DNA from: Acidobacteriaceae bacterium KBS 83
GTDB lineage: Bacteria; Acidobacteriota; Terriglobia; Terriglobales; Acidobacteriaceae
Direction: 5' to 3'
Length of the DNA: 64,000 bases
Assembly: GCA_000381585.1 (NCBI GenBank)
Contig: KB906734.1
Location: forward strand, 744,001-808,000
Shown here: one piece after another, positions 1-64,000 of the stretch
How positions within the stretch are numbered: position 1 is the first letter of the stretch
How the letters are laid out: every line of letters begins with the position of its first letter
Position numbers and translations under genes: made by a program
The notes under the pieces: generated by a model
What the model saw: only the letters and a program-made list of their open reading frames with translations
Told to the model about the DNA's origin: nothing
Database searches by the model: none

Positions 1-1054
1 CGGAGCCCTTAGGGAAGTCAGAAGGCGTAAGGCACCGCTTTTCGCCGGTCGAGAAGGAGAACAGGACCACCCCGAACTGCCCTGCCGTAGAGCAGTGATC
101 GATCATCAGCATCCCCTTGCCATCAGAAAGCCACGCGACCGGGCCGGGGTTAGTGCCCGGGCAGCCGACAGTCGTCAGCCTGCGTTCGGCGCCTCCGAGT
201 GCAGGGACAATATAGACACCGTCGTTCTTCCCGTCGCATCGGCTGAAAGCGATCTCGCGTCCATCCGGGGACCAGGTGGGAGGACCCAAAAGTCCACTCT
301 TGCTATAGGTGAGGCGGAGCGGCAGAGGAGCCCCCAGCAACTGCGCATAGATGTCAAAGCGCTTCCGCTCGGGCCCATTCCAAGCGAAAGCGATCTCGCG
401 TCCGTCGGGCGAGAATGCTGGGGCAATCGCGTCGCCCGGTGCAGTTGTGACGGGCACAATTTGCAGGGCAGGCCGGACCTGGTTCCCCTCGCGAGACGCA
501 GCGCCGTGGCGCATCCGAAGAATCAGTACGGTGCCGGCTGCGGCAAAGACGATCAAGACGGCCCATGCGATGACTGTGGCGCGACGTCCCGGACGCCGAT
601 GAATTGCCATTCCTTCAGCCGTCGCTTCGGGAACCTGCCGTGGCTCCGTCGTTCCTTCGATCGTCGGCGAAGCGGGATCGCCATCGAATTTTGCGAATCC
701 GTTCCGAACGTTTACCGGCTGGGTTACAGGGGCGATAAAGCGATAGCCCCGCTTGGGCACGGTTTCGATGTAGAGAGGCGTGTCAGCCGAATCACCCAGC
801 GCGTCACGGAGCTTCATGACGGCCGTGTTCAGGCTATGGTCGAAATCAACGAAAGTATCGGAAGGCCACAACACCCGGCGTAGTTCTTCGCGAGTAACCA
901 TCTCCCCGGCGTGTTCGAGCAGGTACACCAGGATGCGGAAGGATTGCTCGCGCATCTTCACGGGCCTTCCGCCGCGACGCAACTCAGCATTGCGCTCGTC
1001 GACTTCAAAGACCCCGAAACGCCAGGTTCGCGTGGTGTTCGTGGGTGTCTCCAC
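1..1054 (-). CDS. Winged-helix DNA-binding / TolB-like propeller protein (3' end cut by window)
   Basis: This reading frame runs off the left edge, so only about 351 N-terminal codons are visible. The start is taken as GTG (1054-1052), preceded by AGAGGAG at a good distance. Residues ~8-100 form an OmpR/PhoB-type winged helix, ending in the typical 'YIETVPKRGYRF' wing. A single membrane segment follows at ~130-150, then TolB/WD40-type blades with 'FSPDGREIAFAW' and 'WSPDGREIAFSR'. It is built like the full-length paralogue at 20640-22922, so it is probably a membrane-bound one-component regulator with a periplasmic propeller. That topology and any ligand are inference. It is divergent from the small secreted gene at 1300. 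Confidence 0.85.
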   Translation of the reverse strand, partial: METPTNTTRTWRFGVFEVDERNAELRRGGRPVKMREQSFRILVYLLEHAGEMVTREELRRVLWPSDTFVDFDHSLNTAVMKLRDALGDSADTPLYIETVPKRGYRFIAPVTQPVNVRNGFAKFDGDPASPTIEGTTEPRQVPEATAEGMAIHRRPGRRATVIAWAVLIVFAAAGTVLILRMRHGAASREGNQVRPALQIVPVTTAPGDAIAPAFSPDGREIAFAWNGPERKRFDIYAQLLGAPLPLRLTYSKSGLLGPPTWSPDGREIAFSRCDGKNDGVYIVPALGGAERRLTTVGCPGTNPGPVAWLSDGKGMLMIDHCSTAGQFGVVLFSFSTGEKRCLTPSDFPKGS

Positions 1055-1179
1055 AATCCCACTCCTCTGGCGTCACTCGCCGCAGAGTGAGCACCGTCTC
1101 TCCGTTCCATGGCAGAGAGGAATTGGCCCAAGCATACGCCGATCTAAGTCTCCATCTCTGAGCAACTTCGATGGCGAGA

Positions 1180-1193
1180 CGCAATTGATTGCG
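1180..1193. promoter_or_regulatory. Candidate operator palindrome in the divergent 1055-1299 gap
   Basis: CGCAAT-TG-ATTGCG is a perfect 6-bp inverted repeat lying between the divergent starts at 1054 and 1300. It could be a binding site for the winged-helix regulator or another factor. Nothing else recognisable is in the 245-bp gap. The assignment is weak because a 12-bp palindrome can occur by chance. Confidence 0.3.
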
Positions 1194-1299
1194 GAATTAC
1201 CTCCAGTGCATGGCGTCCACTGCCGCAACGGCGCAAGTTACGCAGGATCGCCAGCGGCACCGGATTCCGGCGGCCGCAATTCAAACACGGAGAACTCCC

Positions 1300-1737
1300 A
1301 TGACCCGCCGCTCTCGAATCCTCACCAACTTGTTTTTCAGCATTCCCCTGGCCACCAGCCTGCTTTGCGCCGCCCCCCACGCCGGAGCCCAGACCAGCGC
1401 ATCCTTCACCGTCCCATTCGCTTTCTCGGCCAACAATCAGAACGTGCCTGCCGGCTCGTACAACCTGCGACGGGAATCGAGTTGCATATTGTCTCTTGAC
1501 AATGTCAAGACAGGAAAAAGCCAATTCCTGATGGTGCGTCCAGACGACTCGGGGCAGGCCATTGAGACACAGGGCCGTCTCGTCTTCCGGCGTTACGGAA
1601 CACATATTTATTTGACGCAGGTCTGGAGTCCCGGAACGAGCAGGCACAGCGAATTGGTTGTGCAGCCCAAGACCGAGCGCGATTTGGCCAAGGGAAGCCC
1701 GCAGACGGGGTCCTCCTTCGAAGTGGCTTTGAAGTAA
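1300..1737 (+). CDS. Small secreted protein, acidobacterial family of unknown function
   Basis: The 145-residue product begins with a signal peptide (MTRRSRILTNLFFSIPLATS, then a small-residue region ending AGAQ). The body is a compact beta-rich domain with 'FTVPFAFSANNQNVPAGSY', a motif I associate with short secreted acidobacterial proteins of unknown role. The frame stays open upstream to 1189, but ATG 1300 is preferred: it has ACGGAG upstream and places the signal peptide at the N-terminus. It is divergent from the sensor at 1-1054 and converges on the propeller gene at 1788, with a hairpin between them. No enzymatic motif is visible. Confidence 0.75.
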   Translation: MTRRSRILTNLFFSIPLATSLLCAAPHAGAQTSASFTVPFAFSANNQNVPAGSYNLRRESSCILSLDNVKTGKSQFLMVRPDDSGQAIETQGRLVFRRYGTHIYLTQVWSPGTSRHSELVVQPKTERDLAKGSPQTGSSFEVALK

Positions 1738-1750
1738 GCAACCAATCAAC

Positions 1751-1784
1751 CTGCGGCCGATCACCCGTGAGCGACCGGCCGCAG
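1751..1784. terminator. Bidirectional hairpin between convergent genes
   Basis: CTGCGGCCG and CGGCCGCAG form a perfect 9-bp stem around a 16-nt loop. It lies 13 bp after the stop at 1737 and 3 bp before the convergent stop at 1788. There is no strong T-tract on either side, so it may be a stem that blocks read-through rather than a canonical intrinsic terminator. Confidence 0.6.
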
Positions 1785-1787
1785 CCG

Positions 1788-4241
1788 CTACTTCAAGCCA
1801 TACACATCAATCTCTCCCTGCGGATTCGTAACCGTCGTTAGATCATGTCCGGTCGAGATATACACCTTCCCATTGGCAACCACCGGCGAAGTGAACTTGA
1901 TCCCGAAGCCCGGCACATCGGCCGCGTTCTCGCCGCTGTCATACAACTCCGCCCCTAGGTCGTTCGCGTCATAGGCCCGCAGCGTCGATTTCGTCGGGGT
2001 GCTGCTCGTCTGCAGCGGCTGTCCCGTATCGATCATCCACAGGATCCCGTTCGCCGATCCGTCCGAGGAGACGAACGGTGTCGTGCCGCGCGTTCCCTGC
2101 AGAATGCTCGGCGTCGTCTCCGCTCCGTAAGAAAGCTTTCCGGAGTACACGAACTCCCGCACACCGGCAGGCGCCGTAGGCGCCGTCGGCGTCACGCCCA
2201 GATAAATCGACCCGTTGTAGAATGCTGCCGTTCCGAATATCTCGTACGAATTGCCTTGCGTCGTATGGGCTCCCGAAGCGTCGGTGCAGCTTGTAGAGTA
2301 AGGTGCGCTCAGATCGGACTCGAAGAATATCGTCTGCACCGCGCCCGCGTCGTTCGCCTGCTCTTGCCCAAGGTTGGCAGTATTCACCAGGAACAGCTTC
2401 CCGTTCTTGCCGCCGCCCACAAGATTCGAGCTTCCCGGAATCAACAGCAGTCCGCCCGCAGCTAAATCGCCATCATTGCAATTCAGGAACTGGTAGTTGT
2501 TCGGAGTGAAGTAATCCAGCAGCTGCAGCGTCGGGCTGAATTTCAGGATCGAATCACCAAATGCAGTCTGTCCATCCCACGGCCCGTTCCCGGTCGATAC
2601 ATAGACATTCCCCGCGTTGTCTGCCACCGGGCCTCCGCTGCCCATCCAGACACCGCCTGCGCCCCCGTACGTGCCTTCGCCGTCGATGTTCGGGCTGGCG
2701 TTGAAGACACCAGTCCGCGCCAGCGTGTGCGCGTCGTACGCCAGCAGCCACCCGCTGTGGCAGTTCCCAAAGCCGAGATACACGTTGCCGTTTGCCAGCA
2801 GCAGCGCCGCCCTCTGAATGCACGATCCCGGCAGAGACACCACGCCGTTCACCGCCGTCGAATTTGTTCCCGGAACTGACGCCTGGATGGTCACCGGACC
2901 GCTGAACTTCTGTGCGCCGGTCGTGATATCCAGTGCGTTCAGCCGGAAGCTTGAGACGCTTGCCGTCCTGTGAGCTGATACCACGTACATCGTGTTCGAA
3001 GCCGGATCGATCACCGGCGTGGACGTCACGCCCTGGTACGGCTGAATCGGTCCTGCTGTGACTGGCGTCTCTCCAGACTGAAGCAGCGAAACGTGCCACA
3101 GCGGTGTCCCGCTTCCATAGTTGTCCGCATCGAAGGCGTATACGCTGTCGTGCTCGGTGGCGACATAAAGAACGTTGTGCGTCGCTCCGTTGATCGTCAC
3201 ATTGGATATCAGTAGCGGCTCGGCATACGCGTAACCGTCCACCAGATAGGAAAACAGCTTCCCGAATGTCTTCGAGTTAACATTCCCCGGCGACAGCGAG
3301 GTCTCTTTGTTATTCCATCCGCTGCGGCCGTTGTCGAAATGCCATGTCGGGACATTCACCCCGGCGGTGCTGTTCACTGCACTCACGGTAAGAGGGTCGC
3401 TTCCCGTTATTCCGCTCAGTGAGGCCGTAACCTGCGTGGAACCTGGAGCGACTCCCGTCGCCAATCCGCCCGAGGTGATCGTCGCCACTGTAGTATCTGC
3501 AACTGCCCAGGCCGCCGTTGAAGTAACGTCCGCGGTCGAGTTATCACTGTATGTCGCCACGGCGTCGAACTGCTGCTGGCTCCCCACCTTAACAGTCGCG
3601 TTGCTCGGCGTCACCGCAATCGCCGTCAGCGTCTTCGTGGAAGACGTAACCGTGAGATTGATCGTCGTGTATGCAGCGCCGCCGCATTTATCCCACTCTT
3701 CCACCACCGTGTGCTCGGCGCCATTCGCCAGCGTCAAACTCGTGTTCAGTGTCGCTGCATTCACGACATACACCAGCTTGTTGTTGACGTAGATCCCCAT
3801 CGAAGCGACGCCCTTTGCACAAGCGCTGGTCGCGGTCGCTGTGTAACTCACCGGAGAAGTGACCGTGCTGTTCGCAAGCGGCGCGGTCACCGTCACGCCG
3901 GATTTGCCACCGCCGCCACCACTGGAAACCGTGATCGGAACTTTGGTATACGAGGCACCCCCGCATTTGTCCCACTCTTCCACCACTGTGCCGTACGAAC
4001 CCGCCGCCAGCGAAAGCGTGGTGTTCATCGTTGCCGCGTTCACCACGTACGTCAATTTGTTATTGACGTAGATACCCATGGAGGCGACACCCTTCGAGCA
4101 CGTCGTGGTTGTCGCCGTCGCTACGTAAGGAACAGGCGAGGTGACAGTTGCACCGCTCTTCGGACTCGTAACCGTCACACTTGCGAACGCAGAGGCAGCA
4201 AATGACAAAAGAATGTAAGCAAGAGAGTGGATGGCCCTCAT
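1788..4241 (-). CDS. Secreted protein with two Ig-like repeats, a BIG2 domain and a PQQ-type beta-propeller
   Basis: The 817-residue product starts at ATG 4241, with AAGGAGG directly upstream and a signal peptide at residues 1-21 ending AFA. Residues ~22-108 and ~118-205 are two near-identical Ig-like modules, each with 'KGVASMGIYVNNKL' and 'VVEEWDKCGGA'; a GGGGG linker joins them. A bacterial Ig-like (BIG2) domain follows at ~210-295. The remaining ~500 residues are beta-propeller-like (PQQ/quinoprotein type: 'STPVIDPASNTMYVVSA', 'NVYVSTGNGPWDG', 'GKLFLVNTANLG'). It is probably an extracellular or surface-exposed adhesin or binding protein. No catalytic residues could be assigned. A longer in-frame start at 4319 would put 26 residues before the signal peptide and is less likely. 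Confidence 0.8.
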   Translation of the reverse strand: MRAIHSLAYILLSFAASAFASVTVTSPKSGATVTSPVPYVATATTTTCSKGVASMGIYVNNKLTYVVNAATMNTTLSLAAGSYGTVVEEWDKCGGASYTKVPITVSSGGGGGKSGVTVTAPLANSTVTSPVSYTATATSACAKGVASMGIYVNNKLVYVVNAATLNTSLTLANGAEHTVVEEWDKCGGAAYTTINLTVTSSTKTLTAIAVTPSNATVKVGSQQQFDAVATYSDNSTADVTSTAAWAVADTTVATITSGGLATGVAPGSTQVTASLSGITGSDPLTVSAVNSTAGVNVPTWHFDNGRSGWNNKETSLSPGNVNSKTFGKLFSYLVDGYAYAEPLLISNVTINGATHNVLYVATEHDSVYAFDADNYGSGTPLWHVSLLQSGETPVTAGPIQPYQGVTSTPVIDPASNTMYVVSAHRTASVSSFRLNALDITTGAQKFSGPVTIQASVPGTNSTAVNGVVSLPGSCIQRAALLLANGNVYLGFGNCHSGWLLAYDAHTLARTGVFNASPNIDGEGTYGGAGGVWMGSGGPVADNAGNVYVSTGNGPWDGQTAFGDSILKFSPTLQLLDYFTPNNYQFLNCNDGDLAAGGLLLIPGSSNLVGGGKNGKLFLVNTANLGQEQANDAGAVQTIFFESDLSAPYSTSCTDASGAHTTQGNSYEIFGTAAFYNGSIYLGVTPTAPTAPAGVREFVYSGKLSYGAETTPSILQGTRGTTPFVSSDGSANGILWMIDTGQPLQTSSTPTKSTLRAYDANDLGAELYDSGENAADVPGFGIKFTSPVVANGKVYISTGHDLTTVTNPQGEIDVYGLK

Positions 4242-4579
4242 AACCCTCCTTCGCTGCTCCAAGATGCAGCAATCGGGTGTTGGCGCACCGAGGCAACCAG
4301 CCCTCGTTGTCGCAGCCATTTTTTCGGGGAAGATGCTTCGGGAAATTTTGCTGAAGCTTACGCAGTGTAGCGTGTCACCGCAGCCGTTTCAATATAGTTA
4401 TCTATCCAGTAAGTACGTTCTCGACAAGTTCTTGATACGATCGATCGCGCAGCAATCTTTTGAACAACAATGAACGTGATGTCAGGCAATAAAATGTCGC
4501 CAGCCGCCAGTCCACTACACGCGGAGTAAGCGACCAAGGCAAGCGAACCTCACAGCACGCGCCGCGGGATGGCAGATCC
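4242..4579. other. Gene-free stretch upstream of the Ig/propeller gene
   Basis: These 338 bp lie between the start of the secreted propeller gene and the 3' end of the MFS gene, both on the minus strand. The stretch is more AT-rich than its surroundings. It should hold the promoter of the propeller gene, but I see no ORF, RNA gene or convincing hairpin. Confidence 0.5.
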
Positions 4580-6178
4580 CTAATGGGCCATCGCCTGCGC
4601 ATCTGCTTTGCGCGGATGGTTGCTTCGCAGTAGGAACGACAGCAGAAACATGATCCCGGTCACGACTCCCAGCAGCCAGAACGTATCTATATAGGAGAGC
4701 GTCGCGGCCTGGCTCAGCATCCCGCGATACATCCTGCCGTAGGTCTCCATCTGGGCCTGGCTGCCACCCGCATGTCGCAGCTGACCGGCAAGAGAAGCGG
4801 TCGAGCTCTGAAACATCCGGTTGCCCATTCCCGTGTGGTTCGACAGCATTACCTGGTGCACCTGTGCGCGCCTCGCCAGCACTGTCGTCACCGCAGAGGT
4901 ACCCGCGCTCGCGCCGATGTTGCGCACAAAGTTGATCAATCCCGCCACGGCGTTGCTCTTCTCCTGCGGTATGCCCAGATACGCTACCATCGTCGCCGGA
5001 ATAAAGATGAATCCCATCGGCAGATATTGCGCAATGCGTAGCCACGTTGCCGACTCAAAGCTCATCTGCAGATCCATCCGGTGCGTCGAATAGAACATCG
5101 CTATCGTCAACGTGGCCCAGCCAAACGCAATCAGGTACCGCGCCTGGATCCTTGCCGTCAATTGCCCAACCATCGGCAGTTCGATCAGCAACAGCACTGC
5201 AGCCACGGAAAGCACCATACCCGCGCTCGTAGCCGTATAGCCCATCAGCGTCTGCAGGTACTGGGGCATCAGCACCGTCGTCGAAAAGGACGCCGCTCCC
5301 ACCATCAGCATCATCACGCTCGCCGTCGCGAAGTTCACATTCTTGAACAATCGAAGATCCAGAATGGGTGTCTTGACGCGCAGCTCCCACACCACCAGCG
5401 CAACCAGAGCGATCACGGAAATGATCGTGAGCGTCAGGATGAAATTCGATCCGAACCAGTCATCCTCCTGCCCCTTATCCAGCACGATCTGTAGAAAACC
5501 CACGCCTACCGCCAGCAACCCGAAGCCGAAGTAGTCGATCTTGCTCTCATGCAGCGTCGTCCGTTTCAGGAATGGCGGATCATCGACATACCGGAGCACC
5601 AGGAATATCGCGAGAATGCCCACCGGCAGATTCATCAAAAAAATCCAGCGCCAGCTATAGCTGTCCGTCACCCACCCGCCCAGCGTGGGCCCAATCGCCG
5701 GCGCCACCACCGCGGTCACTCCGTAGACGGAAAAGGCGAGCCCTCGCTTCTTCGGTGGAAATGTGTCGGCCAGAATCGCCTGTGCCATCGGCTGCAGACC
5801 GCCGCCGCCGATACCTTGAATCACGCGCGCCAGCAGCAGGAATCCCAACGTAGGCGCCACGCCACAGAACAGCGAACTCACCGTGAACAACGAAATGCAG
5901 ATAAGGAAGAATCGCTTCCGTCCCACCAGCGAGACAAGCCACCCAGTGATCGGCAGGACGATTGCGTTTGAAACGAGATACGAGGTCAGCACCCAGGTGC
6001 TCTCGTCGCTGCTCGCCCCCAGGTTGCCGGCGATGTGGGGCAGGGCAACGTTCGCGATGCTGGTGTCCAGCACCTCCATGAAGGCCGCCAGTGACACCAC
6101 AAACGCGATCAGCCAGGGGTTCACCCTTGGCGTCCACACAGATTCCGGAATGGCGACGGTGGAGGCTGCTGCGCTCAC
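4580..6178 (-). CDS. MFS drug exporter, DHA2 (EmrB/QacA) family
   Basis: The 532-residue membrane protein has the length and hydrophobicity of 14-TM proton-antiport drug exporters. Its N-terminus carries the DHA2 signature (FMEVLDTSIANVALPHIAG), then motif A (GWLVSLVGRKRFF) and motif C-like 'GPTLGGWVTDSYSWRW'. It starts at GTG 6178, with GGGAGAG 4-5 nt upstream. It is divergent from a TetR gene (6308), and the 129-bp gap holds a palindrome. This is the classic layout of a repressor-controlled efflux pump. The substrate cannot be read from sequence. No EmrA-like membrane-fusion gene is adjacent. Confidence 0.92.
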   Translation of the reverse strand: MSAAASTVAIPESVWTPRVNPWLIAFVVSLAAFMEVLDTSIANVALPHIAGNLGASSDESTWVLTSYLVSNAIVLPITGWLVSLVGRKRFFLICISLFTVSSLFCGVAPTLGFLLLARVIQGIGGGGLQPMAQAILADTFPPKKRGLAFSVYGVTAVVAPAIGPTLGGWVTDSYSWRWIFLMNLPVGILAIFLVLRYVDDPPFLKRTTLHESKIDYFGFGLLAVGVGFLQIVLDKGQEDDWFGSNFILTLTIISVIALVALVVWELRVKTPILDLRLFKNVNFATASVMMLMVGAASFSTTVLMPQYLQTLMGYTATSAGMVLSVAAVLLLIELPMVGQLTARIQARYLIAFGWATLTIAMFYSTHRMDLQMSFESATWLRIAQYLPMGFIFIPATMVAYLGIPQEKSNAVAGLINFVRNIGASAGTSAVTTVLARRAQVHQVMLSNHTGMGNRMFQSSTASLAGQLRHAGGSQAQMETYGRMYRGMLSQAATLSYIDTFWLLGVVTGIMFLLSFLLRSNHPRKADAQAMAH

Positions 6179-6216
6179 GGCTCTCCCGAAAACATCTCAA
6201 GATTCAATGCAATTAC

Positions 6217-6236
6217 GAAACGATCATTTTCGTTTC
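6217..6236. promoter_or_regulatory. Probable TetR operator
   Basis: GAAACGA-N6-TCGTTTC is a perfect 7-bp inverted repeat in the short gap between the divergent MFS and TetR genes. An overlapping ACGAAA/TTTCGT pair reinforces the symmetry. Its size and position fit a TetR-family dimer site that would repress both promoters. Confidence 0.7.
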
Positions 6237-6307
6237 ATTGTACGTGACCGGCAGTGGATAATGGCTCGTCTGTGCCGTGGGCTCTTCTCGACAAGGAGTA
6301 ATTCACG

Positions 6308-6928
6308 TTGAAGGCGACCGCATCTCGTCCCTCTGGCTTGTCAAAGCGCCCCACCGGCCGCCCGCGCAGCGAGAAGACGCGCAAAGCCATCCTCAAAGCA
6401 ACCTTCCGCCTGCTGAAACGGAACGGCTTCGACAATGTCTCCGCACAGCAGATTGCCGGCGAAGCCGGCGTCAGCACCGCAACGCTCTATCGCTGGTGGG
6501 ACAACAAGCAGGCCATCCTGCTCGATGCCTACCTCGAAACCACGCGCGACATCCTGCCTCACGAAAAACGCGGCAGTCCCCTCGCCCGGCTGCGCACCTA
6601 CACGCTGCGCATCGCAGAGTTTCTCCAGAGCGCCAACGGCACCGTATTTCTACGCCTGCTGTCCGCGATTCAGGAAGATCCTGCACTGCGACGAGGCTTT
6701 TATGAAAACGTCTTTCTTCCCCGTCGCGCGGAGGGCTGCGCCATCGTGCAGGATGCGATCGATGCGGGCGAACTGCCGGGCGGCATCCAACCTGACTTCA
6801 TCATCAATCAGTTGATCGGACCGCAGGTGCTGCGCGCCCTTATGAGGCAGGAGCTGAACGCAAAGTACGCGCGACGCATCTTCGATTCCGTCATGGCAGG
6901 AGCATCGCCCAAAAAGCGCAGAAGTTAA
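6308..6928 (+). CDS. TetR-family transcriptional repressor
   Basis: The 206-residue protein has a TetR helix-turn-helix at ~20-66 ('KAILKATFRLLKRNGFDNVS' followed by 'IAGEAGVSTATLYRWWDNK') and an all-helical C-terminal ligand domain. It starts at TTG 6308, with AAGGAG 9 nt upstream. It is divergent from the DHA2 exporter and should control it through the palindrome at 6217-6236. The effector is unknown. Confidence 0.9.
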   Translation: MKATASRPSGLSKRPTGRPRSEKTRKAILKATFRLLKRNGFDNVSAQQIAGEAGVSTATLYRWWDNKQAILLDAYLETTRDILPHEKRGSPLARLRTYTLRIAEFLQSANGTVFLRLLSAIQEDPALRRGFYENVFLPRRAEGCAIVQDAIDAGELPGGIQPDFIINQLIGPQVLRALMRQELNAKYARRIFDSVMAGASPKKRRS

Positions 6929-6947
6929 CCTGCAGCAGAACTCGCCA

Positions 6948-7166
6948 TCATTCTTTGCGATAAAGAAGATCGCGCATCGCGTTCCGCCGCGCCTCGTTCA
7001 GGCCGCCGTCAACCTTGCGCTTACCAGCATCCGTGCGGCCCTTTGTAACTGGATCTGTTTCATCCATCGCGCTGCACTCCGGGCAGCGATTCGCAAATCC
7101 AGGCTTGTCGGGCTTCAGTTCAAACTCTTCTGAGCAGATCGTGCAGACTTTGATCGGAAAAGGCAT
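6948..7166 (-). CDS. Small zinc-ribbon-like protein
   Basis: The 72-residue protein starts at ATG 7166, with AAGGTG upstream. Two CxxC pairs (CTIC near residue 8 and CPEC near 31) suggest a zinc ribbon. The C-terminal part is basic and helical ('KGRTDAGKRKV', 'NEARRNAMRDLLYR'). The frame is open further upstream to 7229, but those 21 residues add nothing conserved. It converges on the TetR gene. Its function is unknown; nucleic-acid binding is possible. Confidence 0.6.
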   Translation of the reverse strand: MPFPIKVCTICSEEFELKPDKPGFANRCPECSAMDETDPVTKGRTDAGKRKVDGGLNEARRNAMRDLLYRKE

Positions 7167-7295
7167 AACACCTTCATGATAACGAATCCCCAAATCGAAA
7201 ATCACGCACTGCAGACGGCGAAACATCAATTCGCAGCGATAGCCCGGGCGCAGCGATAGCCCCGAGCGATACGATGAGCTGAGGTCGCACGAGCG

Positions 7296-7667
7296 GTGAT
7301 CCTTCTCGCGGTCCTGCTGCTATTCGTTCACCTGACGTGGCTCGCCGTAGTTATCTTCGGAGCCCTCTGGACCCGTGGCCGGCCGCTGTGGAGTACGCTC
7401 CACATTCTGGCGTTGTTCTGGGGCATCGTAGTGGAGCTCGGCCCTTGGCGATGCCCGCTCACTCTGGCAGAAAGCTACTTCGAAGCCCGTGCCGGTCTCC
7501 CGGCGTACCAGGGCGGCTTCCTGATGCACTACCTCGATGCCATCGTCTATCCCAACTTGCCCACGTGGATCGTTACCAGCGCAGGCGTCGCCGTGTGTGC
7601 GTTCAACCTGGCCATCTATGGGTGGCGATGGCGAAACTCCCGCATTGCACGACGGACCCGCAGCTAA
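7296..7667 (+). CDS. DUF2784-like small membrane protein
   Basis: The 123-residue protein has about three or four membrane segments and the pattern 'GPWRCPLTLAESYFE' followed by 'GGFLMHYLDAIVYP', which I recognise as the DUF2784 family. It begins at GTG 7296 with only a weak upstream purine stretch. Its function is unknown. A short direct repeat (GCAGCGATAGCCC) lies just upstream near 7231-7262. Confidence 0.65.
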   Translation: MILLAVLLLFVHLTWLAVVIFGALWTRGRPLWSTLHILALFWGIVVELGPWRCPLTLAESYFEARAGLPAYQGGFLMHYLDAIVYPNLPTWIVTSAGVAVCAFNLAIYGWRWRNSRIARRTRS

Positions 7668-7857
7668 CCCAAACCAGATTGTGACCGTATCAGAACGACG
7701 CTCTCAGGGACTGACCCACCGCCACAACACGCTCAATGAGTTTCCGAGGGTATTCGGGATTTGGCGCGACAAGCGCAAAGCCGTGACCTGAATCGTATCT
7801 GCCCTGGGGCTGCCAAGGCAGCCTAAAGCTCCTCGCAGTTATCAAAGGTCCGTCGAT

Positions 7858-8508
7858 TCAGCCGCGTCCCCTCTTTTTTTGCGCAACCGTAGTCCAATCG
7901 CCCGTTAGAAACGTCCGGATCCCCGCCACGCCGGCCGCCCCCGCCGCAATGCACGCGGCCGCGTTCTCCGCATTCACGCCGCCCAGTGCAAAGACTGGCA
8001 TCTTTGCCGCCGTCCGCGCCGCCTCGGTCAGCGCCTCCACTCCCAGCGGACGCGCCTCGGGATGGCTCGCCGTCGGAAATATCGGCGACAGCAGCGCCAG
8101 GTCCGCGCCTGCCGTCCGCGCCACAGCCACCTCGCCCACCGAATGACAGCCTACGGATACAATTCCTGAGATCCGTGCTGTCCCCACTTGCTCCGCATGC
8201 CATCTTCCGGGCAGGTGAATGCCCGCTGCACCCGTAGCCCGCGCCGCCTCCGCAGCTCCCGCCGCCCCTGCGTTCACCAGCAGCCGCGGTCTGGAGCCTG
8301 AATGCCCCGTCGCCGCGATCATCGCCGCAGCCAGATCTGTCAGCTCCCGCTGGCCCAGGTCCTTTTCGCGCAACTGGACGTATTCCGCCCCGAGTTCCGC
8401 CCATTCCTTCGCCAGCCGAATCAGCCCGTCCCGTTCCGCATCGCTCAGGCGTCCGCTCTCATGTGTACCCGGCAGCAGCCGACGATCGGTAATGGCATAA
8501 AGGCGCAT
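7858..8508 (-). CDS. thiE: Thiamine-phosphate synthase (ThiE/TenI family)
   Basis: The 216-residue TIM-barrel protein matches thiamine-phosphate synthase, which joins HMP-PP and the thiazole phosphate to form thiamine phosphate. Visible motifs are 'YVQLREKDLG' (diphosphate and base binding), 'AGIHLPGRW', 'SVGCHSVGEV', 'LLSPIFPTASHP', 'FALGGVNAENA' and 'GVAGIRTFL'. It stands alone here with no other thi genes, so a TenI-like role is a fair alternative. No clear Shine-Dalgarno precedes ATG 8508. Confidence 0.8.
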   Translation of the reverse strand: MRLYAITDRRLLPGTHESGRLSDAERDGLIRLAKEWAELGAEYVQLREKDLGQRELTDLAAAMIAATGHSGSRPRLLVNAGAAGAAEAARATGAAGIHLPGRWHAEQVGTARISGIVSVGCHSVGEVAVARTAGADLALLSPIFPTASHPEARPLGVEALTEAARTAAKMPVFALGGVNAENAAACIAAGAAGVAGIRTFLTGDWTTVAQKKRGRG

Positions 8509-8638
8509 GGTCTAAAGTCTAACGTCAACGCAATTTGAATGATGAAGATGAGGCAAATCGCAACGTAGGTGGAGTAGGGTATGGGGACGCGCTATTTGTG
8601 CGCCATTCGTCAAACTTCGGTACCCTTGACCTTTGAGC

Positions 8639-10042
8639 ATGGCTAACTACGACCTCATCATCATCGGATCAGGCCCGGCTGGACAGCGTGGCGCTATCTA
8701 CGCGACCAAGCAGGGGAAGAAGGTCGCAGTGGTCGAACGCATGCGTTCGGTCGGCGGCGTCTGCATCAACACCGGAACCATTCCCTCCAAGACCATGCGC
8801 GAGGCGGTGCTCCACCTCTCCGGCTACAACTACCGCTCCATCTACGGCATGAACTATCGCGTGAAGGAGCGGATTACCATGGCCGATCTCGCCTTCCGCG
8901 TCCAGCACGTCATCAAGACCGAAGTCGATGTCACTGAGGCGCAGCTCTCCCGCAACGGCGTCGATGTCCTCTACGGCGTCGGTAGCTTCGACGACCCCAA
9001 TCACGTCCGCGTCACCGAAGACGGCAGCTCGCAGGTCTACGAGGCAAAGAACGTCGTCATCGCCGTCGGCACCCAGCCCGCCTTCTCGCCCAAGGTCCCC
9101 ATCAACGGCCGCAACATCATCAACAGCGATCAGGTGCTCAACCTGCCCACGCTCCCCAAGACCATCATCGTGGTCGGCGGCGGCGTCATCGGCGTCGAGT
9201 ACACCTCCATGTTCGCGGCGCTCGGCATTCGCGTCACACTCATTGAAAAGCGCGGGCGCCTGCTCGAATTCGCCGATCAGGAGATCATCGAATCGCTCAG
9301 CTATCACCTGCGTGACAGCCGCGTCACCATGCGGCTCGGCGAAGAGGTGGATAGCGTCGAAGAACTTGCTGAGGGCGGAGTTGTCGCGCATCTCGAAAGC
9401 AAGAAGCGCATCCAGGGCGATGCGCTGCTCTACGCCGTGGGCCGCAGCGGAAACGTTGAAGCACTCAACCTCGCCAACGCCGGCATCGAAGCCGACTCTC
9501 GCGGCCGCATCCCGGTCGACAAGGACTACCGCACCAAAACTCCCAACGTCTTCGCTGTCGGCGACGTCATCGGCTTTCCCTCACTCGCCTCGGTATCCAT
9601 GGAGCAGGGCCGCATCGCCGTCGCACGCGCCTTCAACGATCACAGCGCCCACTCTGACCCGACCTACTATCCCTACGGCATCTACACCATCCCGGAAATC
9701 TCTTTCATCGGCAAAACCGAAGAGCAACTCACCGATGAAGACGTTCCCTACGAAGTTGGCGTGGCTTACTACCGCGAGATCGCCCGCGGTCAGATTCGCG
9801 GCGACACCACCGGCCGCCTCAAGATCGTCTTCCATCGCGAGACTCGCCACCTGCTCGGCGTTCACATCATCGGAGAAGGGGCCAGCGAGTTGCTGCACAT
9901 TGGACAGGCCGTCATGGCGCTTGGCGGCAAACTCGATTACTTCATCGACACGGTATTCAACTACCCCACGCTCGCCGAAGCCTACAAGACGGCAGCGTTT
10001 AACGGCATTAACCGTCTCGGCCGCACTGCAGACGGCGATTGA
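8639..10042 (+). CDS. sthA: Si-specific NAD(P)+ transhydrogenase (soluble)
   Basis: This flavoprotein of about 467 residues belongs to the pyridine nucleotide-disulfide oxidoreductase family. The FAD motif is 'IIIGSGPAGQRGA', the NAD(P) motif is 'IIVVGGGVIGVEYTSMF', and the second FAD motif is 'VFAVGDVIGFPSLASVSMEQGR'. The redox site reads 'GGVCINTGTIPSK': the second active-site cysteine is Thr, as in SthA rather than lipoamide dehydrogenase, which favours transhydrogenase. It would balance NADPH and NADH. A TTG two codons upstream (8633) is an alternative start. The ROK-like gene follows after 37 bp, probably in the same operon. Confidence 0.88.
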   Translation: MANYDLIIIGSGPAGQRGAIYATKQGKKVAVVERMRSVGGVCINTGTIPSKTMREAVLHLSGYNYRSIYGMNYRVKERITMADLAFRVQHVIKTEVDVTEAQLSRNGVDVLYGVGSFDDPNHVRVTEDGSSQVYEAKNVVIAVGTQPAFSPKVPINGRNIINSDQVLNLPTLPKTIIVVGGGVIGVEYTSMFAALGIRVTLIEKRGRLLEFADQEIIESLSYHLRDSRVTMRLGEEVDSVEELAEGGVVAHLESKKRIQGDALLYAVGRSGNVEALNLANAGIEADSRGRIPVDKDYRTKTPNVFAVGDVIGFPSLASVSMEQGRIAVARAFNDHSAHSDPTYYPYGIYTIPEISFIGKTEEQLTDEDVPYEVGVAYYREIARGQIRGDTTGRLKIVFHRETRHLLGVHIIGEGASELLHIGQAVMALGGKLDYFIDTVFNYPTLAEAYKTAAFNGINRLGRTADGD

Positions 10043-10079
10043 AGAACACCGGTAGGATTCTGGACTAGAGGAAGAGGAC

Positions 10080-10976
10080 ATGGGCAGAAGCATCGGCGTG
10101 GTCATGACCAACGACATCACCGCCGGCCTCATTGAGGACCGTCGGCTTATCGGCGAGCTGCGCCGTTATCCCGAGGATCCCGACGAACACCACGGCCTCG
10201 TTGACCTGCCCACCGATCAGCTGGTCGAGGTCATCTGTGACCGCATCACCGCGCTCAAACCCGCCTCCGGCGAGCTCGATGCCATCGGCATCGCGCTGCC
10301 CGGCATCGTGCGCGCAGGCATCGTCGAGGACTCGCCGAACCTCCCACAGCTCAAGGGCGCAAAGATCTCACAGAAGGTGGAAGCGACTCTGCACACGCGC
10401 GGTATCCGCGCACCCATCGCGCTCTTCAACGATGCGGATGCTGCCGCGGCCGGTCTCGCCGCCACCCGCAATCAACTCGACAAGGTTGTCCGTGTCTGGA
10501 CCCTTGGCAACGGCATCGGCTTCGGCCGCTATCCCGACGCGCCCGGCCCCTTCGAAGGCGGCCACACCATCGTCACGCTCGATCCCAAGGAGACCTTCTG
10601 CGGCTGCGGCGGCGTCGGACATCTAGAAGGCATCATGGGCCATCGCGCCATGCGGCTCCGCTTCATGGACATGGAGCCCGAAGAGATATTCGAAAACGCG
10701 AAGCAGGGCGATCAGCGTTGCGCCGACTTCGTCAAACGCTGGCACCGCGCCCTCGCCGCGGGCACCGCCACATCCATCCACCTCGAAGGCCCCGGCCGCT
10801 TCTATATCACCGGCATCAACATCGGCTTCCTCGACCTGTTCTTGCTGAAGCAATACCTGTGGGACATGGTGAAGATGAGCCCGATCCAGAGCTACACATT
10901 GGAAAGCATCCCCGAAACGCCCGAGATAGCCGTGATCGGAGCCGGCACCGCCGCCGAAATCGAACAGAAGCGCTAG
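10080..10976 (+). CDS. ROK-family protein with a divergent phosphate-binding motif
   Basis: The 298-residue protein follows sthA, with GAGGAAGAGG upstream of ATG 10080. ROK features are 'ALFNDADAAAAG' (catalytic Asp region), 'GNGIGFGRY', 'FEGGHT' (zinc-ligand His) and the zinc motif as 'CGCGGVGHLE', where the usual last Cys is His. The N-terminus reads 'SIGVVMTNDITAGLIED' and lacks the canonical DxGGT phosphate loop. It may therefore be a non-canonical sugar kinase or a sensor that has lost kinase activity. Confidence 0.7.
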   Translation: MGRSIGVVMTNDITAGLIEDRRLIGELRRYPEDPDEHHGLVDLPTDQLVEVICDRITALKPASGELDAIGIALPGIVRAGIVEDSPNLPQLKGAKISQKVEATLHTRGIRAPIALFNDADAAAAGLAATRNQLDKVVRVWTLGNGIGFGRYPDAPGPFEGGHTIVTLDPKETFCGCGGVGHLEGIMGHRAMRLRFMDMEPEEIFENAKQGDQRCADFVKRWHRALAAGTATSIHLEGPGRFYITGINIGFLDLFLLKQYLWDMVKMSPIQSYTLESIPETPEIAVIGAGTAAEIEQKR

Positions 10977-10981
10977 AGCCG

Positions 10982-11023
10982 AAGCACAGCCAGGATTTTA
11001 AAAACGTAACAACTTCTGTGCTT
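10982..11023. terminator. Hairpin between convergent genes
   Basis: AAGCACAG and CTGTGCTT form a perfect 8-bp stem with a 26-nt AT-rich loop. It fills the 57-bp gap between the convergent ROK gene and the secreted-protein gene. The long loop makes it a modest terminator candidate. Confidence 0.4.
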
Positions 11024-11033
11024 TGTCTCTATC

Positions 11034-12029
11034 TCAACGCGCACCACCCACTTGCGCCACATTCTCTTCACCTGAACCGCTGGGCGAAAGCCGCGCATAC
11101 GCCGCAGCTAGCCAACCATCAAACTCGCTGTCTTTCACCAGCACCGAGCCCCGCACCTCATTCCCCTCGATCGACACGCCATCCAGGTGCGTGCCCGGCG
11201 TTTCCGCAATCGGAAGCAGCAGTGACCGCTTGCCGATAGCGGTCGCCAGCGCTGCCGCTGACGTACCATCCACCGTACCCAAAGCAAAATCCAGTCTCTC
11301 CTTCGCGCCATAGTGCACGCCCACAACGACACTGCTGACCCCGCGCAATGCCGTTGCACCAGCATCATCCACCACTCCCGGACGCAGGTGATGCGTCAGC
11401 TCCGCGCCCGGCATCGTGAGAATGCTCCAGCAATTCACATCTGGCTTGAGTTCGGTCAGCCGCTGTGTCAACCGTCCATCCACTCCGGAGGACGAGACAT
11501 AACGATCTATCGCCCGCATCACCGTGATGGGCGTACCGAAGATCGCGGTGTTGTCATTCAGAATTGTCAGCCACCGCGTATCCCGCATCTCCTTCTGCTC
11601 GCGCGCAAACGGCTTCAAATTCACGATCCGCACTCCTTTATATGCAGTCGCAATGCCGCCATTCCTCTCCGCCTCTTCAAGAATGCGCGTGCCGCTGAAA
11701 GAGCCGCGTGCCAGAAGCAAGTGCTCGCTCAGGTCACCGCGCGGCGAAGACATCGCCACCTCGATCAATCTGTCCACTTCCCGCCGGTCGTCCACGCCGA
11801 CCAGCCCGATCCAGTCTTTAAGGTCCACATTGTTGTTGTGCGTCACGATCAGCAGCAGTCCGCTCTGGTCGCCATGGTGGGGGTCCTGTATCCCGACAAC
11901 AATCGCCGCGTTCGCAGGCACCAGCCGCAACAGGCTGTCCTCTGCCAGGCTGCTGCCGAACCCCCGCACGCAGCTCACCGTCATCGTCATCATCGCTATG
12001 CCTAGATATCGTAACCACTGTGGAAACAT
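11034..12029 (-). CDS. Secreted protein of unknown function, paralogue of 19476-20447
   Basis: The 331-residue product has an N-terminal hydrophobic export segment. It shares a layout with the protein at 19476-20447: 'LLRLVPANAAIVVGI' near the N-terminus, 'LLLIVTHNNNVDLKDWIGLVG', 'YKGVRIVNLKPFAREQKEMRDTRW' and 'FGTPITVMRAIDRY'. I do not recognise the fold and no catalytic motif stands out. It sits downstream of the tandem permease pair on the same strand, 161 bp away, and could be cotranscribed or driven from its own promoter near the direct repeats at 12080-12112. Confidence 0.7.
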   Translation of the reverse strand: MFPQWLRYLGIAMMTMTVSCVRGFGSSLAEDSLLRLVPANAAIVVGIQDPHHGDQSGLLLIVTHNNNVDLKDWIGLVGVDDRREVDRLIEVAMSSPRGDLSEHLLLARGSFSGTRILEEAERNGGIATAYKGVRIVNLKPFAREQKEMRDTRWLTILNDNTAIFGTPITVMRAIDRYVSSSGVDGRLTQRLTELKPDVNCWSILTMPGAELTHHLRPGVVDDAGATALRGVSSVVVGVHYGAKERLDFALGTVDGTSAAALATAIGKRSLLLPIAETPGTHLDGVSIEGNEVRGSVLVKDSEFDGWLAAAYARLSPSGSGEENVAQVGGAR

Positions 12030-12079
12030 AAGGGCTCACCTCGTGAACCCATTCCAGCAGCGCTCCCAGATCAGTGCGA

Positions 12080-12112
12080 TAAAGATTGGTTAAGTAAGGT
12101 AAAGATTGGTAA
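12080..12112. promoter_or_regulatory. Two direct repeats TAAAGATTGGT, 20 bp apart
   Basis: TAAAGATTGGT occurs at 12080-12090 and again at 12100-12110, exactly 20 bp apart. This is about two helical turns, so both copies lie on the same DNA face. They are 51-81 bp upstream of the secreted-protein start at 12029. A tandem activator or repressor site is the natural reading, but no regulator can be named. Confidence 0.45.
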
Positions 12113-12190
12113 ACGCAGGCATGATCGACGGACGCAGCAGTTTACTGATCGGCGTGGCCCATCGCTACGCCGACAATCTTAGCTGTTCTC

Positions 12191-14734
12191 CTATTCCACC
12201 CTCAGCGCCCGCATCGGATCGATCGAAGCTGCGCGCCGCGCCGGAATCATTCCGGCAACACCCGCCGCTACCGCCAACGTGACAATCGCAAAGGCCATCA
12301 CACTGGTGTCTGCATTGGTGATCTCGTAAAGCTGCGCCTTCACAAATCGCACGCATACCAGCGCCACCGGTATTCCGATCGCCAGCCCGATCCCCGCCTG
12401 GATCATCGCGCCGCGCATCACCATCCCGATCACGCTGCCGCGCTCCGCGCCTAGCGCCATGCGGATGCCGATCTCGCTCGTCCGCAGCGCAACGGTATAC
12501 GCGGTCACGCCATATAGCCCTACCGCCGCAAGCAGCAGAGCCAGCGCGCCGAACATCACGGTCAACCGCGCCACGAGACGGTCATCATTGATTCGATCGG
12601 CAATCTGCTGACTGAAGGTCTGAAACTTCACCACGGCCAGGTTGGGATTGATCCCCGCCAGTGTCCTTCGTGCCAGCGATTCCATATCGTTCATCGGCTG
12701 TGCCGTCTCCAGCACGATCGCGCCTGCATAGAGCGACATATCGTTTTCAATCGGGTCCTTGTCGCTCGGCGGCCGCTGCATCAGCGGCAGAAAATACATC
12801 GAGTGGTCCTTCCAGCGCACGCTGGTGTAGGCCGTATTCTCCACGACGCCAACAATCTGATAGTCGCTTGACGACTTCGATCCTGATCCAAAGCGCTGCC
12901 CGATCGGATTCTTGCCCTCAAAAAACTTCTTCACGAACTCCTGGTTCACCACCGCCACTGTGGGCGCCGTTGATGTGTCTTGCACGCTGATCCCGCGCCC
13001 CATCACCACTCGTGTTCCCACTGAGTCGAAGTACTCAGCGTTTGCCTTCACCACGGACGCTCCGGCGTGCGGGTCCGACCTGCCCTGCACCTGCACCCCC
13101 GTGCCCCAGTTGTTGTCCTCCATCGGGGTATATAGGGTGATGCCCACCTTCATCATGCCCGGCACCGCATGAAAGCGGTCTTCCATCGTCCGGTAGAGTG
13201 CTTCCAAGTGTGTCGGTGCATAGCCCGCTGCCTGTGGATTGATGTGCACGATATACCGGTTCTTCGTCTGCAGCCGCATGTCCGCATGCTCCAGCTTGCT
13301 GAGACTCTGTGAGAACAATCCCGCGCATACCAGCAGCACCAGCGAAAGCGCCGCCTGTACCACCACCAGCCCGCGCTGCAGCAGTGAAGCCCGCGAGGTC
13401 GTCGTGCGTGCTCCGCTCCGCAGCGCATCTGCGGGTTGGGTTCGCGCCGCCATCCACGCCGGTGCCACTCCGAACAGAACGCCAGTCACCAACGACACTC
13501 CAAATGCAAACGCCAGGACCGGCAGAGACGGAGTCGCGTGAATCGGAAGCGCCTGCGCGCCGGGGAATGCCAGCATCAGCAGTGCTCGCGCACCCCCATA
13601 CGCCACCATCAATCCCACCGCGCCGCTCAGCACAGACAGCACAATGCTCTCCGTCAACAGTTGCCAGATGAGCCTCGACCGCATCGCACCCAGCGCTGTG
13701 CGCAGCGACATCTCCGCCTTCCGTCCCATGCCGCGCGCCAGCAGCAGGTTTGCGATGTTCGCGCACGCAATCAGCAGCACCAGCCCGGAGATGATCATCA
13801 GCAAAGTCAGATTCGAGCCATACTCCCCCTGCACTCCGCCATTCGCGCCAGCCTCAACTCCACCGCGGGCCGGCGTCAGCACTACATGCGCCTTCGCCAG
13901 TTGCTTCTTACCGTCTCCTGCAGAAAACGTCTTCGTCTGCGCGAAAGACTGCCGCAGCAACGCGCTCAATTTTTGCTGCAGCGCCGGCAGACTCACCCCT
14001 GGCTTCACCCGCCCGACCATGTAGAGCCATTGCACATCCGCGTCGTGCACATACGGAGCATTCGCAAGCGCGGCCATCGATTCAATCGGCAGATAGAAAT
14101 CCGGCGGCGTGCTCGACAGCCGATCGCCATAAAAGCCCGCGGGAGCAATCCCAGTAATCGTCACCGCTTTCGTGTTCACCCAGAAGGTGCTGCCCACAAC
14201 TGCCGGGTCGCCGTTGTACTCACGCTGCCAGGTGGTATAGCTCATCACCGCTGTCATCGGTGCGCCCGCGGTATCGTCTGCGTCGGTCATCAGCCGCCCC
14301 GCCTCCGGCCGCAGCCCAAAGGTCCGGAAGTAGTTGCCCGAAACAAACTCTCCCATCGAGGACCGCGCCGCTGCCGCGTCCCCGTCCCGCCGCACCGTGA
14401 TCGGCCGGTATTCGAAGCCCGCCTGTATCGCCGCCAGCTCCTCGAACTCCGGCGCATTCTTCTGCATCAGCTTCCAGGTCTCGGTGGGAAACAGCGTGTA
14501 GTCGCCGTCATCGCTGGTGCCCGAATTCACACAGCAGTTCTCGTTATCGCCAATCCGCACCAGCATCTTCGGATCGGCAACCGGCAAATTCCGCAACAGC
14601 ACCGCATGCACCAGCGTGAAGATCGCCGCATTCGCCCCGATCCCCAGCGCCAGCGTCAGCACCGCCGTAACGGTGAACCCCGGCGTCTTGCGCAACTGCC
14701 GCACCGCAAAACGAACATCCTGGATCAGCGTCAT
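12191..14734 (-). CDS. MacB/FtsX-like permease, acidobacterial duplicated type (second of tandem pair)
   Basis: The 847-residue protein has two MacB periplasmic-core plus FtsX units and about eight membrane segments. It opens with the family signature 'LRKTPGFTVTAVLTLALGIG'. FtsX blocks lie near residues ~305-420 and ~725-840; the latter ends 'GMIPARRAASIDPMRALR'. No ATPase domain or ATPase gene is adjacent, as expected of the orphan type. It starts at ATG 14734, with GAGGGAG upstream, 21 bp after its paralogue's stop. By eye the two proteins are about three-quarters identical over much of their length. Substrate is unknown. Confidence 0.88.
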   Translation of the reverse strand: MTLIQDVRFAVRQLRKTPGFTVTAVLTLALGIGANAAIFTLVHAVLLRNLPVADPKMLVRIGDNENCCVNSGTSDDGDYTLFPTETWKLMQKNAPEFEELAAIQAGFEYRPITVRRDGDAAAARSSMGEFVSGNYFRTFGLRPEAGRLMTDADDTAGAPMTAVMSYTTWQREYNGDPAVVGSTFWVNTKAVTITGIAPAGFYGDRLSSTPPDFYLPIESMAALANAPYVHDADVQWLYMVGRVKPGVSLPALQQKLSALLRQSFAQTKTFSAGDGKKQLAKAHVVLTPARGGVEAGANGGVQGEYGSNLTLLMIISGLVLLIACANIANLLLARGMGRKAEMSLRTALGAMRSRLIWQLLTESIVLSVLSGAVGLMVAYGGARALLMLAFPGAQALPIHATPSLPVLAFAFGVSLVTGVLFGVAPAWMAARTQPADALRSGARTTTSRASLLQRGLVVVQAALSLVLLVCAGLFSQSLSKLEHADMRLQTKNRYIVHINPQAAGYAPTHLEALYRTMEDRFHAVPGMMKVGITLYTPMEDNNWGTGVQVQGRSDPHAGASVVKANAEYFDSVGTRVVMGRGISVQDTSTAPTVAVVNQEFVKKFFEGKNPIGQRFGSGSKSSSDYQIVGVVENTAYTSVRWKDHSMYFLPLMQRPPSDKDPIENDMSLYAGAIVLETAQPMNDMESLARRTLAGINPNLAVVKFQTFSQQIADRINDDRLVARLTVMFGALALLLAAVGLYGVTAYTVALRTSEIGIRMALGAERGSVIGMVMRGAMIQAGIGLAIGIPVALVCVRFVKAQLYEITNADTSVMAFAIVTLAVAAGVAGMIPARRAASIDPMRALRVE

Positions 14735-14755
14735 CGTCAGCTCCCTCAGAAAAAC

Positions 14756-17287
14756 CTATTCGGTTCGCAGCGCTTGCATAGGATCGATCGACGCAGCACG
14801 CCTCGCCGGAATCAATCCCGCAACACATGCCGCCACCGCCAGCGTTACAATCGCGGCCGCTATCACACTCGCATCTGCGTTGGTGATCTCATACAGCTGC
14901 GCCTTCACGAAACGCACACACACCACTGCGATCGGAATGCCGATTACCAGCCCCAACAGCGTCTGCATTATTGCGCCGCGCATCACCATCGCCACCACAC
15001 TGCGGCGCTCCGCCCCCAGTGCCATGCGGATGCCAATCTCGGAGGTCCGCCGCGCCACCGTATATGCCGTCACGCCATACAATCCCACCGCAGCCAGCAC
15101 CAGCGCGAGCGCGCTGAACATCATCGTCAGCCGCGCGATCATCCGGTCATCGTGGAACTGCCCCGCGATCTGCGCATCGAAGCTCTGAAACTTCACCACC
15201 GCCAGATTTGGGTTGATAGCATTCAGCGTGGTCCGCGCCAGTGACTCCATGTCGCTCCTCGGCCCCGCGGTCTCCACCACAATCGCTTCGGAATAGAGCG
15301 AATCGTCCTGCTCAATCGGATCTTTGTCACTCGCCGGCCGCTGCATCAAGGGCATGAAATACATCACGTGGTCCTTCCATCGCACGTTGGTGTAAGCCGT
15401 ATCCTCGACCACGCCGACAATCTCAAAGTCCCCGCTCGATTTTGGCCCTCCGCCGAAGTGCTGCCCAATCGGGTTTTCGCCCGGCTTGAACAGCTTCTTT
15501 ACAAATGACTGGTTCACCACCGCCACCGTCGGAGAAGTCGGCGTATCCCGCACGCCGATGCCGCGCCCCATCACCACATGTGTCCCTACCGAATCGAAAT
15601 ACTCCGGATTCGCCCGTATGATCGAAGCGCTCGCGTGCGGATTCGGCTTTCCCTGCACCTGCACGCTCCAGCTATTGTTGTCGTCCTCCATCGGCGTATA
15701 GGAGGAGATGCCCACCTTCAATATTCCCGGCAGCGTATGGAAGCGTTCCTCGATCGTTCGATACAGTGCCTCCAGTTGCGTCTGCCGATAGCCCGCCGCC
15801 GCCGGATTGATGTGCACGATGTACCGGTTCTTCGCATCGAGCTTCAGGTCGATGTGCTGAAGTTTGTTGAGACTCTGCGCAAACAATCCCGCGCCTACAA
15901 GCAGCACCAGCGACAGGGCCGCCTGAACGACGACAAGCCCGCGCTGTAGCAGTGAAGCTCCTCCCGCCGTCGATCGCGTTCCGCTTCGCAGCGCATCCAC
16001 CGGCTCGGATCGAGCCGCCATCCACGCCGGCGCCACGCCGAACAGCACCCCGGTCAGCAGCGAAAGTCCGCACGCAAACCCCATCACTGTCGCCGACGGG
16101 CTCGCCTCGATCGGCACACTCTGCGCTCCGGGAAACGCCAGCATCAGCAGCATCCGCGTCCCCGCATACGCCACCGCAAGCCCGGCAATGCCGCCCAGCC
16201 CCGCCAGCAACACACTCTCGGTCAGCAACTGCTGGACCACCCTCGCGCGCGTCGCGCCGAGCGCAGTGCGCACGCTCATCTCCGCCTTCCGGCTCATCCC
16301 GCGCACCAACAGCAGGTTGGCAATGTTTGCGCAGGCAATCAGAAGAACCACCCCGGAGATCCACATCAGCAGATTCAGGTTCGACCCATACTGATCCTGC
16401 ATCTCCTGGATTCCGCCGCCGCCCGGCGTCAATACGACATGCACCTTCGGCAACAATGGTTTGTTTTCGCTGTTGGCAAACACTCTCGTATCCGCGAGCG
16501 ACTGCCGCACCAGCGCGCTCACTTTCGCCTGCAGCGCGGGCAGCGAAACACCGGGCTTCACGCGGCCAACCATGTCTAGCCAGAGCTGGCTCGGATCATG
16601 GACATACGGCACATTCGCCAGCACCGGCATCGTCTCGATCGGCAGATAAAAGTTCGGCGGCGTGCTCGACAGCCGGTCGCCGAAGAACCCGCGCGGCGCA
16701 ATCCCGGCAATCGTCACTGCCTTTGTATTTATCCAGAATGTGCTGCCCACCACCGCCGGATCAGCGGCATAGTCGCGCTGCCACGTGTCATAGCTCATCA
16801 CCGCGACCATCGGAGCGCCGGCTACGTCATCTGCGTCGGTAAAGAGCCGTCCCGCCTCGGGCCGCAGACCGAAGGTGCGGAAGTAGTTGCCGGAGACGAA
16901 CTCGCCCGCCACCGACCGTGCCGCGTCCTGCGAACCGCCACGCCGCGCGGTGATTGGCCGGGGTTCAAATCCCGCCTGGATGGCCGCCAGCTCTTCGAAC
17001 TCCGGCGTGTTTTTCTTCACGTACTGCCACGTTGCGGTGGCGAAAATCGAGTAGTCTTCGTTCTCGCGCACCCCGACACCGACGCAGCAATCATTGATGT
17101 CGCCCAGCCGCACCAGCGTCTTCGGATCGGCCACCGGCAGATTCCTGAGCATCACCGCATGTACCAGGGTGAAGATGGCGGCATTCGCCCCAATGCCCAA
17201 TGCCAGCGTCAGCACCGCCGTCAGCGTAAAGGCCGGCGTCTTGCGCAACTGCCGCAGCGCAAACCGAACATCCTGAATCAGCGTCAT
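14756..17287 (-). CDS. MacB/FtsX-like permease, acidobacterial duplicated type (first of tandem pair)
   Basis: This 843-residue protein has the same architecture as its downstream copy: 'LRKTPAFTLTAVLTLALGIG', periplasmic core 'AGEFVSGNYFRTFGLRPEAG', FtsX transmembrane blocks and the C-terminal 'GLIPARRAASIDPMQALR'. ATG 17287 is preferred over an open extension to 17407, because GGGGAG lies just upstream and the protein then begins exactly like its paralogue. It is the first gene of the pair. A TGTCCA palindrome lies about 195 bp upstream (17482-17497). Confidence 0.88.
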   Translation of the reverse strand: MTLIQDVRFALRQLRKTPAFTLTAVLTLALGIGANAAIFTLVHAVMLRNLPVADPKTLVRLGDINDCCVGVGVRENEDYSIFATATWQYVKKNTPEFEELAAIQAGFEPRPITARRGGSQDAARSVAGEFVSGNYFRTFGLRPEAGRLFTDADDVAGAPMVAVMSYDTWQRDYAADPAVVGSTFWINTKAVTIAGIAPRGFFGDRLSSTPPNFYLPIETMPVLANVPYVHDPSQLWLDMVGRVKPGVSLPALQAKVSALVRQSLADTRVFANSENKPLLPKVHVVLTPGGGGIQEMQDQYGSNLNLLMWISGVVLLIACANIANLLLVRGMSRKAEMSVRTALGATRARVVQQLLTESVLLAGLGGIAGLAVAYAGTRMLLMLAFPGAQSVPIEASPSATVMGFACGLSLLTGVLFGVAPAWMAARSEPVDALRSGTRSTAGGASLLQRGLVVVQAALSLVLLVGAGLFAQSLNKLQHIDLKLDAKNRYIVHINPAAAGYRQTQLEALYRTIEERFHTLPGILKVGISSYTPMEDDNNSWSVQVQGKPNPHASASIIRANPEYFDSVGTHVVMGRGIGVRDTPTSPTVAVVNQSFVKKLFKPGENPIGQHFGGGPKSSGDFEIVGVVEDTAYTNVRWKDHVMYFMPLMQRPASDKDPIEQDDSLYSEAIVVETAGPRSDMESLARTTLNAINPNLAVVKFQSFDAQIAGQFHDDRMIARLTMMFSALALVLAAVGLYGVTAYTVARRTSEIGIRMALGAERRSVVAMVMRGAIMQTLLGLVIGIPIAVVCVRFVKAQLYEITNADASVIAAAIVTLAVAACVAGLIPARRAASIDPMQALRTE

Positions 17288-17666
17288 CGCCGCTCCCCGA
17301 ACGAATCCTCTCGCGAAACAAAGCTTCAGACCGGCGCTGCACACCGTTCGATCGCTGTCCGCACCTGGGCAATTCGTTGGAAGAGCAACCTGTCTACCAA
17401 ACCTCACTGTGGTTTTCGTCTGATTTGATTGCTACTTACATCCGGATGGAATCGCCGCATCTGTCCACAACCGCTCCGTGTTGTCCAACAGTGGACAGCG
17501 GCGACGCCTTGACCTGCTAGCTCCGGGCCATTTTCAGCACATTAGGCTGATTGTATGGACGTGAGAATCTATCGCGACCTCGTCGCCTCAGCGCTTTTCA
17601 CCTCGCGACGCGACGTCGCCGTCGCCACGCTGCCAACGTTCGTCTCGTTTCGATCCGCACATCGTA
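17288..17666. other. Intergenic region upstream of the permease pair
   Basis: These 379 bp separate the first permease gene from the 3' end of the cytochrome gene, both on the minus strand. Apart from the TGTCCA palindrome and extra half-site I see no ORF or RNA. It should contain the permease promoter. Confidence 0.5.
17482..17497. promoter_or_regulatory. Candidate operator TGTCCA-N4-TGGACA
   Basis: A perfect 6-bp inverted repeat lies upstream of the permease pair. A further TGTCCA half-site sits exactly 20 bp to the left (17462-17467), on the same helical face. This suggests a dimeric regulator with an extra contact. Its identity is unknown and no regulator gene is adjacent. Confidence 0.5.
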
Positions 17667-19034
17667 TCAATATGCCGAATCGTCTTCGTGCTTTCCTTCC
17701 GGCAGCGATTTCAAAAACTCCACCAGGTCCAACTTCTCCCGGCTGCCAAGCCCCAGCCGGAAACATGCGTCATAGTGATTCACCACCGCCATCAGCGTCG
17801 GGAAGCGTCCATCGTGATAGAAGCCGCCCTTGGTGTGCGTCCACAACCCGTTCAGCGGCGTCGTGCGATAGCGCTTGTCGGGAGCGCGGTTCGCCTGGAA
17901 ATCATCTACGCACACCTCTTCGCCGGTATGCATATTCCATCCCGGCTCCGTGTAAAGCGGCGGCACGTGGCACGACGAGCACTTCCCCTCGCCGCTGAAT
18001 ATCTCTTTGCCCCGTTCCGCTGCCTCTTCATTGAAACTCTTGCGCGGCGGCGCCGGTGCCGCAATATCAAGTTGATACAAATGCAGAGCAGCAAGCGTCG
18101 GCGTAATCAGATCGGTTGTGTTCGTCGTATGCCCGAAGCCTGCCTTCGCAGCAACTGGGAACTGCCCCGCATCATCCAGCCTCGGATCGTAGAAATTCCC
18201 CTTGCCATGCATCTCCAGGTTGGCGACAAACGCATTCCAATAGGTCACGGAGCCCCAGCCGGTCCACGTGTGCAGGTTCACGCCGGCCAATCCAAAAGCG
18301 GGCGGAATCAAAACTGCGGCGGTCTTGCCGTCCGGCCGGAATGCCTTGCCGTCCAGTTCCAGCTCCGCGTCAAACTTTCCCGGTCCCCACGCATGCAGAA
18401 CCTTGCGCACCGTCGCCTGATCGGTTGATAGCAGATCGGCCAGCGGCTGCAGATTCGGCGCCAGCGCCACGATGCTGCCTATATCCAGATCGCGATTGGC
18501 CCATCCATCCAGCCTGTGCCCGATGCCCGGAGTAAGCGCGTCGTCCACCGTGGAGTGACACAGCGCGCACTGAATGCCGACGGTCTGGAGTTTGCCCCGA
18601 TGGTCGAATTTGCCGGTGACGCCGATCACGGCATTCAGTTGCAGCAACGCAACCGTCACCGCCGGATCGCTCAGATTCACCTTTCCTGCCTTGAGCTGCG
18701 CGATCAGACTCTTCGGCAGTGCATCCACATCTACCTTCAGCCCCAGCCCCAGCGCGGCCGCCGGACTCAATCCCGGTCCCACGCCACCGAGCTTTGCGCC
18801 CTCGATCGCCTGATGCAGCTTCAGCGTGTTGCCCCAGAACGCCTCGTCGCCGAAGGTATCGAAGCGAAATGTCTCTCGCCCCTGCCGCAGCATCTGTTGA
18901 GCATGGACGGAAGTACCAGCATCCGAATCGGGTCGTACCTCATAAAACGCCGATGATGAATGCTCCTGTGCGAAGAGAAGAATGCAGCCCAGCCCGGCTG
19001 CAATCAGAACGGAAAGTATCTTGCGACTGGCCAT
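17667..19034 (-). CDS. Periplasmic di-heme cytochrome c
   Basis: The 455-residue protein has a signal peptide and two heme c sites: CALCH (C156, C159, H160) and CSSCH (C352, C355, H356). The C-terminal half, with 'RGKEIFSGEGKCSSCH' and 'TTPLNGLWTHTKGGFYHDGRFPT', resembles the di-heme peroxidase/MauG-like superfamily. The spacing and the long central region are not those of a classical CcpA, so the activity is left open. It starts at ATG 19034, with GGGAGG upstream. It is likely periplasmic and redox-active. It stands alone, with no cytochrome oxidase or maturation genes nearby. Confidence 0.8.
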   Translation of the reverse strand: MASRKILSVLIAAGLGCILLFAQEHSSSAFYEVRPDSDAGTSVHAQQMLRQGRETFRFDTFGDEAFWGNTLKLHQAIEGAKLGGVGPGLSPAAALGLGLKVDVDALPKSLIAQLKAGKVNLSDPAVTVALLQLNAVIGVTGKFDHRGKLQTVGIQCALCHSTVDDALTPGIGHRLDGWANRDLDIGSIVALAPNLQPLADLLSTDQATVRKVLHAWGPGKFDAELELDGKAFRPDGKTAAVLIPPAFGLAGVNLHTWTGWGSVTYWNAFVANLEMHGKGNFYDPRLDDAGQFPVAAKAGFGHTTNTTDLITPTLAALHLYQLDIAAPAPPRKSFNEEAAERGKEIFSGEGKCSSCHVPPLYTEPGWNMHTGEEVCVDDFQANRAPDKRYRTTPLNGLWTHTKGGFYHDGRFPTLMAVVNHYDACFRLGLGSREKLDLVEFLKSLPEGKHEDDSAY

Positions 19035-19475
19035 ACCTCAACCTCCCCACTGCTCGTGCAAAGACAAAGAAGGGGCAGGAACGCCATCCGCCAGACAGCG
19101 GCGGCATTCTCTCGCTGCTCATTGCGCCGCAGAAAGGCGCTATAGAGGAATCCGCTTCGACTTGCCTTTGCTTCATCGCTCCTGTGTGAGCGCGTAGCGT
19201 GCGCACGTCGCCACAGGAACGCCACCATCTACTCGCAAGGAGCAGAGAGGCCGCAGAAGGTTACCGAGAATGACAAAGGAGTGACAATGCTTCCTTATCC
19301 AGCCGTGGCAGCCGGTATGCACACGAGTCGGATGCGAATATGTGCGCCGCTACTGGTGTGCGCAGTCCGGGACAATCGTTCGCTGATGCTGAACACCGTC
19401 GCCGCCGTCATATTCTTACATTTCACTTGCAACAGTAATTGAACGTTACTAGGCTCGGGTTGCATCGGTCGTCGC
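19035..19475. other. Gene-free stretch upstream of the di-heme cytochrome
   Basis: These 441 bp lie between the cytochrome start and the 3' end of the next minus-strand gene. Short ORFs on both strands have no recognisable product. I see no clear hairpin or RNA gene, so the stretch is best treated as the cytochrome promoter region. Confidence 0.4.
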
Positions 19476-20447
19476 TCAATCACTACGCGAACCGGCAGCA
19501 GCAGGCACCTTGGCGCTTGCCTGAACTTCCGCTAACCAAGCCTCGTACCGGTCTTTCGACAGCTTCAACACTCCACGTACACCACCGTCCACCTTGGTCA
19601 AATCAGCAACCGGCAAAAGGGACGATCCCTTCATCCCAGTCGCAGACCCGCCAAGCGATCTCTGAACCGATTCGGCGTCCCGTCCGGAAGCCAGACCCAC
19701 TTCATATTCAAATTCCACCTGCCGGCCGTAATGAATTCCAAACTGGATGGTGTCACCGGACCGGAGTAGCCCTGCGAATCTCGCATCGAGAATCTGAAAG
19801 GTGGACTGAATCTCGCTATTGTGGTCCGGCAATGTCGCCACACACCACGTCGCATCATCCCGCCGCAGATGCGCCAGCCTCTGCTCGAGCGCCGGGTCCG
19901 CAACGCTGTGGTCCAGATATCGATCAAGCTCCTGTTGCACGAGTCTGGTCGTGCCAAACGCCGCCATCTTTCCGTCCATCATCGCCAGCCACCGCACATC
20001 GCGGAAGCTGTCTCGCTCGCGAGCGAAGGGTTGTATCTCCAGCACAGCGATGCCGCGATACTGGATCGCTTTTGCGCCGGCCCCGGACCTGTAAGCAGAT
20101 CTGTAAACAACTCCCTGATCGAAGTGTCCGCTCGCCAGAAGACTGTGTTCCGCCAGCGCATCACCGCCATCGGAGGCAGCCATAATGACCTGTTCGATGA
20201 CGCGGGAGCCATCAGCTCCGGAAAGCGCCATGAAGTCATTCAGATCCATCAGGTTGTTATGCGTAATCAGCAGAAAGCTGCTTGGCTGGCCGCCGCGCGG
20301 TGCGGCAGCCATTCCGGCAACGCTTCGCGCCGTGGGAGGAACAAGCGAAAGAAGCCTGGGATTCGGCGTCACTGCCGACGCAAGAGCAATCGTGAAGAAG
20401 GGGAACAGAACCAGCAGAATCACTTTGCTGACACCGATTCGCCGCAT
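19476..20447 (-). CDS. Secreted protein of unknown function, paralogue of 11034-12029
   Basis: The 323-residue product starts at ATG 20447, with CGGAGG 5 nt upstream and a signal peptide (MRRIGVSKVILLVLFPFF, then ALASA). It shares with the 11034 protein 'LLSLVPPTARSVAGM', 'FLLITHNNLMDLNDFMALSG', 'YRGIAVLEIQPFARERDSFRDVRW' and 'FGTTRLVQQELDRYL'. The overall order is the same, so they are paralogues. No known catalytic motif is visible. It is divergent from the winged-helix/propeller sensor at 20640, which may regulate it (inference). Confidence 0.7.
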   Translation of the reverse strand: MRRIGVSKVILLVLFPFFTIALASAVTPNPRLLSLVPPTARSVAGMAAAPRGGQPSSFLLITHNNLMDLNDFMALSGADGSRVIEQVIMAASDGGDALAEHSLLASGHFDQGVVYRSAYRSGAGAKAIQYRGIAVLEIQPFARERDSFRDVRWLAMMDGKMAAFGTTRLVQQELDRYLDHSVADPALEQRLAHLRRDDATWCVATLPDHNSEIQSTFQILDARFAGLLRSGDTIQFGIHYGRQVEFEYEVGLASGRDAESVQRSLGGSATGMKGSSLLPVADLTKVDGGVRGVLKLSKDRYEAWLAEVQASAKVPAAAGSRSD

Positions 20448-20598
20448 AGAGCCTCCGTTTTCAACCCGACACTGCGAGTCGAATGCGGAGAACCTAGACC
20501 CCGTGGCTCTGAATAACAATGGCCGTGAGCTTAGATTTGCCTTCGCAAGATGTTAGCGATCAACTGCAACAAAAATCGTTGCTTAACACCATCAGGCG

Positions 20599-20613
20599 TG
20601 GCATAGAATGCCA
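20599..20613. promoter_or_regulatory. Candidate operator TGGCAT-AGA-ATGCCA
   Basis: A perfect 6-bp inverted repeat with a 3-bp spacer lies 27 bp upstream of the sensor start at 20640, within the 192-bp divergent gap. It is placed where a winged-helix regulator could control itself and the divergent secreted-protein gene. Binding is inference. Confidence 0.4.
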
Positions 20614-20639
20614 TCACCATACGTGCGAGGCGGCGTTGT

Positions 20640-22922
20640 ATGGCCTCACCAACTACCCAACCGGGCATAATTCGTTTCGGCCTCTTCGCACTCGATCCCA
20701 CCAGTCGTGAGTTGCGCAAGCGCGGCTACCTGATCCGGCTCCAGCCGCAGCAGATCGCCGTTCTCATGTTACTGACAGAGCGCGCCGGACAGATTGTCTC
20801 CCGCGAAGAGATCCATCAGCACATCTGGGGCCACGACACCTTCGTTGACTTTGAGCGCGGCATCAACTTCTCCATCAACCAGATCCGCGCCGCACTCGGA
20901 GACGACGCGGAGAAGCCGCGCTATATCGAGACCATTCCCCGCCGCGGCTACCGCTTCATCTTTCCCGTGGAAGCCATCGATCCGCCGAAAGGGCACGCTC
21001 AAGAAGACGCTCCTTCATCCGCGAAACCAATGGAGAATCTTGTCTCTCGAGCCGAACCACCCGGCCTTCCCGCCATGACAAATACCGCCACGGCGACAGC
21101 GTCTGACGCCGGGAACCACCAGACGGCAAACGGCACTCGTTGGAAATCCACGAAGTGGCTGCTCTCCGGACTTGCCCTGGCGACACTGTTGATAGTCACT
21201 GCGCTCTTGCTCGTTGGGACCCTCGGAGGTCGCCACCTGCGTTTGCCGTGGTTGGCAAAAGCGAAAGCCGTGGCTCCGCGCGAACGCACCGTTCCGCTGA
21301 CCAATTTTCGCGGCGTTGCAACCGACCCGGTGTTCTCGCCCGATGGAAAACAGTTTGCCTTCCTATGGAATGGCAAGGAGCAAAGAAAACTCGACGTCTA
21401 CGTCCAGATGATCGGCGGAGAACAGCCGCTTCGCCTGACCTCCTCCGGGATCCGGCAGATTTGTTGCATTGATTGGTCGCCCGATGGCCAATGGATTTCC
21501 TTTGCACGCTGCGACCACGGTGTGGGAGGCGTTTTCAAAGTTCCGGCCCTCGGAGGCGCGGAACGCAAAGTGACGGATGTCACCTGCATGGAAATCGTCC
21601 TGTCCTCTCCGCAGTGGACGCGAGATGGCAAGTCCATGCTGCTCAGCGACCGTTGCGTGCCGAATGGACCGTACGGAATTGTGGTATTTTCCTTCGCCAC
21701 CGGTCAGAAGCGCTGCTTGACTGCGCCACTATCGAAAAATGAAATAGACCGCAGCTTGAATTTATCTCCCGATGGAAGGGTAGTTGCATTTCTTCAATCC
21801 ACCACACCCGGTGTCGCGGAAATCTATGTCATTCCCCTCGAGGGTGGGACTCCACGGCAACTGACCAGAGACGGAAAGCGGATCACGCAGATCATGTGGT
21901 CGGCAGACGGAAGCCGCATCATCTTCTCTTCCGTGCGAGGCGGCACCTTTTCTGACCGTCTATGGCATGTTTCCCTGGACGGGGGAGACATCGAGCCTGA
22001 GAGCGTTTATTCAAACATCGGGGAGCTGTCGCCCGATGGGCAGCGGGTAGCTTTTGAAAAATTCGGAACAACGGACCCGCCCGCCATCTGGCGAGCTGAA
22101 CTCTCCGGCCCGGGCGGCCGGGTCCTTAGCCAGAGAAAACTCATCGGATCAGCTTTATACGATGGACAGCCTCAGCTATCGCCGGATCAAACGAAAATAC
22201 TCTTCGCGTCACTTCGCTCGGGAGAGAACGAGGTGTGGAGAAGCAATGTAGATGGGAGCAACTTCCTGCAACTCACCTCGTTCGGAGGGGAGCTCGCAGG
22301 AACCCCGCGTTGGTCCCCCGATGGGAAATGGATTACCCTCGACCGCCGTCCCGAAGCGCATAGCCAGATCTATGTCATCGATGCCGAGGGACGAAACATG
22401 CATGCCATCACGTCCGGTGACTATGACAACTCGGTTCCCAGCTGGTCACGGGATAGGCAGTGGATCTATTTCGGCTCTATGCGAACAGGCGAATGGCAGC
22501 TATGGAAGCAGAAGCCTGAAGGAGGCGGTCCAGTTCAGGTCACGCAACACGGAGGGTTCACCGCCTTTGAATCTTACGACGGCAAAACCGTGTACTACTC
22601 GAAGCGGGATGGGGAAGGCATCTGGAGTATTCCCGTGGCTGGTGGAGCGGAGACTCGCGTGACTGCCGCGCCCCGTCTTGGAAACTGGGGCAACTTCGCA
22701 GTATCTGAAACCGGTCTCTATCTGCTCGATGACGACGTCATGCCGCGCCCAACCATCGAGTTCTACAATTTCCAGACTCGTAAATTGACACCGGTGATTC
22801 GGCTGGAGCACTCAGGACACGCATGGGCCCCGGGCCTGGATGCCTCACGCGACGGGCGCACGGTCCTCTTTGTGCAGTGGGAGCCGCAAGCCTCGCTTGC
22901 CATGGTCGAAGACTTTCAGTGA
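20640..22922 (+). CDS. Membrane-anchored winged-helix regulator with TolB-like propeller
   Basis: The 760-residue protein has an OmpR/PhoB-type winged helix at ~12-110 ('RLQPQQIAVLMLLTERAG', 'YIETIPRRGYRF'). A linker, then one membrane segment at ~178-200, precede a long TolB/WD40 propeller with repeated 'SPDG' blades ('FSPDGKQFAFLW', 'WSPDGQWISFAR', 'WSPDGKWITLDR'). It resembles CadC/ToxR-like one-component receptors, with the propeller on the far side of the membrane. It starts at ATG 20640, with GAGGCGG upstream. The fragment at 1-1054 is a paralogue. It is divergent from a secreted protein gene. Ligand and targets are unknown. Confidence 0.85.
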   Translation: MASPTTQPGIIRFGLFALDPTSRELRKRGYLIRLQPQQIAVLMLLTERAGQIVSREEIHQHIWGHDTFVDFERGINFSINQIRAALGDDAEKPRYIETIPRRGYRFIFPVEAIDPPKGHAQEDAPSSAKPMENLVSRAEPPGLPAMTNTATATASDAGNHQTANGTRWKSTKWLLSGLALATLLIVTALLLVGTLGGRHLRLPWLAKAKAVAPRERTVPLTNFRGVATDPVFSPDGKQFAFLWNGKEQRKLDVYVQMIGGEQPLRLTSSGIRQICCIDWSPDGQWISFARCDHGVGGVFKVPALGGAERKVTDVTCMEIVLSSPQWTRDGKSMLLSDRCVPNGPYGIVVFSFATGQKRCLTAPLSKNEIDRSLNLSPDGRVVAFLQSTTPGVAEIYVIPLEGGTPRQLTRDGKRITQIMWSADGSRIIFSSVRGGTFSDRLWHVSLDGGDIEPESVYSNIGELSPDGQRVAFEKFGTTDPPAIWRAELSGPGGRVLSQRKLIGSALYDGQPQLSPDQTKILFASLRSGENEVWRSNVDGSNFLQLTSFGGELAGTPRWSPDGKWITLDRRPEAHSQIYVIDAEGRNMHAITSGDYDNSVPSWSRDRQWIYFGSMRTGEWQLWKQKPEGGGPVQVTQHGGFTAFESYDGKTVYYSKRDGEGIWSIPVAGGAETRVTAAPRLGNWGNFAVSETGLYLLDDDVMPRPTIEFYNFQTRKLTPVIRLEHSGHAWAPGLDASRDGRTVLFVQWEPQASLAMVEDFQ

Positions 22923-23460
22923 TTGCCAACCGCCGCGGCACAGCGAGACGCATAGACTGTTTACCGCTGACCAAGACCCCGGCGCCACCAAATCTTGGCT
23001 CGCTAGAACTTCATCTCCGCCCGACGAATCCCAAAACCAGACCGCATTAAACGCCATCCGCAAAAACCTGCCAAATTACGCCTCCAAATTGCTATTCTGA
23101 AAATAGGGTGATCTACGACAGTTGACAGCCAGTCGTGCCCAACTCGCAGACTTTCCCGCTAAGTTCTTTCACTAGACTACTTAAGCGCCAAGTAACCTAT
23201 TATCAACAATTTACGAACGAGACCTCCCGTTTGCATCGGGAACAGTGCAGACGTGCGCCAATAAGTCATTTAGACAGAAGACCTAAGCGGTAACTCCAAT
23301 GCCTGGACGACTTTAGCTATCGGGCGGCTGACTAAACCGCAGAAACGAAGCTGGTTACAAACCGGTCTCCGGTACCGGGGGGGAGGGGGTAACAGTACCG
23401 TTACCCAACTCGATTCCCATCCGTTGTCCCAACCCGGGACCATCCTTATAACCAGAAGGC
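22923..23460. other. Gene-free stretch with G-tract before the HNH gene
   Basis: This 538-bp stretch has no credible ORF and a lower GC content than its flanks. It includes a purine G-tract at 23377-23389 (seven G, A, five G) overlapping a GGGTAAC/GTTACCC stem at 23387-23406, plus a GTCCC-AACCC-GGGAC palindrome near 23425. It could be a long leader of the HNH gene, a degraded region or a small RNA locus. The sequence alone does not decide. Confidence 0.5.
23387..23406. other. Hairpin next to a G-tract
   Basis: GGGTAAC-N6-GTTACCC is a perfect 7-bp stem with a 6-nt loop. It starts inside the G-tract at 23377-23389, about 55 bp upstream of the HNH gene. It could form an RNA structure in the leader. 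Confidence 0.45.
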
Positions 23461-23991
23461 ATGAGCACTCGCCGCACCATGCCCGGAGGCTGGGCGCCGT
23501 ACCGCACGCTCCCCCGTGGCGCGGGCGGCCGATGCCTCTGCCGATGGTGCGCCGTCGAAGTCGGAAAAGGCCGCCGAACCTTCTGCTCGGATGAGTGCGT
23601 GCACCAGTGGCGCGTCCGCTCCGACCGCGGCTACCTCCGCGACCAGGTCCTCAAACGCGACCGCGGCGTTTGCAAAAGCTGCCGTGTGGACACGCTCGTC
23701 GCCCACGGGATCCTGAAGCGCTCCCGCGGCGCCACGCGCCAGCGTCTGCTCAACTACTGGGACCTCGCCGGCTACACCGGCCGCTCCCTCTGGGAGGCCG
23801 ACCACATCGTCCCCGTCATCGAAGGCGGCGGTGAATGCGACCTCTCGAACCTGCGCACCCTCTGCCTGCGCTGCCACCGGATGGCCACCCTCGGCCTCCG
23901 CCTCCGCCGTGCCGAAGCCCGCCAGCTTGTACGCGCCGCGGAACATGCAGAGTGCGAGCTTGCCGCCGTCTCCGCACCGGCCCTATCCTGA
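23461..23991 (+). CDS. HNH endonuclease-like protein
   Basis: The 176-residue protein has an N-terminal zinc knuckle (cysteines 25, 27, 30, 42, 46), then an HNH core. The core has a CKSC pair (71/74), 'EADHIVPVIEGG' (D114, H115), N130 in 'CDLSNLRTL' and CLRCH (135-139) giving the last His. This is the arrangement of zinc-stabilised HNH nucleases. It is not next to restriction-modification, toxin or phage genes, so its role is open. ATG 23461 follows AGAAGG almost directly; ATG 23479 is an alternative start. It follows a gene-free stretch and precedes the glycogen synthase by 38 bp. Confidence 0.75.
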   Translation: MSTRRTMPGGWAPYRTLPRGAGGRCLCRWCAVEVGKGRRTFCSDECVHQWRVRSDRGYLRDQVLKRDRGVCKSCRVDTLVAHGILKRSRGATRQRLLNYWDLAGYTGRSLWEADHIVPVIEGGGECDLSNLRTLCLRCHRMATLGLRLRRAEARQLVRAAEHAECELAAVSAPALS

Positions 23992-24029
23992 TCCGGCTTT
24001 CTTAAAGCTGGCTCAGGAGAACAGCACGC

Positions 24030-25241
24030 ATGCGAGCAGCGCTCTTCACCCGCGAATTCCCGCCCCACATCTACGGCGGCGCCGGCGTCCACGTCGACTA
24101 TCTGAGCCGCGAGCTCGCCAAGAAAATCGACGTCGAAGTCCACTGCTGGGGCAAGCAGCACTCCGACGTTGGCCGTCTCCACGTGCGCGGCCAGAAGCCC
24201 TGGTCGGAAATCACCGACGGCACCACCGGCAAGTTCAAGGGAGCGCTCGAAGCCCTCAGCCTCAATCTCACCCAGGTGAAGGCACTTGAAGGCATCGACG
24301 TCTGCCACACCCACACCTGGTACGTTTCGATGGCCGGCTTCCTCGCCAAGAAGCTCTATAACATTCCATTCGTCCTCACCACGCACTCACTCGAACCCCT
24401 GCGCGCCTGGAAGTCTGAGCAGCTCGGCTCCGGCTACGCCATGAGCTCCTGGATGGAGAGCACAGCCATCCACGAAGCCGACGCCATCATCGCCGTCTCG
24501 AACGGCACCAAGGCCGACGTGCTCCGCGCCTACGACGTGCCTGCCGAACGCGTCCACGTCATCTACAACGGCATCGACCTCGACGAGTATCAGCAGACCG
24601 CTGACACCACCGCACTCATCGAGTACGGCGTCGACCCGGCCATCCCCTATGTCCTCTTCGTTGGCCGCATTACCCGCCAGAAGGGCGTCACTCACCTGGT
24701 CGACGCCATCCGCTATCTCCCGCCTGAGACCCAGATCGTCCTCTGCGCCGGCGCACCGGACACGCCTGAGATCGCCGCCGAGATGCGCGCCAAGGTCGAC
24801 GAGGCCCGGCACCACAACCCCCACATCGTCTGGATCGAGAAGATGGTCACCCGCGCAGAGACCATCCAGCTCTACTCCCATGCCCGGGTCTTCTGCTGCC
24901 CCTCCGTCTACGAACCCTTCGGCATCATCAATCTGGAAGCCATGGCCTGCCGCGCCCCCGTGGTTGCCAGCGCCACCGGCGGCATCCTCGAAGTCGTCGT
25001 CGACAGCGAGACCGGCTACCTCGTGCCCTTCAAGCAGGACCCGGTCACCAGCTTCCCGGTGGACCCGGACCAGTTCGCCCGCGATCTGGCGGCGAAGCTT
25101 ACCACATTGCTGAAGGACCCCGCCGCCTGCAAGCGCATGGGGCAGGCCGGCCGTCGGCGCGTGGAACAGCATTTCGCCTGGTCCAGCATCGCGGACCAGA
25201 CCATCGCCCTCTATCGGGAGTTGATCAATCGTAGGAAGTAG
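24030..25241 (+). CDS. GT4 glycogen synthase / maltose-1-phosphate synthase-like
   Basis: The 403-residue GT-B glycosyltransferase opens with 'REFPPHIYGGAGVHVDYLSR' and contains 'DVCHTHTWYVSMAGFLAK', 'VIYNGIDLDEY', 'LFVGRITRQKGVTHLV' and the E-x7-E catalytic region 'EPFGIINLEAMACRAPVVA'. These match the actinobacterial-type glycogen synthase (ADP-glucose dependent, GlgA of Corynebacterium or GlgM). It would elongate alpha-glucan or make maltose-1-phosphate. AGGAGAA precedes ATG 24030. No other glg genes are in the window, so the exact product is uncertain. Confidence 0.85.
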   Translation: MRAALFTREFPPHIYGGAGVHVDYLSRELAKKIDVEVHCWGKQHSDVGRLHVRGQKPWSEITDGTTGKFKGALEALSLNLTQVKALEGIDVCHTHTWYVSMAGFLAKKLYNIPFVLTTHSLEPLRAWKSEQLGSGYAMSSWMESTAIHEADAIIAVSNGTKADVLRAYDVPAERVHVIYNGIDLDEYQQTADTTALIEYGVDPAIPYVLFVGRITRQKGVTHLVDAIRYLPPETQIVLCAGAPDTPEIAAEMRAKVDEARHHNPHIVWIEKMVTRAETIQLYSHARVFCCPSVYEPFGIINLEAMACRAPVVASATGGILEVVVDSETGYLVPFKQDPVTSFPVDPDQFARDLAAKLTTLLKDPAACKRMGQAGRRRVEQHFAWSSIADQTIALYRELINRRK

Positions 25242-25306
25242 CGCGTCGGAACAGATAACATCGAGTTGAAAACTCCAGTTCTCTCGCGACATCACTGTCA
25301 ACCAAC

Positions 25307-26605
25307 GTGGCGAGTTCTCGAAGACTAGCCAGCGGCGTTGGCAAGCCGCACAATACAACCGTGCACCCACTCGGCCTGATCTTCGGACTATTCGCCATCG
25401 GCACCGTGCTGCTCGATGCCTTCGAGACCATCATCCTGCCGCGCCGCGCAAGCGGAAAGATCCGGCTTACCCGAGTCTTCTATAGGGTCACTTGGCGGCC
25501 TTGGGCAGCGGTGGTAGGCCGCTTCAGCAATCGTCGCTTGCGCGAGACCGGTTTCAGCTTTTATGGCCCTCTCTCCCTTCTCCTCCTCATGGCGCTTTGG
25601 GCGGTGGGATTGGTGTTCGGCTTCGGTCTCATGTTCTGGGGTTTAGGCGCACCGCTGCATGATCCTCTCGGCCTCCATCCGCTTCACACTGCGATCTACA
25701 TCAGCGGCACCACCCTGTTCACACTAGGCCTCGGCGACATCATTCCGCTGAATCACTGGGCGCGCGACCTTGTCATTGTCGAAGCGGGCACTGGACTTGG
25801 CTTCGTAGCCATGGTCATCGGCTATCTGCCCGTTCTCTATCAGGCCTTCTCGCGACGGGAAGGGTCGATCGCCCTGCTTGATGGACGTGCCGGCTCGCCT
25901 CCCACCGCGAGCGAGCTGCTGCGCCGCCACTCCAGCGATGGTGGCAACGACGCGCTGGTTGCGCTGCTGGAAGAGTGGGAACGCTGGTCGGCGGAGATGC
26001 TCGAAAGCCACATTTCGTATCCCCTGCTGTGCTATTTCCGCTCGCAACACGACAATCAGAGCTGGCTCAGCGCCATCACCGCAATTCTCGACACCTGCGC
26101 TGTTCTGCTTTCGATCGTCGAGTGCTCAGCCTGCCGCCAGGCGCGGCTCACCTTTGCTATGGCGCGCCACACCGTTGTCGATCTGCTGCTCGTCTTCAAC
26201 CTGCAGCCGGTCGCTATGCCCAAGCCCCCCGTTCCGGCTGCCGTGGCCGATGCGAGCAAGGATGGAACAGACGCACCGACGCGCCTGTCCGAGCCTGAGT
26301 TAGTCCGGCTCACCGAGGTCCTATGCAAGGCCGGCTATCGCCTCCGCCTCGAACCGGAGCGTCTGGCCCTGCTACGCAAGCTGCGCTGGATGTATGAAGG
26401 GCAGGTACTCGCGTTGTCGCGCTACCTCTGCATGCCGCTGCCGTCGTTTGTTACAGAAAAACCAGGACGCGACACGTGGATGCTGGTCAACAATCTGCTG
26501 GAGCTTTACTCCACACAACCGCAGGCAACCGACGAGGACACCCACGCAGCGACCCTGATGGCCCGCACGCGTGAGATCTTTGCCGATGAGCCGCACGCTT
26601 TCTAG
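25307..26605 (+). CDS. Two-pore-helix-type ion channel (K+ channel-like) with long cytoplasmic tail
   Basis: The 432-residue protein has membrane segments in its first ~190 residues and a pore signature 'TTLFTLGLGDIIPLN', which resembles the K+ filter TVGYGD with Leu in place of Tyr. About 240 residues of mostly helical cytoplasmic domain follow. They are not a recognisable RCK domain. The start is uncertain: GTG 25307 is used, and GTG 25361 would begin directly before the first hydrophobic stretch. It converges on the GH79 gene with 21 bp between the stops. Confidence 0.65.
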   Translation: MASSRRLASGVGKPHNTTVHPLGLIFGLFAIGTVLLDAFETIILPRRASGKIRLTRVFYRVTWRPWAAVVGRFSNRRLRETGFSFYGPLSLLLLMALWAVGLVFGFGLMFWGLGAPLHDPLGLHPLHTAIYISGTTLFTLGLGDIIPLNHWARDLVIVEAGTGLGFVAMVIGYLPVLYQAFSRREGSIALLDGRAGSPPTASELLRRHSSDGGNDALVALLEEWERWSAEMLESHISYPLLCYFRSQHDNQSWLSAITAILDTCAVLLSIVECSACRQARLTFAMARHTVVDLLLVFNLQPVAMPKPPVPAAVADASKDGTDAPTRLSEPELVRLTEVLCKAGYRLRLEPERLALLRKLRWMYEGQVLALSRYLCMPLPSFVTEKPGRDTWMLVNNLLELYSTQPQATDEDTHAATLMARTREIFADEPHAF

Positions 26606-26626
26606 CGGAGCCGCGTAACCCGTCGT

Positions 26627-28059
26627 TCAGGAGTAAATGAGCGCAGCGCTCGCTGGCGGCAGATGCAGGCTGGCGCCTGCGGTCTCACGTGAGTTTGCGT
26701 GCCATCCGCCGTTGGCCTCGATCCTCGCATCCCCCAACGTCTCCCCTGTCTTCGCGGCCGCATTGGGCGCTTTCAACCGAATCAGCCGCATGCCGGACAG
26801 CTTGTGATCGAGAGTTAAATCAATGGGATGTTCCAGGCTGAGATTGAGTGCTGTCGTCACCACGTGCGCATCGGCGCGCTGAACAGCATAGACACGCAAT
26901 CCATCGGGAGCTGTGCTCAGATTCGTTTCGAGCAGCTCCCCGGTGGATGTCTCTCGAAACAACCGCATGCCGTAATACAGCGGCCGAACCTCAAATCCCT
27001 TTGCACGCGTGCCCGGGATCGGCGTGTACCAGCCATAACCGCCGCCGTGGAAGTTCACTCCGATGCCGCCCGCCTGCGCAATGCGGAACATATAGTCCGC
27101 GCCCCACAGTGCGGACGCGAATGTGTCGCTCACACCTTCCTTACCGCCGCCGTAGCAGGAGTTGGTCTCCGCCAGCCGGAAGGGAAGGCCTGTCTCCCGC
27201 ATCACTTGCTGCAAACCGGCAAACTCACGTTCCAGCTTCGGGTCGGGACGCAGCAGTCTTGGAATATCCATCTCCGGATCGTTTGGCGGACCCTCGGCAT
27301 AGTAGTGCGAGGAGACAAACTTCACATCGTTGCGGAACGCCTTTGCGAACGGCACCAGCCAGTCATTGTTAAAAGCAGTATCCGGTCCAGCAAAAGGTGC
27401 ATCGGGCACGCGCTTCCGCACCGCCTCGAAAAAACGCCGCCACTCCGTGATGAACTGATCGGCGTTGTAGCTTGCTGGACGCAGTCCGTTCTTATGGAAC
27501 AGATCTGGCTCATTCGCCATCTGAAACGCCAGCACCTTCGATCCCGCCACGCGAGAGACGAAAGCCGCTTCCTCCGCCGCCATCTCCGGTGTGCCCAGTC
27601 CAAGGTTGAGGCCGTAGATCAGAGACCATCCCGGCAGGCGGTCCAGGAAGTCGCGCAGGTTGCGGATCGCCTGCTCCGTGATGACACGCCGCGGCGGCTT
27701 GTTGCCTTTGTCGGGGTCCAGAGCGCCCTCAACCGAATTCGCGGACGCGCCATGAGTCTGCGGATCGGACTTCCAGAAGCAGTACTCGCTCGTGTTGCCG
27801 CCAATGCGCAACACGCCATGCTGACCGAGTCCGGCTATCAACTCGATGAGGCGCGTATTATCGCCCGCAAAAAATTGGGATCGCTCAGCTGCGCCGATTC
27901 ATAACTCAAGCCCGTGAAATCTTCAGCAATGCGACGGCCAGTCGGTTTGCCGATCGTCAGCGTGACCGGAAGCGGGGCGCGTTGCCCAAAAAGACGCGAA
28001 GCAGGGTGCAATGCTGCAGTGCCGAGAGCAGAAAGGGAAAGAAATCGGCGTCGGTCCAT
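26627..28059 (-). pseudogene. GH79-family glycosidase (beta-glucuronidase-like), interrupted by a one-base frameshift
   Basis: Two overlapping frames make one protein. The N-terminal frame (ATG 28059) has a Tat-like signal (MDRRRFLSLSALGTAAL) and 'AEDFTGLSYESAQLSDPNF', then stops at ~27838. The C-terminal frame continues 'GLGQHGVLRIGGNTSEYCFW', 'FQMANEPDLFHKNG' and 'RLAETNSCYGGGKEG', and ends with a beta domain. Adding one T to the six-T run (plus-strand A tract 27869-27874) gives 'NFFAGDNTRLIELIAGLGQH', restoring continuity. The organisation resembles GH79 beta-glucuronidase from Acidobacterium capsulatum. The candidate catalytic Glu residues are in 'NEPD' and 'AETNS'. It may be a pseudogene, a sequencing error or a slippage site. 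Confidence 0.75.
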
Positions 28060-28145
28060 TGCGACAATTCGATCACATGCGGGAGTGGACAAGCAAAGCC
28101 GCGTTCGACGCGATGAAGCGGTATATCACTCTTGCGAAGCGGTGC

Positions 28146-29444
28146 CTACTTATACGATCGCTGGTACGTTCCGCTGATCCGGTCGTGCCAGCCCAGATGG
28201 TCTTCGTCAAATACCGCCCACAGCAGTCCGAGACCCAATGGCAGGGCCGAGAGAAGCAGCGCTCCCACCCGTCGCTGCATCGCCGGACGCGTCGGATTGT
28301 CATCATCGAGCGTGCACAGAGCAATCCGGGCATACATCATGCCCGGCGTGCTCTCGCCGAAGCGGAAGAATAACCATTGGTAGGCCACAAACGTCGCCAG
28401 CAGCGCCGCAAAGGCGGCCACCACGGCAGTCCTGCCCGCGGGTGGATGCGCCGTACACGAGCTGAATACGAAGACAAAGACCAGGAAACCGGCGAAGCTG
28501 AGGGCACTGTCCACTAGCGCGGCCATGATGCGATCTTCGAGCGCCGCCGGCCGGATCGGCGCTACATCCATTGCCGACTGCATTGCCCGCCGCGGCCGTT
28601 CCGGCGCCGGACTATCCAGCCGGATCGAAGACCAGTCGAGCCCGGCAGACGCCGCATTGATCCCCGGCCGATGGTCGATCGACTCCGGTTCCACTTCAAA
28701 AATGCGCAATTGCCCGGCCTGTTGCTCCGCATCGCGCAGCGGTCCTTCAGCCAGGCGGGGCCGCGCCTTTCGCGCCGCCACCAATTCCCTCGGAAACTCG
28801 ATCAGGTTTGCCGCCAGCGGAATCGCCGGCGCTACCGTCTCCTCTTCCAGAGGGTCGGAGACCATTGGCTGATGCGGAGGAGCTGGCTGATGCGGAGGAG
28901 CTGGCTGATGCGAAGACTGCGGCAGTCGCGTAGAACGCCGTGCTTCATAGGCCTGCATCTGTCGCCGCGTGCGCTCGTCCAGGTCGTAGCGCACTTCAAT
29001 GCTCTCGCGCTCCACGCGCTCTTGTTCGGCAAGCAACCGCTGCTCCGCCTCGCGAGCCTCGGCTGCGGCTGCCTCCGCGACGCGGGCATCTTCCATGCGA
29101 CGACGCACGGCTTCCTGCGCCGCCTGTGCATCCATCAGCGCCTTCTCAGCTGCCAGCGCTGCCTCTTCCGCCTCACGCTCCAGCACCTCGCGGTAGCTGG
29201 GCCGGCTTGCATAGCGGGCTGCGACCGCTGCGACAACATTGGCGCGGCCAGGCTCGCCACTGGAATCTGCAGACCCATGTTCCAACGGCAGACGAGCCTG
29301 ACTTAGAGAGCGGCCCGATCGCCGTGCGCGACTGGCTGCCAGCTTTTCGGTCAGCTCGGTCTTCCACGCCGGCACATCGTCCGGCACGAACTTTGCCATC
29401 GCTCCCGTCCCTGCTTCCGGCGTCGTTGCAGCCTTTGCGACCAT
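28146..29444 (-). CDS. RDD-family membrane protein with coiled-coil N-terminus
   Basis: The 432-residue protein starts at ATG 29444, with AAAGGA upstream. Residues ~75-165 are a charged Ala/Glu/Arg-rich coiled coil, followed by a 'HQPAPP' repeat near 180-195. The last ~140 residues form an RDD domain with about three membrane segments and the motifs 'ALEDRIMAALVDSALSF', 'FGESTPGMMYARI' and 'GWHDRISGTY'. RDD proteins are poorly understood (proposed transport or envelope roles). It is divergent from lptD and upstream of the GH79 gene on the same strand. Confidence 0.75.
   Translation of the reverse strand: MVAKAATTPEAGTGAMAKFVPDDVPAWKTELTEKLAASRARRSGRSLSQARLPLEHGSADSSGEPGRANVVAAVAARYASRPSYREVLEREAEEAALAAEKALMDAQAAQEAVRRRMEDARVAEAAAAEAREAEQRLLAEQERVERESIEVRYDLDERTRRQMQAYEARRSTRLPQSSHQPAPPHQPAPPHQPMVSDPLEEETVAPAIPLAANLIEFPRELVAARKARPRLAEGPLRDAEQQAGQLRIFEVEPESIDHRPGINAASAGLDWSSIRLDSPAPERPRRAMQSAMDVAPIRPAALEDRIMAALVDSALSFAGFLVFVFVFSSCTAHPPAGRTAVVAAFAALLATFVAYQWLFFRFGESTPGMMYARIALCTLDDDNPTRPAMQRRVGALLLSALPLGLGLLWAVFDEDHLGWHDRISGTYQRSYK
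28867..28912. repeat. 18-bp tandem repeat coding for HQPAPP
   Basis: An 18-bp unit beginning GGCTGATGCGG is present twice in full (28867-28884, 28885-28902) plus a partial third copy. It lies inside the RDD gene and encodes the repeated His-Gln-Pro-Ala-Pro-Pro. The in-frame length means that copy-number change would not disrupt the gene. Confidence 0.8.
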
Positions 29445-29772
29445 GCACGTCCTTTGCGCACTCCGGCTTCCTCAGTGCCTGCATCACCTCACGCGAAGCA
29501 GTACACCGCTCGAAAAAAGGCGGCGCGAAGAAAACCAGAGCAGGACCGCGCCGGCTCCTCGCGAGCAACCGCGAAGAGGCGGCATGGATAGCAGCGTCCG
29601 AGCCAGAGCTGCGCGGTTTCCCCGTTTGAAGCACGCCATCGTCTCTCGAACTTCTTCCTGCTGCAGCACCAAGCGAAACTTTGTTCGAAGTGACCCGTCT
29701 CTGCCGAAAGGCCGCAACAACAATCGCCTGGCCGCTGCTCCTGCAGGAAAATGCTCTATTCTGGCTTTGCCC
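29445..29772. other. Divergent region between the RDD gene and lptD
   Basis: The lptD frame stays open through this stretch from 29443, but the encoded ~110 residues are low-complexity and basic, and do not look like an LptD N-terminus. A signal peptide begins only near 29773. I treat the stretch as the divergent promoter region. ATG 29584, with GAGG upstream, is an alternative lptD start. Confidence 0.4.
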
Positions 29773-32295
29773 GTGCCGAAGAACCTGCGCAGTTTTTTAT
29801 GTATCACGGTGGTGTGGCTGTGTCATCCGCAGCTTGCACTTTGGGCGTGGCAGAGCGGGCACCCGGAATCAAGCGCGGTACCGGCGCAGCAAATGCCATC
29901 ATCTGCGCCCGCGTCCGCATCTGGCTCACTACCCGACGTTCCTGACGCGGACGAGCTGCCGCGTCTAGAACCGCTTGCCGGTCCTGGCAAGACCCTCGTT
30001 CCTGTTCATATTGCGGCGAACACGCAGCGAAAGGACGGGCCTGTCTACACACTGCTCGGCGAAGTCGAGATTCGCTACAAGGACTACGTGCTGCACGCCG
30101 ACAAGATGAGCTACAACGAAGACACCGGCGAGGCGCGCGCCGAAGGACATGTCGAACTCGACGGCGGTCCAGCTGATGAGCATATCCTCGCCGACCATGC
30201 CACACTCAACCTCAATCTCGACACGGGCCGCTTCTACAACGTGAGCGGCAGTGTCGGCGTGCGCGAGAACGTAAGCCGTAAACGGGTCATCTACACCACA
30301 ACCAATCCGTTTCTCTTCTCTGGCCGGGTCGTCATCAAGAACGGTCCGGATAAGTTCCGTGTGATCAACGGAACCATGACCTCCTGCCGCCTGCCCCACC
30401 CGGACTGGGTGATCGCCGCAGGACGCATCGATATGGCCGACGGTCAGGCGAGCGCACGCAATGCGCTCTTTCGTGTGCTGAACGTTCCGATCGTCTATCT
30501 GCCCTACTTCACCCACCCGGTCATGTCATCGGACCGGCAATCCGGATTCCTTATCCCCGTCTATTCGCAGTCAAACACCAAGGGCAGCGTCTTTGGCGAA
30601 CAGTATTACTTCGCCCTCAGCCGTAGCATGGATCTGACCCTCGGCACCGACTACTACTCCAAGCGCGGCTGGGCGCCGAGCGGCGAGTTTCGCTATCGCG
30701 GACGCGGCGATGACTTCGCGGACGTGCGCTTCACTGCGCTGTTTGACCGGGGCACGATCGTAAACGGCCAGCTCACCGACCAGGGCGGCCAGGACATTAT
30801 GGTCAACTTCCGGCTGGGTCTAGGGCCTCATACCCGCTTGGTCAGCAATGCCGAATACCTGAGTTCGATCATCTATCGCGAGGCCTTCGCCGAGAACTAT
30901 TCCCAGGCCACCGCAACACAGGTGAACTCCAGCATTTACATGACTCACAACAGCAAGGGCTTCTCGGAAACGGGCAGCTTCAACCGCTATATCAACTACA
31001 CGCAGGTGACACCCACCATCGAAGACGTGGTCATCGGGCACCTGCCCTCGATCAATGCCAATGCGATGGAGCGTCGGCTGGCTGCCACGCCGATCGTGTG
31101 GAGCGCAGAGGGCAGCGTGGCAGGACTCAATCGCCACGAGCCGGGCTTCGAGACTGCTCACGTAGTCGGCCGCTTCGATGTCTATCCGTCCCTCTCCATG
31201 CCACTGCACCTCGCCGGCTTCGATCTGCGCCCCTCAGTCGCTTTGCGCGAAACCTTTTACACCAAGAGCCAGGCGCCCACCTTCGTCCTCGATCCGGTCA
31301 CCGAGTCCTACGTCCCCGTCTATCGTTCTGCCAGCCTGAACCGCAAGGATGTGGAGGCCGGCTTTGAGCTGCGAGCTCCGGTCATGGAGCGTGACTTCGC
31401 GCCGGCATGGCTCGCGCACTTCGATCGCGTGCTGCGTCACGCCATTGAGCCGGAGGCGCACTATGTTTTCGTCGGGGGCATCAACAACTTTCCGAACATT
31501 CTCCAATTCGATCCCACAGACCTCTTCAGCGATACGAATGAGATTGAATACTCCGTCACCCAACGCTTCTATCTCAAGAAATTGCACCCCAGTCCCTGTA
31601 CCAATCCGCCGCTACCTCCCGAAGGCTACGGTCGCGTCTACCTGCCGGTCGGCTACCGTGACTGCTCCAGCACGGACACCAGCGAATCGTTCACCTGGAC
31701 GCTGGGGCAGAAGCGTTATTTCGATCCGAATTTCGGCGGCGCCGTCATAGACAACCGCCGCAACGTGCTAACCACAACGCTGGACTTGACCGGCATCTCA
31801 TTCCTCTCCGGGCCCCGCGATTACTCGCCGCTCATCTCGCGCATGTTACTGCGCACGAACCAGACGCTGAGCTTCGGCTGGGCCCTGGACTACGATCCCC
31901 TCGCAGGCCGCATCAACGGAAGCAATGTCTACGCCGACGTTCGCCACGGCAGCTTCTTCGCCTCCATCGGCGACGCACGTCTCGACGCCCTGAATGCGAG
32001 CACTACCCCGACGCCCGTCACCAACTACGAGCAGCTCAATGCAACGCTCGGATACGGAGCTGCGACCAAACCTGGCTTCAGCGGCGGCGTCAACCTTGGC
32101 TACGATCTCAACCAGGACGCACTGCAGTACGGAGGGGTGCAGACCAGCTACAACTGGAGCTGCTGTGGTCTTACGGTTGAGTACCGGCGCCTGGCCCTGG
32201 GCGCGGAGCGAAACGAGAACTACTACAGCTTCAACTTCACTCTCGCTGGCCTCGGCACCGCGGGTAACATCAATCGCTCCCAATTGATCTATTGA
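29773..32295 (+). CDS. lptD: LPS-assembly outer-membrane protein LptD
   Basis: About 840 residues from GTG 29773, where a signal peptide begins ('PKNLRSFLCITVVWLCHPQL'). Residues ~75-180 form an OstA/LptA-like jelly-roll region ('VEIRYKDYVLHADKMSYNED', 'GEARAEGHVELDGG'). The rest is the LptD beta-barrel domain, with 'LPYFTHPVMSSDRQSGFLIP' and an aromatic C-terminal strand. It inserts lipopolysaccharide into the outer leaflet together with LptE. No LptE is seen nearby. The start is uncertain, because no strong Shine-Dalgarno precedes 29773. DsbA-like and SurA-like genes follow, consistent with the needs of LptD biogenesis. Confidence 0.85.
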   Translation: MPKNLRSFLCITVVWLCHPQLALWAWQSGHPESSAVPAQQMPSSAPASASGSLPDVPDADELPRLEPLAGPGKTLVPVHIAANTQRKDGPVYTLLGEVEIRYKDYVLHADKMSYNEDTGEARAEGHVELDGGPADEHILADHATLNLNLDTGRFYNVSGSVGVRENVSRKRVIYTTTNPFLFSGRVVIKNGPDKFRVINGTMTSCRLPHPDWVIAAGRIDMADGQASARNALFRVLNVPIVYLPYFTHPVMSSDRQSGFLIPVYSQSNTKGSVFGEQYYFALSRSMDLTLGTDYYSKRGWAPSGEFRYRGRGDDFADVRFTALFDRGTIVNGQLTDQGGQDIMVNFRLGLGPHTRLVSNAEYLSSIIYREAFAENYSQATATQVNSSIYMTHNSKGFSETGSFNRYINYTQVTPTIEDVVIGHLPSINANAMERRLAATPIVWSAEGSVAGLNRHEPGFETAHVVGRFDVYPSLSMPLHLAGFDLRPSVALRETFYTKSQAPTFVLDPVTESYVPVYRSASLNRKDVEAGFELRAPVMERDFAPAWLAHFDRVLRHAIEPEAHYVFVGGINNFPNILQFDPTDLFSDTNEIEYSVTQRFYLKKLHPSPCTNPPLPPEGYGRVYLPVGYRDCSSTDTSESFTWTLGQKRYFDPNFGGAVIDNRRNVLTTTLDLTGISFLSGPRDYSPLISRMLLRTNQTLSFGWALDYDPLAGRINGSNVYADVRHGSFFASIGDARLDALNASTTPTPVTNYEQLNATLGYGAATKPGFSGGVNLGYDLNQDALQYGGVQTSYNWSCCGLTVEYRRLALGAERNENYYSFNFTLAGLGTAGNINRSQLIY

Positions 32296-32383
32296 TCCGG
32301 CTCTAAATCCGCGCCGTTCGCCCACTTCCCCGGCATCCTGCGATAATAAAAGTGTTCGTCTTCCGCAGCGAAAGGTGACCTGT

Positions 32384-33340
32384 TTGTTCCGTACCCGACT
32401 TGTCCTAATCTGTTCCCTGGCTGCCATCGCCACCTTTGGCTGTCGAGCACAGGCGCCTCCTCCTAACGCATCAGTGGACCGTCGCATCGAGGTCCTGGTC
32501 CGGTCGCAGTTCAACGTCCCTTCGGATTACGACGTTTCCCTTGGCGGCAAGACAAAGAGCGATATCCCGGGCTATGACAACTTGCCCGTCACCTTCTCAC
32601 ACAAAGGCAAGCAGACCACCGTCACGTTTCTCATCTCCAAGGATGGCAACACGCTGGCTCGGCTGGAAAAGTTCGACATCAGCAAAGACCCGCAGGCCAT
32701 CTACTCGCTTGAACATCGTCCGACGCGAGGCAATCCCGATGCCAAGGTGACGGTTGTAAACTACGACGACCTCGAGTGCCCCTATTGCGCCCGGATGCAC
32801 GAAGAGCTCTTTCCCACCACGCTCGATCACTACAAAGACCTGGTGCGCTACGTGTACAAGGACTTTCCGCTGGTCGAAATTCACCCCTGGGCGATGCATG
32901 CCTCCGTCGATGCCAACTGCCTCGCCGAGCAGAACAACGATGCTTATTGGCAGTTCGTCGACTATGCGCACAGCCATGGCCATGAGATTGACGGCAACCG
33001 CAACGACCCGAAGCAGTCCTTCACCTTCCTCGACGAACAGGCGCGTGCCATCGGCAAAAAGGTGAACCTGAACCAGACAAAGCTCGATGCGTGCATCGCC
33101 AAGCAGGATGAATCCGCCGTTCGCGCCTCCATGCGCGAAGGCGAAAAGCTTGGCATCGATGGAACGCCGCAGGTCTTTGTGGATGGCGAGCGCATTCCCG
33201 CAGGCGCTCAACCCACCACGGCCGTGTGGGACTCGATTGATCGCGCTTTGAAAGCCGATGGCATTACGCCGCCGGAACGGAACGACACCGCACCCGCGCC
33301 GTCAACTCCGGCCGCGCCGCCGCCTGCTCCATCCAGGTAG
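32384..33340 (+). CDS. DsbA-like periplasmic thiol oxidoreductase
   Basis: The product is about 318 residues. TTG 32384 is preferred because AAAGG lies 8 nt upstream; GTG 32375, three codons earlier, is the alternative. An export signal ends near 'ATFGC', possibly a lipoprotein site. The thioredoxin-fold core has 'DLECPYCARMHEELFP' (CPYC active site, DsbA-like), 'KDFPLVEIHPWAMHAS', a helical insertion and 'GTPQVFVDGERIP' with the cis-Pro. An extra N-terminal domain of ~100 residues precedes it and a Pro/Ala tail ends it. It probably handles disulfides in envelope proteins, LptD being an attractive but unproven client. Confidence 0.8.
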   Translation: MFRTRLVLICSLAAIATFGCRAQAPPPNASVDRRIEVLVRSQFNVPSDYDVSLGGKTKSDIPGYDNLPVTFSHKGKQTTVTFLISKDGNTLARLEKFDISKDPQAIYSLEHRPTRGNPDAKVTVVNYDDLECPYCARMHEELFPTTLDHYKDLVRYVYKDFPLVEIHPWAMHASVDANCLAEQNNDAYWQFVDYAHSHGHEIDGNRNDPKQSFTFLDEQARAIGKKVNLNQTKLDACIAKQDESAVRASMREGEKLGIDGTPQVFVDGERIPAGAQPTTAVWDSIDRALKADGITPPERNDTAPAPSTPAAPPPAPSR

Positions 33341-33508
33341 ATGGCGTCCCACGAAGCAGTAGCGCGTTTGGCCAATGCCGGGTGCATGGCATCACCCCGC
33401 CAGCCACTCCAGCGTGGGAAATACGATAAGCTTTGTGAGCCGGTGTCCGGGCATGCCGGGCATCGGTGAGAGGTGTTTCCCCCGGGTGCGCCTCTCCAAG
33501 GAGACCGA

Positions 33509-34612
33509 GTGCCCGAAGTCCCGCTGACTGCATCCAGCCCTGCCCGACGCTCCCCATTCCGCCGTTCCACCACTCGGATGACCCTCTCGCTTCTCCCATC
33601 TGGACTGCTATGCCTCGCTCTCACCGCTGGCTGCAACCGCCCACACCAGCCGGACGTAGTCGCTTCCGTCAACGGACACCCCATCAACCAGGCCACCCTG
33701 GAACGCTACTACCGCACCAATCTCGGCAATGGCCCGCAACAACCGTCTCAGGTGCAGGCCCAGATCGCTCACCTGGAGATCCTGCGCAATCTCATTGACG
33801 ATGACATTAAGCAGCAGCGCGCCGCCAAGCTCAACCTTGTTGCAACCGACGAAGAGGTGGACGCCAAACTTGCCGAAATCAAAGCGCCATTCACGCAGGA
33901 GGAGTTCAATCGGCAGCTCAAGGCCAAAAACATGACCCTCGATGATCTGAAGCGTGACATCCGGCGCGGCCTCACCAACGAAAAGCTGATGAACAGGGAG
34001 ATTGCTTCCAAGATCAACATCACGGACGCTGACATCACGCAGTACTACAACGCCAACAAATCTCTCTTCAACTTGGTTGAGCCGGAGTTTCACGTCGCAG
34101 AGATCGTCGTTTCCGCTGTCCCGCCACCACAGCCCGGCAACATGCAAAGCGCGAGGGGCAACACCGACGCCGACGCAAGAAAAAAGATCGAGGCGCTGCA
34201 CACCCGCCTGGAAAGCGGCGATGACTTTGGAGCGCTGGCTTCCCAATTCAGCGAAGATACTTCCAACGCCAGCAGCGGCGGCGACATGGGACGGCTCACC
34301 GAGTCGCAGCTTCGGTCCAATAGTGCGGTCTTCGCTGCAATCACGCAGCTCCGGCCCGGCCAGATCACAAATGTGATCCCTCTCTACGACCAGAACCACA
34401 AAGCCAACGGCTACGCCATCTACAAGCTGCTCGACAAAGAAGCCGCCGGACAATATGAGCTGAATGATCCTCGCGTACAACAGACGATCCGCGGCCAATT
34501 GCGGGAAAGCCGCGCGCAGCTCCTTCGCAACGCATATGACGAGATGCTGCGCGACCAGGCACACGTCGAGAACTACTACGCTGAGGAGATATTCAGGAAG
34601 GGCGCGCCGTAG
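33509..34612 (+). CDS. SurA/PpiC-like peptidyl-prolyl isomerase lipoprotein
   Basis: The 367-residue product starts at GTG 33509, chosen because AAGGAG sits 5-6 nt upstream. The export signal ends in 'LALTAGCNRP', a likely lipobox. A SurA-type N-terminal helical domain follows ('VVASVNGHPINQATLERYYR', 'LIDDDIKQQRAAKLN'). A parvulin-like domain lies at ~195-315 ('FHVAEIVVSAV', 'DFGALASQFSEDTSNASSGG', 'DMGRLTE', 'LRPGQITNVI'). It probably acts as an outer-membrane protein chaperone or foldase. It lies downstream of lptD and the DsbA-like gene in the same orientation. Confidence 0.82.
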   Translation: MPEVPLTASSPARRSPFRRSTTRMTLSLLPSGLLCLALTAGCNRPHQPDVVASVNGHPINQATLERYYRTNLGNGPQQPSQVQAQIAHLEILRNLIDDDIKQQRAAKLNLVATDEEVDAKLAEIKAPFTQEEFNRQLKAKNMTLDDLKRDIRRGLTNEKLMNREIASKINITDADITQYYNANKSLFNLVEPEFHVAEIVVSAVPPPQPGNMQSARGNTDADARKKIEALHTRLESGDDFGALASQFSEDTSNASSGGDMGRLTESQLRSNSAVFAAITQLRPGQITNVIPLYDQNHKANGYAIYKLLDKEAAGQYELNDPRVQQTIRGQLRESRAQLLRNAYDEMLRDQAHVENYYAEEIFRKGAP

Positions 34613-34666
34613 CGTCACCCGCGCCTGATCGCTTGCTGCACTGTGACACTCTTTTGGAGGATGCAC

Positions 34667-35980
34667 TTGTCCCATCGCTCGTCGTGGCTGCTTTCGCTGC
34701 CTGCCCTCGCCCTCACCGCCCTCTGCTCCGCACAGACCCCGTCTCAGCCGCAGCCCCAACCGGGACGGACTTTGGTGCACGCCGCGCATCTGGTGGACGT
34801 GCGTTCCGGCCGTCTCCTCGATGACCAGACACTGGTCGTCTCCGGCGATCGCATCGTCGCCGTGGGGCCTGCGTCGCAGGTAAAGCCACAACCCGGCGAT
34901 AAGACCATCGACCTCGGCGATGCCACGCTCCTCCCCGGCCTGATCGATGTCCATACCCATCTCACTGACGACACCAACTTCGATCCCTACCACGAACTCA
35001 CCACCACGGTTGCCAAGAGCGCTCTGATTGGAGCTCGCAATGCAAAGGTGACGCTCCAAGCCGGAATCACCACCGTGCGCAATGTGGGGGCCGACGGCTT
35101 TGCCGATGTCGATCTGCGCGACGCCATCAGCGAAGGATTAATCGAAGGACCGCACATGCAGGTCAGCGGGCCGGCGCTCGGCATCACCGGCGGGCACATG
35201 GACAACAACCTGCTGCCGGAGTCGTTCCACTCTGTAGGTGACGGCGTGGCCGACGGCATCCCCGCGGTCCAGCACATGGTGCGCCAGAACATCAAATACG
35301 GAGCGGACCTCATCAAGATCGGCGCCACCGGCGGCGTGCTCTCCAAAGGAGACGATCCTCAGGCGAGCCAGTACACGCTTGAGGAGATGCAGGCCATTGT
35401 CGTCGACGCGCATCGCCTCGGCCGCAAAGTCGCCGCGCACGCGCACGGCGCGCAGGGCATCCTCTGGGCCAGCGAGGCGGGCGTGGATTCCGTCGAGCAC
35501 GGCACCTACATAAACGACGAAGACATCAAGATGATGAAGACGCACGGCACCTACTTTGTCCCGACCGCCTATCTCATCGACTGGGTGCGCGAAAATGGGC
35601 ATCTGCCGGCTTACTCTCAGCAGAAGATGCGCGACGTAAGCGCTGTCGAAAAAGCCAACGCGAAGCACGCCATCGCTGAAGGAGTGAAGGTCGCCATGGG
35701 CACCGATGCTGCCGTCTATCCGCACGGCCTCAACGCGCATGAGCTGGAGGTCTACGTACGCGACTTCGGCATGACGCCGCCCGACGCCCTGCGCACCGCC
35801 ACCGTGAATGCCGCCGACCTCATGGGCTGGAGCGATCGTGTCGGCTCGCTCGAACCCGGCAAGTGGGCGGACGTCATCGCTGTCTCGGGCGATCCGCTCA
35901 AGGACATCACCGTATTGCAGCGTACCGTCTTCGTGATGAAGAGCGGCACCGTCTATCGCAATGACCTTCACCGCCAGTAA
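34667..35980 (+). CDS. Secreted amidohydrolase (imidazolonepropionase/Xaa-Pro dipeptidase-like)
   Basis: About 437 residues with a signal peptide ([18 protein letters not shown]). TTG 34667 is preferred: GGAGG ends directly before ATG 34661, too close to serve it, but is 6 nt from this TTG. Metal-dependent hydrolase motifs are '[12 protein letters not shown]' (HxH), '[16 protein letters not shown]' (bridging Lys), '[11 protein letters not shown]', '[12 protein letters not shown]' and '[13 protein letters not shown]' (catalytic Asp). Such exported amidohydrolases are typically peptidases or act on cyclic amides. The substrate is not predictable. Confidence 0.85.
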
Positions 35981-36007
35981 AAGTCTTTCGCTTTAGGATG
36001 GGATCGT

Positions 36008-37015
36008 ATGATCCGATACGGCATTCTTGGCTTCGGGCATCACGGAGAGCGGCGGCTTGCTCCAGCCTTCGAGCACACGCAGCGCTCTCAACTGGCCGGC
36101 ATCTGGCGGCGTAGCCAGGAGCGCGCCAGGGAGAACGCAGAGCACTTCCATATCCCCAACGTCTTCGCTTCTCCCGAGGAGCTCTGCGCCTCATCCGCCA
36201 TCGATGCAGTGTTCGTGGCCAGCCCGGATGCCCTGCACTGCGAGCACACACTGCTCGCCCTGCGTAATGGCAAAGCCGTGCTCTGCGAGAAGCCGCTGGC
36301 GATGAGCGCCGCCGAAGCGGTCCGGATGGCCAACGCCGCACGCGCGGCCAACCGTGCCTTCGGTGTGGCGCAGAACTTTCGCTATAACCTCTCGATCGAG
36401 AGGATGCGTGCGCGGGTTGCCGAAGGCGCCATCGGCACTCCTGTCTTTGCCTCCGCGCACTTCTGCTTTGTCAGTCGCAACAGTCCCCGAACGTGGATCA
36501 ATGACGGCAGCATGGCATGCGGAGGGCCCATTGGAGACGTGGGCATTCACGCCATCGATGCGCTACGCTTCCTCCTGCAACAGGAGGTCCTCGCCGTCAG
36601 CACCCTCGCTCGCGGCCGCGAGCCGCAACTCCCCTCATCGGCGCGCGAACTCGAAGAAAGCGCAGCCATCACCCTGGAGTTCAGCCTCGGCGTGCTCGCC
36701 AGCATTCATGTGAGCTTCCGCGCACAATACCGCACACTCATCGAGGTCGTCGGCGAAGATGGCGTCCTCACCGCGGAGAGCGGGCTCACCGTCGATCGCC
36801 CCGTCACCATCGTCCATCACGCGGGCGGCAAGGTCCTCGACCAGGAAGTACTTTCGAATAGCGATGCGTACAGCCGCATGCTCGACGCCTTCTCCGCAGC
36901 CGTCGAAGGTACCAGCACCTTCGCCAGCACTGGCGAGGATGGCGTCCAGAACCAGCGGGTTCTCGATGCAGCCTTTCGCAGCTGGCACAGCGGCTGCCGC
37001 GAACGCATCCGCTAA
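36008..37015 (+). CDS. Gfo/Idh/MocA-family oxidoreductase
   Basis: The 335-residue protein has an N-terminal Rossmann fold ('YGILGFGHHGERRLAPAF'), the conserved 'VLCEKPLAMSAAEA' and a C-terminal alpha/beta substrate domain with 'GGPIGDVGIHAIDALRFLL', where the Asp-x3-His is the expected active-site pair. It should be an NAD(P)-dependent sugar or cyclitol dehydrogenase of unknown substrate. It follows the amidohydrolase by 27 bp and ends at a strong hairpin. Confidence 0.88.
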   Translation: MIRYGILGFGHHGERRLAPAFEHTQRSQLAGIWRRSQERARENAEHFHIPNVFASPEELCASSAIDAVFVASPDALHCEHTLLALRNGKAVLCEKPLAMSAAEAVRMANAARAANRAFGVAQNFRYNLSIERMRARVAEGAIGTPVFASAHFCFVSRNSPRTWINDGSMACGGPIGDVGIHAIDALRFLLQQEVLAVSTLARGREPQLPSSARELEESAAITLEFSLGVLASIHVSFRAQYRTLIEVVGEDGVLTAESGLTVDRPVTIVHHAGGKVLDQEVLSNSDAYSRMLDAFSAAVEGTSTFASTGEDGVQNQRVLDAAFRSWHSGCRERIR

Positions 37016-37030
37016 TCAATTTTCGGAAAG

Positions 37031-37067
37031 GATGCCCCACCCTACGCAAAGCACGGAGTGGGGCATC
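37031..37067. terminator. Hairpin between convergent genes (GATGCCCCAC palindrome)
   Basis: GATGCCCCAC and GTGGGGCATC form a perfect 10-bp stem with a 17-nt loop, 15 bp after the oxidoreductase stop and before the convergent gene ending at 37160. It may terminate transcription. The sequence also resembles palindromic intergenic elements I associate with acidobacterial genomes, but no second copy was noticed in this window. Confidence 0.6.
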
Positions 37068-37159
37068 GTCGGAGCAAGCATCCCATTTAGGCCCTTATCA
37101 GTAAGCGTTCGGTCTCATTCAGACCAAACGCTCACCTTCTTCGCTCTTCATCGGGTGGT

Positions 37160-37723
37160 CTAGGACTGTGACGGTACGCTGATTCCTGCTTTCTGAGCCT
37201 TCATGTGACCAGAGGCGTATGCTGCCGCCGCATCCGAAGTGTCCATCAGGTTCTGCGCGTGCCCCTCAACCTGCTTGACGAAAGACTTGTATTCCGAGTT
37301 CATAGCCGGTGGAGCCGTGCCAGACTCATTGCGCTCTAGGATTGCTGAATTTGCATCCGCAGCAAGAGCCTTGCCCGAAGTCAGAATGCTGTCGATTGTC
37401 CGTTGATTCCAGTCTGGAAGCTGGGATTGCAAATCCTCCAATTGCGCTAGGGCCGGGTTTAAGCCATTGTTTACAAGGCCTTTGATCTGATTCAGATGAT
37501 AAGTATGCGACCGCTCTGAGATACGTATGTTGAATGAGTCGAGATGCTCAGCGTTGTAGCGGACGTCGCGTGCCACCTCCCCCACTTGGTTGATGAGTTG
37601 AACACCCTTCTGTTGCGCTGCCAGGCTATCGTCCGTCTTCGTGTCGGCACGAGCCGGAATCGAAAGACCCATGGCCATCAAAACGCTAGCCGTCACGAGT
37701 GTCGGGCTGAATCGAGATTTCAT
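37160..37723 (-). CDS. Small secreted helical protein of unknown function
   Basis: The 187-residue product starts at ATG 37723, with GGAGGAG upstream and a signal peptide (MKSRFSPTLVTASVLMAMGL, then PARA). The mature part is mostly helical ('VARDVRYNAEHLDSFNIRIS', 'QLEDLQSQLPDWNQRTID', 'FVKQVEGHAQNLMDTSDAAA'), like a helical-bundle periplasmic protein. I do not recognise a family. It is divergent from the LysR-type gene, with an operator-like palindrome between them. Confidence 0.65.
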   Translation of the reverse strand: MKSRFSPTLVTASVLMAMGLSIPARADTKTDDSLAAQQKGVQLINQVGEVARDVRYNAEHLDSFNIRISERSHTYHLNQIKGLVNNGLNPALAQLEDLQSQLPDWNQRTIDSILTSGKALAADANSAILERNESGTAPPAMNSEYKSFVKQVEGHAQNLMDTSDAAAAYASGHMKAQKAGISVPSQS

Positions 37724-37805
37724 GATGCTCCTCCTCTGGTTCGCTCTCTTTGCCTTTTGGACGGAACTGGGCAGCGATAGGAGTAGTAGATAGTTTGGAA
37801 ACAAA

Positions 37806-37824
37806 ACATCGGTTTAATCGATGT
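37806..37824. promoter_or_regulatory. Candidate LysR-type operator ACATCG-N7-CGATGT
   Basis: A perfect 6-bp inverted repeat with a 7-bp spacer lies in the 115-bp gap between the divergent secreted-protein gene and the LysR-type gene. The size is typical of LysR-family recognition sites. It lies 14 bp before the preferred regulator start at 37839, fitting autoregulation. Confidence 0.5.
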
Positions 37825-37838
37825 ATCATGACCATTCG

Positions 37839-38750
37839 ATGGAATGGCTGAACTATCACCACCTCTTATACTTTTGGGCTGTTGCGAGAAGGGGCAGTAT
37901 CGCCCGAGCCTGCGAAGACTTGCGGCTCGCCCAACCGACAATCAGCGGTCAACTGCGAGCGTTGGAGGAGGCTTTAGGGGAAAAGCTCTTTGTCCGGCAG
38001 GGCCGTGGGCTCGTTCTGACTGAGGCTGGACAGATTGCCTATCGGTACGCGGACGAGATCTTTACTCTTGGCGGGGAACTGAAGGATGTCCTGAAAGGTA
38101 GGCCGCGCAACCGTCCGCTTCACTTGTCGGTTGGAGTGTCGGACATCATCCCAAAGCTGATCGCCTACCGCATCTTGGAGCCTGCGCTGTCAATGCGAGG
38201 CGGGGTGAAAATCGAATGTATAGAAGGCGCCCCGGAGGAGCTGCTGTTGAAGCTGGCAGCGAACGAACTCGATCTTGTCTTGGCCGAGACCCCGGCTTAC
38301 TCTGCCTTTCGCAGGCGATTGTTCAATCATCTTCTTGGGTCGTCTGATCTGGCTCTTTTCGCCGCGCAACCGTTATCGCGATTCTATCGACGTGGTTTTC
38401 CAAAGAGCCTTACTGGCGCACCTTTTCTGCTCCCGATCCGGAAGTCTGCCCTCCGGCAGGCTCTGGACGACTGGTTTGAAGCCGAGTCCATCACGCCTCG
38501 TGTTCTGGGCGAGTTCCAGGATACCGCCCTGATCGATGTCTTCGCGCAGTCCGGCGCGGGCATCTTTGCCGCCCCGGTCGCAATCGAACGCGAGATCCGA
38601 ACGAGTTACCACGTCGTCAAGCTGGGGACTTTAAGCAATCACACGGTGAGCTACTACGCAATCTCTGGAGAGCGCAAGATCAAACACCCCGCGGTTACAG
38701 TTATCGCTGAGGCAGCACAGACCAGGCTGTTCACCAGTGCGCCTGCTTAG
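37839..38750 (+). CDS. LysR-family regulator, NhaR-like
   Basis: About 303 residues from ATG 37839, matching the NhaR opening 'MEWLNYHHLLYFWAVARRGS'; ATG 37821 in the same frame is an alternative. The winged HTH covers ~1-62 ('ACEDLRLAQPTISGQLRALE'), followed by a LysR effector-binding domain ('LHLSVGVSDIIPKLIAYRIL', 'DLVLAETPAY'). NhaR proteins in enterobacteria respond to sodium, but no antiporter gene is adjacent here. The likeliest direct target is the divergent secreted protein. The convergent neighbour is the biotin-carrier gene. Confidence 0.85.
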   Translation: MEWLNYHHLLYFWAVARRGSIARACEDLRLAQPTISGQLRALEEALGEKLFVRQGRGLVLTEAGQIAYRYADEIFTLGGELKDVLKGRPRNRPLHLSVGVSDIIPKLIAYRILEPALSMRGGVKIECIEGAPEELLLKLAANELDLVLAETPAYSAFRRRLFNHLLGSSDLALFAAQPLSRFYRRGFPKSLTGAPFLLPIRKSALRQALDDWFEAESITPRVLGEFQDTALIDVFAQSGAGIFAAPVAIEREIRTSYHVVKLGTLSNHTVSYYAISGERKIKHPAVTVIAEAAQTRLFTSAPA

Positions 38751-38907
38751 ATCGCGCCAGCGATCTGTGTGGCCGTCCGTCGTCACAATCCGCATAGGAG
38801 GCTTCTCCCTGATCCAGCCGCTCATGGCCCATCAACCAATCGCCAAATGGATCAAGCCTGATTCCGTCAATCCTAGGCAAAGCGAAGCGTCGAGATACCA
38901 CCATCAA

Positions 38908-39438
38908 TCATTCGAGGACTGCAAGCACCTGGCCGGAAGCCACCTTGTCGCCTGCTGCGACACGCACCTCGACGATGCGGCCGTCGCGCGCGGCCTTCAG
39001 TTCGTTCTGCATCTTCATGGCCTCGACCACCACGATTCCCTGGTGGGCAACCACTGCCTCCCCCGGCGCGATCAGCACGCGCGCGATGCGGCCCGGCATG
39101 GACGCCTTGATCTGCAGTGTGCCGTTACCCGCTCCCGGACGTTTGCGCTGCCCACGAAGCGAGCGAGGATCGTTCACGACAACCCGGTGCTGATGTCGGC
39201 CCACCGCGATCGTCTCTTCATCCGCAAACGCGATGCGCACACACCGGTAGGATCGCGACGATGCACCGTCCGCTTGAGAATCACCAATCAGAAGTGAAAG
39301 GACGCCGGGCGTCGGCTCGCATACATCGACCGCAATCGACTGCCCATCCATGTAAGCCAACCAGCCCTCCCCGCCGCGCTCCAGCGTCAGCCGGCGAAGA
39401 ACGCCGTCTACCTCCACTTCCAGGCTCAGCGGGCTCAT
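38908..39438 (-). CDS. Biotin carboxyl carrier subunit of an acyl-CoA carboxylase
   Basis: The 176-residue protein has a C-terminal biotinyl domain with the biotin-attachment motif 'VEAMKMQNELKA'; the Lys in MKM is the biotin site. The ~100-residue N-terminal part is not biotinyl. Its ATG (39438) overlaps the stop of the biotin carboxylase gene by ATGA, implying coupled translation. The arrangement suggests a propionyl-, methylcrotonyl- or geranyl-CoA-type carboxylase whose carboxyltransferase is encoded elsewhere. accD at 60976 is a different, acetyl-CoA-type subunit. Confidence 0.85.
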   Translation of the reverse strand: MSPLSLEVEVDGVLRRLTLERGGEGWLAYMDGQSIAVDVCEPTPGVLSLLIGDSQADGASSRSYRCVRIAFADEETIAVGRHQHRVVVNDPRSLRGQRKRPGAGNGTLQIKASMPGRIARVLIAPGEAVVAHQGIVVVEAMKMQNELKAARDGRIVEVRVAAGDKVASGQVLAVLE

Positions 39439-40934
39439 CGGCGCAATCCCTGCTGCAGGGCGTCTCGCTGCCACGGCGTCTGTGACTTGGACATGGCGGG
39501 GGCGGCTGGCGGAGCGGTTAACAAAACGGCAGCAATAGCCGCCGCCGCTATGCTCCCTCGCGCTCCATCAGCGCTCTCCGGCGCAGGCTTCGCAAGCAGT
39601 CGGTCGAGATAGCCGGTGTCGATTCGCGCTGCCTGAAAGTCGGCGTCGTCAAGAATGCGGCGCAGTAGCTTCAGGTTGGTTCGTATGCCTCCGATCACAT
39701 ATTCACCGATGGCACATCCAAGCCGGGCAATGGCGGCCGCGCGATCTGGCGCATGTGCGATCAGCTTTGAGAGCATCGGATCGTACTCGGTCGGCACCTC
39801 CCATCCCTCGTACACGCCCTCGTCCTCGCGAATCCCGGGACCGGCCGGTCGCAGCAGCCGCGCGATCCGTCCCGGCGACGGCAGAAATCCGTTCTCCGGA
39901 TCCTCTGCGTAGACGCGCACCTCCATCGCATGTCCGCGCAAAGTAATCTCGTCTTGCGTGAATGGCAGTGGCTTGCCTTCGGCAACCGCGATCTGCAGGT
40001 GCACCAGATCGAGCCCGGTGACCAGCTCCGTCACGGCGTGCTCCACCTGCAGGCGGGTATTCACTTCGAGAAAATAAAAGTTCTGCGCCTCATCGACCAG
40101 GAACTCCACCGTGCCCGCGTTCACATATCCCGCCTCACGAGCCAGCCGACACGCCGCTTCACCCATGCGCCGTCGCAACTCCGGCCCCACTACTGCGGAT
40201 GGCGCCTCTTCAATCACCTTCTGGTGCCGGCGCTGGACAGAACACTCACGCTCGCCGAGGTAGACAACGTTGCCATGCTGATCGGCAAGGAGCTGTATCT
40301 CAACGTGACGCGGCCGCTCGATCAGCTTCTCGAGATACACTTCGCCCGAGCCAAATGCACGCAGAGCCTCGTCACTCGCTGATAGGAATGCGGAGGCAAG
40401 CTCCTCTGGCCGGTGAATGGCCCGCATGCCTTTGCCACCACCTCCCGCCGCTGCTTTCAGCATCACGGGATAGCCAATCTCTTTTGCAATCTTCAGCCCT
40501 TCATCGGCGGAAGCAAGGCCCCGCACCGAGCCCGGCGTACGCGGCATGCGGGCGCGATCGGCGGCGGCGCGCGCGCGCGTCTTCGATCCCAGCTCGCGCA
40601 TCGCAGATGCTGGCGGGCCGATGAAGGTAATTCCCTCCGTCGCGCAGGCTTCGGCGAAGTCAGCGTTCTCCGAGAGAAATCCGTAACCCGGATGAACCGC
40701 ATCTGCGCCGCACCGGCGCGCGATTTCGAGAATGCGATCTCCACGCAAATAGGAATCCACGGACGGTGCAGGTCCCAGCCTGTAGGCTTCGTCGGCGTGT
40801 TGAACATGAAGTGCACTGCGGTCGGCGTCGGAGTAAACAGCCACGGGTGAGATGCCGAGCTCGCGGCACGCTCGAACCAGGCGCAGCGCAATCTCGCCGC
40901 GGTTGGCAATCAGGATCTTACGAAGGGAGGCCAC
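39435..40934 (-). CDS. accC: Biotin carboxylase subunit of an acyl-CoA carboxylase
   Basis: The 499-residue ATP-grasp enzyme carboxylates biotin with bicarbonate and ATP. Motifs: 'KILIANRGEIALRLVRACRE', 'DAVHPGYGFLSENADFAEAC', the Gly-rich 'LKAAAGGGGKGMR', 'GERECSVQRRHQKVIEE' and 'FLEVNTRLQVEHAVTELVTG'. It has an Ala/Pro-rich C-terminal extension of ~45 residues beyond the usual end. It starts at GTG 40934 with a poor Shine-Dalgarno. It is co-directional and overlapping with the carrier gene, so the pair makes the two half-reactions' carriers. Confidence 0.9.
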   Translation of the reverse strand: MASLRKILIANRGEIALRLVRACRELGISPVAVYSDADRSALHVQHADEAYRLGPAPSVDSYLRGDRILEIARRCGADAVHPGYGFLSENADFAEACATEGITFIGPPASAMRELGSKTRARAAADRARMPRTPGSVRGLASADEGLKIAKEIGYPVMLKAAAGGGGKGMRAIHRPEELASAFLSASDEALRAFGSGEVYLEKLIERPRHVEIQLLADQHGNVVYLGERECSVQRRHQKVIEEAPSAVVGPELRRRMGEAACRLAREAGYVNAGTVEFLVDEAQNFYFLEVNTRLQVEHAVTELVTGLDLVHLQIAVAEGKPLPFTQDEITLRGHAMEVRVYAEDPENGFLPSPGRIARLLRPAGPGIREDEGVYEGWEVPTEYDPMLSKLIAHAPDRAAAIARLGCAIGEYVIGGIRTNLKLLRRILDDADFQAARIDTGYLDRLLAKPAPESADGARGSIAAAAIAAVLLTAPPAAPAMSKSQTPWQRDALQQGLRR

Positions 40935-41002
40935 CAGTGAGGGATTCTAGAGCATTTCTCTTGAAGATGTGGGGGCGCGTCTGCCCCGCACAAAATGCGA
41001 AA

Positions 41003-41021
41003 GAGCCCGCATGACGGGCTC
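41003..41021 (-). terminator. Intrinsic terminator after the ton/TPR cluster
   Basis: GAGCCCG-N5-CGGGCTC forms a 7-bp GC-rich stem followed on the minus strand by TTTC. It lies 27 bp downstream of the TPR gene stop and upstream of the biotin carboxylase start. Confidence 0.6.
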
Positions 41022-41047
41022 CTTCGTTACATTGCTGTTGTCGTCCG

Positions 41048-41872
41048 CTATTTGTTGGTGTCCACGCCTGCTTTGGTAGCCTTATTCGCCTTCTCGACAT
41101 TGGCCTTGCGGGCGCCAAGAGCCTTCTGCGTCCAGTCTTCAGCCTGCTGAATATCCGCCTTGCGCGCATCTGCGTTTCCGCACTCGATCTCGGCCTTTCG
41201 ACGGTACGAAAGGTTGATATAGGCCATAGCGTCCTCATAGGAGGGCCGTAGATCGATCGCCTTATGCAGCACGTCGAGCGCTTCATCCACCAGCGGACCG
41301 TTCTGCGCGGCCAGTTGTTCGCAAGCCTTCTTGGGAAGGCCAGGATTGCCATCCGGCTTATCGGTGAGCCCGTTGTCCGCAAGGACCTGCAGCGAATTCT
41401 TCCGCGCCTTGTTCCAGTCGATGACGCCGATAGTGTAATACGCCTCGGGATCCTTCGGGTCGGCGGCCAGCACCTTCTGCTGCCATGTCTTGGCGTCGTC
41501 CGGCTTGTTCATGCTGAAGTAGATTGAAGCCACGCCCTTGATCGCGTTTACGTTGTTGGGATCGATCTGCAGCGCATCCTTGTACGCCGCGATCGCGTGA
41601 TCCGCCAGCGCTTTGTTCGCCGATGTGTCAGAGTTCGGCACCACCTGCTGCGCATATGCGGTGGCCAGATACATATGCGTCATCGTCAGCGTCGGATCCA
41701 GATTCACTGCAGTCTGGAAGTGCTCGATGGCTTCTTCATACCTGGCGTTCTTGTACGCTTGGACTCCCTTGTTGAGCTGATCGCGCGCCTTCAGTTTGTT
41801 GCAGCCGGTGGTGGCGAGGAGCATCGACAGGCTGGCAACTGCCGGCATCCACACTCTTGCGATACGCATCAT
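41048..41872 (-). CDS. TPR-repeat lipoprotein
   Basis: About 274 residues from ATG 41872 (a second ATG follows directly), with AAGGAG ~11 nt upstream. An export signal ends 'LLATTGCNKLK', a probable lipoprotein site. Tetratricopeptide repeats span most of the protein ('ARYEEAIEHFQTAVNLDP', 'ALADHAIAAYKDALQIDP', 'PDDAKTWQQKVLAADPKDPE', 'DVLHKAIDLRPSYEDAMAY'), ending in a Lys/Ala-rich tail. It is the last gene of the ton cluster on this strand. It probably scaffolds envelope complexes; a direct link to TonB is inference. Confidence 0.8.
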   Translation of the reverse strand: MMRIARVWMPAVASLSMLLATTGCNKLKARDQLNKGVQAYKNARYEEAIEHFQTAVNLDPTLTMTHMYLATAYAQQVVPNSDTSANKALADHAIAAYKDALQIDPNNVNAIKGVASIYFSMNKPDDAKTWQQKVLAADPKDPEAYYTIGVIDWNKARKNSLQVLADNGLTDKPDGNPGLPKKACEQLAAQNGPLVDEALDVLHKAIDLRPSYEDAMAYINLSYRRKAEIECGNADARKADIQQAEDWTQKALGARKANVEKANKATKAGVDTNK

Positions 41873-42050
41873 TCTGCTTCGTTTCTCCTTGAATAGGGGC
41901 CAGACCGCGGCGCGTTGAGGGGTCCGTTTACTGGGCAGGGAACAGAAACTTCTCTGCGCAGTGATTGTAACTGTTTTCCTAATGGCTGCAAGCCCGGACA
42001 ATGACAAACCGCGGCCGGGACCGACCGCGGTTTGCCTAGTATAGGGCGGT

Positions 42051-42475
42051 CTACCGGCTCGCCGCAATGTTGGGAGTAATCAATCCAACATGATCGACGC
42101 CAGCCCCTTTGGCTATGTCAATGCTGTTGGCGATTGGGCCGAAATCCAAATCCTTGTCCGCCTCAATAAACATCACCTTCGTCGCGCGTGCGGAGAAGAT
42201 GGTCTGAAGCCTCCCTGCCAGCTCAGACATCGTCACATTCGCGTCATTGATTTTGTAGGCCGGCTGACCGGTATTGGTGTGACGGATCTGAAGAACGATA
42301 GTGCCATCTGGCTGGCTATAGCTTTGGTTGGCAGCGGCACCAATGCCTCAAGGCCTTTGGGCACTACAGGCGTGACTGCCATGAAGATGATCAATAACAC
42401 CAACAGGATGTCGATCATCGGGGTGACATTGATGTCGGAGGAGAGCCCCCGGCTACCGCCCGCGGTGAATGCTAT
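42051..42475 (-). pseudogene. exbD: Broken third exbD copy
   Basis: It is a close relative of the intact exbD at 42620-43054 with at least two lesions. The start codon position reads ATA (42475-42473) where the intact copy has ATG after the same 'GAGGAATCTC' leader. A one-base deletion near 42321-42334 then splits the frame. The first frame gives 'FTAGGSRGLSSDINVTPM' and runs out of homology after 'ALVPLPT'; the second gives 'LAGRLQTIFSARATKVMF' and 'DHVGLITPNIAASR'. In the shifted frame, 'QPDGTIVLQIRHTNTGQPAY' restores the missing middle. It is most simply a decaying duplicate. Confidence 0.8.
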
Positions 42476-42527
42476 GTGAGATTCCTCGTCTCCACAGCTG
42501 CGAACAGCAGGCAGCCGCTTCATGCAC

Positions 42528-42559
42528 GCTGACAGCCACCGGAATCTCCGACTGTCAGC
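42528..42559. other. Hairpin between exbD copies
   Basis: GCTGACAG and CTGTCAGC form a perfect 8-bp stem, extendable to 11 pairs with one mismatch, around a 16-nt loop. It lies in the gap between the intact exbD and its broken copy, and could terminate or attenuate read-through. Confidence 0.5.
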
Positions 42560-42619
42560 ATGCTAAGCATTTCGACACTTCTGGGCAGAGGATTGTTCCC
42601 GCAGGCCGAATGAGGCGGG

Positions 42620-43054
42620 TTACTGGCCGGCCGCGATCTTGGGAGTGATCAGTCCAACGTGGTCGACGCCTGCGCCTTTGGCGATATCAATAGCATTGGC
42701 GACCGGGCCAAAGTCGAGATCCTTATCCCCCTTGATAAACATGACCTTCGTGGCGCGCGTGGAGAAGATGGTCTGCAGCCTTCCAGCCAGGTCAGACTTC
42801 TGCACATCGGTCTCGTTGATCCTGTATGCCGGCTGACCGCCATTGCCACGCAGGATCGACACCACGATCGCCGTATCGTTCTCCTTCTGCGGCTGGTTGT
42901 TCTTGGGCGGCTGAGGCACCAGCGCCTCCAGACCGTGAGGCGTAACCGGCGTAATGGCCATGAAGATGATCAGCAACACCAGCAGGATGTCGATCATCGG
43001 GGTTACGTTGATGTCGGAGGCGAGTCCTCCGGTACCGCCAGTAGAGAATGCCAT
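42620..43054 (-). CDS. exbD: ExbD/TolR-family biopolymer transport protein
   Basis: The 144-residue protein starts at ATG 43054, with GAGGAA upstream. It has one N-terminal membrane helix ('INVTPMIDILLVLLIIFMAI') with the conserved Asp of ExbD/TolR, then a periplasmic domain ('ILRGNGGQPAYRINETDV', 'TRATKVMFIKGDKDLDFG', 'GAGVDHVGLIT'). It is part of the proton-driven motor that energises TonB. It is paralogous to the exbD just upstream and to the broken copy downstream. Confidence 0.9.
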   Translation of the reverse strand: MAFSTGGTGGLASDINVTPMIDILLVLLIIFMAITPVTPHGLEALVPQPPKNNQPQKENDTAIVVSILRGNGGQPAYRINETDVQKSDLAGRLQTIFSTRATKVMFIKGDKDLDFGPVANAIDIAKGAGVDHVGLITPKIAAGQ

Positions 43055-43105
43055 GAGAGATTCCTCGATTCTTCGAATTCCCGCCAAACGCTGGGAATGC
43101 TGTTA

Positions 43106-43546
<441 letters not shown>

Positions 43547-43613
43547 ATATGCTCCCTAGCTTGGCGGGACCGCGTACGTGACCGTCCTGTGATGCATCCT
43601 GCGGGGAAGGAGG

Positions 43614-43638
43614 GTGGCGGAGCTTTGTGCCCCGCCAC
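43614..43638. other. Hairpin between exbB and exbD
   Basis: GTGGCGG and CCGCCAC form a 7-bp stem with an 11-nt loop in the 131-bp gap between exbB and the first exbD. It could tune the amount of ExbD relative to ExbB by partial termination or RNA stability. Confidence 0.45.
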
Positions 43639-43677
43639 ATTCGATTCACGCATGAACGGCGTCGCAGCAACCCGCGT

Positions 43678-44427
43678 TTAACGGCGCTGCGACTGCTTGA
43701 TGAAATAGTCCACCAGTTCACTTGAGGAGTTGTCCATCTCGACGTCGAACGCCTCAACTTTGTTGGTGAAGTAGTTGAACAACATCACAGCAGGGATCGC
43801 GACTAGCAACCCGAACGCTGTGGTGACCAGCGCCTCCGAAATACCACCCGCGATCGCGCCGATTCCGGCCGACTTCTGCGTAGCGATCTGTTGGAAGGCG
43901 TTCAAGATACCGACCACCGTGCCGAACAGCCCGATGAATGGTGCCGTCGAACCGATGGTTGCCAGGCCGCCCAGTCCGCGCTTCAGCTTGGCGTGCACGA
44001 TGGCCTCGGCACGCTCCAGCGCGCGCTTGCTGGACTCGATCTGGTCTTCGGTGATTGCGCCGCCATTACCGTAGCTGCGGAACTCCTGCAGTCCGGCAGT
44101 GACGACCTCGGCGAGATGCGACTTCTTGTTGCGGTCTGCCACCTTCACGGCTTCGTCCAGCTTGCCCTCGCGCAGAGCCCCGGCAACCTTGGGAGCGAAT
44201 TCACGCGACTGCTTGCGGGCAGCATTGAAGTAAATGGCGCGGTCGATGATCACAGCGAGCGACCAGATCGACATGATGAAGAGAATGATCACCACGGCCT
44301 TCGCCGGAATGCCCATTCTTGCCCACATCTCAGGAAGGCTGAAACCGACGTTGCTACCCTGGTCCTGAAACCACAGACCAAGGCTCGAAATGTGGGGAAT
44401 TACGTGAGTGAGCTGAGCGTGAATCAC
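43678..44427 (-). CDS. exbB: ExbB/TolQ/MotA-family proton channel protein
   Basis: The 249-residue protein starts at GTG 44427, with AGGAGG 8 nt upstream. There are three membrane segments: near 45-65 ('AVVIILFIMSIWSLAVIIDR'), ~155-175 ('LATIGSTAPFIGLFGTVVGI') and ~195-220 ('EALVTTAFGLLVAIPAVMLF'). The conserved 'TAPFIGLFGTVVGI' and 'ALVTTAFGLLVAIPAV' are ExbB/TolQ signatures. It forms the pentameric channel around ExbD and passes energy to TonB. Confidence 0.93.
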   Translation of the reverse strand: MIHAQLTHVIPHISSLGLWFQDQGSNVGFSLPEMWARMGIPAKAVVIILFIMSIWSLAVIIDRAIYFNAARKQSREFAPKVAGALREGKLDEAVKVADRNKKSHLAEVVTAGLQEFRSYGNGGAITEDQIESSKRALERAEAIVHAKLKRGLGGLATIGSTAPFIGLFGTVVGILNAFQQIATQKSAGIGAIAGGISEALVTTAFGLLVAIPAVMLFNYFTNKVEAFDVEMDNSSSELVDYFIKQSQRR

Positions 44428-44514
44428 TGAATCTTTCCTCCTGGGATATTGCAGAAGATGGCAATTAAGCCGCCTAGGGATCGCGGTGCGTCAAAACACC
44501 CCGATGCTATCACC

Positions 44515-44548
44515 GGCCTCTTCACGCCCTGTATGACACGAAGAGGCC
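44515..44548. other. Hairpin between tonB and exbB
   Basis: GGCCTCTTC and GAAGAGGCC form a perfect 9-bp stem with a 16-nt loop, in the 167-bp gap between tonB and exbB. No T-tract follows on the minus strand, so attenuation or transcript stabilisation is as likely as termination. Confidence 0.5.
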
Positions 44549-44594
44549 AGTTGGTGGATGGTCATCCCCCTCGCCGGAGGGAGACGCCGACGAA

Positions 44595-45311
44595 TCAGCC
44601 GCCGAGATTGAACACCACGTTTACTGTGGTCTCCACCTCAACCGGCTCGCCGTTCAACTGATAAGGCTTGTATCTCCAGGTTTTCACCGCCTCGAGCGCC
44701 GACTGCGTCAGCATCGGAGGTCCGCTGATGACGTGAAGGTTTTCGATCGTGCCTGTCTTCGAGATCGTCGCCTGGAGCACTACCGTACCGGAGATCCGAG
44801 CCGCGCGTGCAATCGGCGGATAGGTTGGGTTCGTGCCGCCAGTCTTGAGACCGGTCATGACGCCGGACGAGATTGCGATCTTCTTCGGTGCTGCGGCTTT
44901 CACCACCGGCGCAGGAGCACTGCCCATGCCACCCAGGATGCCGCCGATCGCGCCGCTGCCCGCGCCCATGCCTTCCATGCCGGCCACGCCGGCATTCGTT
45001 GGCGGCGGAGGCTCTTCCTTCACCTGCTTGATCTCATGCGGAATCTTGCTCGGCGCCTGGAACGGATCGACCGTCTGCACATGGACCTTCACCGGCGCCT
45101 GCGGTGGCGGCGGTGGCGGCGGTGGTGGCGGTGGTGGCGGCGCTACCAGCAAGGTGGCCATCATATTTTTCGGCAGCGACTCAAGATGCATCAGCGGCCA
45201 CAGGACCAGCCCGATCACCACTGCGACGTTGATGATAAGCGCAACGATGGACCAATACTTGCTCTTCGTCTTGATCCTGTGGCCGGATTCCATGAGGGCA
45301 TCTTCGAACAT
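44595..45311 (-). CDS. tonB: Energy transducer TonB
   Basis: The 238-residue protein starts at ATG 45311, with GAGGTAAG upstream. An N-terminal membrane helix (~20-42) is followed by 13 consecutive prolines (codons at 45102-45140), a Pro/Glu/Lys linker and a Gly-rich section. The C-terminal TonB domain shows 'YPPIARAARISGTVVLQATI', 'TIENLHVISGPPMLTQSALE' and 'TWRYKPYQLNGEPVEVET'. It transmits the proton-motive energy of ExbBD to outer-membrane receptors such as the one at 56335-59628. It is the first gene of the cluster. Confidence 0.93.
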   Translation of the reverse strand: MFEDALMESGHRIKTKSKYWSIVALIINVAVVIGLVLWPLMHLESLPKNMMATLLVAPPPPPPPPPPPPPQAPVKVHVQTVDPFQAPSKIPHEIKQVKEEPPPPTNAGVAGMEGMGAGSGAIGGILGGMGSAPAPVVKAAAPKKIAISSGVMTGLKTGGTNPTYPPIARAARISGTVVLQATISKTGTIENLHVISGPPMLTQSALEAVKTWRYKPYQLNGEPVEVETTVNVVFNLGG

Positions 45312-45461
45312 GGCTTACCTCGAAATCTGCTAGGCCCCGGCGTCTCTTGCCTCCCGCATTGAGATGCAGCAGCGAACGTAGGCGGAGACTGGGCCTGCTA
45401 CTTCTCGGCTATAGACACCTAATGCCCGGTGAATTGTTCCCACAAAGTTTCAAATAATTAA

Positions 45462-45485
45462 GCCTGCACTGAAAACAGTGCAGGC
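45462..45485 (-). terminator. Intrinsic terminator downstream of secF
   Basis: GCCTGCACTG and CAGTGCAGGC form a perfect 10-bp stem with a four-base loop, 20 bp after the secF stop. On the minus strand it is followed by TTAATTATTT. It separates the sec operon from the ton cluster. Confidence 0.8.
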
Positions 45486-45504
45486 CCATTTTCCGCATCG
45501 TCCA

Positions 45505-46725
45505 CTAGACTCGTGCGCGCTTTGCCGCTGGTAGCGCCGCCGCGCGTCCCTGGCCCGCACGCCATTCTTGCCAGGCCACCAGCATCGGTGCCGCAACCGC
45601 GATCGAGGAGTACGTCCCAATCAGGATGCCGATTACCAGTGCAAACGAGAAACCGTGCAGCACCTCGCCGCCGAAGAGAAAGAGTGACAATACGGTCAGG
45701 AAGGTAAGTCCCGATGTGAGCACCGTCCGGCTCAACGTCTGGTTGATGCTGCGGTTCACCAGGCTGGGCAGCGGTTCGCGCCGGCTCATGCGCAGGTTTT
45801 CCCGGATGCGGTCGAAGACCACGATGGTGTCGTTCATCGAGTAGCCCACCAGCGTCAGGATGGCCGCGATCACCGTCAACGTTAGTTCCTTGTTGGTCAG
45901 CGAGAAGGCACCGATGGTGATCAGTGTGTCGTGGAAGACCGCCACCACCGCCGCCACACCGTAGATCAGCTCAAAGCGCCACCAGAGATAAATCAGCATG
46001 CCCAGCAGCGAGTACAGAGTCGCGCGGATAGCCTGCCCACGCAGTTGCGCTCCCACCTGTGGACCTACGATCTCAGTATTGAAGATATGAAAGCCCGAGA
46101 GGTACGTCTGCTGCTGCAGCAGAGAAACCACCGCCGGGTCAGCGACGCCCTTCAGCGCGTCGAAGCTCCGGACCAGGCCGTCGCCCTGCTTGTCGCGGTA
46201 GTTCAAGATCGCATCTGCCTGCTGCGTGTATTTCGTCTTTCCGGCATCCGGGCCCAGGTGCTCCGGGTCCCGCTGCAGCAGGAAGTCGGCGAGCGTCCCG
46301 GAGCCTAGGTTATCCAGATCCAGCTTGCCCGAGCTGGCGTTGGCCGCGCCCGTCGACGAATAATAGCTACCCAGAGCCTTCACGATCGTGGTGCTGCCAG
46401 CCTCGGCATTCGACTCCTGCATCGCCTTTTCAGGCAAGGAAATGATCACCTCGTTCGAAGGCCCCTGACCAATGCGCTGCCCGAAGGGCTGGATGCGGCT
46501 GTCGCGGATGCCCGCCCGGTCCACCGCATCGCGGATGCGGTCCGCCGATGGCGGTGCATCAAACTTCACGTAGACCAATGTGCCGCCCTTGAAGTCAATG
46601 CCAAGCGGAATGCCGTGCCAGAAAAAGATGGATAGCAGGCCGGCCACGCTGAAGATGAGAGAGAACCCGAGGAAATACCACTTCTTCCCGAGCCAATCGA
46701 TATTTACGCCGTGAAACAGTTCCAC
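45505..46725 (-). CDS. secF: Protein translocase subunit SecF
   Basis: The 406-residue membrane protein starts at GTG 46725, with CGGAG 6-7 nt upstream. It begins with 'LGKKWYFLGFSLIFSVAGLL' and the SecF signature 'GIPLGIDFKGGTLVYVKFD'. The C-terminal membrane block includes 'VGYSMNDTIVVFDRIRENLR' and 'TVLTSGLTFLTVLSLFLFGG'. The periplasmic loop between TM1 and TM2 is longer than in E. coli SecF. With SecD it uses the proton gradient to complete protein export. It follows secD after a small coupled ORF. Confidence 0.95.
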   Translation of the reverse strand: MELFHGVNIDWLGKKWYFLGFSLIFSVAGLLSIFFWHGIPLGIDFKGGTLVYVKFDAPPSADRIRDAVDRAGIRDSRIQPFGQRIGQGPSNEVIISLPEKAMQESNAEAGSTTIVKALGSYYSSTGAANASSGKLDLDNLGSGTLADFLLQRDPEHLGPDAGKTKYTQQADAILNYRDKQGDGLVRSFDALKGVADPAVVSLLQQQTYLSGFHIFNTEIVGPQVGAQLRGQAIRATLYSLLGMLIYLWWRFELIYGVAAVVAVFHDTLITIGAFSLTNKELTLTVIAAILTLVGYSMNDTIVVFDRIRENLRMSRREPLPSLVNRSINQTLSRTVLTSGLTFLTVLSLFLFGGEVLHGFSFALVIGILIGTYSSIAVAAPMLVAWQEWRAGQGRAAALPAAKRARV

Positions 46726-46798
46726 TTGAACTCCGTATGAGCCGTGCCGACTTCGGCATCCTGGCGAACTTTTAGAGCGGTCCCGCAGGCCGCAGTGC

Positions 46799-46948
46799 TT
46801 ATTTGCTGCCCAGCAATCTTCTGGAGATGCCCCGCGAAACGGTTCGCTCTGCCGCCACTGCGGCCACGGCCAGCAGAGCAGCCGTTGCCACGCCCAGGCC
46901 GATCAGGCCCGCTGTTGTTCCCAGAGTGATCACCGCGAGTCGCATCAT
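46799..46948 (-). CDS. Small single-TM protein encoded between secD and secF
   Basis: This 49-residue ORF starts at ATG 46948, which overlaps the secD stop as ATGA; a second ATG follows at 46945. The product is one hydrophobic segment ('LAVITLGTTAGLIGLGVATA', continuing Ala/Val-rich) followed by a basic tail ('ERTVSRGISRRLLGSK'), as expected of a small inner-membrane protein with a cytoplasmic positive end. The stop-start overlap and position inside the operon argue for real translation coupled to SecD. I do not recognise a family. It ends 73 bp before the secF start. An accessory SecDF subunit is a guess. Confidence 0.6.
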   Translation of the reverse strand: MMRLAVITLGTTAGLIGLGVATAALLAVAAVAAERTVSRGISRRLLGSK

Positions 46949-48546
46949 ATGGAAAGCGCCTCCCCGCGCCCCTTACGGTTCAGAATGGCGTCAAAGATCG
47001 TCCGCGACACAAAGACCGCCGTGAACAGGTTCGCGCCCAGACCAAAGACCAGCGTGACAGCGAAACCCTTCACCGGGCCAGTGCCGAAGAGAAAGAGGAT
47101 GGCCGCCGAGACCATCGTCGTAACGTGCGTGTCCAGAATCGTCGTCCACGCATGTGCGAAGCCCTGATCCACCGACGCCGCAGCGGATTTCCCAGCGTGG
47201 ATCTCTTCCCGGATGCGCTCAAAGATCAGCACATTCGAGTCCACGCCCATGCCGACCGTCAGGATCACGCCGGCAATGCCGGGCAAGGTCAGCGTCGCGC
47301 CGGTAAAGCCCATCCAGCCGAGCAGAATCACCAGGTTGAGGAAGAGCGCTAGATCTGCATTGATGCCTGCGCCCTTGTAATAGACCAGCATGAAGATCAT
47401 CACCGCCAGCATGCCGACGATCGACGCCGTCACGCCCTTGCGGATCGAATCCGCACCCAGCGACGGCCCAACCGTGCGCTCTTCCAGGTAATGAATCGAA
47501 GCCGGCAACGCGCCCGTCCGCAGCATCAGCGATAGATCCTTTGCCTTCTGCTCGCCCAGCCCCGAAATCCGTCCCTGGTCCCGGATCGCTTCCTGGATGT
47601 TTGCGACTTCCTGCACCCGGTTGTCCAGCATGATCGCCATCGGCTTGTTCACGTTCTTGCTGGTGAAGTCATAGAAGCGGTCGCCGGCAGCGCGGGTTAA
47701 AATAAAGGTCGCATCCGGCCGGCCGTTTTCGTCCCGCCCGGGTTGCGCATCGCGGAAATCCGGACCGCGTACTACCGCCACGCGCTGCAGCAGGTAATAC
47801 TGCCCCTGCAAGCCCGCTTCGTTGCCGCCGTACGCTATCAGTTCCTGGTCGGGCGGTATCGCGCCGTTGTTCGCCTGCTTGGCCGCTTCTTGCGTGGCAT
47901 ACGGGCCGCCGGCTACGGCATGGATCTCAAGAATCGCCGTCGACTGGATAATGTCCCGCACACGGCCGGGATCGTCCACGCCCGGCAGTTCCACCAGGAT
48001 CTGGTTCTTGCCGAGACCGTACTCCTGCACCGTCGGCTCGGTCACGCCGAGCGAGTTGATGCGCGTGGAGATGGTCTCAATCGATTGCTGCAGCGTCTTT
48101 TTCTCCAGAGCCAGCTGCTCGCTAGGCTTCAACGTCAGCGTGTAGCCATCCTGGGTCGAGCTGATGTTGTATTGCTGGCCATACTTGGTATCCAGCAGGT
48201 TGCGTATGTCCCCGGACTTGTCCGCGGGTACGCCGGAGATCTGGAGAGTCAGTGGGTCCGATGGGTTGGGCTTCACGATCGACCCAACGGAAATGCCTGC
48301 GGCCTGGAGATCGCTCTGCAAACGGCCCAGGGCATTGTCCGTCTCCGCGCCGACGGCCTCATCGACCATTACCTGCAACACCAGGTGCGTGCCGCCCTTC
48401 AGGTCGAGACCGAGGTTGATCCGCTTGGCCAGCGCATCCTTGAGCGCTTGGCCGCCGAGCCCGTGAGGAATGCCGAAGATCCCGAAGATGAAGACCAGCA
48501 GGATGGCGACGATGAGAACTGTTTTACCGGTTAGATTCTTGCGCAT
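46945..48546 (-). CDS. secD: Protein translocase subunit SecD
   Basis: The 533-residue protein has an N-terminal membrane helix, then 'RINLGLDLKGGTHLVLQVMV' (the SecD DLKGG signature). A large periplasmic P1 domain follows ('RINSLGVTEPTVQEYGLGKN', 'ILVELPGVDDPGRVRDIIQS') and then a block of membrane helices ('TVGMGVDSNVLIFERIREEI', 'TTMVSAAILFLFGTGPVKGF'). It works with SecF and YajC at the Sec translocon. Its stop overlaps the start of the small ORF. Confidence 0.95.
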   Translation of the reverse strand: MRKNLTGKTVLIVAILLVFIFGIFGIPHGLGGQALKDALAKRINLGLDLKGGTHLVLQVMVDEAVGAETDNALGRLQSDLQAAGISVGSIVKPNPSDPLTLQISGVPADKSGDIRNLLDTKYGQQYNISSTQDGYTLTLKPSEQLALEKKTLQQSIETISTRINSLGVTEPTVQEYGLGKNQILVELPGVDDPGRVRDIIQSTAILEIHAVAGGPYATQEAAKQANNGAIPPDQELIAYGGNEAGLQGQYYLLQRVAVVRGPDFRDAQPGRDENGRPDATFILTRAAGDRFYDFTSKNVNKPMAIMLDNRVQEVANIQEAIRDQGRISGLGEQKAKDLSLMLRTGALPASIHYLEERTVGPSLGADSIRKGVTASIVGMLAVMIFMLVYYKGAGINADLALFLNLVILLGWMGFTGATLTLPGIAGVILTVGMGVDSNVLIFERIREEIHAGKSAAASVDQGFAHAWTTILDTHVTTMVSAAILFLFGTGPVKGFAVTLVFGLGANLFTAVFVSRTIFDAILNRKGRGEALSI

Positions 48547-48573
48547 GATAGATCGGGTCGCCTCTTCGCGGCG

Positions 48574-48894
48574 TTACTTGACTTCCTCGGGAGTATTGGT
48601 AGTCACGGCCGCAATGGCCGACTTCACGATTTCAACCCTGATGCCATCCGGCGGCAGCTTCAGCTGGATTGCGTCCTCGCGCAGCGCCACGATCGTTCCG
48701 CGCATTCCGCCAGTGGTCGTGATCTTGTCGCCGATCTTCAGGTTGTTCAACATCTCCTGCCACTGCTTCTGCTTTCGCTGGTTCGGCCGGAAGAGCAGAA
48801 GATAGAAGACGCCGACCATCAATACGGCAGGCAGAAAAGTGACAAAGCTGCTTGGCAGCCCGGCTACGAAAAAGGCGGAAAGTTCCACGAACAC
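48574..48894 (-). CDS. yajC: Preprotein translocase subunit YajC
   Basis: The 106-residue protein starts at GTG 48894, with AAGGATC upstream. It has one membrane helix (~17-37), then the YajC motif 'LLLFRPNQRKQKQWQEMLNN' and 'KIGDKITTTGGMRGTIVALR'. It is the first gene of yajC-secD-(small ORF)-secF, 27 bp before secD. In many bacteria tgt lies directly upstream; here a damaged block separates them. Confidence 0.95.
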   Translation of the reverse strand: MFVELSAFFVAGLPSSFVTFLPAVLMVGVFYLLLFRPNQRKQKQWQEMLNNLKIGDKITTTGGMRGTIVALREDAIQLKLPPDGIRVEIVKSAIAAVTTNTPEEVK

Positions 48895-49153
48895 AGAGAT
48901 CCTTCTTCCATCAAGGTGCTCCGTCCCGCCGCGCCGGTTCTGGAGGCTGGCGCGGTGGCTGCAGCTTCAGTGCGGGTGCACGGGAAAGGAGCGGGTATGG
49001 CAGGCAATCCCGAGCAGCTACCGGTCTGAAATCCCCGGCCACCACTCATCCCGCCTCGGTCCGACTCCCGGAGCGCCCACAAAGGCGCGCACACAGGACA
49101 CACAGATCGGCAGGATACCTAAGCAACAAGCATCACGGAGTCTGCGGCTTGTG

Positions 49154-49877
49154 TCAAGGGATGGTCGAAGGGCTCGGCATCGGACAGGTGGCGGAAAGCG
49201 CGCCTTCCAGATCCTCCTTCTCCACCGAAAACGTCACCGCCGGCCGGGATGACCCTGCCGAACGTCTGAGGTGAAACACATACAAAGTCTCGAAATCATC
49301 GCTCGGCCATCCCGGCACCACGGACGGATCCATCCCGTAGGAACGCAGCATCTGCCGGGCAAAGTCATAGGCGTATTTGTGCTCCCAAGCGATGAAGACG
49401 GTGCCGTTCGCATACTCCGGCGCAGTCACCTCACTCTGCAGCGCGGCGATATCTCGGAACCCAAGCTGGGTATTCACCGGCAGTCCAAGCTCGATCGCTG
49501 TTGGCTCAATCGTGGCCAACGGCCGCACATAGGAATACATCTTGGCTGACAACGAGTTCTCTCTCATCTGCACTGCAGGATTCGGAGCGAAGATCGCGTT
49601 TGGCTCGACCAAAGCGCCCAATCAATACCTTCGGTAAAGCCAAAGACCGGTTTAGCCCCATGCAACTGATCTGGCCCAGTCCTCCAAGGGGCTTCTCGCC
49701 GTGTCGCAGGACGACAATCGTCTCATCGCTGCTCGTAGATGCCGCTGGCTGCTTTCCGGAATCCCTGCAGCCACTCGATACCATGCAGAGCACGCCGAGT
49801 ATTGCTGCCAGGAGCGAATCCGAGAGCGATGGCGTTCCCCTCGACCGTGCGCCTTTGCGAATTGTGATAAGCCACAT
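49154..49877 (-). pseudogene. Histidine-phosphatase-family lipoprotein, frameshifted
   Basis: The first frame starts at ATG 49877, with a lipoprotein signal ('LLAAILGVLCMVSSGCRDSG') and the phosphatase motif 'ETIVVLRHGEKPLGGLGQ' (RHG), then 'GLNRSLALPKVLIGRFG'. The second frame continues 'EPNAIFAPNPAVQMRENSLS', 'GTVFIAWEHKYAYDFARQML' (second catalytic His region) and 'GWPSDDFETLYVFHLRR'. Removing one base near 49606-49608 gives 'GRFGEPNAIFAPNP', the expected continuity. So one extra base splits the gene. It lies next to the rearranged permease gene. Confidence 0.75.
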
Positions 49878-49943
49878 GCAATCGCGAATATTACAGATAT
49901 AAGGTAGTGAAAATCGTCGCCCGATCGAGGGAAGTGTCTGCCT

Positions 49944-50117
49944 ATGACGGAACCTGGGTTTCTCAGCGCATTGCGGCAGGACCTCCGCTTCGCCGCTCGA
50001 ATGCTCCTCAAACGTCCCGGCTTCTCCGCCGCGATCGTTCTTACGGTGGCTTTCGGCATAGGCGCAAACACAGCGCTCTTCTCTGTCATACGAGCTGTGC
50101 TGCTTCGCCCCCTCGGC
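49944..50117 (+). pseudogene. Permease gene, N-terminal fragment (left of inversion)
   Basis: 58 codons encode the start of a duplicated-type MacB/FtsX permease: '[20 protein letters not shown]', '[20 protein letters not shown]' and '[17 protein letters not shown]'. After CTCGGC (50112-50117) homology jumps to the opposite strand. About 45 residues that should follow in this family appear to be missing. Confidence 0.75.
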
Positions 50118-50890
50118 TATGCCGCCGAGCATGGACAGCAGAGTGCTTTCCGTGAGGAGCTGCCGGAGAAGGCGGCCGCGGCCTGCACCGACCGCGGCAC
50201 GGACGGCGAACTCGCGGGCACGTGTCGCTGCACGAGCCAGCAGCAGGCTTGCGACATTTGCGGAGACGATGAAGAGCATCAGGCCGACGGCGCCGCTGAG
50301 GAGAAGCAACGGCAGCCGCACATCGGCGACGATCGATTCCCGGAGCGACTGCACGTGCGCCGGATTGTCCTCGGTCGAGGGTTTGGCGTCGAGCATGGCG
50401 GGATGCGCTGCCGCGTACTGGCGATTGAGGGTGGTGAGCTCCGCGTTGGCTTGAACGAGAGAGACGCTGGGTTTGAGACGTCCGAAGATCTGCAAGTACG
50501 GGCTCAGCGGGCGCGACTTGACGGGCATCAGCGACCACTCGATGGGTCGCGTGATCCAGACATCGGTCTTCGCATCCACGAAGGGGAAGTCGAAGCGCGC
50601 CGGCAGAACACCGATGATGGTGTAGGGGATGCCCGCGAGGGTCGCAGTGTTCCCGAGAACGCGAGGGTCGCCGCCGAAATGCTGGTGCCACAGACGGGTA
50701 CTGATGATGGCGACATCCGGACCGCCGGGGCGGTCTTCGGCGGGCAGGAATGATCGGCCGAGCGCCGGCGAGACGCCAAGGATGTCGAGAAAGTTGCCTG
50801 AGACGCGAGCGGCGCTGACAACCTCAGTTTCGTCTCTTCCGGCGAGCGCCATCTGCTCTGCCCCGCCGGAGAAGATGCCTGTGTTCGTCG
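50118..50890 (-). pseudogene. Permease gene, inverted central segment
   Basis: Read on the minus strand, this segment encodes the periplasmic core and first FtsX block of a MacB/FtsX-like permease: 'VVSAARVSGNFLDILGVSPA', '[20 protein letters not shown]', '[20 protein letters not shown]' and '[18 protein letters not shown]'. It ends exactly where the plus-strand segment at 50891 resumes in sense ('SMLGGI' + 'LGVLFAWAALRGIR'). It is therefore an inverted internal piece of the flanking gene, not a separate gene. The 467-codon open frame running through it to 49506 is an artefact of the junction. Confidence 0.75.
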
Positions 50891-52321
50891 CTCGGCGTCC
50901 TTTTTGCATGGGCCGCTCTGCGCGGTATTCGCACCGCGACGGCGCTTGAACTGCCGCGCAGCTCGGAGATCCATCTCGACCTCGCTGTTCTCGCCTTCGC
51001 GTTCGCGCTCTCCCTGCTCACCGGCATCCTCTTCGGCCTCGCGCCCGCGCTCTCTGCCTTTCGCCGCGACCTTGCCGCCGTCCTGCAGGGCAATCTCCTA
51101 AACACCTCCGCTCGCGGCAGGTTCCGCCGCCATCTTGCCGCCGGTCCGCGCGGAATGCTGGTGGCCGGGCAGGTCGCGCTCTCGCTCGTCCTTTTGGTAA
51201 GTGCCGGGCTGCTCCTCCAGAGTCTCGCGCACCTCTATAACGTCGATCCCGGGTTCCGCCCGGAACGCGTACTCACCATGTCCGTCTCGCTCGCCCCCGC
51301 GCAATACGACACCGACGCCAAACGGGGCGGCTTCTACACCCGACTCGTGGAACGTGTGGAGGCCATCCCCGGCGTTGAGAGCGCGAGCGTTACCCTCACC
51401 TTGCCCACTACCGGCTGGGCGGGAGCGCCGGTCCGGATCTCCGGCCGCCCGGAGTTGCTCCTGAATCAGCGGCCTATCGCGATCCTCCAGCAGATCTCGC
51501 CGGACTACTTCCGCACTCTCCAGATTCCTTTGAACCGTGGCCGCGCCTTCACCATCGGCGATACGGCAAACGCACCCGGCGTCACCATCATTGACGAAGG
51601 TCTCGCGCGCCGCTTCTGGCCCCAATATCCAGACGGCGAAAACCCCATCGGCCAGCACCTGCTTGTCGGCTCAAGCAAGCAACCACTCGAGATCGTTGGT
51701 ATCGCCGCGCCAGTCCGCCAGCAGGGCCGCGATGCAGATCCTATGCCCGGCTTCTACGTTCCGAATGCGCAGCAGCCGCCGCAGGCTGCGATCCTGGTGG
51801 TCCGCACAAAGAGCAATCCATCTGCCTTCGCCGATGCGGTCCGCCGCCAGGTTCTCTCCCTCGATCGCAACCAGCCCGTATCCGATGTCAAGACACTCTC
51901 CGCCGTCCTCGATGACTCGGAAGACCAGCGGCGCCTGATGTTCGCGCTTCTCGGAGCCTTTTCGGTCGCCGCCACGCTGCTCGCCGTCGTTGGCCTGTAC
52001 AGCGTCATCTCCTATTCGGTCGTGGAGCGCACGCGTGAGATCGCGATACGTCAGGCACTCGGCGCGCGGCGCGGCAACATTCTTGCGCTGGTGCTGCGGC
52101 AGGGCCTTGCTATCGCTCTTGCCGGCATCGGATTCGGCATCGCCGCGGCCGCTGGGCTCACGCGCCTGTTGAGCTCGATGCTTTTCGGTGTAAAAGCCAT
52201 CGATCTGGTTACGTTTCTCTCAGCCGCGACGCTCTTTCTCATGGTGGCACTCGCCGCCAGTTATATTCCGGCACGGCGGGCGGCCGCCATTGAGCCTATG
52301 GTCGCGCTCCGTGATAGCTGA
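50891..52321 (+). pseudogene. Permease gene, C-terminal part (right of inversion)
   Basis: 476 codons continue the permease: 'LAVLAFAFALSLLTGILFGL', 'MLVAGQVALSLVLLVSAGLL', second periplasmic core 'ISPDYFRTLQIPLNRGRAFT', and the last FtsX block 'VVERTREIAIRQALGARRGN' ending 'ASYIPARRAAAIEPMVALRD'. The segment begins at CTCGGC (50891-50896), the same six bases found at the left junction. It could still be translated from an internal start (e.g. near 51155), but it lacks the first half of the protein. Confidence 0.75.
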
Positions 52322-52325
52322 CGTT

Positions 52326-53468
52326 CTATTCGCTGCGCGCGCTCACCCGCTCCGTGGGGGAGAGCGGCGGTATACCGCGCCCCAGACTCTCTCGCATCCG
52401 CGCCATCGTTTCCAGATAGAAGGCTAGGTTATGCAGGGTGTTCAGCACCGCAGACAAAGGCTCCGCCGACACCATCAGGTGCCGCAGGTAGGCTCGCGTG
52501 TAGCGTGCACACACCAGGCACTTGCAGTACGGATCAGGCGGCATCTGGTCTTCCGCAAACTGCCGGTTCTTGATATTCAGCCGGCCCTCTGATGTAAACA
52601 ACAAACCATGCCGCGCCGCACGCGTCGGCAGGACGCAGTCCATCATGTCCACGCCCATCTTCGCGTACTCGACGATCTCCTCCGGGTATCCGACACCCAT
52701 CACGTACCGCGGCTTGTCTGCAGGCAGCAGCGGCAGCGTCCTCTCGATGATCTCGCGTGTCAGCTCGCGGGGTTCGCCCACGCTCAGGCCGCCAATCGCG
52801 TAGCCGGGAAATTCCATCTCTACCAACCGCTCCGCCGATTCACGTCGCAGCTCCGGGTACATTCCGCCCTGCACGATGCCGAACAGCGACTGTGTGCGTC
52901 CGCCGAATTCCCCATGCCATGGCACCTCGTGCTTGTGCGACTCGAAGTAGTGTTTACTGCGCGCAGCCCACTCAAGCGTCAAATCCAGCGAGCCCCGCGC
53001 CCGCTCGCGGTCCGCTGGATACTCCGTGCACTCGTCGAAGACCATCAGAATATCCGCGCCCAGAGCGATCTGAATTTTGATCGAGCGCTCCGGCGAGAGG
53101 TGGTGCAGCGAGCCGTCCAGATGCGACCGGAACTCCACACCCTCCGCCGACACCTTCCGCAGTTCATTCAGGCTGAAGACCTGGAAGCCGCCGGAGTCCG
53201 TCAGCAGGCCGCGTGGCCAGCTCATGAAGCGATGCAACCCGCCCATGCGTCGCACCACCTCGAGCCCGGGCCGCAGATAGAGATGGTACGTATTGCCGAG
53301 GATGATCTGCGCGCCCAGTGCTTCCAGCAGATGTTGCGGCACCGCCTTGACCGACCCCACCGTACCCACCGGCATAAAGACCGGCGTTTGCACCTGCCGA
53401 TGCGGCAGGTCCATCACTGCACGGCGGCCCGCGTCGGCAGTTGCCAGGATTTGGAAGGGAAGACTCAC
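52326..53468 (-). CDS. tgt: Queuine tRNA-ribosyltransferase
   Basis: The 380-residue TIM-barrel enzyme exchanges guanine-34 for preQ1 in tRNAs with GUN anticodons. Motifs are 'TPVFMPVGTVGSVKAVPQHL', 'LLTDSGGFQVFSL' (catalytic Asp region), 'LFGIVQGGMYPELRRESAER', 'GGLSVGEP', 'MDCVLPTRAARHG' and the zinc site 'CKCLVCARYTRAYLRHL' with the later His in 'LNTLHN'. Its start overlaps the folK stop by four bases. Confidence 0.95.
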   Translation of the reverse strand: MSLPFQILATADAGRRAVMDLPHRQVQTPVFMPVGTVGSVKAVPQHLLEALGAQIILGNTYHLYLRPGLEVVRRMGGLHRFMSWPRGLLTDSGGFQVFSLNELRKVSAEGVEFRSHLDGSLHHLSPERSIKIQIALGADILMVFDECTEYPADRERARGSLDLTLEWAARSKHYFESHKHEVPWHGEFGGRTQSLFGIVQGGMYPELRRESAERLVEMEFPGYAIGGLSVGEPRELTREIIERTLPLLPADKPRYVMGVGYPEEIVEYAKMGVDMMDCVLPTRAARHGLLFTSEGRLNIKNRQFAEDQMPPDPYCKCLVCARYTRAYLRHLMVSAEPLSAVLNTLHNLAFYLETMARMRESLGRGIPPLSPTERVSARSE

Positions 53469-53995
53469 TCGCTGATTTTAGCCACAGAATCCTCTTCCGG
53501 CTGTAAAGCCTCAAATAACTCCGCGATGGTCCGCCCCAGAATCGGATGCCGCCACTCTCCTGCAACCTCCCTGAGCGGTGCAAGAACGAAGCGCCGCTCC
53601 TGCATCGCTGGGTGCGGCAGGGTCAGCGCCGGATCATCCAGCACGACACTGTTGTACAGCAGCAGATCCAGGTCCAACGTCCGCGGCCCCTTCGGCGGAC
53701 CTGCCGCTCTATCCCGGCCAAAGCTGCGCTCGATCCCGAGCAGCGCGTCCAGCAGCGGCAGCGGAGCGAGTTCCGTCTCCAGCATCACAGCCGCATTCAC
53801 AAACGCCGGCTGATCCGTGTAGCCCACCGGCGCCGTCCGGTAAAAGGCCGAGCGCGCCGTGAGTCGCCCGTATGCTGACAGCCGCTCTATCGCAGCGGCA
53901 AGCGTCTGCACCGGCGCACCCGCTTTTGAGGGAAGGTTGGCGCCAAGTCCGATGGCGGCAGTGGGCACCTGATCATTATGCGGCGACGCCGCCAT
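53465..53995 (-). CDS. folK: 2-amino-4-hydroxy-6-hydroxymethyldihydropteridine pyrophosphokinase
   Basis: The 176-residue protein makes 6-hydroxymethyldihydropterin diphosphate for folate synthesis. Signatures are 'AIGLGANLPSKAG', 'SAFYRTAPVGYTDQPAFVNA', 'RDRAAGPPKGPRTLDLDLLL' (catalytic Asp pair) and 'LTLPHPAMQERRFVLAPLRE'. Its start lies only 13 bp from the divergent nadD start, and its stop overlaps the tgt start. Confidence 0.94.
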   Translation of the reverse strand: MAASPHNDQVPTAAIGLGANLPSKAGAPVQTLAAAIERLSAYGRLTARSAFYRTAPVGYTDQPAFVNAAVMLETELAPLPLLDALLGIERSFGRDRAAGPPKGPRTLDLDLLLYNSVVLDDPALTLPHPAMQERRFVLAPLREVAGEWRHPILGRTIAELFEALQPEEDSVAKISE

Positions 53996-54008
53996 TTAGC
54001 ATCGAACG

Positions 54009-54704
54009 ATGCGCATCGCCCTCTACGGCGGCAGCTTCGATCCGCCCCACTCGGGACACATCGGCATCGCTATGGCCGCCGTCGAAAGCCTGCATCTCGA
54101 CCGCGTGCTTATGGCGCCGGTCGGGCGGCAGCCGCTGAAGCAGGACCAGGCCCCATCGCCCTTTGAGGACCGCATGATCATGGTGCAGCTTGCCTGTGCG
54201 GGCCATCCGCCGCTGGCTGCCAGTGCCATCGACGCGCCCCACCTGGATGGCCGCTATAACTACACGTACGACACACTCGAGCGCCTGCGCGAGACGCTTC
54301 CCGCAGTGGACGAACTCTTCTGCCTGGTGGGCGCCGACTCGCTCCGAACACTGCGTCAGTGGCATCGGGCCGCAGAGGCACTCATGCTCGCGCAATGGAT
54401 CGTCGCCGCGCGCCCCGGCTTCACGCTGGAAGCTCTTGAAACTCTTTTGCCGGCCGGCATGCACGTCGGCCCACCGGAGCATGGCGACGGCTGGTTGCGC
54501 ATGTCCCTGACCAAGCCGCCCGAATCGCTGGCAGGAAATTCGCAATCCGGAACGCTCTGGTTGCTTCCCGGGCTGTGTTACGAAGTCTCGGCCACTGAAT
54601 TGCGCGCCGCACTCGCCGGCGATCCCAGCGAAATTCCGCGACAGGTCCTCGATCCTCAGGTGGCCGCGTACGCGCGCGAACATCGCCTCTACAACCACGC
54701 TTGA
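54009..54704 (+). CDS. nadD: Nicotinate-nucleotide adenylyltransferase
   Basis: The 231-residue protein forms deamido-NAD+ from nicotinate mononucleotide and ATP. It shows the nucleotidyltransferase motif 'ALYGGSFDPPHSGHIGIAMA', 'YTYDTLERLRETLP', 'FCLVGADSLRTLRQWHRAAE' and the C-terminal 'YEVSATELRAALAG' (ISSTxIR equivalent). No Shine-Dalgarno is visible in the 13 bp between its ATG and folK. Confidence 0.94.
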   Translation: MRIALYGGSFDPPHSGHIGIAMAAVESLHLDRVLMAPVGRQPLKQDQAPSPFEDRMIMVQLACAGHPPLAASAIDAPHLDGRYNYTYDTLERLRETLPAVDELFCLVGADSLRTLRQWHRAAEALMLAQWIVAARPGFTLEALETLLPAGMHVGPPEHGDGWLRMSLTKPPESLAGNSQSGTLWLLPGLCYEVSATELRAALAGDPSEIPRQVLDPQVAAYAREHRLYNHA

Positions 54705-54760
54705 AAGACAACAGACAATTATCGGCCGCTTGCGATAAGTTCTTACCTTTAGGAGAAGGA

Positions 54761-55387
54761 ATGGCAGCCCCCAGCAAAAAGTCCGCCGGCAAGACCGCCG
54801 CAAAGCATACCCGCCGAACGAAAGCAATCGGCACGAAGAAGACAGCGCCAAGACAAAGCACAAAACCCGCGGCGAAGTCGCGCCCCGCAAAAAAGAAATC
54901 GGGGCCCACAGCCGTGCCCCCCATCGTGCCCACCGAACAGCGCACCATCGCTGACTCTACGCGCCGGATGGTGGCCGCCGCGGCGGCAGCCTGCGATGAG
55001 AAGAAAGCCGAAGATACCCGCATCCTCGAGCTCGATGCCATCGATGCCGGCTTCACTGATTTCTTCCTCATCACCAGCGGCGCCAACGAACGGCAGACGC
55101 AGACCATTGCCGATGAAGTTGAGTTGCGCCTCAAACGCGACTTCGGCACCTATCCCAACTCCGTCGAAGGCAAGCGTCTCGGCGAATGGATCCTGCTCGA
55201 CTACGTCGATTTCGTCGTCCACATCTTCCTCGCCGAAAAGCGCGCCTTCTACGACATTGAGCGGTTGCGCAAATCTGCACGGCACGTCGATGCATTGGAG
55301 TTACAGAAAGCCCTCACGAAGAAGACAGCTTCTACAAGAAAGCGCGTTGCGGCCAAGACGGCTGCCGCCTCACAGGCCGTCCCTTGA
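54761..55387 (+). CDS. rsfS: Ribosomal silencing factor RsfS with long basic N-terminal tail
   Basis: The 208-residue product starts at ATG 54761, with AGGAG upstream. The RsfS/Iojap domain occupies ~80-185 ('EDTRILELDAIDAGFTDFFL', 'ITSGANERQTQTIADEVELR', 'GEWILLDYVDFVVHIFLAEK'); it binds L14 (uL14) and blocks subunit joining. The ~70 residues before it are extremely rich in Lys, Ala, Arg and Thr ('KTAAKHTRRTKAIGTKKTAP') like a histone tail, and the last ~20 are similar. Usual RsfS proteins are about 105-135 residues. It follows nadD, its common neighbour. Confidence 0.9.
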   Translation: MAAPSKKSAGKTAAKHTRRTKAIGTKKTAPRQSTKPAAKSRPAKKKSGPTAVPPIVPTEQRTIADSTRRMVAAAAAACDEKKAEDTRILELDAIDAGFTDFFLITSGANERQTQTIADEVELRLKRDFGTYPNSVEGKRLGEWILLDYVDFVVHIFLAEKRAFYDIERLRKSARHVDALELQKALTKKTASTRKRVAAKTAAASQAVP

Positions 55388-55500
55388 AGCCGAACTAGTC
55401 GAGGATCATTTCGTGGACGGGTGCTCTGAAAATGTTATAAGGGTACCCGCATCAGCGTGCAGGTCAATCTATGCAGTCATAAAGGACCGGAGCAATCACC

Positions 55501-56259
55501 ATGCCGGATACTGCCAGTGCTGCCCTCACCGATACCCACGATTCGCCAGGCCTGTCGCAGATCGAACGTGTAGTCGATACATTCATCGAGCCCTCCAAGA
55601 CATTCAGCGACATCAAGCGAAACCAATCCTGGTGGCTGCCGTTCCTGATCCTGGCAGTGCTCGGCTATATCTTCTGTGGCGTCGCCGTGCAACACGTTGG
55701 ATGGGAATCGATGACAACCAACGTCCTCAAGAGCAGCCCGCGCAACGCGGAGAGGCTGGAGAAAGGCACTCCCGCCGAACAGGCGCAGATGCTCACGGTG
55801 ACTGAGGGGTTTATCGAAGGCTTCATGATCGGCGGACCTGTGGTTGTCCTGGCTGTGAGTGCGCTCTTCGCTCTTCTGCTCTGGGGCGGCTTTGCCTTCG
55901 TGCTGGGAGGAACCACGAACTATAAGGAGATGTTCGCCGTCTCCATCTTCGCCGCATTGCCAAATGCGCTCAACTCCATAATTGCAATCGTGACGGTTTT
56001 CGTTAGCGATCCTCAGACCTACAACCTTAATCTTCCGTCGCCGGCCAACCTCGCATATTTCCTTGATCCCACATCCGCCGGATGGCTCATTTCGATCGGC
56101 AAGTCTCTCGATGTCTTCTCGCTGTGGTCACTCGCCCTCGCCGGTTTCGGAGGCGCCATCGTCGCGCGCGTAAAACCTGCCCGCGGCATCCTCATGGTCT
56201 TCGGCGTCTGGGTCATCTATGTACTAATCAAAACCGGCATAGCGGCCGCAACGAGCTGA
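55501..56259 (+). CDS. YIP1-family membrane protein
   Basis: The 252-residue protein has about five membrane segments after a ~45-residue cytoplasmic N-terminus ('RVVDTFIEPSKTFSDIKRNQ', typical of bacterial YIP1-domain proteins). Hydrophobic segments occur near 48-68, 110-135, 145-170, 185-215 and 220-248. The role of bacterial YIP1 proteins is unknown. GGAG precedes ATG 55501. It ends before a strong terminator shared with the convergent receptor gene. Confidence 0.75.
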   Translation: MPDTASAALTDTHDSPGLSQIERVVDTFIEPSKTFSDIKRNQSWWLPFLILAVLGYIFCGVAVQHVGWESMTTNVLKSSPRNAERLEKGTPAEQAQMLTVTEGFIEGFMIGGPVVVLAVSALFALLLWGGFAFVLGGTTNYKEMFAVSIFAALPNALNSIIAIVTVFVSDPQTYNLNLPSPANLAYFLDPTSAGWLISIGKSLDVFSLWSLALAGFGGAIVARVKPARGILMVFGVWVIYVLIKTGIAAATS

Positions 56260-56287
56260 CTCGAGAATCGACCCTCTCCAAAAGAAA

Positions 56288-56315
56288 AAGGCCGCCGAAC
56301 ATCTGGCGGCCTTTG
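56288..56315. terminator. Strong bidirectional intrinsic terminator
   Basis: AAAGGCCGCC and GGCGGCCTTT form a perfect 10-bp stem with an 8-nt loop. On the minus strand it is followed by TTTTTCTTTT, a textbook terminator for the receptor gene that stops at 56335. It also serves the convergent YIP1 gene. Confidence 0.88.
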
Positions 56316-56334
56316 CTGTATTCAACCAGTTCCG

Positions 56335-59300
56335 TTAGAAGTTGAACTTCGCCCAGAAGCGCATCACGCGGCCCTGCGCCAGAGAACCGTTGTTGGTGTT
56401 GGAACGGAATTGGGAGGGGTTAAGGAAAGACGAGAGGCCGGCGTTAAGAACGTTGGTATCCATCGGTTCCACGTTGTTGTGGTTGCCGACGTCCTGCGCC
56501 TCCGCGCGGATCTGAAAAGTCGCCCCTTCCAGATGCGTGAATCCTGCAGGAATATCTTTCTGGACCGACAGATTCCAGAACTGCACTCCCGGCTGGTCGT
56601 AGCTGTTTCGCCTGAGGTTCCCGGAACCTACAGGCACAAGGAAATGGACATTCCCTGGCGCAACAGGAACCGCCTCGCCCGTCTGGTTGAGCGTGGCCAC
56701 GTCGAAATAAACCGTGCCCGGTTGCAACGTAGGATCTAGCAAATTGCCATCGATGCCAGCCGAACTGAACGGTGCACGATTGTTGCTTAAGCTAGGCCGA
56801 TCGTTTGCCGAGCTGCCGTCGCCATTGGTATCAAAGCCCACGCTGCCAAAAGTGCTGGGAGGTCCCGACTGCAGAATCGTATCTCCGGCGATCGTCCAAC
56901 GTTTGGTGATGAGCGAAAGAATGCGTTCGCCGTTATAACCGGGCAGCTCATAGACATATTGAATGCCCAGGTAGTTACGATGATCCCAGGCAGACCTGCT
57001 CCATTCGCCGGCACGTCCTCCCGGGGCAAGATTGGCTGCATAGGAAGTACCCTGATTGAAAGTTGTGAAGACCTCCGATCCATCGTCCATCGCCTTGCTG
57101 TACGTATATGTTCCCCGGACGAAGAGACCGTGACTGAAGTCGTGAGACACATCCATCGTGACACCGTGGTAGATGGAATCTGCGTAGTTCCCGCGGGTGT
57201 TAATCACACCGCGGTCTGGATTCAAACGGTCCCCGGTGTTCGAATCGAAGAAGTTGAACTGTTGATTGGCAAACAGCTTCTCCCCTCGCACGCCGACGTA
57301 GGACACGGTCCACTTCAAATTGGCTGGAAGCTGATGCTCAAATCCCAGATTCCACTCATACGTCTGCGGATTTACCAGGTTATTGTTCACCGACTGAACG
57401 GTCGAGAAGGGATCAATCTCTGGGGAGAGGCCGGCAATCGCACTGGTAGCATTCGGCACGCCCCGGCCCTGCGTGGAGGTCGCCAGAGGATTGCTTGTAT
57501 TTGGCGCGGAAGCCTGGCTGTTGTCTACGATATTCGTGAAGACAAAGTCGTAGAAACTACCGAAACCGGCGTGATAGACCGTCTTCCCGCTACCAAGAAA
57601 TCCGCCACCCTGCGGAGCATAGGCCAGACCGAGGCGCGGCGAAAAGTTGTTTACGTCCTCGTTGACATTGAGCTTTGTGCCAATCGGAGCAAATGGATTG
57701 TAAGGATCGATCGCCGGATATGCCAGAGAGTTCTCCGGATTGCGGCGATACTCGTATCGCAGGCCAAAGTTGAGCGTCAACTCCGGTGAAAACTTCAAAT
57801 CGTCCTGCGCGAAGTAGGCCTGGTTGAACGCATGCGGATCGACGCGAGGGCTGCCGAAGTTGATGGTCGCCTGCCCCGAAGGTCCAAGGAAGTTATCGAT
57901 AAAATTCCCGATATCGGTAAAGCCACCGCCTTGGTTAAAGCCGAGCGTGCCGTAGTAGTTGTACGGCACATTGTCCGTCAGAATGCTTCGCCCGACGTCC
58001 GCACCGATACGCAGCGTCTGTCGGCCCTTGGTGATGGCGATCGTGTCCTGAAACTGATAGACGTCCTGGGCGTTGCCCTGCGGAAATCCGATAGGTGCGC
58101 CGAGGGAGGGAAACCCGCCTTCGAACTGCTGGTTGAACGTCACCGATGCAGTCTTGGCCAACGGGTTGGCGTCTGTTTCCGGTGTGAAACCGAAGGAAAA
58201 GTTCGTGCGCGTTTCGGATACGCGGAATTCATTCAAGAGACGAGGGCTGAATACGTGGATCCAGTTCCCGCCGAACTGCTCCGACGTTCCACCCTGTTGC
58301 GTATCAAACCCCGGAAGCGACGTCGGGTTGTTGAAGAAGTCGGGCGTCAACGATGTGTTGTCGTGCAGGTATCGGATGTAGATCGTATCGGATGGACGGG
58401 GCAGCCAATCGACACGGTAAGTCCATTGCGTATCGGGATTCTGCTGCGGGACGGGTGGCCGCTGAAACTGCGCTAGTTCGATTGGACCCCTGCCGTTCCC
58501 CAGGTCCACCAGCGTTACCGGAATAGTCGTGTTCTGCCGAAACGTTCCGACATAGGTCCCATTGTCGAGCAGCCCCAGCAATAGCTTGGCGTTGGGATAC
58601 CGGCCGCTGAGCTGCTGGAGCGTGGCAATGCCATTGGCATCTGGCAGCAGATTCTGTGCCGCGGTCGCGTTGCCGTAGAATCGGCTGAACTGCGTTCCGC
58701 CGAACGCGAAGAGCTTGTCTTTGAGAATCGGGCCACCGAGCGTGAAGCCGAATTGGTGCTGATTGAAGCGGGACTTCAAGCCGTGCTCATGTGGAAGCTG
58801 CCGCTGCTGGCCATCCAGAGCGTTGATGCCCGACCCGGAGTAGAGCTCCCAGGCCGTCCCGTGAAACTGATTTGTGCCGCCCTTGGTAATAAGGTTAACG
58901 ATGCCGCCACCCGCCCCACCATATTCAGCCGTCGCTGAATTGGTGATGACGGTCACGTTCTGGTACATGTCGGGAATCTGCGGCTGGATTGCCTGGCCTG
59001 CAATGCCGGGATCATTGATGTCCTGGCCATCGATCAGGAAGCTGTTCGAGCGGGGGCGCGAGCCGTTCACCTGAATGCCCACCCCATTACTGAAGTTATC
59101 CTGATCGACGAGCTGAACACCGGGAGCCGTTTTTACGAGCTCGATGGGATTCAGGCTGAAGATCGGGACGTTCTTGATCTCGGTGGTGCTGATCGTTGTC
59201 GCCTGCTGAGCATTCTCCGTATTGATAAGGTTCGTGTTTGCCGTCACGTTGACGGTCGTGGACTCGGAACCTAGCTGGAGCGAAGCATCGAAGGAGGTCA

Positions 59301-59628
59301 CCACCGACGGCTTCACGTCGAGCTTCTGCACGGTGGTAGGTTGGAATCCCGGCGACTCCACCCGAATCGTATACAAGCCGGGCGCCAGGGCGTCCACGCG
59401 ATACGCCCCGCTCTCGTTGGACACCAGATCTCGAGACTCGGTTGTAGCTTCATTCTGAACATGAATCTTCGCGTTCGGCACCACTGCGCCGCTGGCGTCG
59501 CGAACGGTGCCGGCAAGGATGCCCTTGCTGGTCTGGGCGTGCGCCATCGGCGTAAAAACGGCTTCGTACGCGCCTGCGAGAACCAGGGTGGCAGCAAGAA
59601 TTAGGGCACGGGCTCTTCTATCAATCAT
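56335..59628 (-). CDS. TonB-dependent receptor, Oar-like, with N-terminal carboxypeptidase-regulatory domain
   Basis: The 1097-residue protein starts at ATG 59628, with GAGGAGG upstream and a signal peptide ending 'MAHAQ'. Residues ~34-115 are a carboxypeptidase-regulatory-like domain ('GILAGTVRDASGAVVPNAKI', 'GAYRVDALAPGLYTIRVESP'). A plug-like region follows at ~125-235 ('IQVNGSRPRSNSFLIDGQDI', 'SATAEYGGAGGGIVNLITKG'), then a large beta-barrel ending in Phe ('RFWAKFNF'). Such receptors are abundant in Acidobacteriota and Bacteroidota and import large or complexed substrates. The ligand is unknown. It would depend on TonB-ExbBD such as the cluster at 42.6-45.3 kb. Confidence 0.9.
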   Translation of the reverse strand: MIDRRARALILAATLVLAGAYEAVFTPMAHAQTSKGILAGTVRDASGAVVPNAKIHVQNEATTESRDLVSNESGAYRVDALAPGLYTIRVESPGFQPTTVQKLDVKPSVVTSFDASLQLGSESTTVNVTANTNLINTENAQQATTISTTEIKNVPIFSLNPIELVKTAPGVQLVDQDNFSNGVGIQVNGSRPRSNSFLIDGQDINDPGIAGQAIQPQIPDMYQNVTVITNSATAEYGGAGGGIVNLITKGGTNQFHGTAWELYSGSGINALDGQQRQLPHEHGLKSRFNQHQFGFTLGGPILKDKLFAFGGTQFSRFYGNATAAQNLLPDANGIATLQQLSGRYPNAKLLLGLLDNGTYVGTFRQNTTIPVTLVDLGNGRGPIELAQFQRPPVPQQNPDTQWTYRVDWLPRPSDTIYIRYLHDNTSLTPDFFNNPTSLPGFDTQQGGTSEQFGGNWIHVFSPRLLNEFRVSETRTNFSFGFTPETDANPLAKTASVTFNQQFEGGFPSLGAPIGFPQGNAQDVYQFQDTIAITKGRQTLRIGADVGRSILTDNVPYNYYGTLGFNQGGGFTDIGNFIDNFLGPSGQATINFGSPRVDPHAFNQAYFAQDDLKFSPELTLNFGLRYEYRRNPENSLAYPAIDPYNPFAPIGTKLNVNEDVNNFSPRLGLAYAPQGGGFLGSGKTVYHAGFGSFYDFVFTNIVDNSQASAPNTSNPLATSTQGRGVPNATSAIAGLSPEIDPFSTVQSVNNNLVNPQTYEWNLGFEHQLPANLKWTVSYVGVRGEKLFANQQFNFFDSNTGDRLNPDRGVINTRGNYADSIYHGVTMDVSHDFSHGLFVRGTYTYSKAMDDGSEVFTTFNQGTSYAANLAPGGRAGEWSRSAWDHRNYLGIQYVYELPGYNGERILSLITKRWTIAGDTILQSGPPSTFGSVGFDTNGDGSSANDRPSLSNNRAPFSSAGIDGNLLDPTLQPGTVYFDVATLNQTGEAVPVAPGNVHFLVPVGSGNLRRNSYDQPGVQFWNLSVQKDIPAGFTHLEGATFQIRAEAQDVGNHNNVEPMDTNVLNAGLSSFLNPSQFRSNTNNGSLAQGRVMRFWAKFNF

Positions 59629-59910
59629 GGAGACTTCCTCCTCAAAACGACTGCAGACCTAAGGATCGGGACGGAATCGATACCTGACGCTCTGTTTTAA
59701 CTGTCGATATTGCAGACATTGCAATGTGCGTTGTTGCAATTGCACATCCTCGGCCAAAGGTTATCCCGCCCTCTGAAATGTGACCAACCCGCAAAAAACT
59801 GGGATTAGATGACATATTTCTGGACGAAATAAACTGAGTCCGAAATATTTCTCCAGCTTTTGGAATTTCGTGTATGAGTTCAGGTGGAATCCATCACTCG
59901 AGCCGCCCAG

Positions 59911-60366
59911 ATGCGCCTGACACTCTCCGCCATCACATCCCGCAAGAGACCACGATTGGTCGATGAAGCACTGAAGGAATTCACCTCGCGCCTGGCTCAT
60001 TACGCAACTGTTGAGCAGCTTCAGATCGCGAGAGAAGCCACCCTGGCCAAATCCCTTCCGACCAAATCACCGTCGCTCTCCAGACGGCCCGCAAAGCTCA
60101 TCCTGCTGGACGCACGCGGACGCACCATGTCCTCTGAGCAGCTCGCTGCCTGGATCGGGCGCGAGCGCGACGCCGGGACGCAACATCTGCACTTCGCAAT
60201 TGGCCCGGCGGATGGATGGTCGAAAGACGTGCGCGGCCGCGCCGACCTGCTGCTCTCCTTCGGCCCCATGACCTTTCCCCACGAGCTCGCGCGCGTCATG
60301 CTCGCCGAACAGCTCTATCGCGCATTTACAATCCTGGCTGGGCACCCGTACCACGGCGGTCACTGA
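59911..60366 (+). CDS. rlmH: 23S rRNA (pseudouridine1915-N3)-methyltransferase
   Basis: About 151 residues from ATG 59911. It is a SPOUT-class methyltransferase with 'LILLDARGRTMSSEQLAAWI', 'LHFAIGPADGWSKDVRGRAD' and the diagnostic C-terminus 'EQLYRAFTILAGHPYHGGH'. It modifies pseudouridine 1915 of 23S rRNA. The family's 'GG.xG' SAM loop is partly altered (IGPADGWS). An in-frame start at 59884 is possible but adds nine non-conserved residues. rlmH commonly follows rsfS; here a YIP1 gene and the receptor lie between them. Confidence 0.88.
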   Translation: MRLTLSAITSRKRPRLVDEALKEFTSRLAHYATVEQLQIAREATLAKSLPTKSPSLSRRPAKLILLDARGRTMSSEQLAAWIGRERDAGTQHLHFAIGPADGWSKDVRGRADLLLSFGPMTFPHELARVMLAEQLYRAFTILAGHPYHGGH

Positions 60367-60398
60367 CTCCTTTTTCCGCCCGCGGCGCTCCCACTCCC

Positions 60399-60935
60399 AT
60401 GAACGAATCCCGACGCGGACTCATCCTCATCAACACCGGCCCCGGTAAAGGCAAGACCACTGCGGCCATGGGCACGGCCCTGCGCGCAGTGGGCAACGGC
60501 ATGCGCGTCCTCATGCTGCAGTTCCTCAAAGGCTCCTGGCACTACGGCGAGCTCGACGCCGTAAAAGCCTTCGGCGACAACTTCGTGATGAAACAGCTTG
60601 GCCGCGGCTTCGTGAAAGTCGGCGGCGCTGAAACTGATCCCGAGGACATCCGCATGGTCGAAGTTGCCTGGGACGAGGCGCGCCGAGCCATCCTCTCCGG
60701 CGAGTGGGACATGGTGGTGCTTGACGAGATTAACTACGCCATCGGCTACGGAATGCTCGACCCCGGAAAGGTCGTCGAAACCCTTCAGCACCGCCCGGAG
60801 ATGGTGCACGTCATCCTGACCGGCCGCAACGCCCATCCGGACCTCGTGGCCATTGCTGACACCGTTACGGAGATGCGCCAGGTCAAGCACGCCTACGAGA
60901 ACGGTGTGTTGGCGCAGCGGGGGATCGAGTACTAG
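60399..60935 (+). CDS. cobO: Cob(I)alamin adenosyltransferase (CobO/BtuR type)
   Basis: The 178-residue protein starts at ATG 60399 and carries the CobA/CobO signature: Walker A 'INTGPGKGKTTAAMGTALRA', 'VLMLQFLKGSWHYGELDAVK', 'WDMVVLDEINYAIGYGMLD' and 'VILTGRNAHPDLVAIADTVT'. It transfers the 5'-deoxyadenosyl group from ATP to cob(I)alamin or a corrinoid precursor. No other cobalamin genes are present here. It lies between rlmH and accD in one direction. Confidence 0.92.
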   Translation: MNESRRGLILINTGPGKGKTTAAMGTALRAVGNGMRVLMLQFLKGSWHYGELDAVKAFGDNFVMKQLGRGFVKVGGAETDPEDIRMVEVAWDEARRAILSGEWDMVVLDEINYAIGYGMLDPGKVVETLQHRPEMVHVILTGRNAHPDLVAIADTVTEMRQVKHAYENGVLAQRGIEY

Positions 60936-60975
60936 TTGCGCAGGGGTCAAACTCGCTCTGAGGGATAATAGCTAG

Positions 60976-61824
60976 ATGGCCTGGTTCAAGCGGCAGGACA
61001 ACGAGATCGAAAACAGCTCTCCCGAGAAGCGGGTTCGCACCGAAGGGCTCTGGGTCAAGTGCGAAGGCTGCGACCAATACATCTTCAAGGCCGACCTCGA
61101 TAACAACCAGCAGGTCTGCCCCAAATGCGGCCAGCATCACAAGATCGACGCACGCTGCCGCGTCGCCAACCTGCTCGAGCCCGGCTACGAACTCGTAGAC
61201 CTGGAGTTGAAGTCCACTGACCCGCTCAACTTCTACGACGTCAAGTCCTACAAGAGCAGACTGGCCAAGGCACAGCAGGCCACCGGCCTCAACGACGCCA
61301 TCGTGAACGCGGTCGGGAGGCTGGGGACGCACGATGTCGTCCTCAGCGTGATGGAGTACGCCTTCATCGGCGGCAGTATGGGCTCAGTCGTCGGCGAAAC
61401 CATCGCCCGCGCTGTTGACCGCTCGCTCGAGTCGCGGCGCCCGCTCATCATCATCTCAGCCTCCGGCGGCGCGCGCATGATGGAGGGCATCGCCAGCCTG
61501 ATGCAGCTCGCCAAGATCTCGAGCGGCCTGGCCCAGCTCGACGACGCGGGCGTCCCCTACATCTCCGTCCTGACGGACCCCACTACCGGGGGCGTCACCG
61601 CCAGCTTCGCCATGCTGGGCGATCTCAACATCGCCGAGCCGGGCGCGCTCATCGGCTTCGCCGGTCCCCGCGTCATCGAGCAGACCATCCGCCAGAAACT
61701 CCCCGAAGGCTTCCAGCGCTCCGAGTTCCTGCTCGAGCATGGGATGCTCGATGCCGTCGTTCCCCGCCAGGAGCTGAAGCCCTACATCGACCGCGCACTG
61801 TCGTTCATGACAGCTGCCACGTAA
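60976..61824 (+). CDS. accD: Acetyl-CoA carboxylase carboxyltransferase subunit beta
   Basis: The 282-residue protein has the N-terminal zinc ribbon (C-x2-C in 'VKCEGCDQYIF' and 'VCPKCGQHHKI') and the crotonase-like carboxyltransferase core ('IGGSMGSVVGETIARAVDRS', 'IISASGGARMMEGIASLMQL', 'TDPTTGGVTASFAMLGDLNI', 'IGFAGPRVIEQTI'). It pairs with AccA, not seen here, to make malonyl-CoA for fatty acids. GAGGG lies ~10 nt upstream of ATG 60976. Confidence 0.95.
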   Translation: MAWFKRQDNEIENSSPEKRVRTEGLWVKCEGCDQYIFKADLDNNQQVCPKCGQHHKIDARCRVANLLEPGYELVDLELKSTDPLNFYDVKSYKSRLAKAQQATGLNDAIVNAVGRLGTHDVVLSVMEYAFIGGSMGSVVGETIARAVDRSLESRRPLIIISASGGARMMEGIASLMQLAKISSGLAQLDDAGVPYISVLTDPTTGGVTASFAMLGDLNIAEPGALIGFAGPRVIEQTIRQKLPEGFQRSEFLLEHGMLDAVVPRQELKPYIDRALSFMTAAT

Positions 61825-61914
61825 TCCATCGGACCGAGAGATTCTGAAGACTCCTCGACGTGACCGCCGTGCCCAGCAAAACCTCGCCGTAGCTGGTAGC
61901 AAGATCTCTTGCCG

Positions 61915-62598
61915 TCACCGTTGAAGTCGGCTGTCACCGCGACCTGATGGCTCCTCAGGTTTCCGCGCAAGGATATAAGCCCGTCGGCTCTGGTGCTCCA
62001 CCTCGGGTGCGTAGGGTTCGCGTTCGATCACCTCTTCGACAACCAGGCCGGCCGCTTCTAGATCACGCTGAATGCTTTGTGGTTGAAAGAAGTGGAAGTC
62101 GATATTGACCGGGCGATCCCACCACTCATCTCTATGAACTGTTTCCTCGCCGATGTGGTGGGAGAGCAGCAGCAAGCCGGCAGGCTTCATCACGCGCGCC
62201 ATCTTATGGAAGGCCTGGGGCAGCGCTGCCCTGGGGAGATGGACGATGGCGTAGACGGCGACGATGCCCACGAGCGAGTTGTCGGGAAGATCGAGAGCCA
62301 GCATGTTGCTCTGGCGAAATGCGATCTCCGGGTTGAGGCGGCGCGCCTCTTCGAGCATGCCCGGTGAAAGGTCCAGACCGAAGACATCCGCGCCCGCGTT
62401 ATGCAGAAATCGTGCGATGTGACCTGGTCCACAACCAAGGTCACACACCTGTCCCTTGCCCTTGACTGCAGCAGCGAAACGGGTAAGCAGCTCGCGATCG
62501 AACGGCTTGTTATCCAGTTCGGCGTAGAGGTGGCGTGCGTACTCGTCGGCGACGCGATCGTAGCCTTGCTGGATGGATTGGATTGTTTTGTCGGTCAC
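61915..62598 (-). CDS. Class I SAM-dependent methyltransferase
   Basis: About 227 residues from GTG 62598, preceded closely by GAGGAG. This start avoids overlap with the upstream gene; the open frame extends to 62781 without conserved features. The SAM-binding motif I reads 'VCDLGCGPGHIARFLHNAGA' followed by 'VFGLDLSPGMLEEARRLNP', and motif IV-like 'IVAVYAIVHLPRAALPQA'. The substrate is unknown. It is downstream of the Kdo hydroxylase on the same strand. Confidence 0.85.
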   Translation of the reverse strand: MTDKTIQSIQQGYDRVADEYARHLYAELDNKPFDRELLTRFAAAVKGKGQVCDLGCGPGHIARFLHNAGADVFGLDLSPGMLEEARRLNPEIAFRQSNMLALDLPDNSLVGIVAVYAIVHLPRAALPQAFHKMARVMKPAGLLLLSHHIGEETVHRDEWWDRPVNIDFHFFQPQSIQRDLEAAGLVVEEVIEREPYAPEVEHQSRRAYILARKPEEPSGRGDSRLQR

Positions 62599-62666
62599 CG
62601 GCTCCTCGACGCTGCGCTGTTGCGCCAGACTTCGAAGGATGACACCGTTCTTCGCGCGTGGTCGAA

Positions 62667-63578
62667 CTAGATCAACCTGGCACCGGTGAGTTCCTGAAGC
62701 ACCGTGAGTGGCGCGTGTTGCGGCGCGACCATGGCCTGAGGCGCGACAAGATAGGTCTGCTCCAGTGCGTATTGGCCGCATAGGACGGCGTGAGGAACCA
62801 TGTCGGTGTAGACCATCCAGCTTGATCCTGCAGGGAACTGGTAGTCGTACTTGCTGCAGGAGCTTTGGAAGGCGCGGTTCTCCTTGAGGAAGTTATGGAA
62901 GCGCATCATGAAGTCGTCGTAGGGCGAGCGCTTGAGCGCGGGCGCGGCTGCGCCGAGGCCGATACCGGTCGCCAAGGACTTGAAGGCGCGGCCGATGCCG
63001 GAATCTGGCTGCGGCAGTGCGATTTCAGCGGGCGCGTACTTCGCGGCGACGGAGCGGAAGGGGTCACTGACGATCCAGTCGCGTGTACGGGTGGGATGAA
63101 TGTTATTGAAGAAGCGGAGAATGCGCGCACCATGGGTGGGACGCGTGGGAAAGGCGTCGGTGTGCAGCAGGTCGTTGCGGCGGCGCAGCGGCAAGTCGCG
63201 GCCCTCTTCCTCCTGCGGCCGGAAGCTCGCGTAGTCAAGCTGCCACTGACCGGCGTAGGGCGAGAGAAAGCCGGTGAGAAATGCCGTGACGGATTGCGAG
63301 TAGTTGCGCATGATCGCGCGCAGACGGTCGACGGCTGCGGGGTTGGCTGTTTTCGTGTCGACACCGGTGAGTTCGTTTGATTTCGGCTTATAGGCAATGT
63401 TCTTGTGCAGCGAGCTGTCGGTCTGCTGCTGGCCGCGCAGGAACTGGAGATCGGAATCAGCGAGCGCGATGGGGCTCTTAGGGAAGAAGAGAATTGAACC
63501 GGCTTCGAGGCTTTCGCACCACTGGCGATGTTGTTCGGCTGACCCGTTTTCTGTCGCAGTAATGGTGACGAGTGACAT
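62667..63578 (-). CDS. kdoO: Kdo hydroxylase (Fe(II)/2-oxoglutarate-dependent, KdoO family)
   Basis: The 303-residue protein matches the Kdo 3-hydroxylase family that modifies the Kdo sugar of lipopolysaccharide. The iron site is likely 'LLHTDAFPTRPTHGARILRF' (HxD) with the later 'DMVPHAVLCGQYALEQTYLV' (His). 'FPKSPIALADSDLQFLRGQQ' near the N-terminus also fits. It begins 5 bp after the upstream small membrane gene, so they are cotranscribed. Together with lptD it indicates an LPS-bearing outer membrane. Confidence 0.8.
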   Translation of the reverse strand: MSLVTITATENGSAEQHRQWCESLEAGSILFFPKSPIALADSDLQFLRGQQQTDSSLHKNIAYKPKSNELTGVDTKTANPAAVDRLRAIMRNYSQSVTAFLTGFLSPYAGQWQLDYASFRPQEEEGRDLPLRRRNDLLHTDAFPTRPTHGARILRFFNNIHPTRTRDWIVSDPFRSVAAKYAPAEIALPQPDSGIGRAFKSLATGIGLGAAAPALKRSPYDDFMMRFHNFLKENRAFQSSCSKYDYQFPAGSSWMVYTDMVPHAVLCGQYALEQTYLVAPQAMVAPQHAPLTVLQELTGARLI

Positions 63579-63583
63579 GGGCG

Positions 63584-63910
63584 TCAGTGAGCAGTGAGCT
63601 TGCGGTGAAGCCAGATGCCGAGAAGCACGGCGAGGCTGACGATGAGCACGAAGATGCCGGCGGGCAAAGCGATGAATTTGTAGCCCGTGTCGAGCGTGAC
63701 GTGATGGTGGCCACCGCCGTTGTAGATCATCAGCCCGAAGATGCTCAGGAAGGTGACGCCGAAGAACGTCATGAAGCCGAGGGCGAGCGCGATGAGAGTG
63801 CTGGCGAGGAGGCCGAAGTCGCCAATAGGAATGCCGCAGACACGGGTAGTTCTGTGGGCGGGGGCTGGGTCGGGAAAAGGGCCGGAACTGCGGGCAGAGA
63901 TTGCGGTCAT
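63584..63910 (-). CDS. Small two-TM membrane protein of unknown function
   Basis: The 108-residue protein has two hydrophobic segments ('LLASTLIALALGFMTFFGVT' and 'FIALPAGIFVLIVSLAVLLG') around a short loop with 'GGGHHHV', and a basic C-terminal end. I do not recognise a family. It is the first gene of a minus-strand unit with kdoO. Its start at ATG 63910 has only weak upstream purines. Confidence 0.6.
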   Translation of the reverse strand: MTAISARSSGPFPDPAPAHRTTRVCGIPIGDFGLLASTLIALALGFMTFFGVTFLSIFGLMIYNGGGHHHVTLDTGYKFIALPAGIFVLIVSLAVLLGIWLHRKLTAH

Positions 63911-63943
63911 ATGCGAAGAGCGCTCTCAGCTAGAATACAAAAG

Positions 63944-64000
63944 ATGGGGCACACCGCACAGACAGAGCTGTTGCCGGCCGCCGAAGTAGCGAGGCAGACG
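63944..64000 (+). CDS. Start of an unidentified gene cut by the window edge
   Basis: Nineteen open codons from ATG 63944 read 'MGHTAQTELLPAAEVARQT'. It is divergent from the small membrane gene, and a TAGAAT hexamer upstream at 63931-63936 could be a -10 element. Too little is present to name a product. Confidence 0.35.
   Translation, partial: MGHTAQTELLPAAEVARQT

Follow-up and report, generated by a model that had tools for sequence, protein, structure and literature searches.

An ADOP-family permease gene of Acidobacteriaceae bacterium KBS 83 is split into three pieces lying on the plus, minus and plus strands, with nearly a third of the gene turned round. Sequence comparison indicates, with a probability that we put at about 0.8, a recent loss-of-function lesion, namely a pseudogene produced by inversion with deletion. 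The locus was analyzed within a window of 64,000 nucleotides (C2:744001-808000 of the organism's own genome, G000; 6.25 Mb, 21 contigs, 99.3% complete), and positions given without a contig name refer to this window.

Three pieces of one permease gene

The reference for the comparison was G001, a metagenome-assembled Acidobacteriaceae genome (85% complete, 550 contigs) and the sole congener compared, in which the permease sits at the same place as the window gene, adjoining the yajC-secD block. Contig C547 of that genome (8474 bases, read whole as L028) carries the gene on the minus strand (2378..3) as a single open frame of 792 codons up to the contig end, and contig C347, whose first 27 bases are identical to the end of C547, carries the remainder to the stop. 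A protein scan of named genomes recovered eight loci: JAUTWX010000312.1 (MAG: Acidobacteriaceae bacterium isolate BP_1), presumably identical with C547, at 79%, and seven others at 21-35%. Plasmid records yielded just distant partial matches, in two records, both from Gemmatirosa.

Once the middle piece is read on the minus strand, all three window pieces are collinear with this one intact gene (blastn, 77-79% nucleotide identity; Table 1), and their protein identity to it is ~80-85% (left 0.85 over 54 codons, inverted 0.81 over 253, right 0.82 over 441). The intact congener thus supports what the sequence-only reading had proposed, an inversion plus deletion within a single permease gene, while shifting several of its details. 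The inverted segment, previously placed at 50118-50890, is best bounded at 50120/50121 and 50888/50889 and has the same length in the window and in G001; the loss at the left junction, earlier put at ~45 codons, amounts to 84 bp. Similarly, the motif 'SMLGGI' had been taken as the end of the inverted piece, and its 'I' probably belongs to the left flank, being TAT read backwards, with TAT present in the left flank of G001. The right piece shows further small length differences from G001, of 3 and 12 bp, both in whole codons.

Table 1. Positions of the permease pieces, their junctions and neighboring features in the window
Feature	Position	Strand	Description
Left piece, ADOP permease	49944..50120	+	59 codons from ATG at 49944; 49954-50120 matches G001 at 78% nt
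Left junction	50120..50121		84 bp (28 codons) of the G001 gene without counterpart
Inverted piece	50121..50888	-	768 bp = 256 codons, open throughout; 50121-50882 matches G001 on the opposite strand at 77% nt
Right junction	50888..50889		~1 bp of G001 sequence without counterpart
Right piece, ADOP permease	50889..52321	+	in frame from 50891, stop included; 50889-52216 matches G001 at 79% nt
467-aa ORF	49506..50909	-	inverted piece, running into the antisense of the left flank and beyond
RHGEK-motif gene	49175..49808	-	split over two frames by a 1-nt insertion near 49601; 250 aa and intact in G001
S9-family peptidase gene site	49162..49181		674 aa (2-kb gene) in G001, absent in window
tgt	52326..53468	-	open; bounds the accessory block
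yajC	48574..48894	-	open; bounds the accessory block; secD (46945-48546) next

Family membership was assessed with NCBIfam TIGR03434 (ADOP family duplicated permease; curated cut-off 622.3 bits for the whole protein). The G001 permease scored 846.9 bits in one continuous run, whereas the window ORFs each fell below the cut-off, the right one at 448 bits and the minus one at 264 bits. The minus ORF holding the inverted piece covers profile positions 94-335 and the 388-aa right ORF (51155-52321) positions 418-802, so that the pieces cover successive parts of the profile in a copy that is broken. Consistently, the G001 protein contains two MacB_PCD and two FtsX domains, and the minus and right ORFs of the window contain one of each apiece. 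Judged from its sequence, the window gene is a pseudogene of the ADOP family, not a working member, and the 467-aa minus ORF is likely a mis-annotation rather than a gene.

Gene order and age of the break

The presumed pseudogene belongs to a small accessory block bounded by tgt and yajC. Genes in G001 follow one another as GT87 gene, permease, RHGEK gene, S9 peptidase, yajC and secD (the names yajC, secD, folK, nadD and rsfS used for the window neighbors are ones that we assume). The ~1.4-kb GT87 gene separating the permease from tgt in G001 is absent from the window, where the two stops are 4 bases apart (52321-52326). The S9 peptidase gene is also missing, G001 positions 3170 and 5196 corresponding to window positions 49181 and 49162, and the best match to it elsewhere in the organism's own genome reaches just 37%. 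The S9 and GT87 genes may have been lost here or gained in the G001 lineage. The RHGEK-motif gene, which we take to be phosphatase-like from its motif, carries a frameshift in the window, and its intact G001 protein matched no family in Pfam or NCBIfam.

To place this block in the wider family, 20 family stretches were read from yajC outwards (2 shortened by contig ends; E 1e-6). The tgt-yajC distance was 185-417 bp in 12 of the 20 and 1.7-5.4 kb in four, with no tgt in the remaining four. The RHGEK, S9 and GT87 genes were found in none of the 20 at this threshold, and two contained another ADOP-like permease at 34-36%. Since tgt lies <0.5 kb from yajC in 12 of 20 stretches and none holds the RHGEK, S9 or GT87 gene, the block is peculiar to the genus among the stretches read.

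Orientation was surveyed by comparing window positions 4001-64000 with G001, giving at least 111 matches, with paralogues accounting for many of them. For the three long contigs that parallel the window (C254 with 11 matches, C347 with three and C547 with five), 18 of the 19 matches share one orientation per contig among the matches listed, and the sole reversed one among them is the inverted permease piece. Outside these 19, the matches of contigs C456 and C494 to window positions 61299-64000 are jumbled in order and, for C456, lie on both strands, a pattern reflecting either a rearrangement or a fault of the metagenome assembly. Given C456 on both strands, the inverted piece may not be the sole orientation change near the locus.

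The dN/dS values against G001 are 0.097 for the left piece, 0.115 for the inverted piece and 0.149 for the right piece, compared with 0.083-0.255 for five open neighbors (secD 0.089, yajC 0.116, tgt 0.083, folK 0.255, nadD 0.182); one part of the RHGEK gene gives 0.205, and saturated synonymous change prevents a value for the other. Not one stop occurs in 787 permease codons, against an expectation of 0.47 per 1% of neutral change, which limits neutral change since the break to at most ~6% at the 95% level (3/0.473). The stop-free pieces, together with dN/dS of 0.10-0.15, mark the break as recent, and the divergence from G001 must therefore have built up mostly under selection.

Junction repeats and the origin of the inversion

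Repeats at the junctions were scored against those around 300 random position pairs 768 bp apart (60 pairs for the 150-bp range). The hexamer CTCGGC, previously read as microhomology flanking both junctions, is present as a direct repeat (50112-50117 and 50891-50896); however, direct repeats of at least 6 bp occur in 31-bp stretches around both positions in 64 of the 300 random pairs, and a direct orientation cannot pair for an inversion. The hexamer was accordingly discarded as a meaningful flank, which leaves the microhomology argument unsupported; template switching itself may nonetheless have occurred. A 10-bp direct repeat, GCCGGAGAAG, lies at 50162-50171 and 50865-50874, both copies within the inverted piece, and a 9-bp inverted repeat occurs within 150 bp of the ends. 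Random pairs reach the former in 9 of 300 cases at the 60-bp range and 11 of 60 at the 150-bp range, and the latter in 27 of 60; neither was accepted as a cause. No long inverted repeat was found in 49000-53000, the longest measuring 19 nt at 79%.

In the reading that we propose, two breaks ~0.85 kb apart cut a once-intact ADOP permease gene, and the fragment, having lost 84 bp at its left end and ~1 bp at its right end, was rejoined backwards. The scar suggests that the ends may have been joined by Ku/LigD-type end joining, in which, according to the available text of PMC7719229 and PMC8656161, bacterial ends are joined without a template. Both kinds of gene are present here: two Ku matches at 157.1 and 135.4 bits (cut-off 25) and a LigD polymerase domain at 285.5 bits (cut-off 214.7), with a second at 210.5, below the cut-off. 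The above-cut-off domain and one Ku gene share a strand at a distance of ~2 kb (G000:C3:456304-459635). Contig C9 carries the second Ku gene, and C5 the second, weaker polymerase domain. Action of this pathway at the locus would be read from the scar. Relative to G001, 84 bp are missing on the left and ~1 bp on the right, with any shared bases blurred by ~20% divergence. For the joining step we give end joining about even odds and prefer it to template switching, but the evidence scarcely tells them apart.

The same inversion could have arisen by copying, either template switching or microhomology-mediated break-induced replication: the new strand would have jumped to the opposite strand, copied ~0.77 kb in reverse and returned past 84 bp left uncopied. 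This possibility, which we hold tentatively as the lesser one, differs from end joining in the joining step only, and it too is expected to leave an inversion accompanied by a small deletion and by short homology at the junctions. Exact junction homology is unreadable because the sole relative differs at ~20% of bases. The main point in favor of copying is an 8-bp inverted repeat, CGCCGAGC (50123-50130) and GCTCGGCG (50890-50897), 1-2 bases from the junctions, a proximity matched by 2 of 300 random pairs within 15 bp; edge inverted repeats of 3-8 nt are held meaningful in the available part of PMC8755829. Yet such a repeat is reached by 14 of 300 random pairs within 30 bp and by 66 of 300 within 60 bp. 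Moreover, G001 reads CTCGGCGGCGCGCTCGG where the right end of the inversion would later fall, two copies of the motif standing there as direct repeats, and turning round a piece with one motif copy would leave an 8-bp inverted repeat at the ends as a result rather than a cause. The repeat is thus probably a by-product of the flip.

An assembly or library chimera, with the gene intact in the organism, had been named as an alternative by the sequence-only reading and is unlikely. The locus is known here from assembled sequence alone, and the neighbor's 1-nt frameshift might equally stem from poor sequence. Nevertheless, an assembler would not flip a piece over a repeat as short as the 19-nt one noted above, the end of the gene lies ~137 kb deep in a contig of 933 kb, and secD, yajC, tgt, folK, nadD and rsfS around the locus are all open; a chimera alone, moreover, does not account for the missing 84 bp together with the lesions next door. 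It is a long shot that a single burst of error-prone repair or replication produced the 768-bp inversion, the 84-bp loss and the neighbor's 1-nt insertion ~500 bp off, perhaps with the loss of the next gene; such an event would be a bacterial analogue, on a small scale, of clustered replication-based rearrangement.

A reversible, programmed inversion that switches the permease (an intragenic inverton) is very improbable, even though the inverted piece divides evenly into codons and remains open. The ends offer no useful inverted repeat, the longest within 15 bp being the 8-bp one that is probably a by-product, and none of the 76 matches of the G001 permease in the organism's own genome reveals an opposite-strand piece in another ADOP copy. 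The genome yielded 8 matches to the serine (PF00239) and 13 to the tyrosine (PF00589) recombinase domain, all outside the window and the nearest ~104 kb from the locus; a recombinase switch was rejected, with no such match within 100 kb. With 84 bp gone, a second flip would not bring back the gene as it stands in the congener.

A large permease family and the probable loss of one member

The 76 matches of the G001 permease in the organism's own genome comprise 58 near full length in a single match, three from the window gene, two each from four other loci, and seven short partial matches. The resulting ~63 ADOP-like loci in 6.25 Mb represent a large expansion. The other near-full-length copies share 29-41% protein identity with the G001 permease, and two short pieces share 44% and 47%. 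Of four damaged-looking ADOP copies that were retrieved, L153 and L154 each switch reading frame, L155 contains an in-frame stop, and L156 turned out to be open; the other two split loci each hold one open frame of >900 codons. Counting the window gene, four damaged ADOP copies were seen in the genome.

With ~60 paralogues available, the minus piece could in principle be a fragment of a different permease gene lying in between, but we consider this next to impossible and rejected it, because the piece has ~80% protein identity to that part of the same gene in G001 which the two flanking pieces lack, is 768 bp long there too, and all three pieces match that gene far above any other (near-full-length paralogues at most 41%, short partial matches at most 47%). 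A different permease subfamily for the minus piece, which the sequence-only reading had set as a test, is not what the alignment returned. Preferring a single gene broken by inversion with deletion, we infer that the loss of this permease may have been tolerated because the genome holds ~60 related ones.

As far as the available text of PMC8755829 goes, human/chimpanzee microinversions span 17-33 nt, occur mostly without other change and are all edged by inverted repeats. The locus described here shares with them a short segment turned round in place, but differs in its 768-bp length, its 84-bp loss and a short inverted repeat that is probably a by-product. Mammalian microinversions are merely cited in the available text of PMC2483231. 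Bacterial intragenic invertons (Chanin et al. 2024, as cited in the available text of PMC11868660) likewise involve inversion inside coding sequence, whereas this one is without usable inverted repeats or a serine or tyrosine recombinase match within 100 kb and is not restorable by a flip. A topic-based literature search returned nothing on this locus among the titles and abstract openings listed; 'duplicated orphan permease' led to a Dyadobacter description.

The locus provides a clean, recent example of a member of a large permease family dying by inversion with end loss, with no long flanking repeats at the inversion, in a genome that carries Ku and LigD-type genes. Such a gene could be mis-annotated as two separate ORFs, here one of 467 aa on the minus strand and one of 388 aa on the plus strand. 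Otherwise, it represents ordinary gene decay, seen unusually clearly thanks to the congener.
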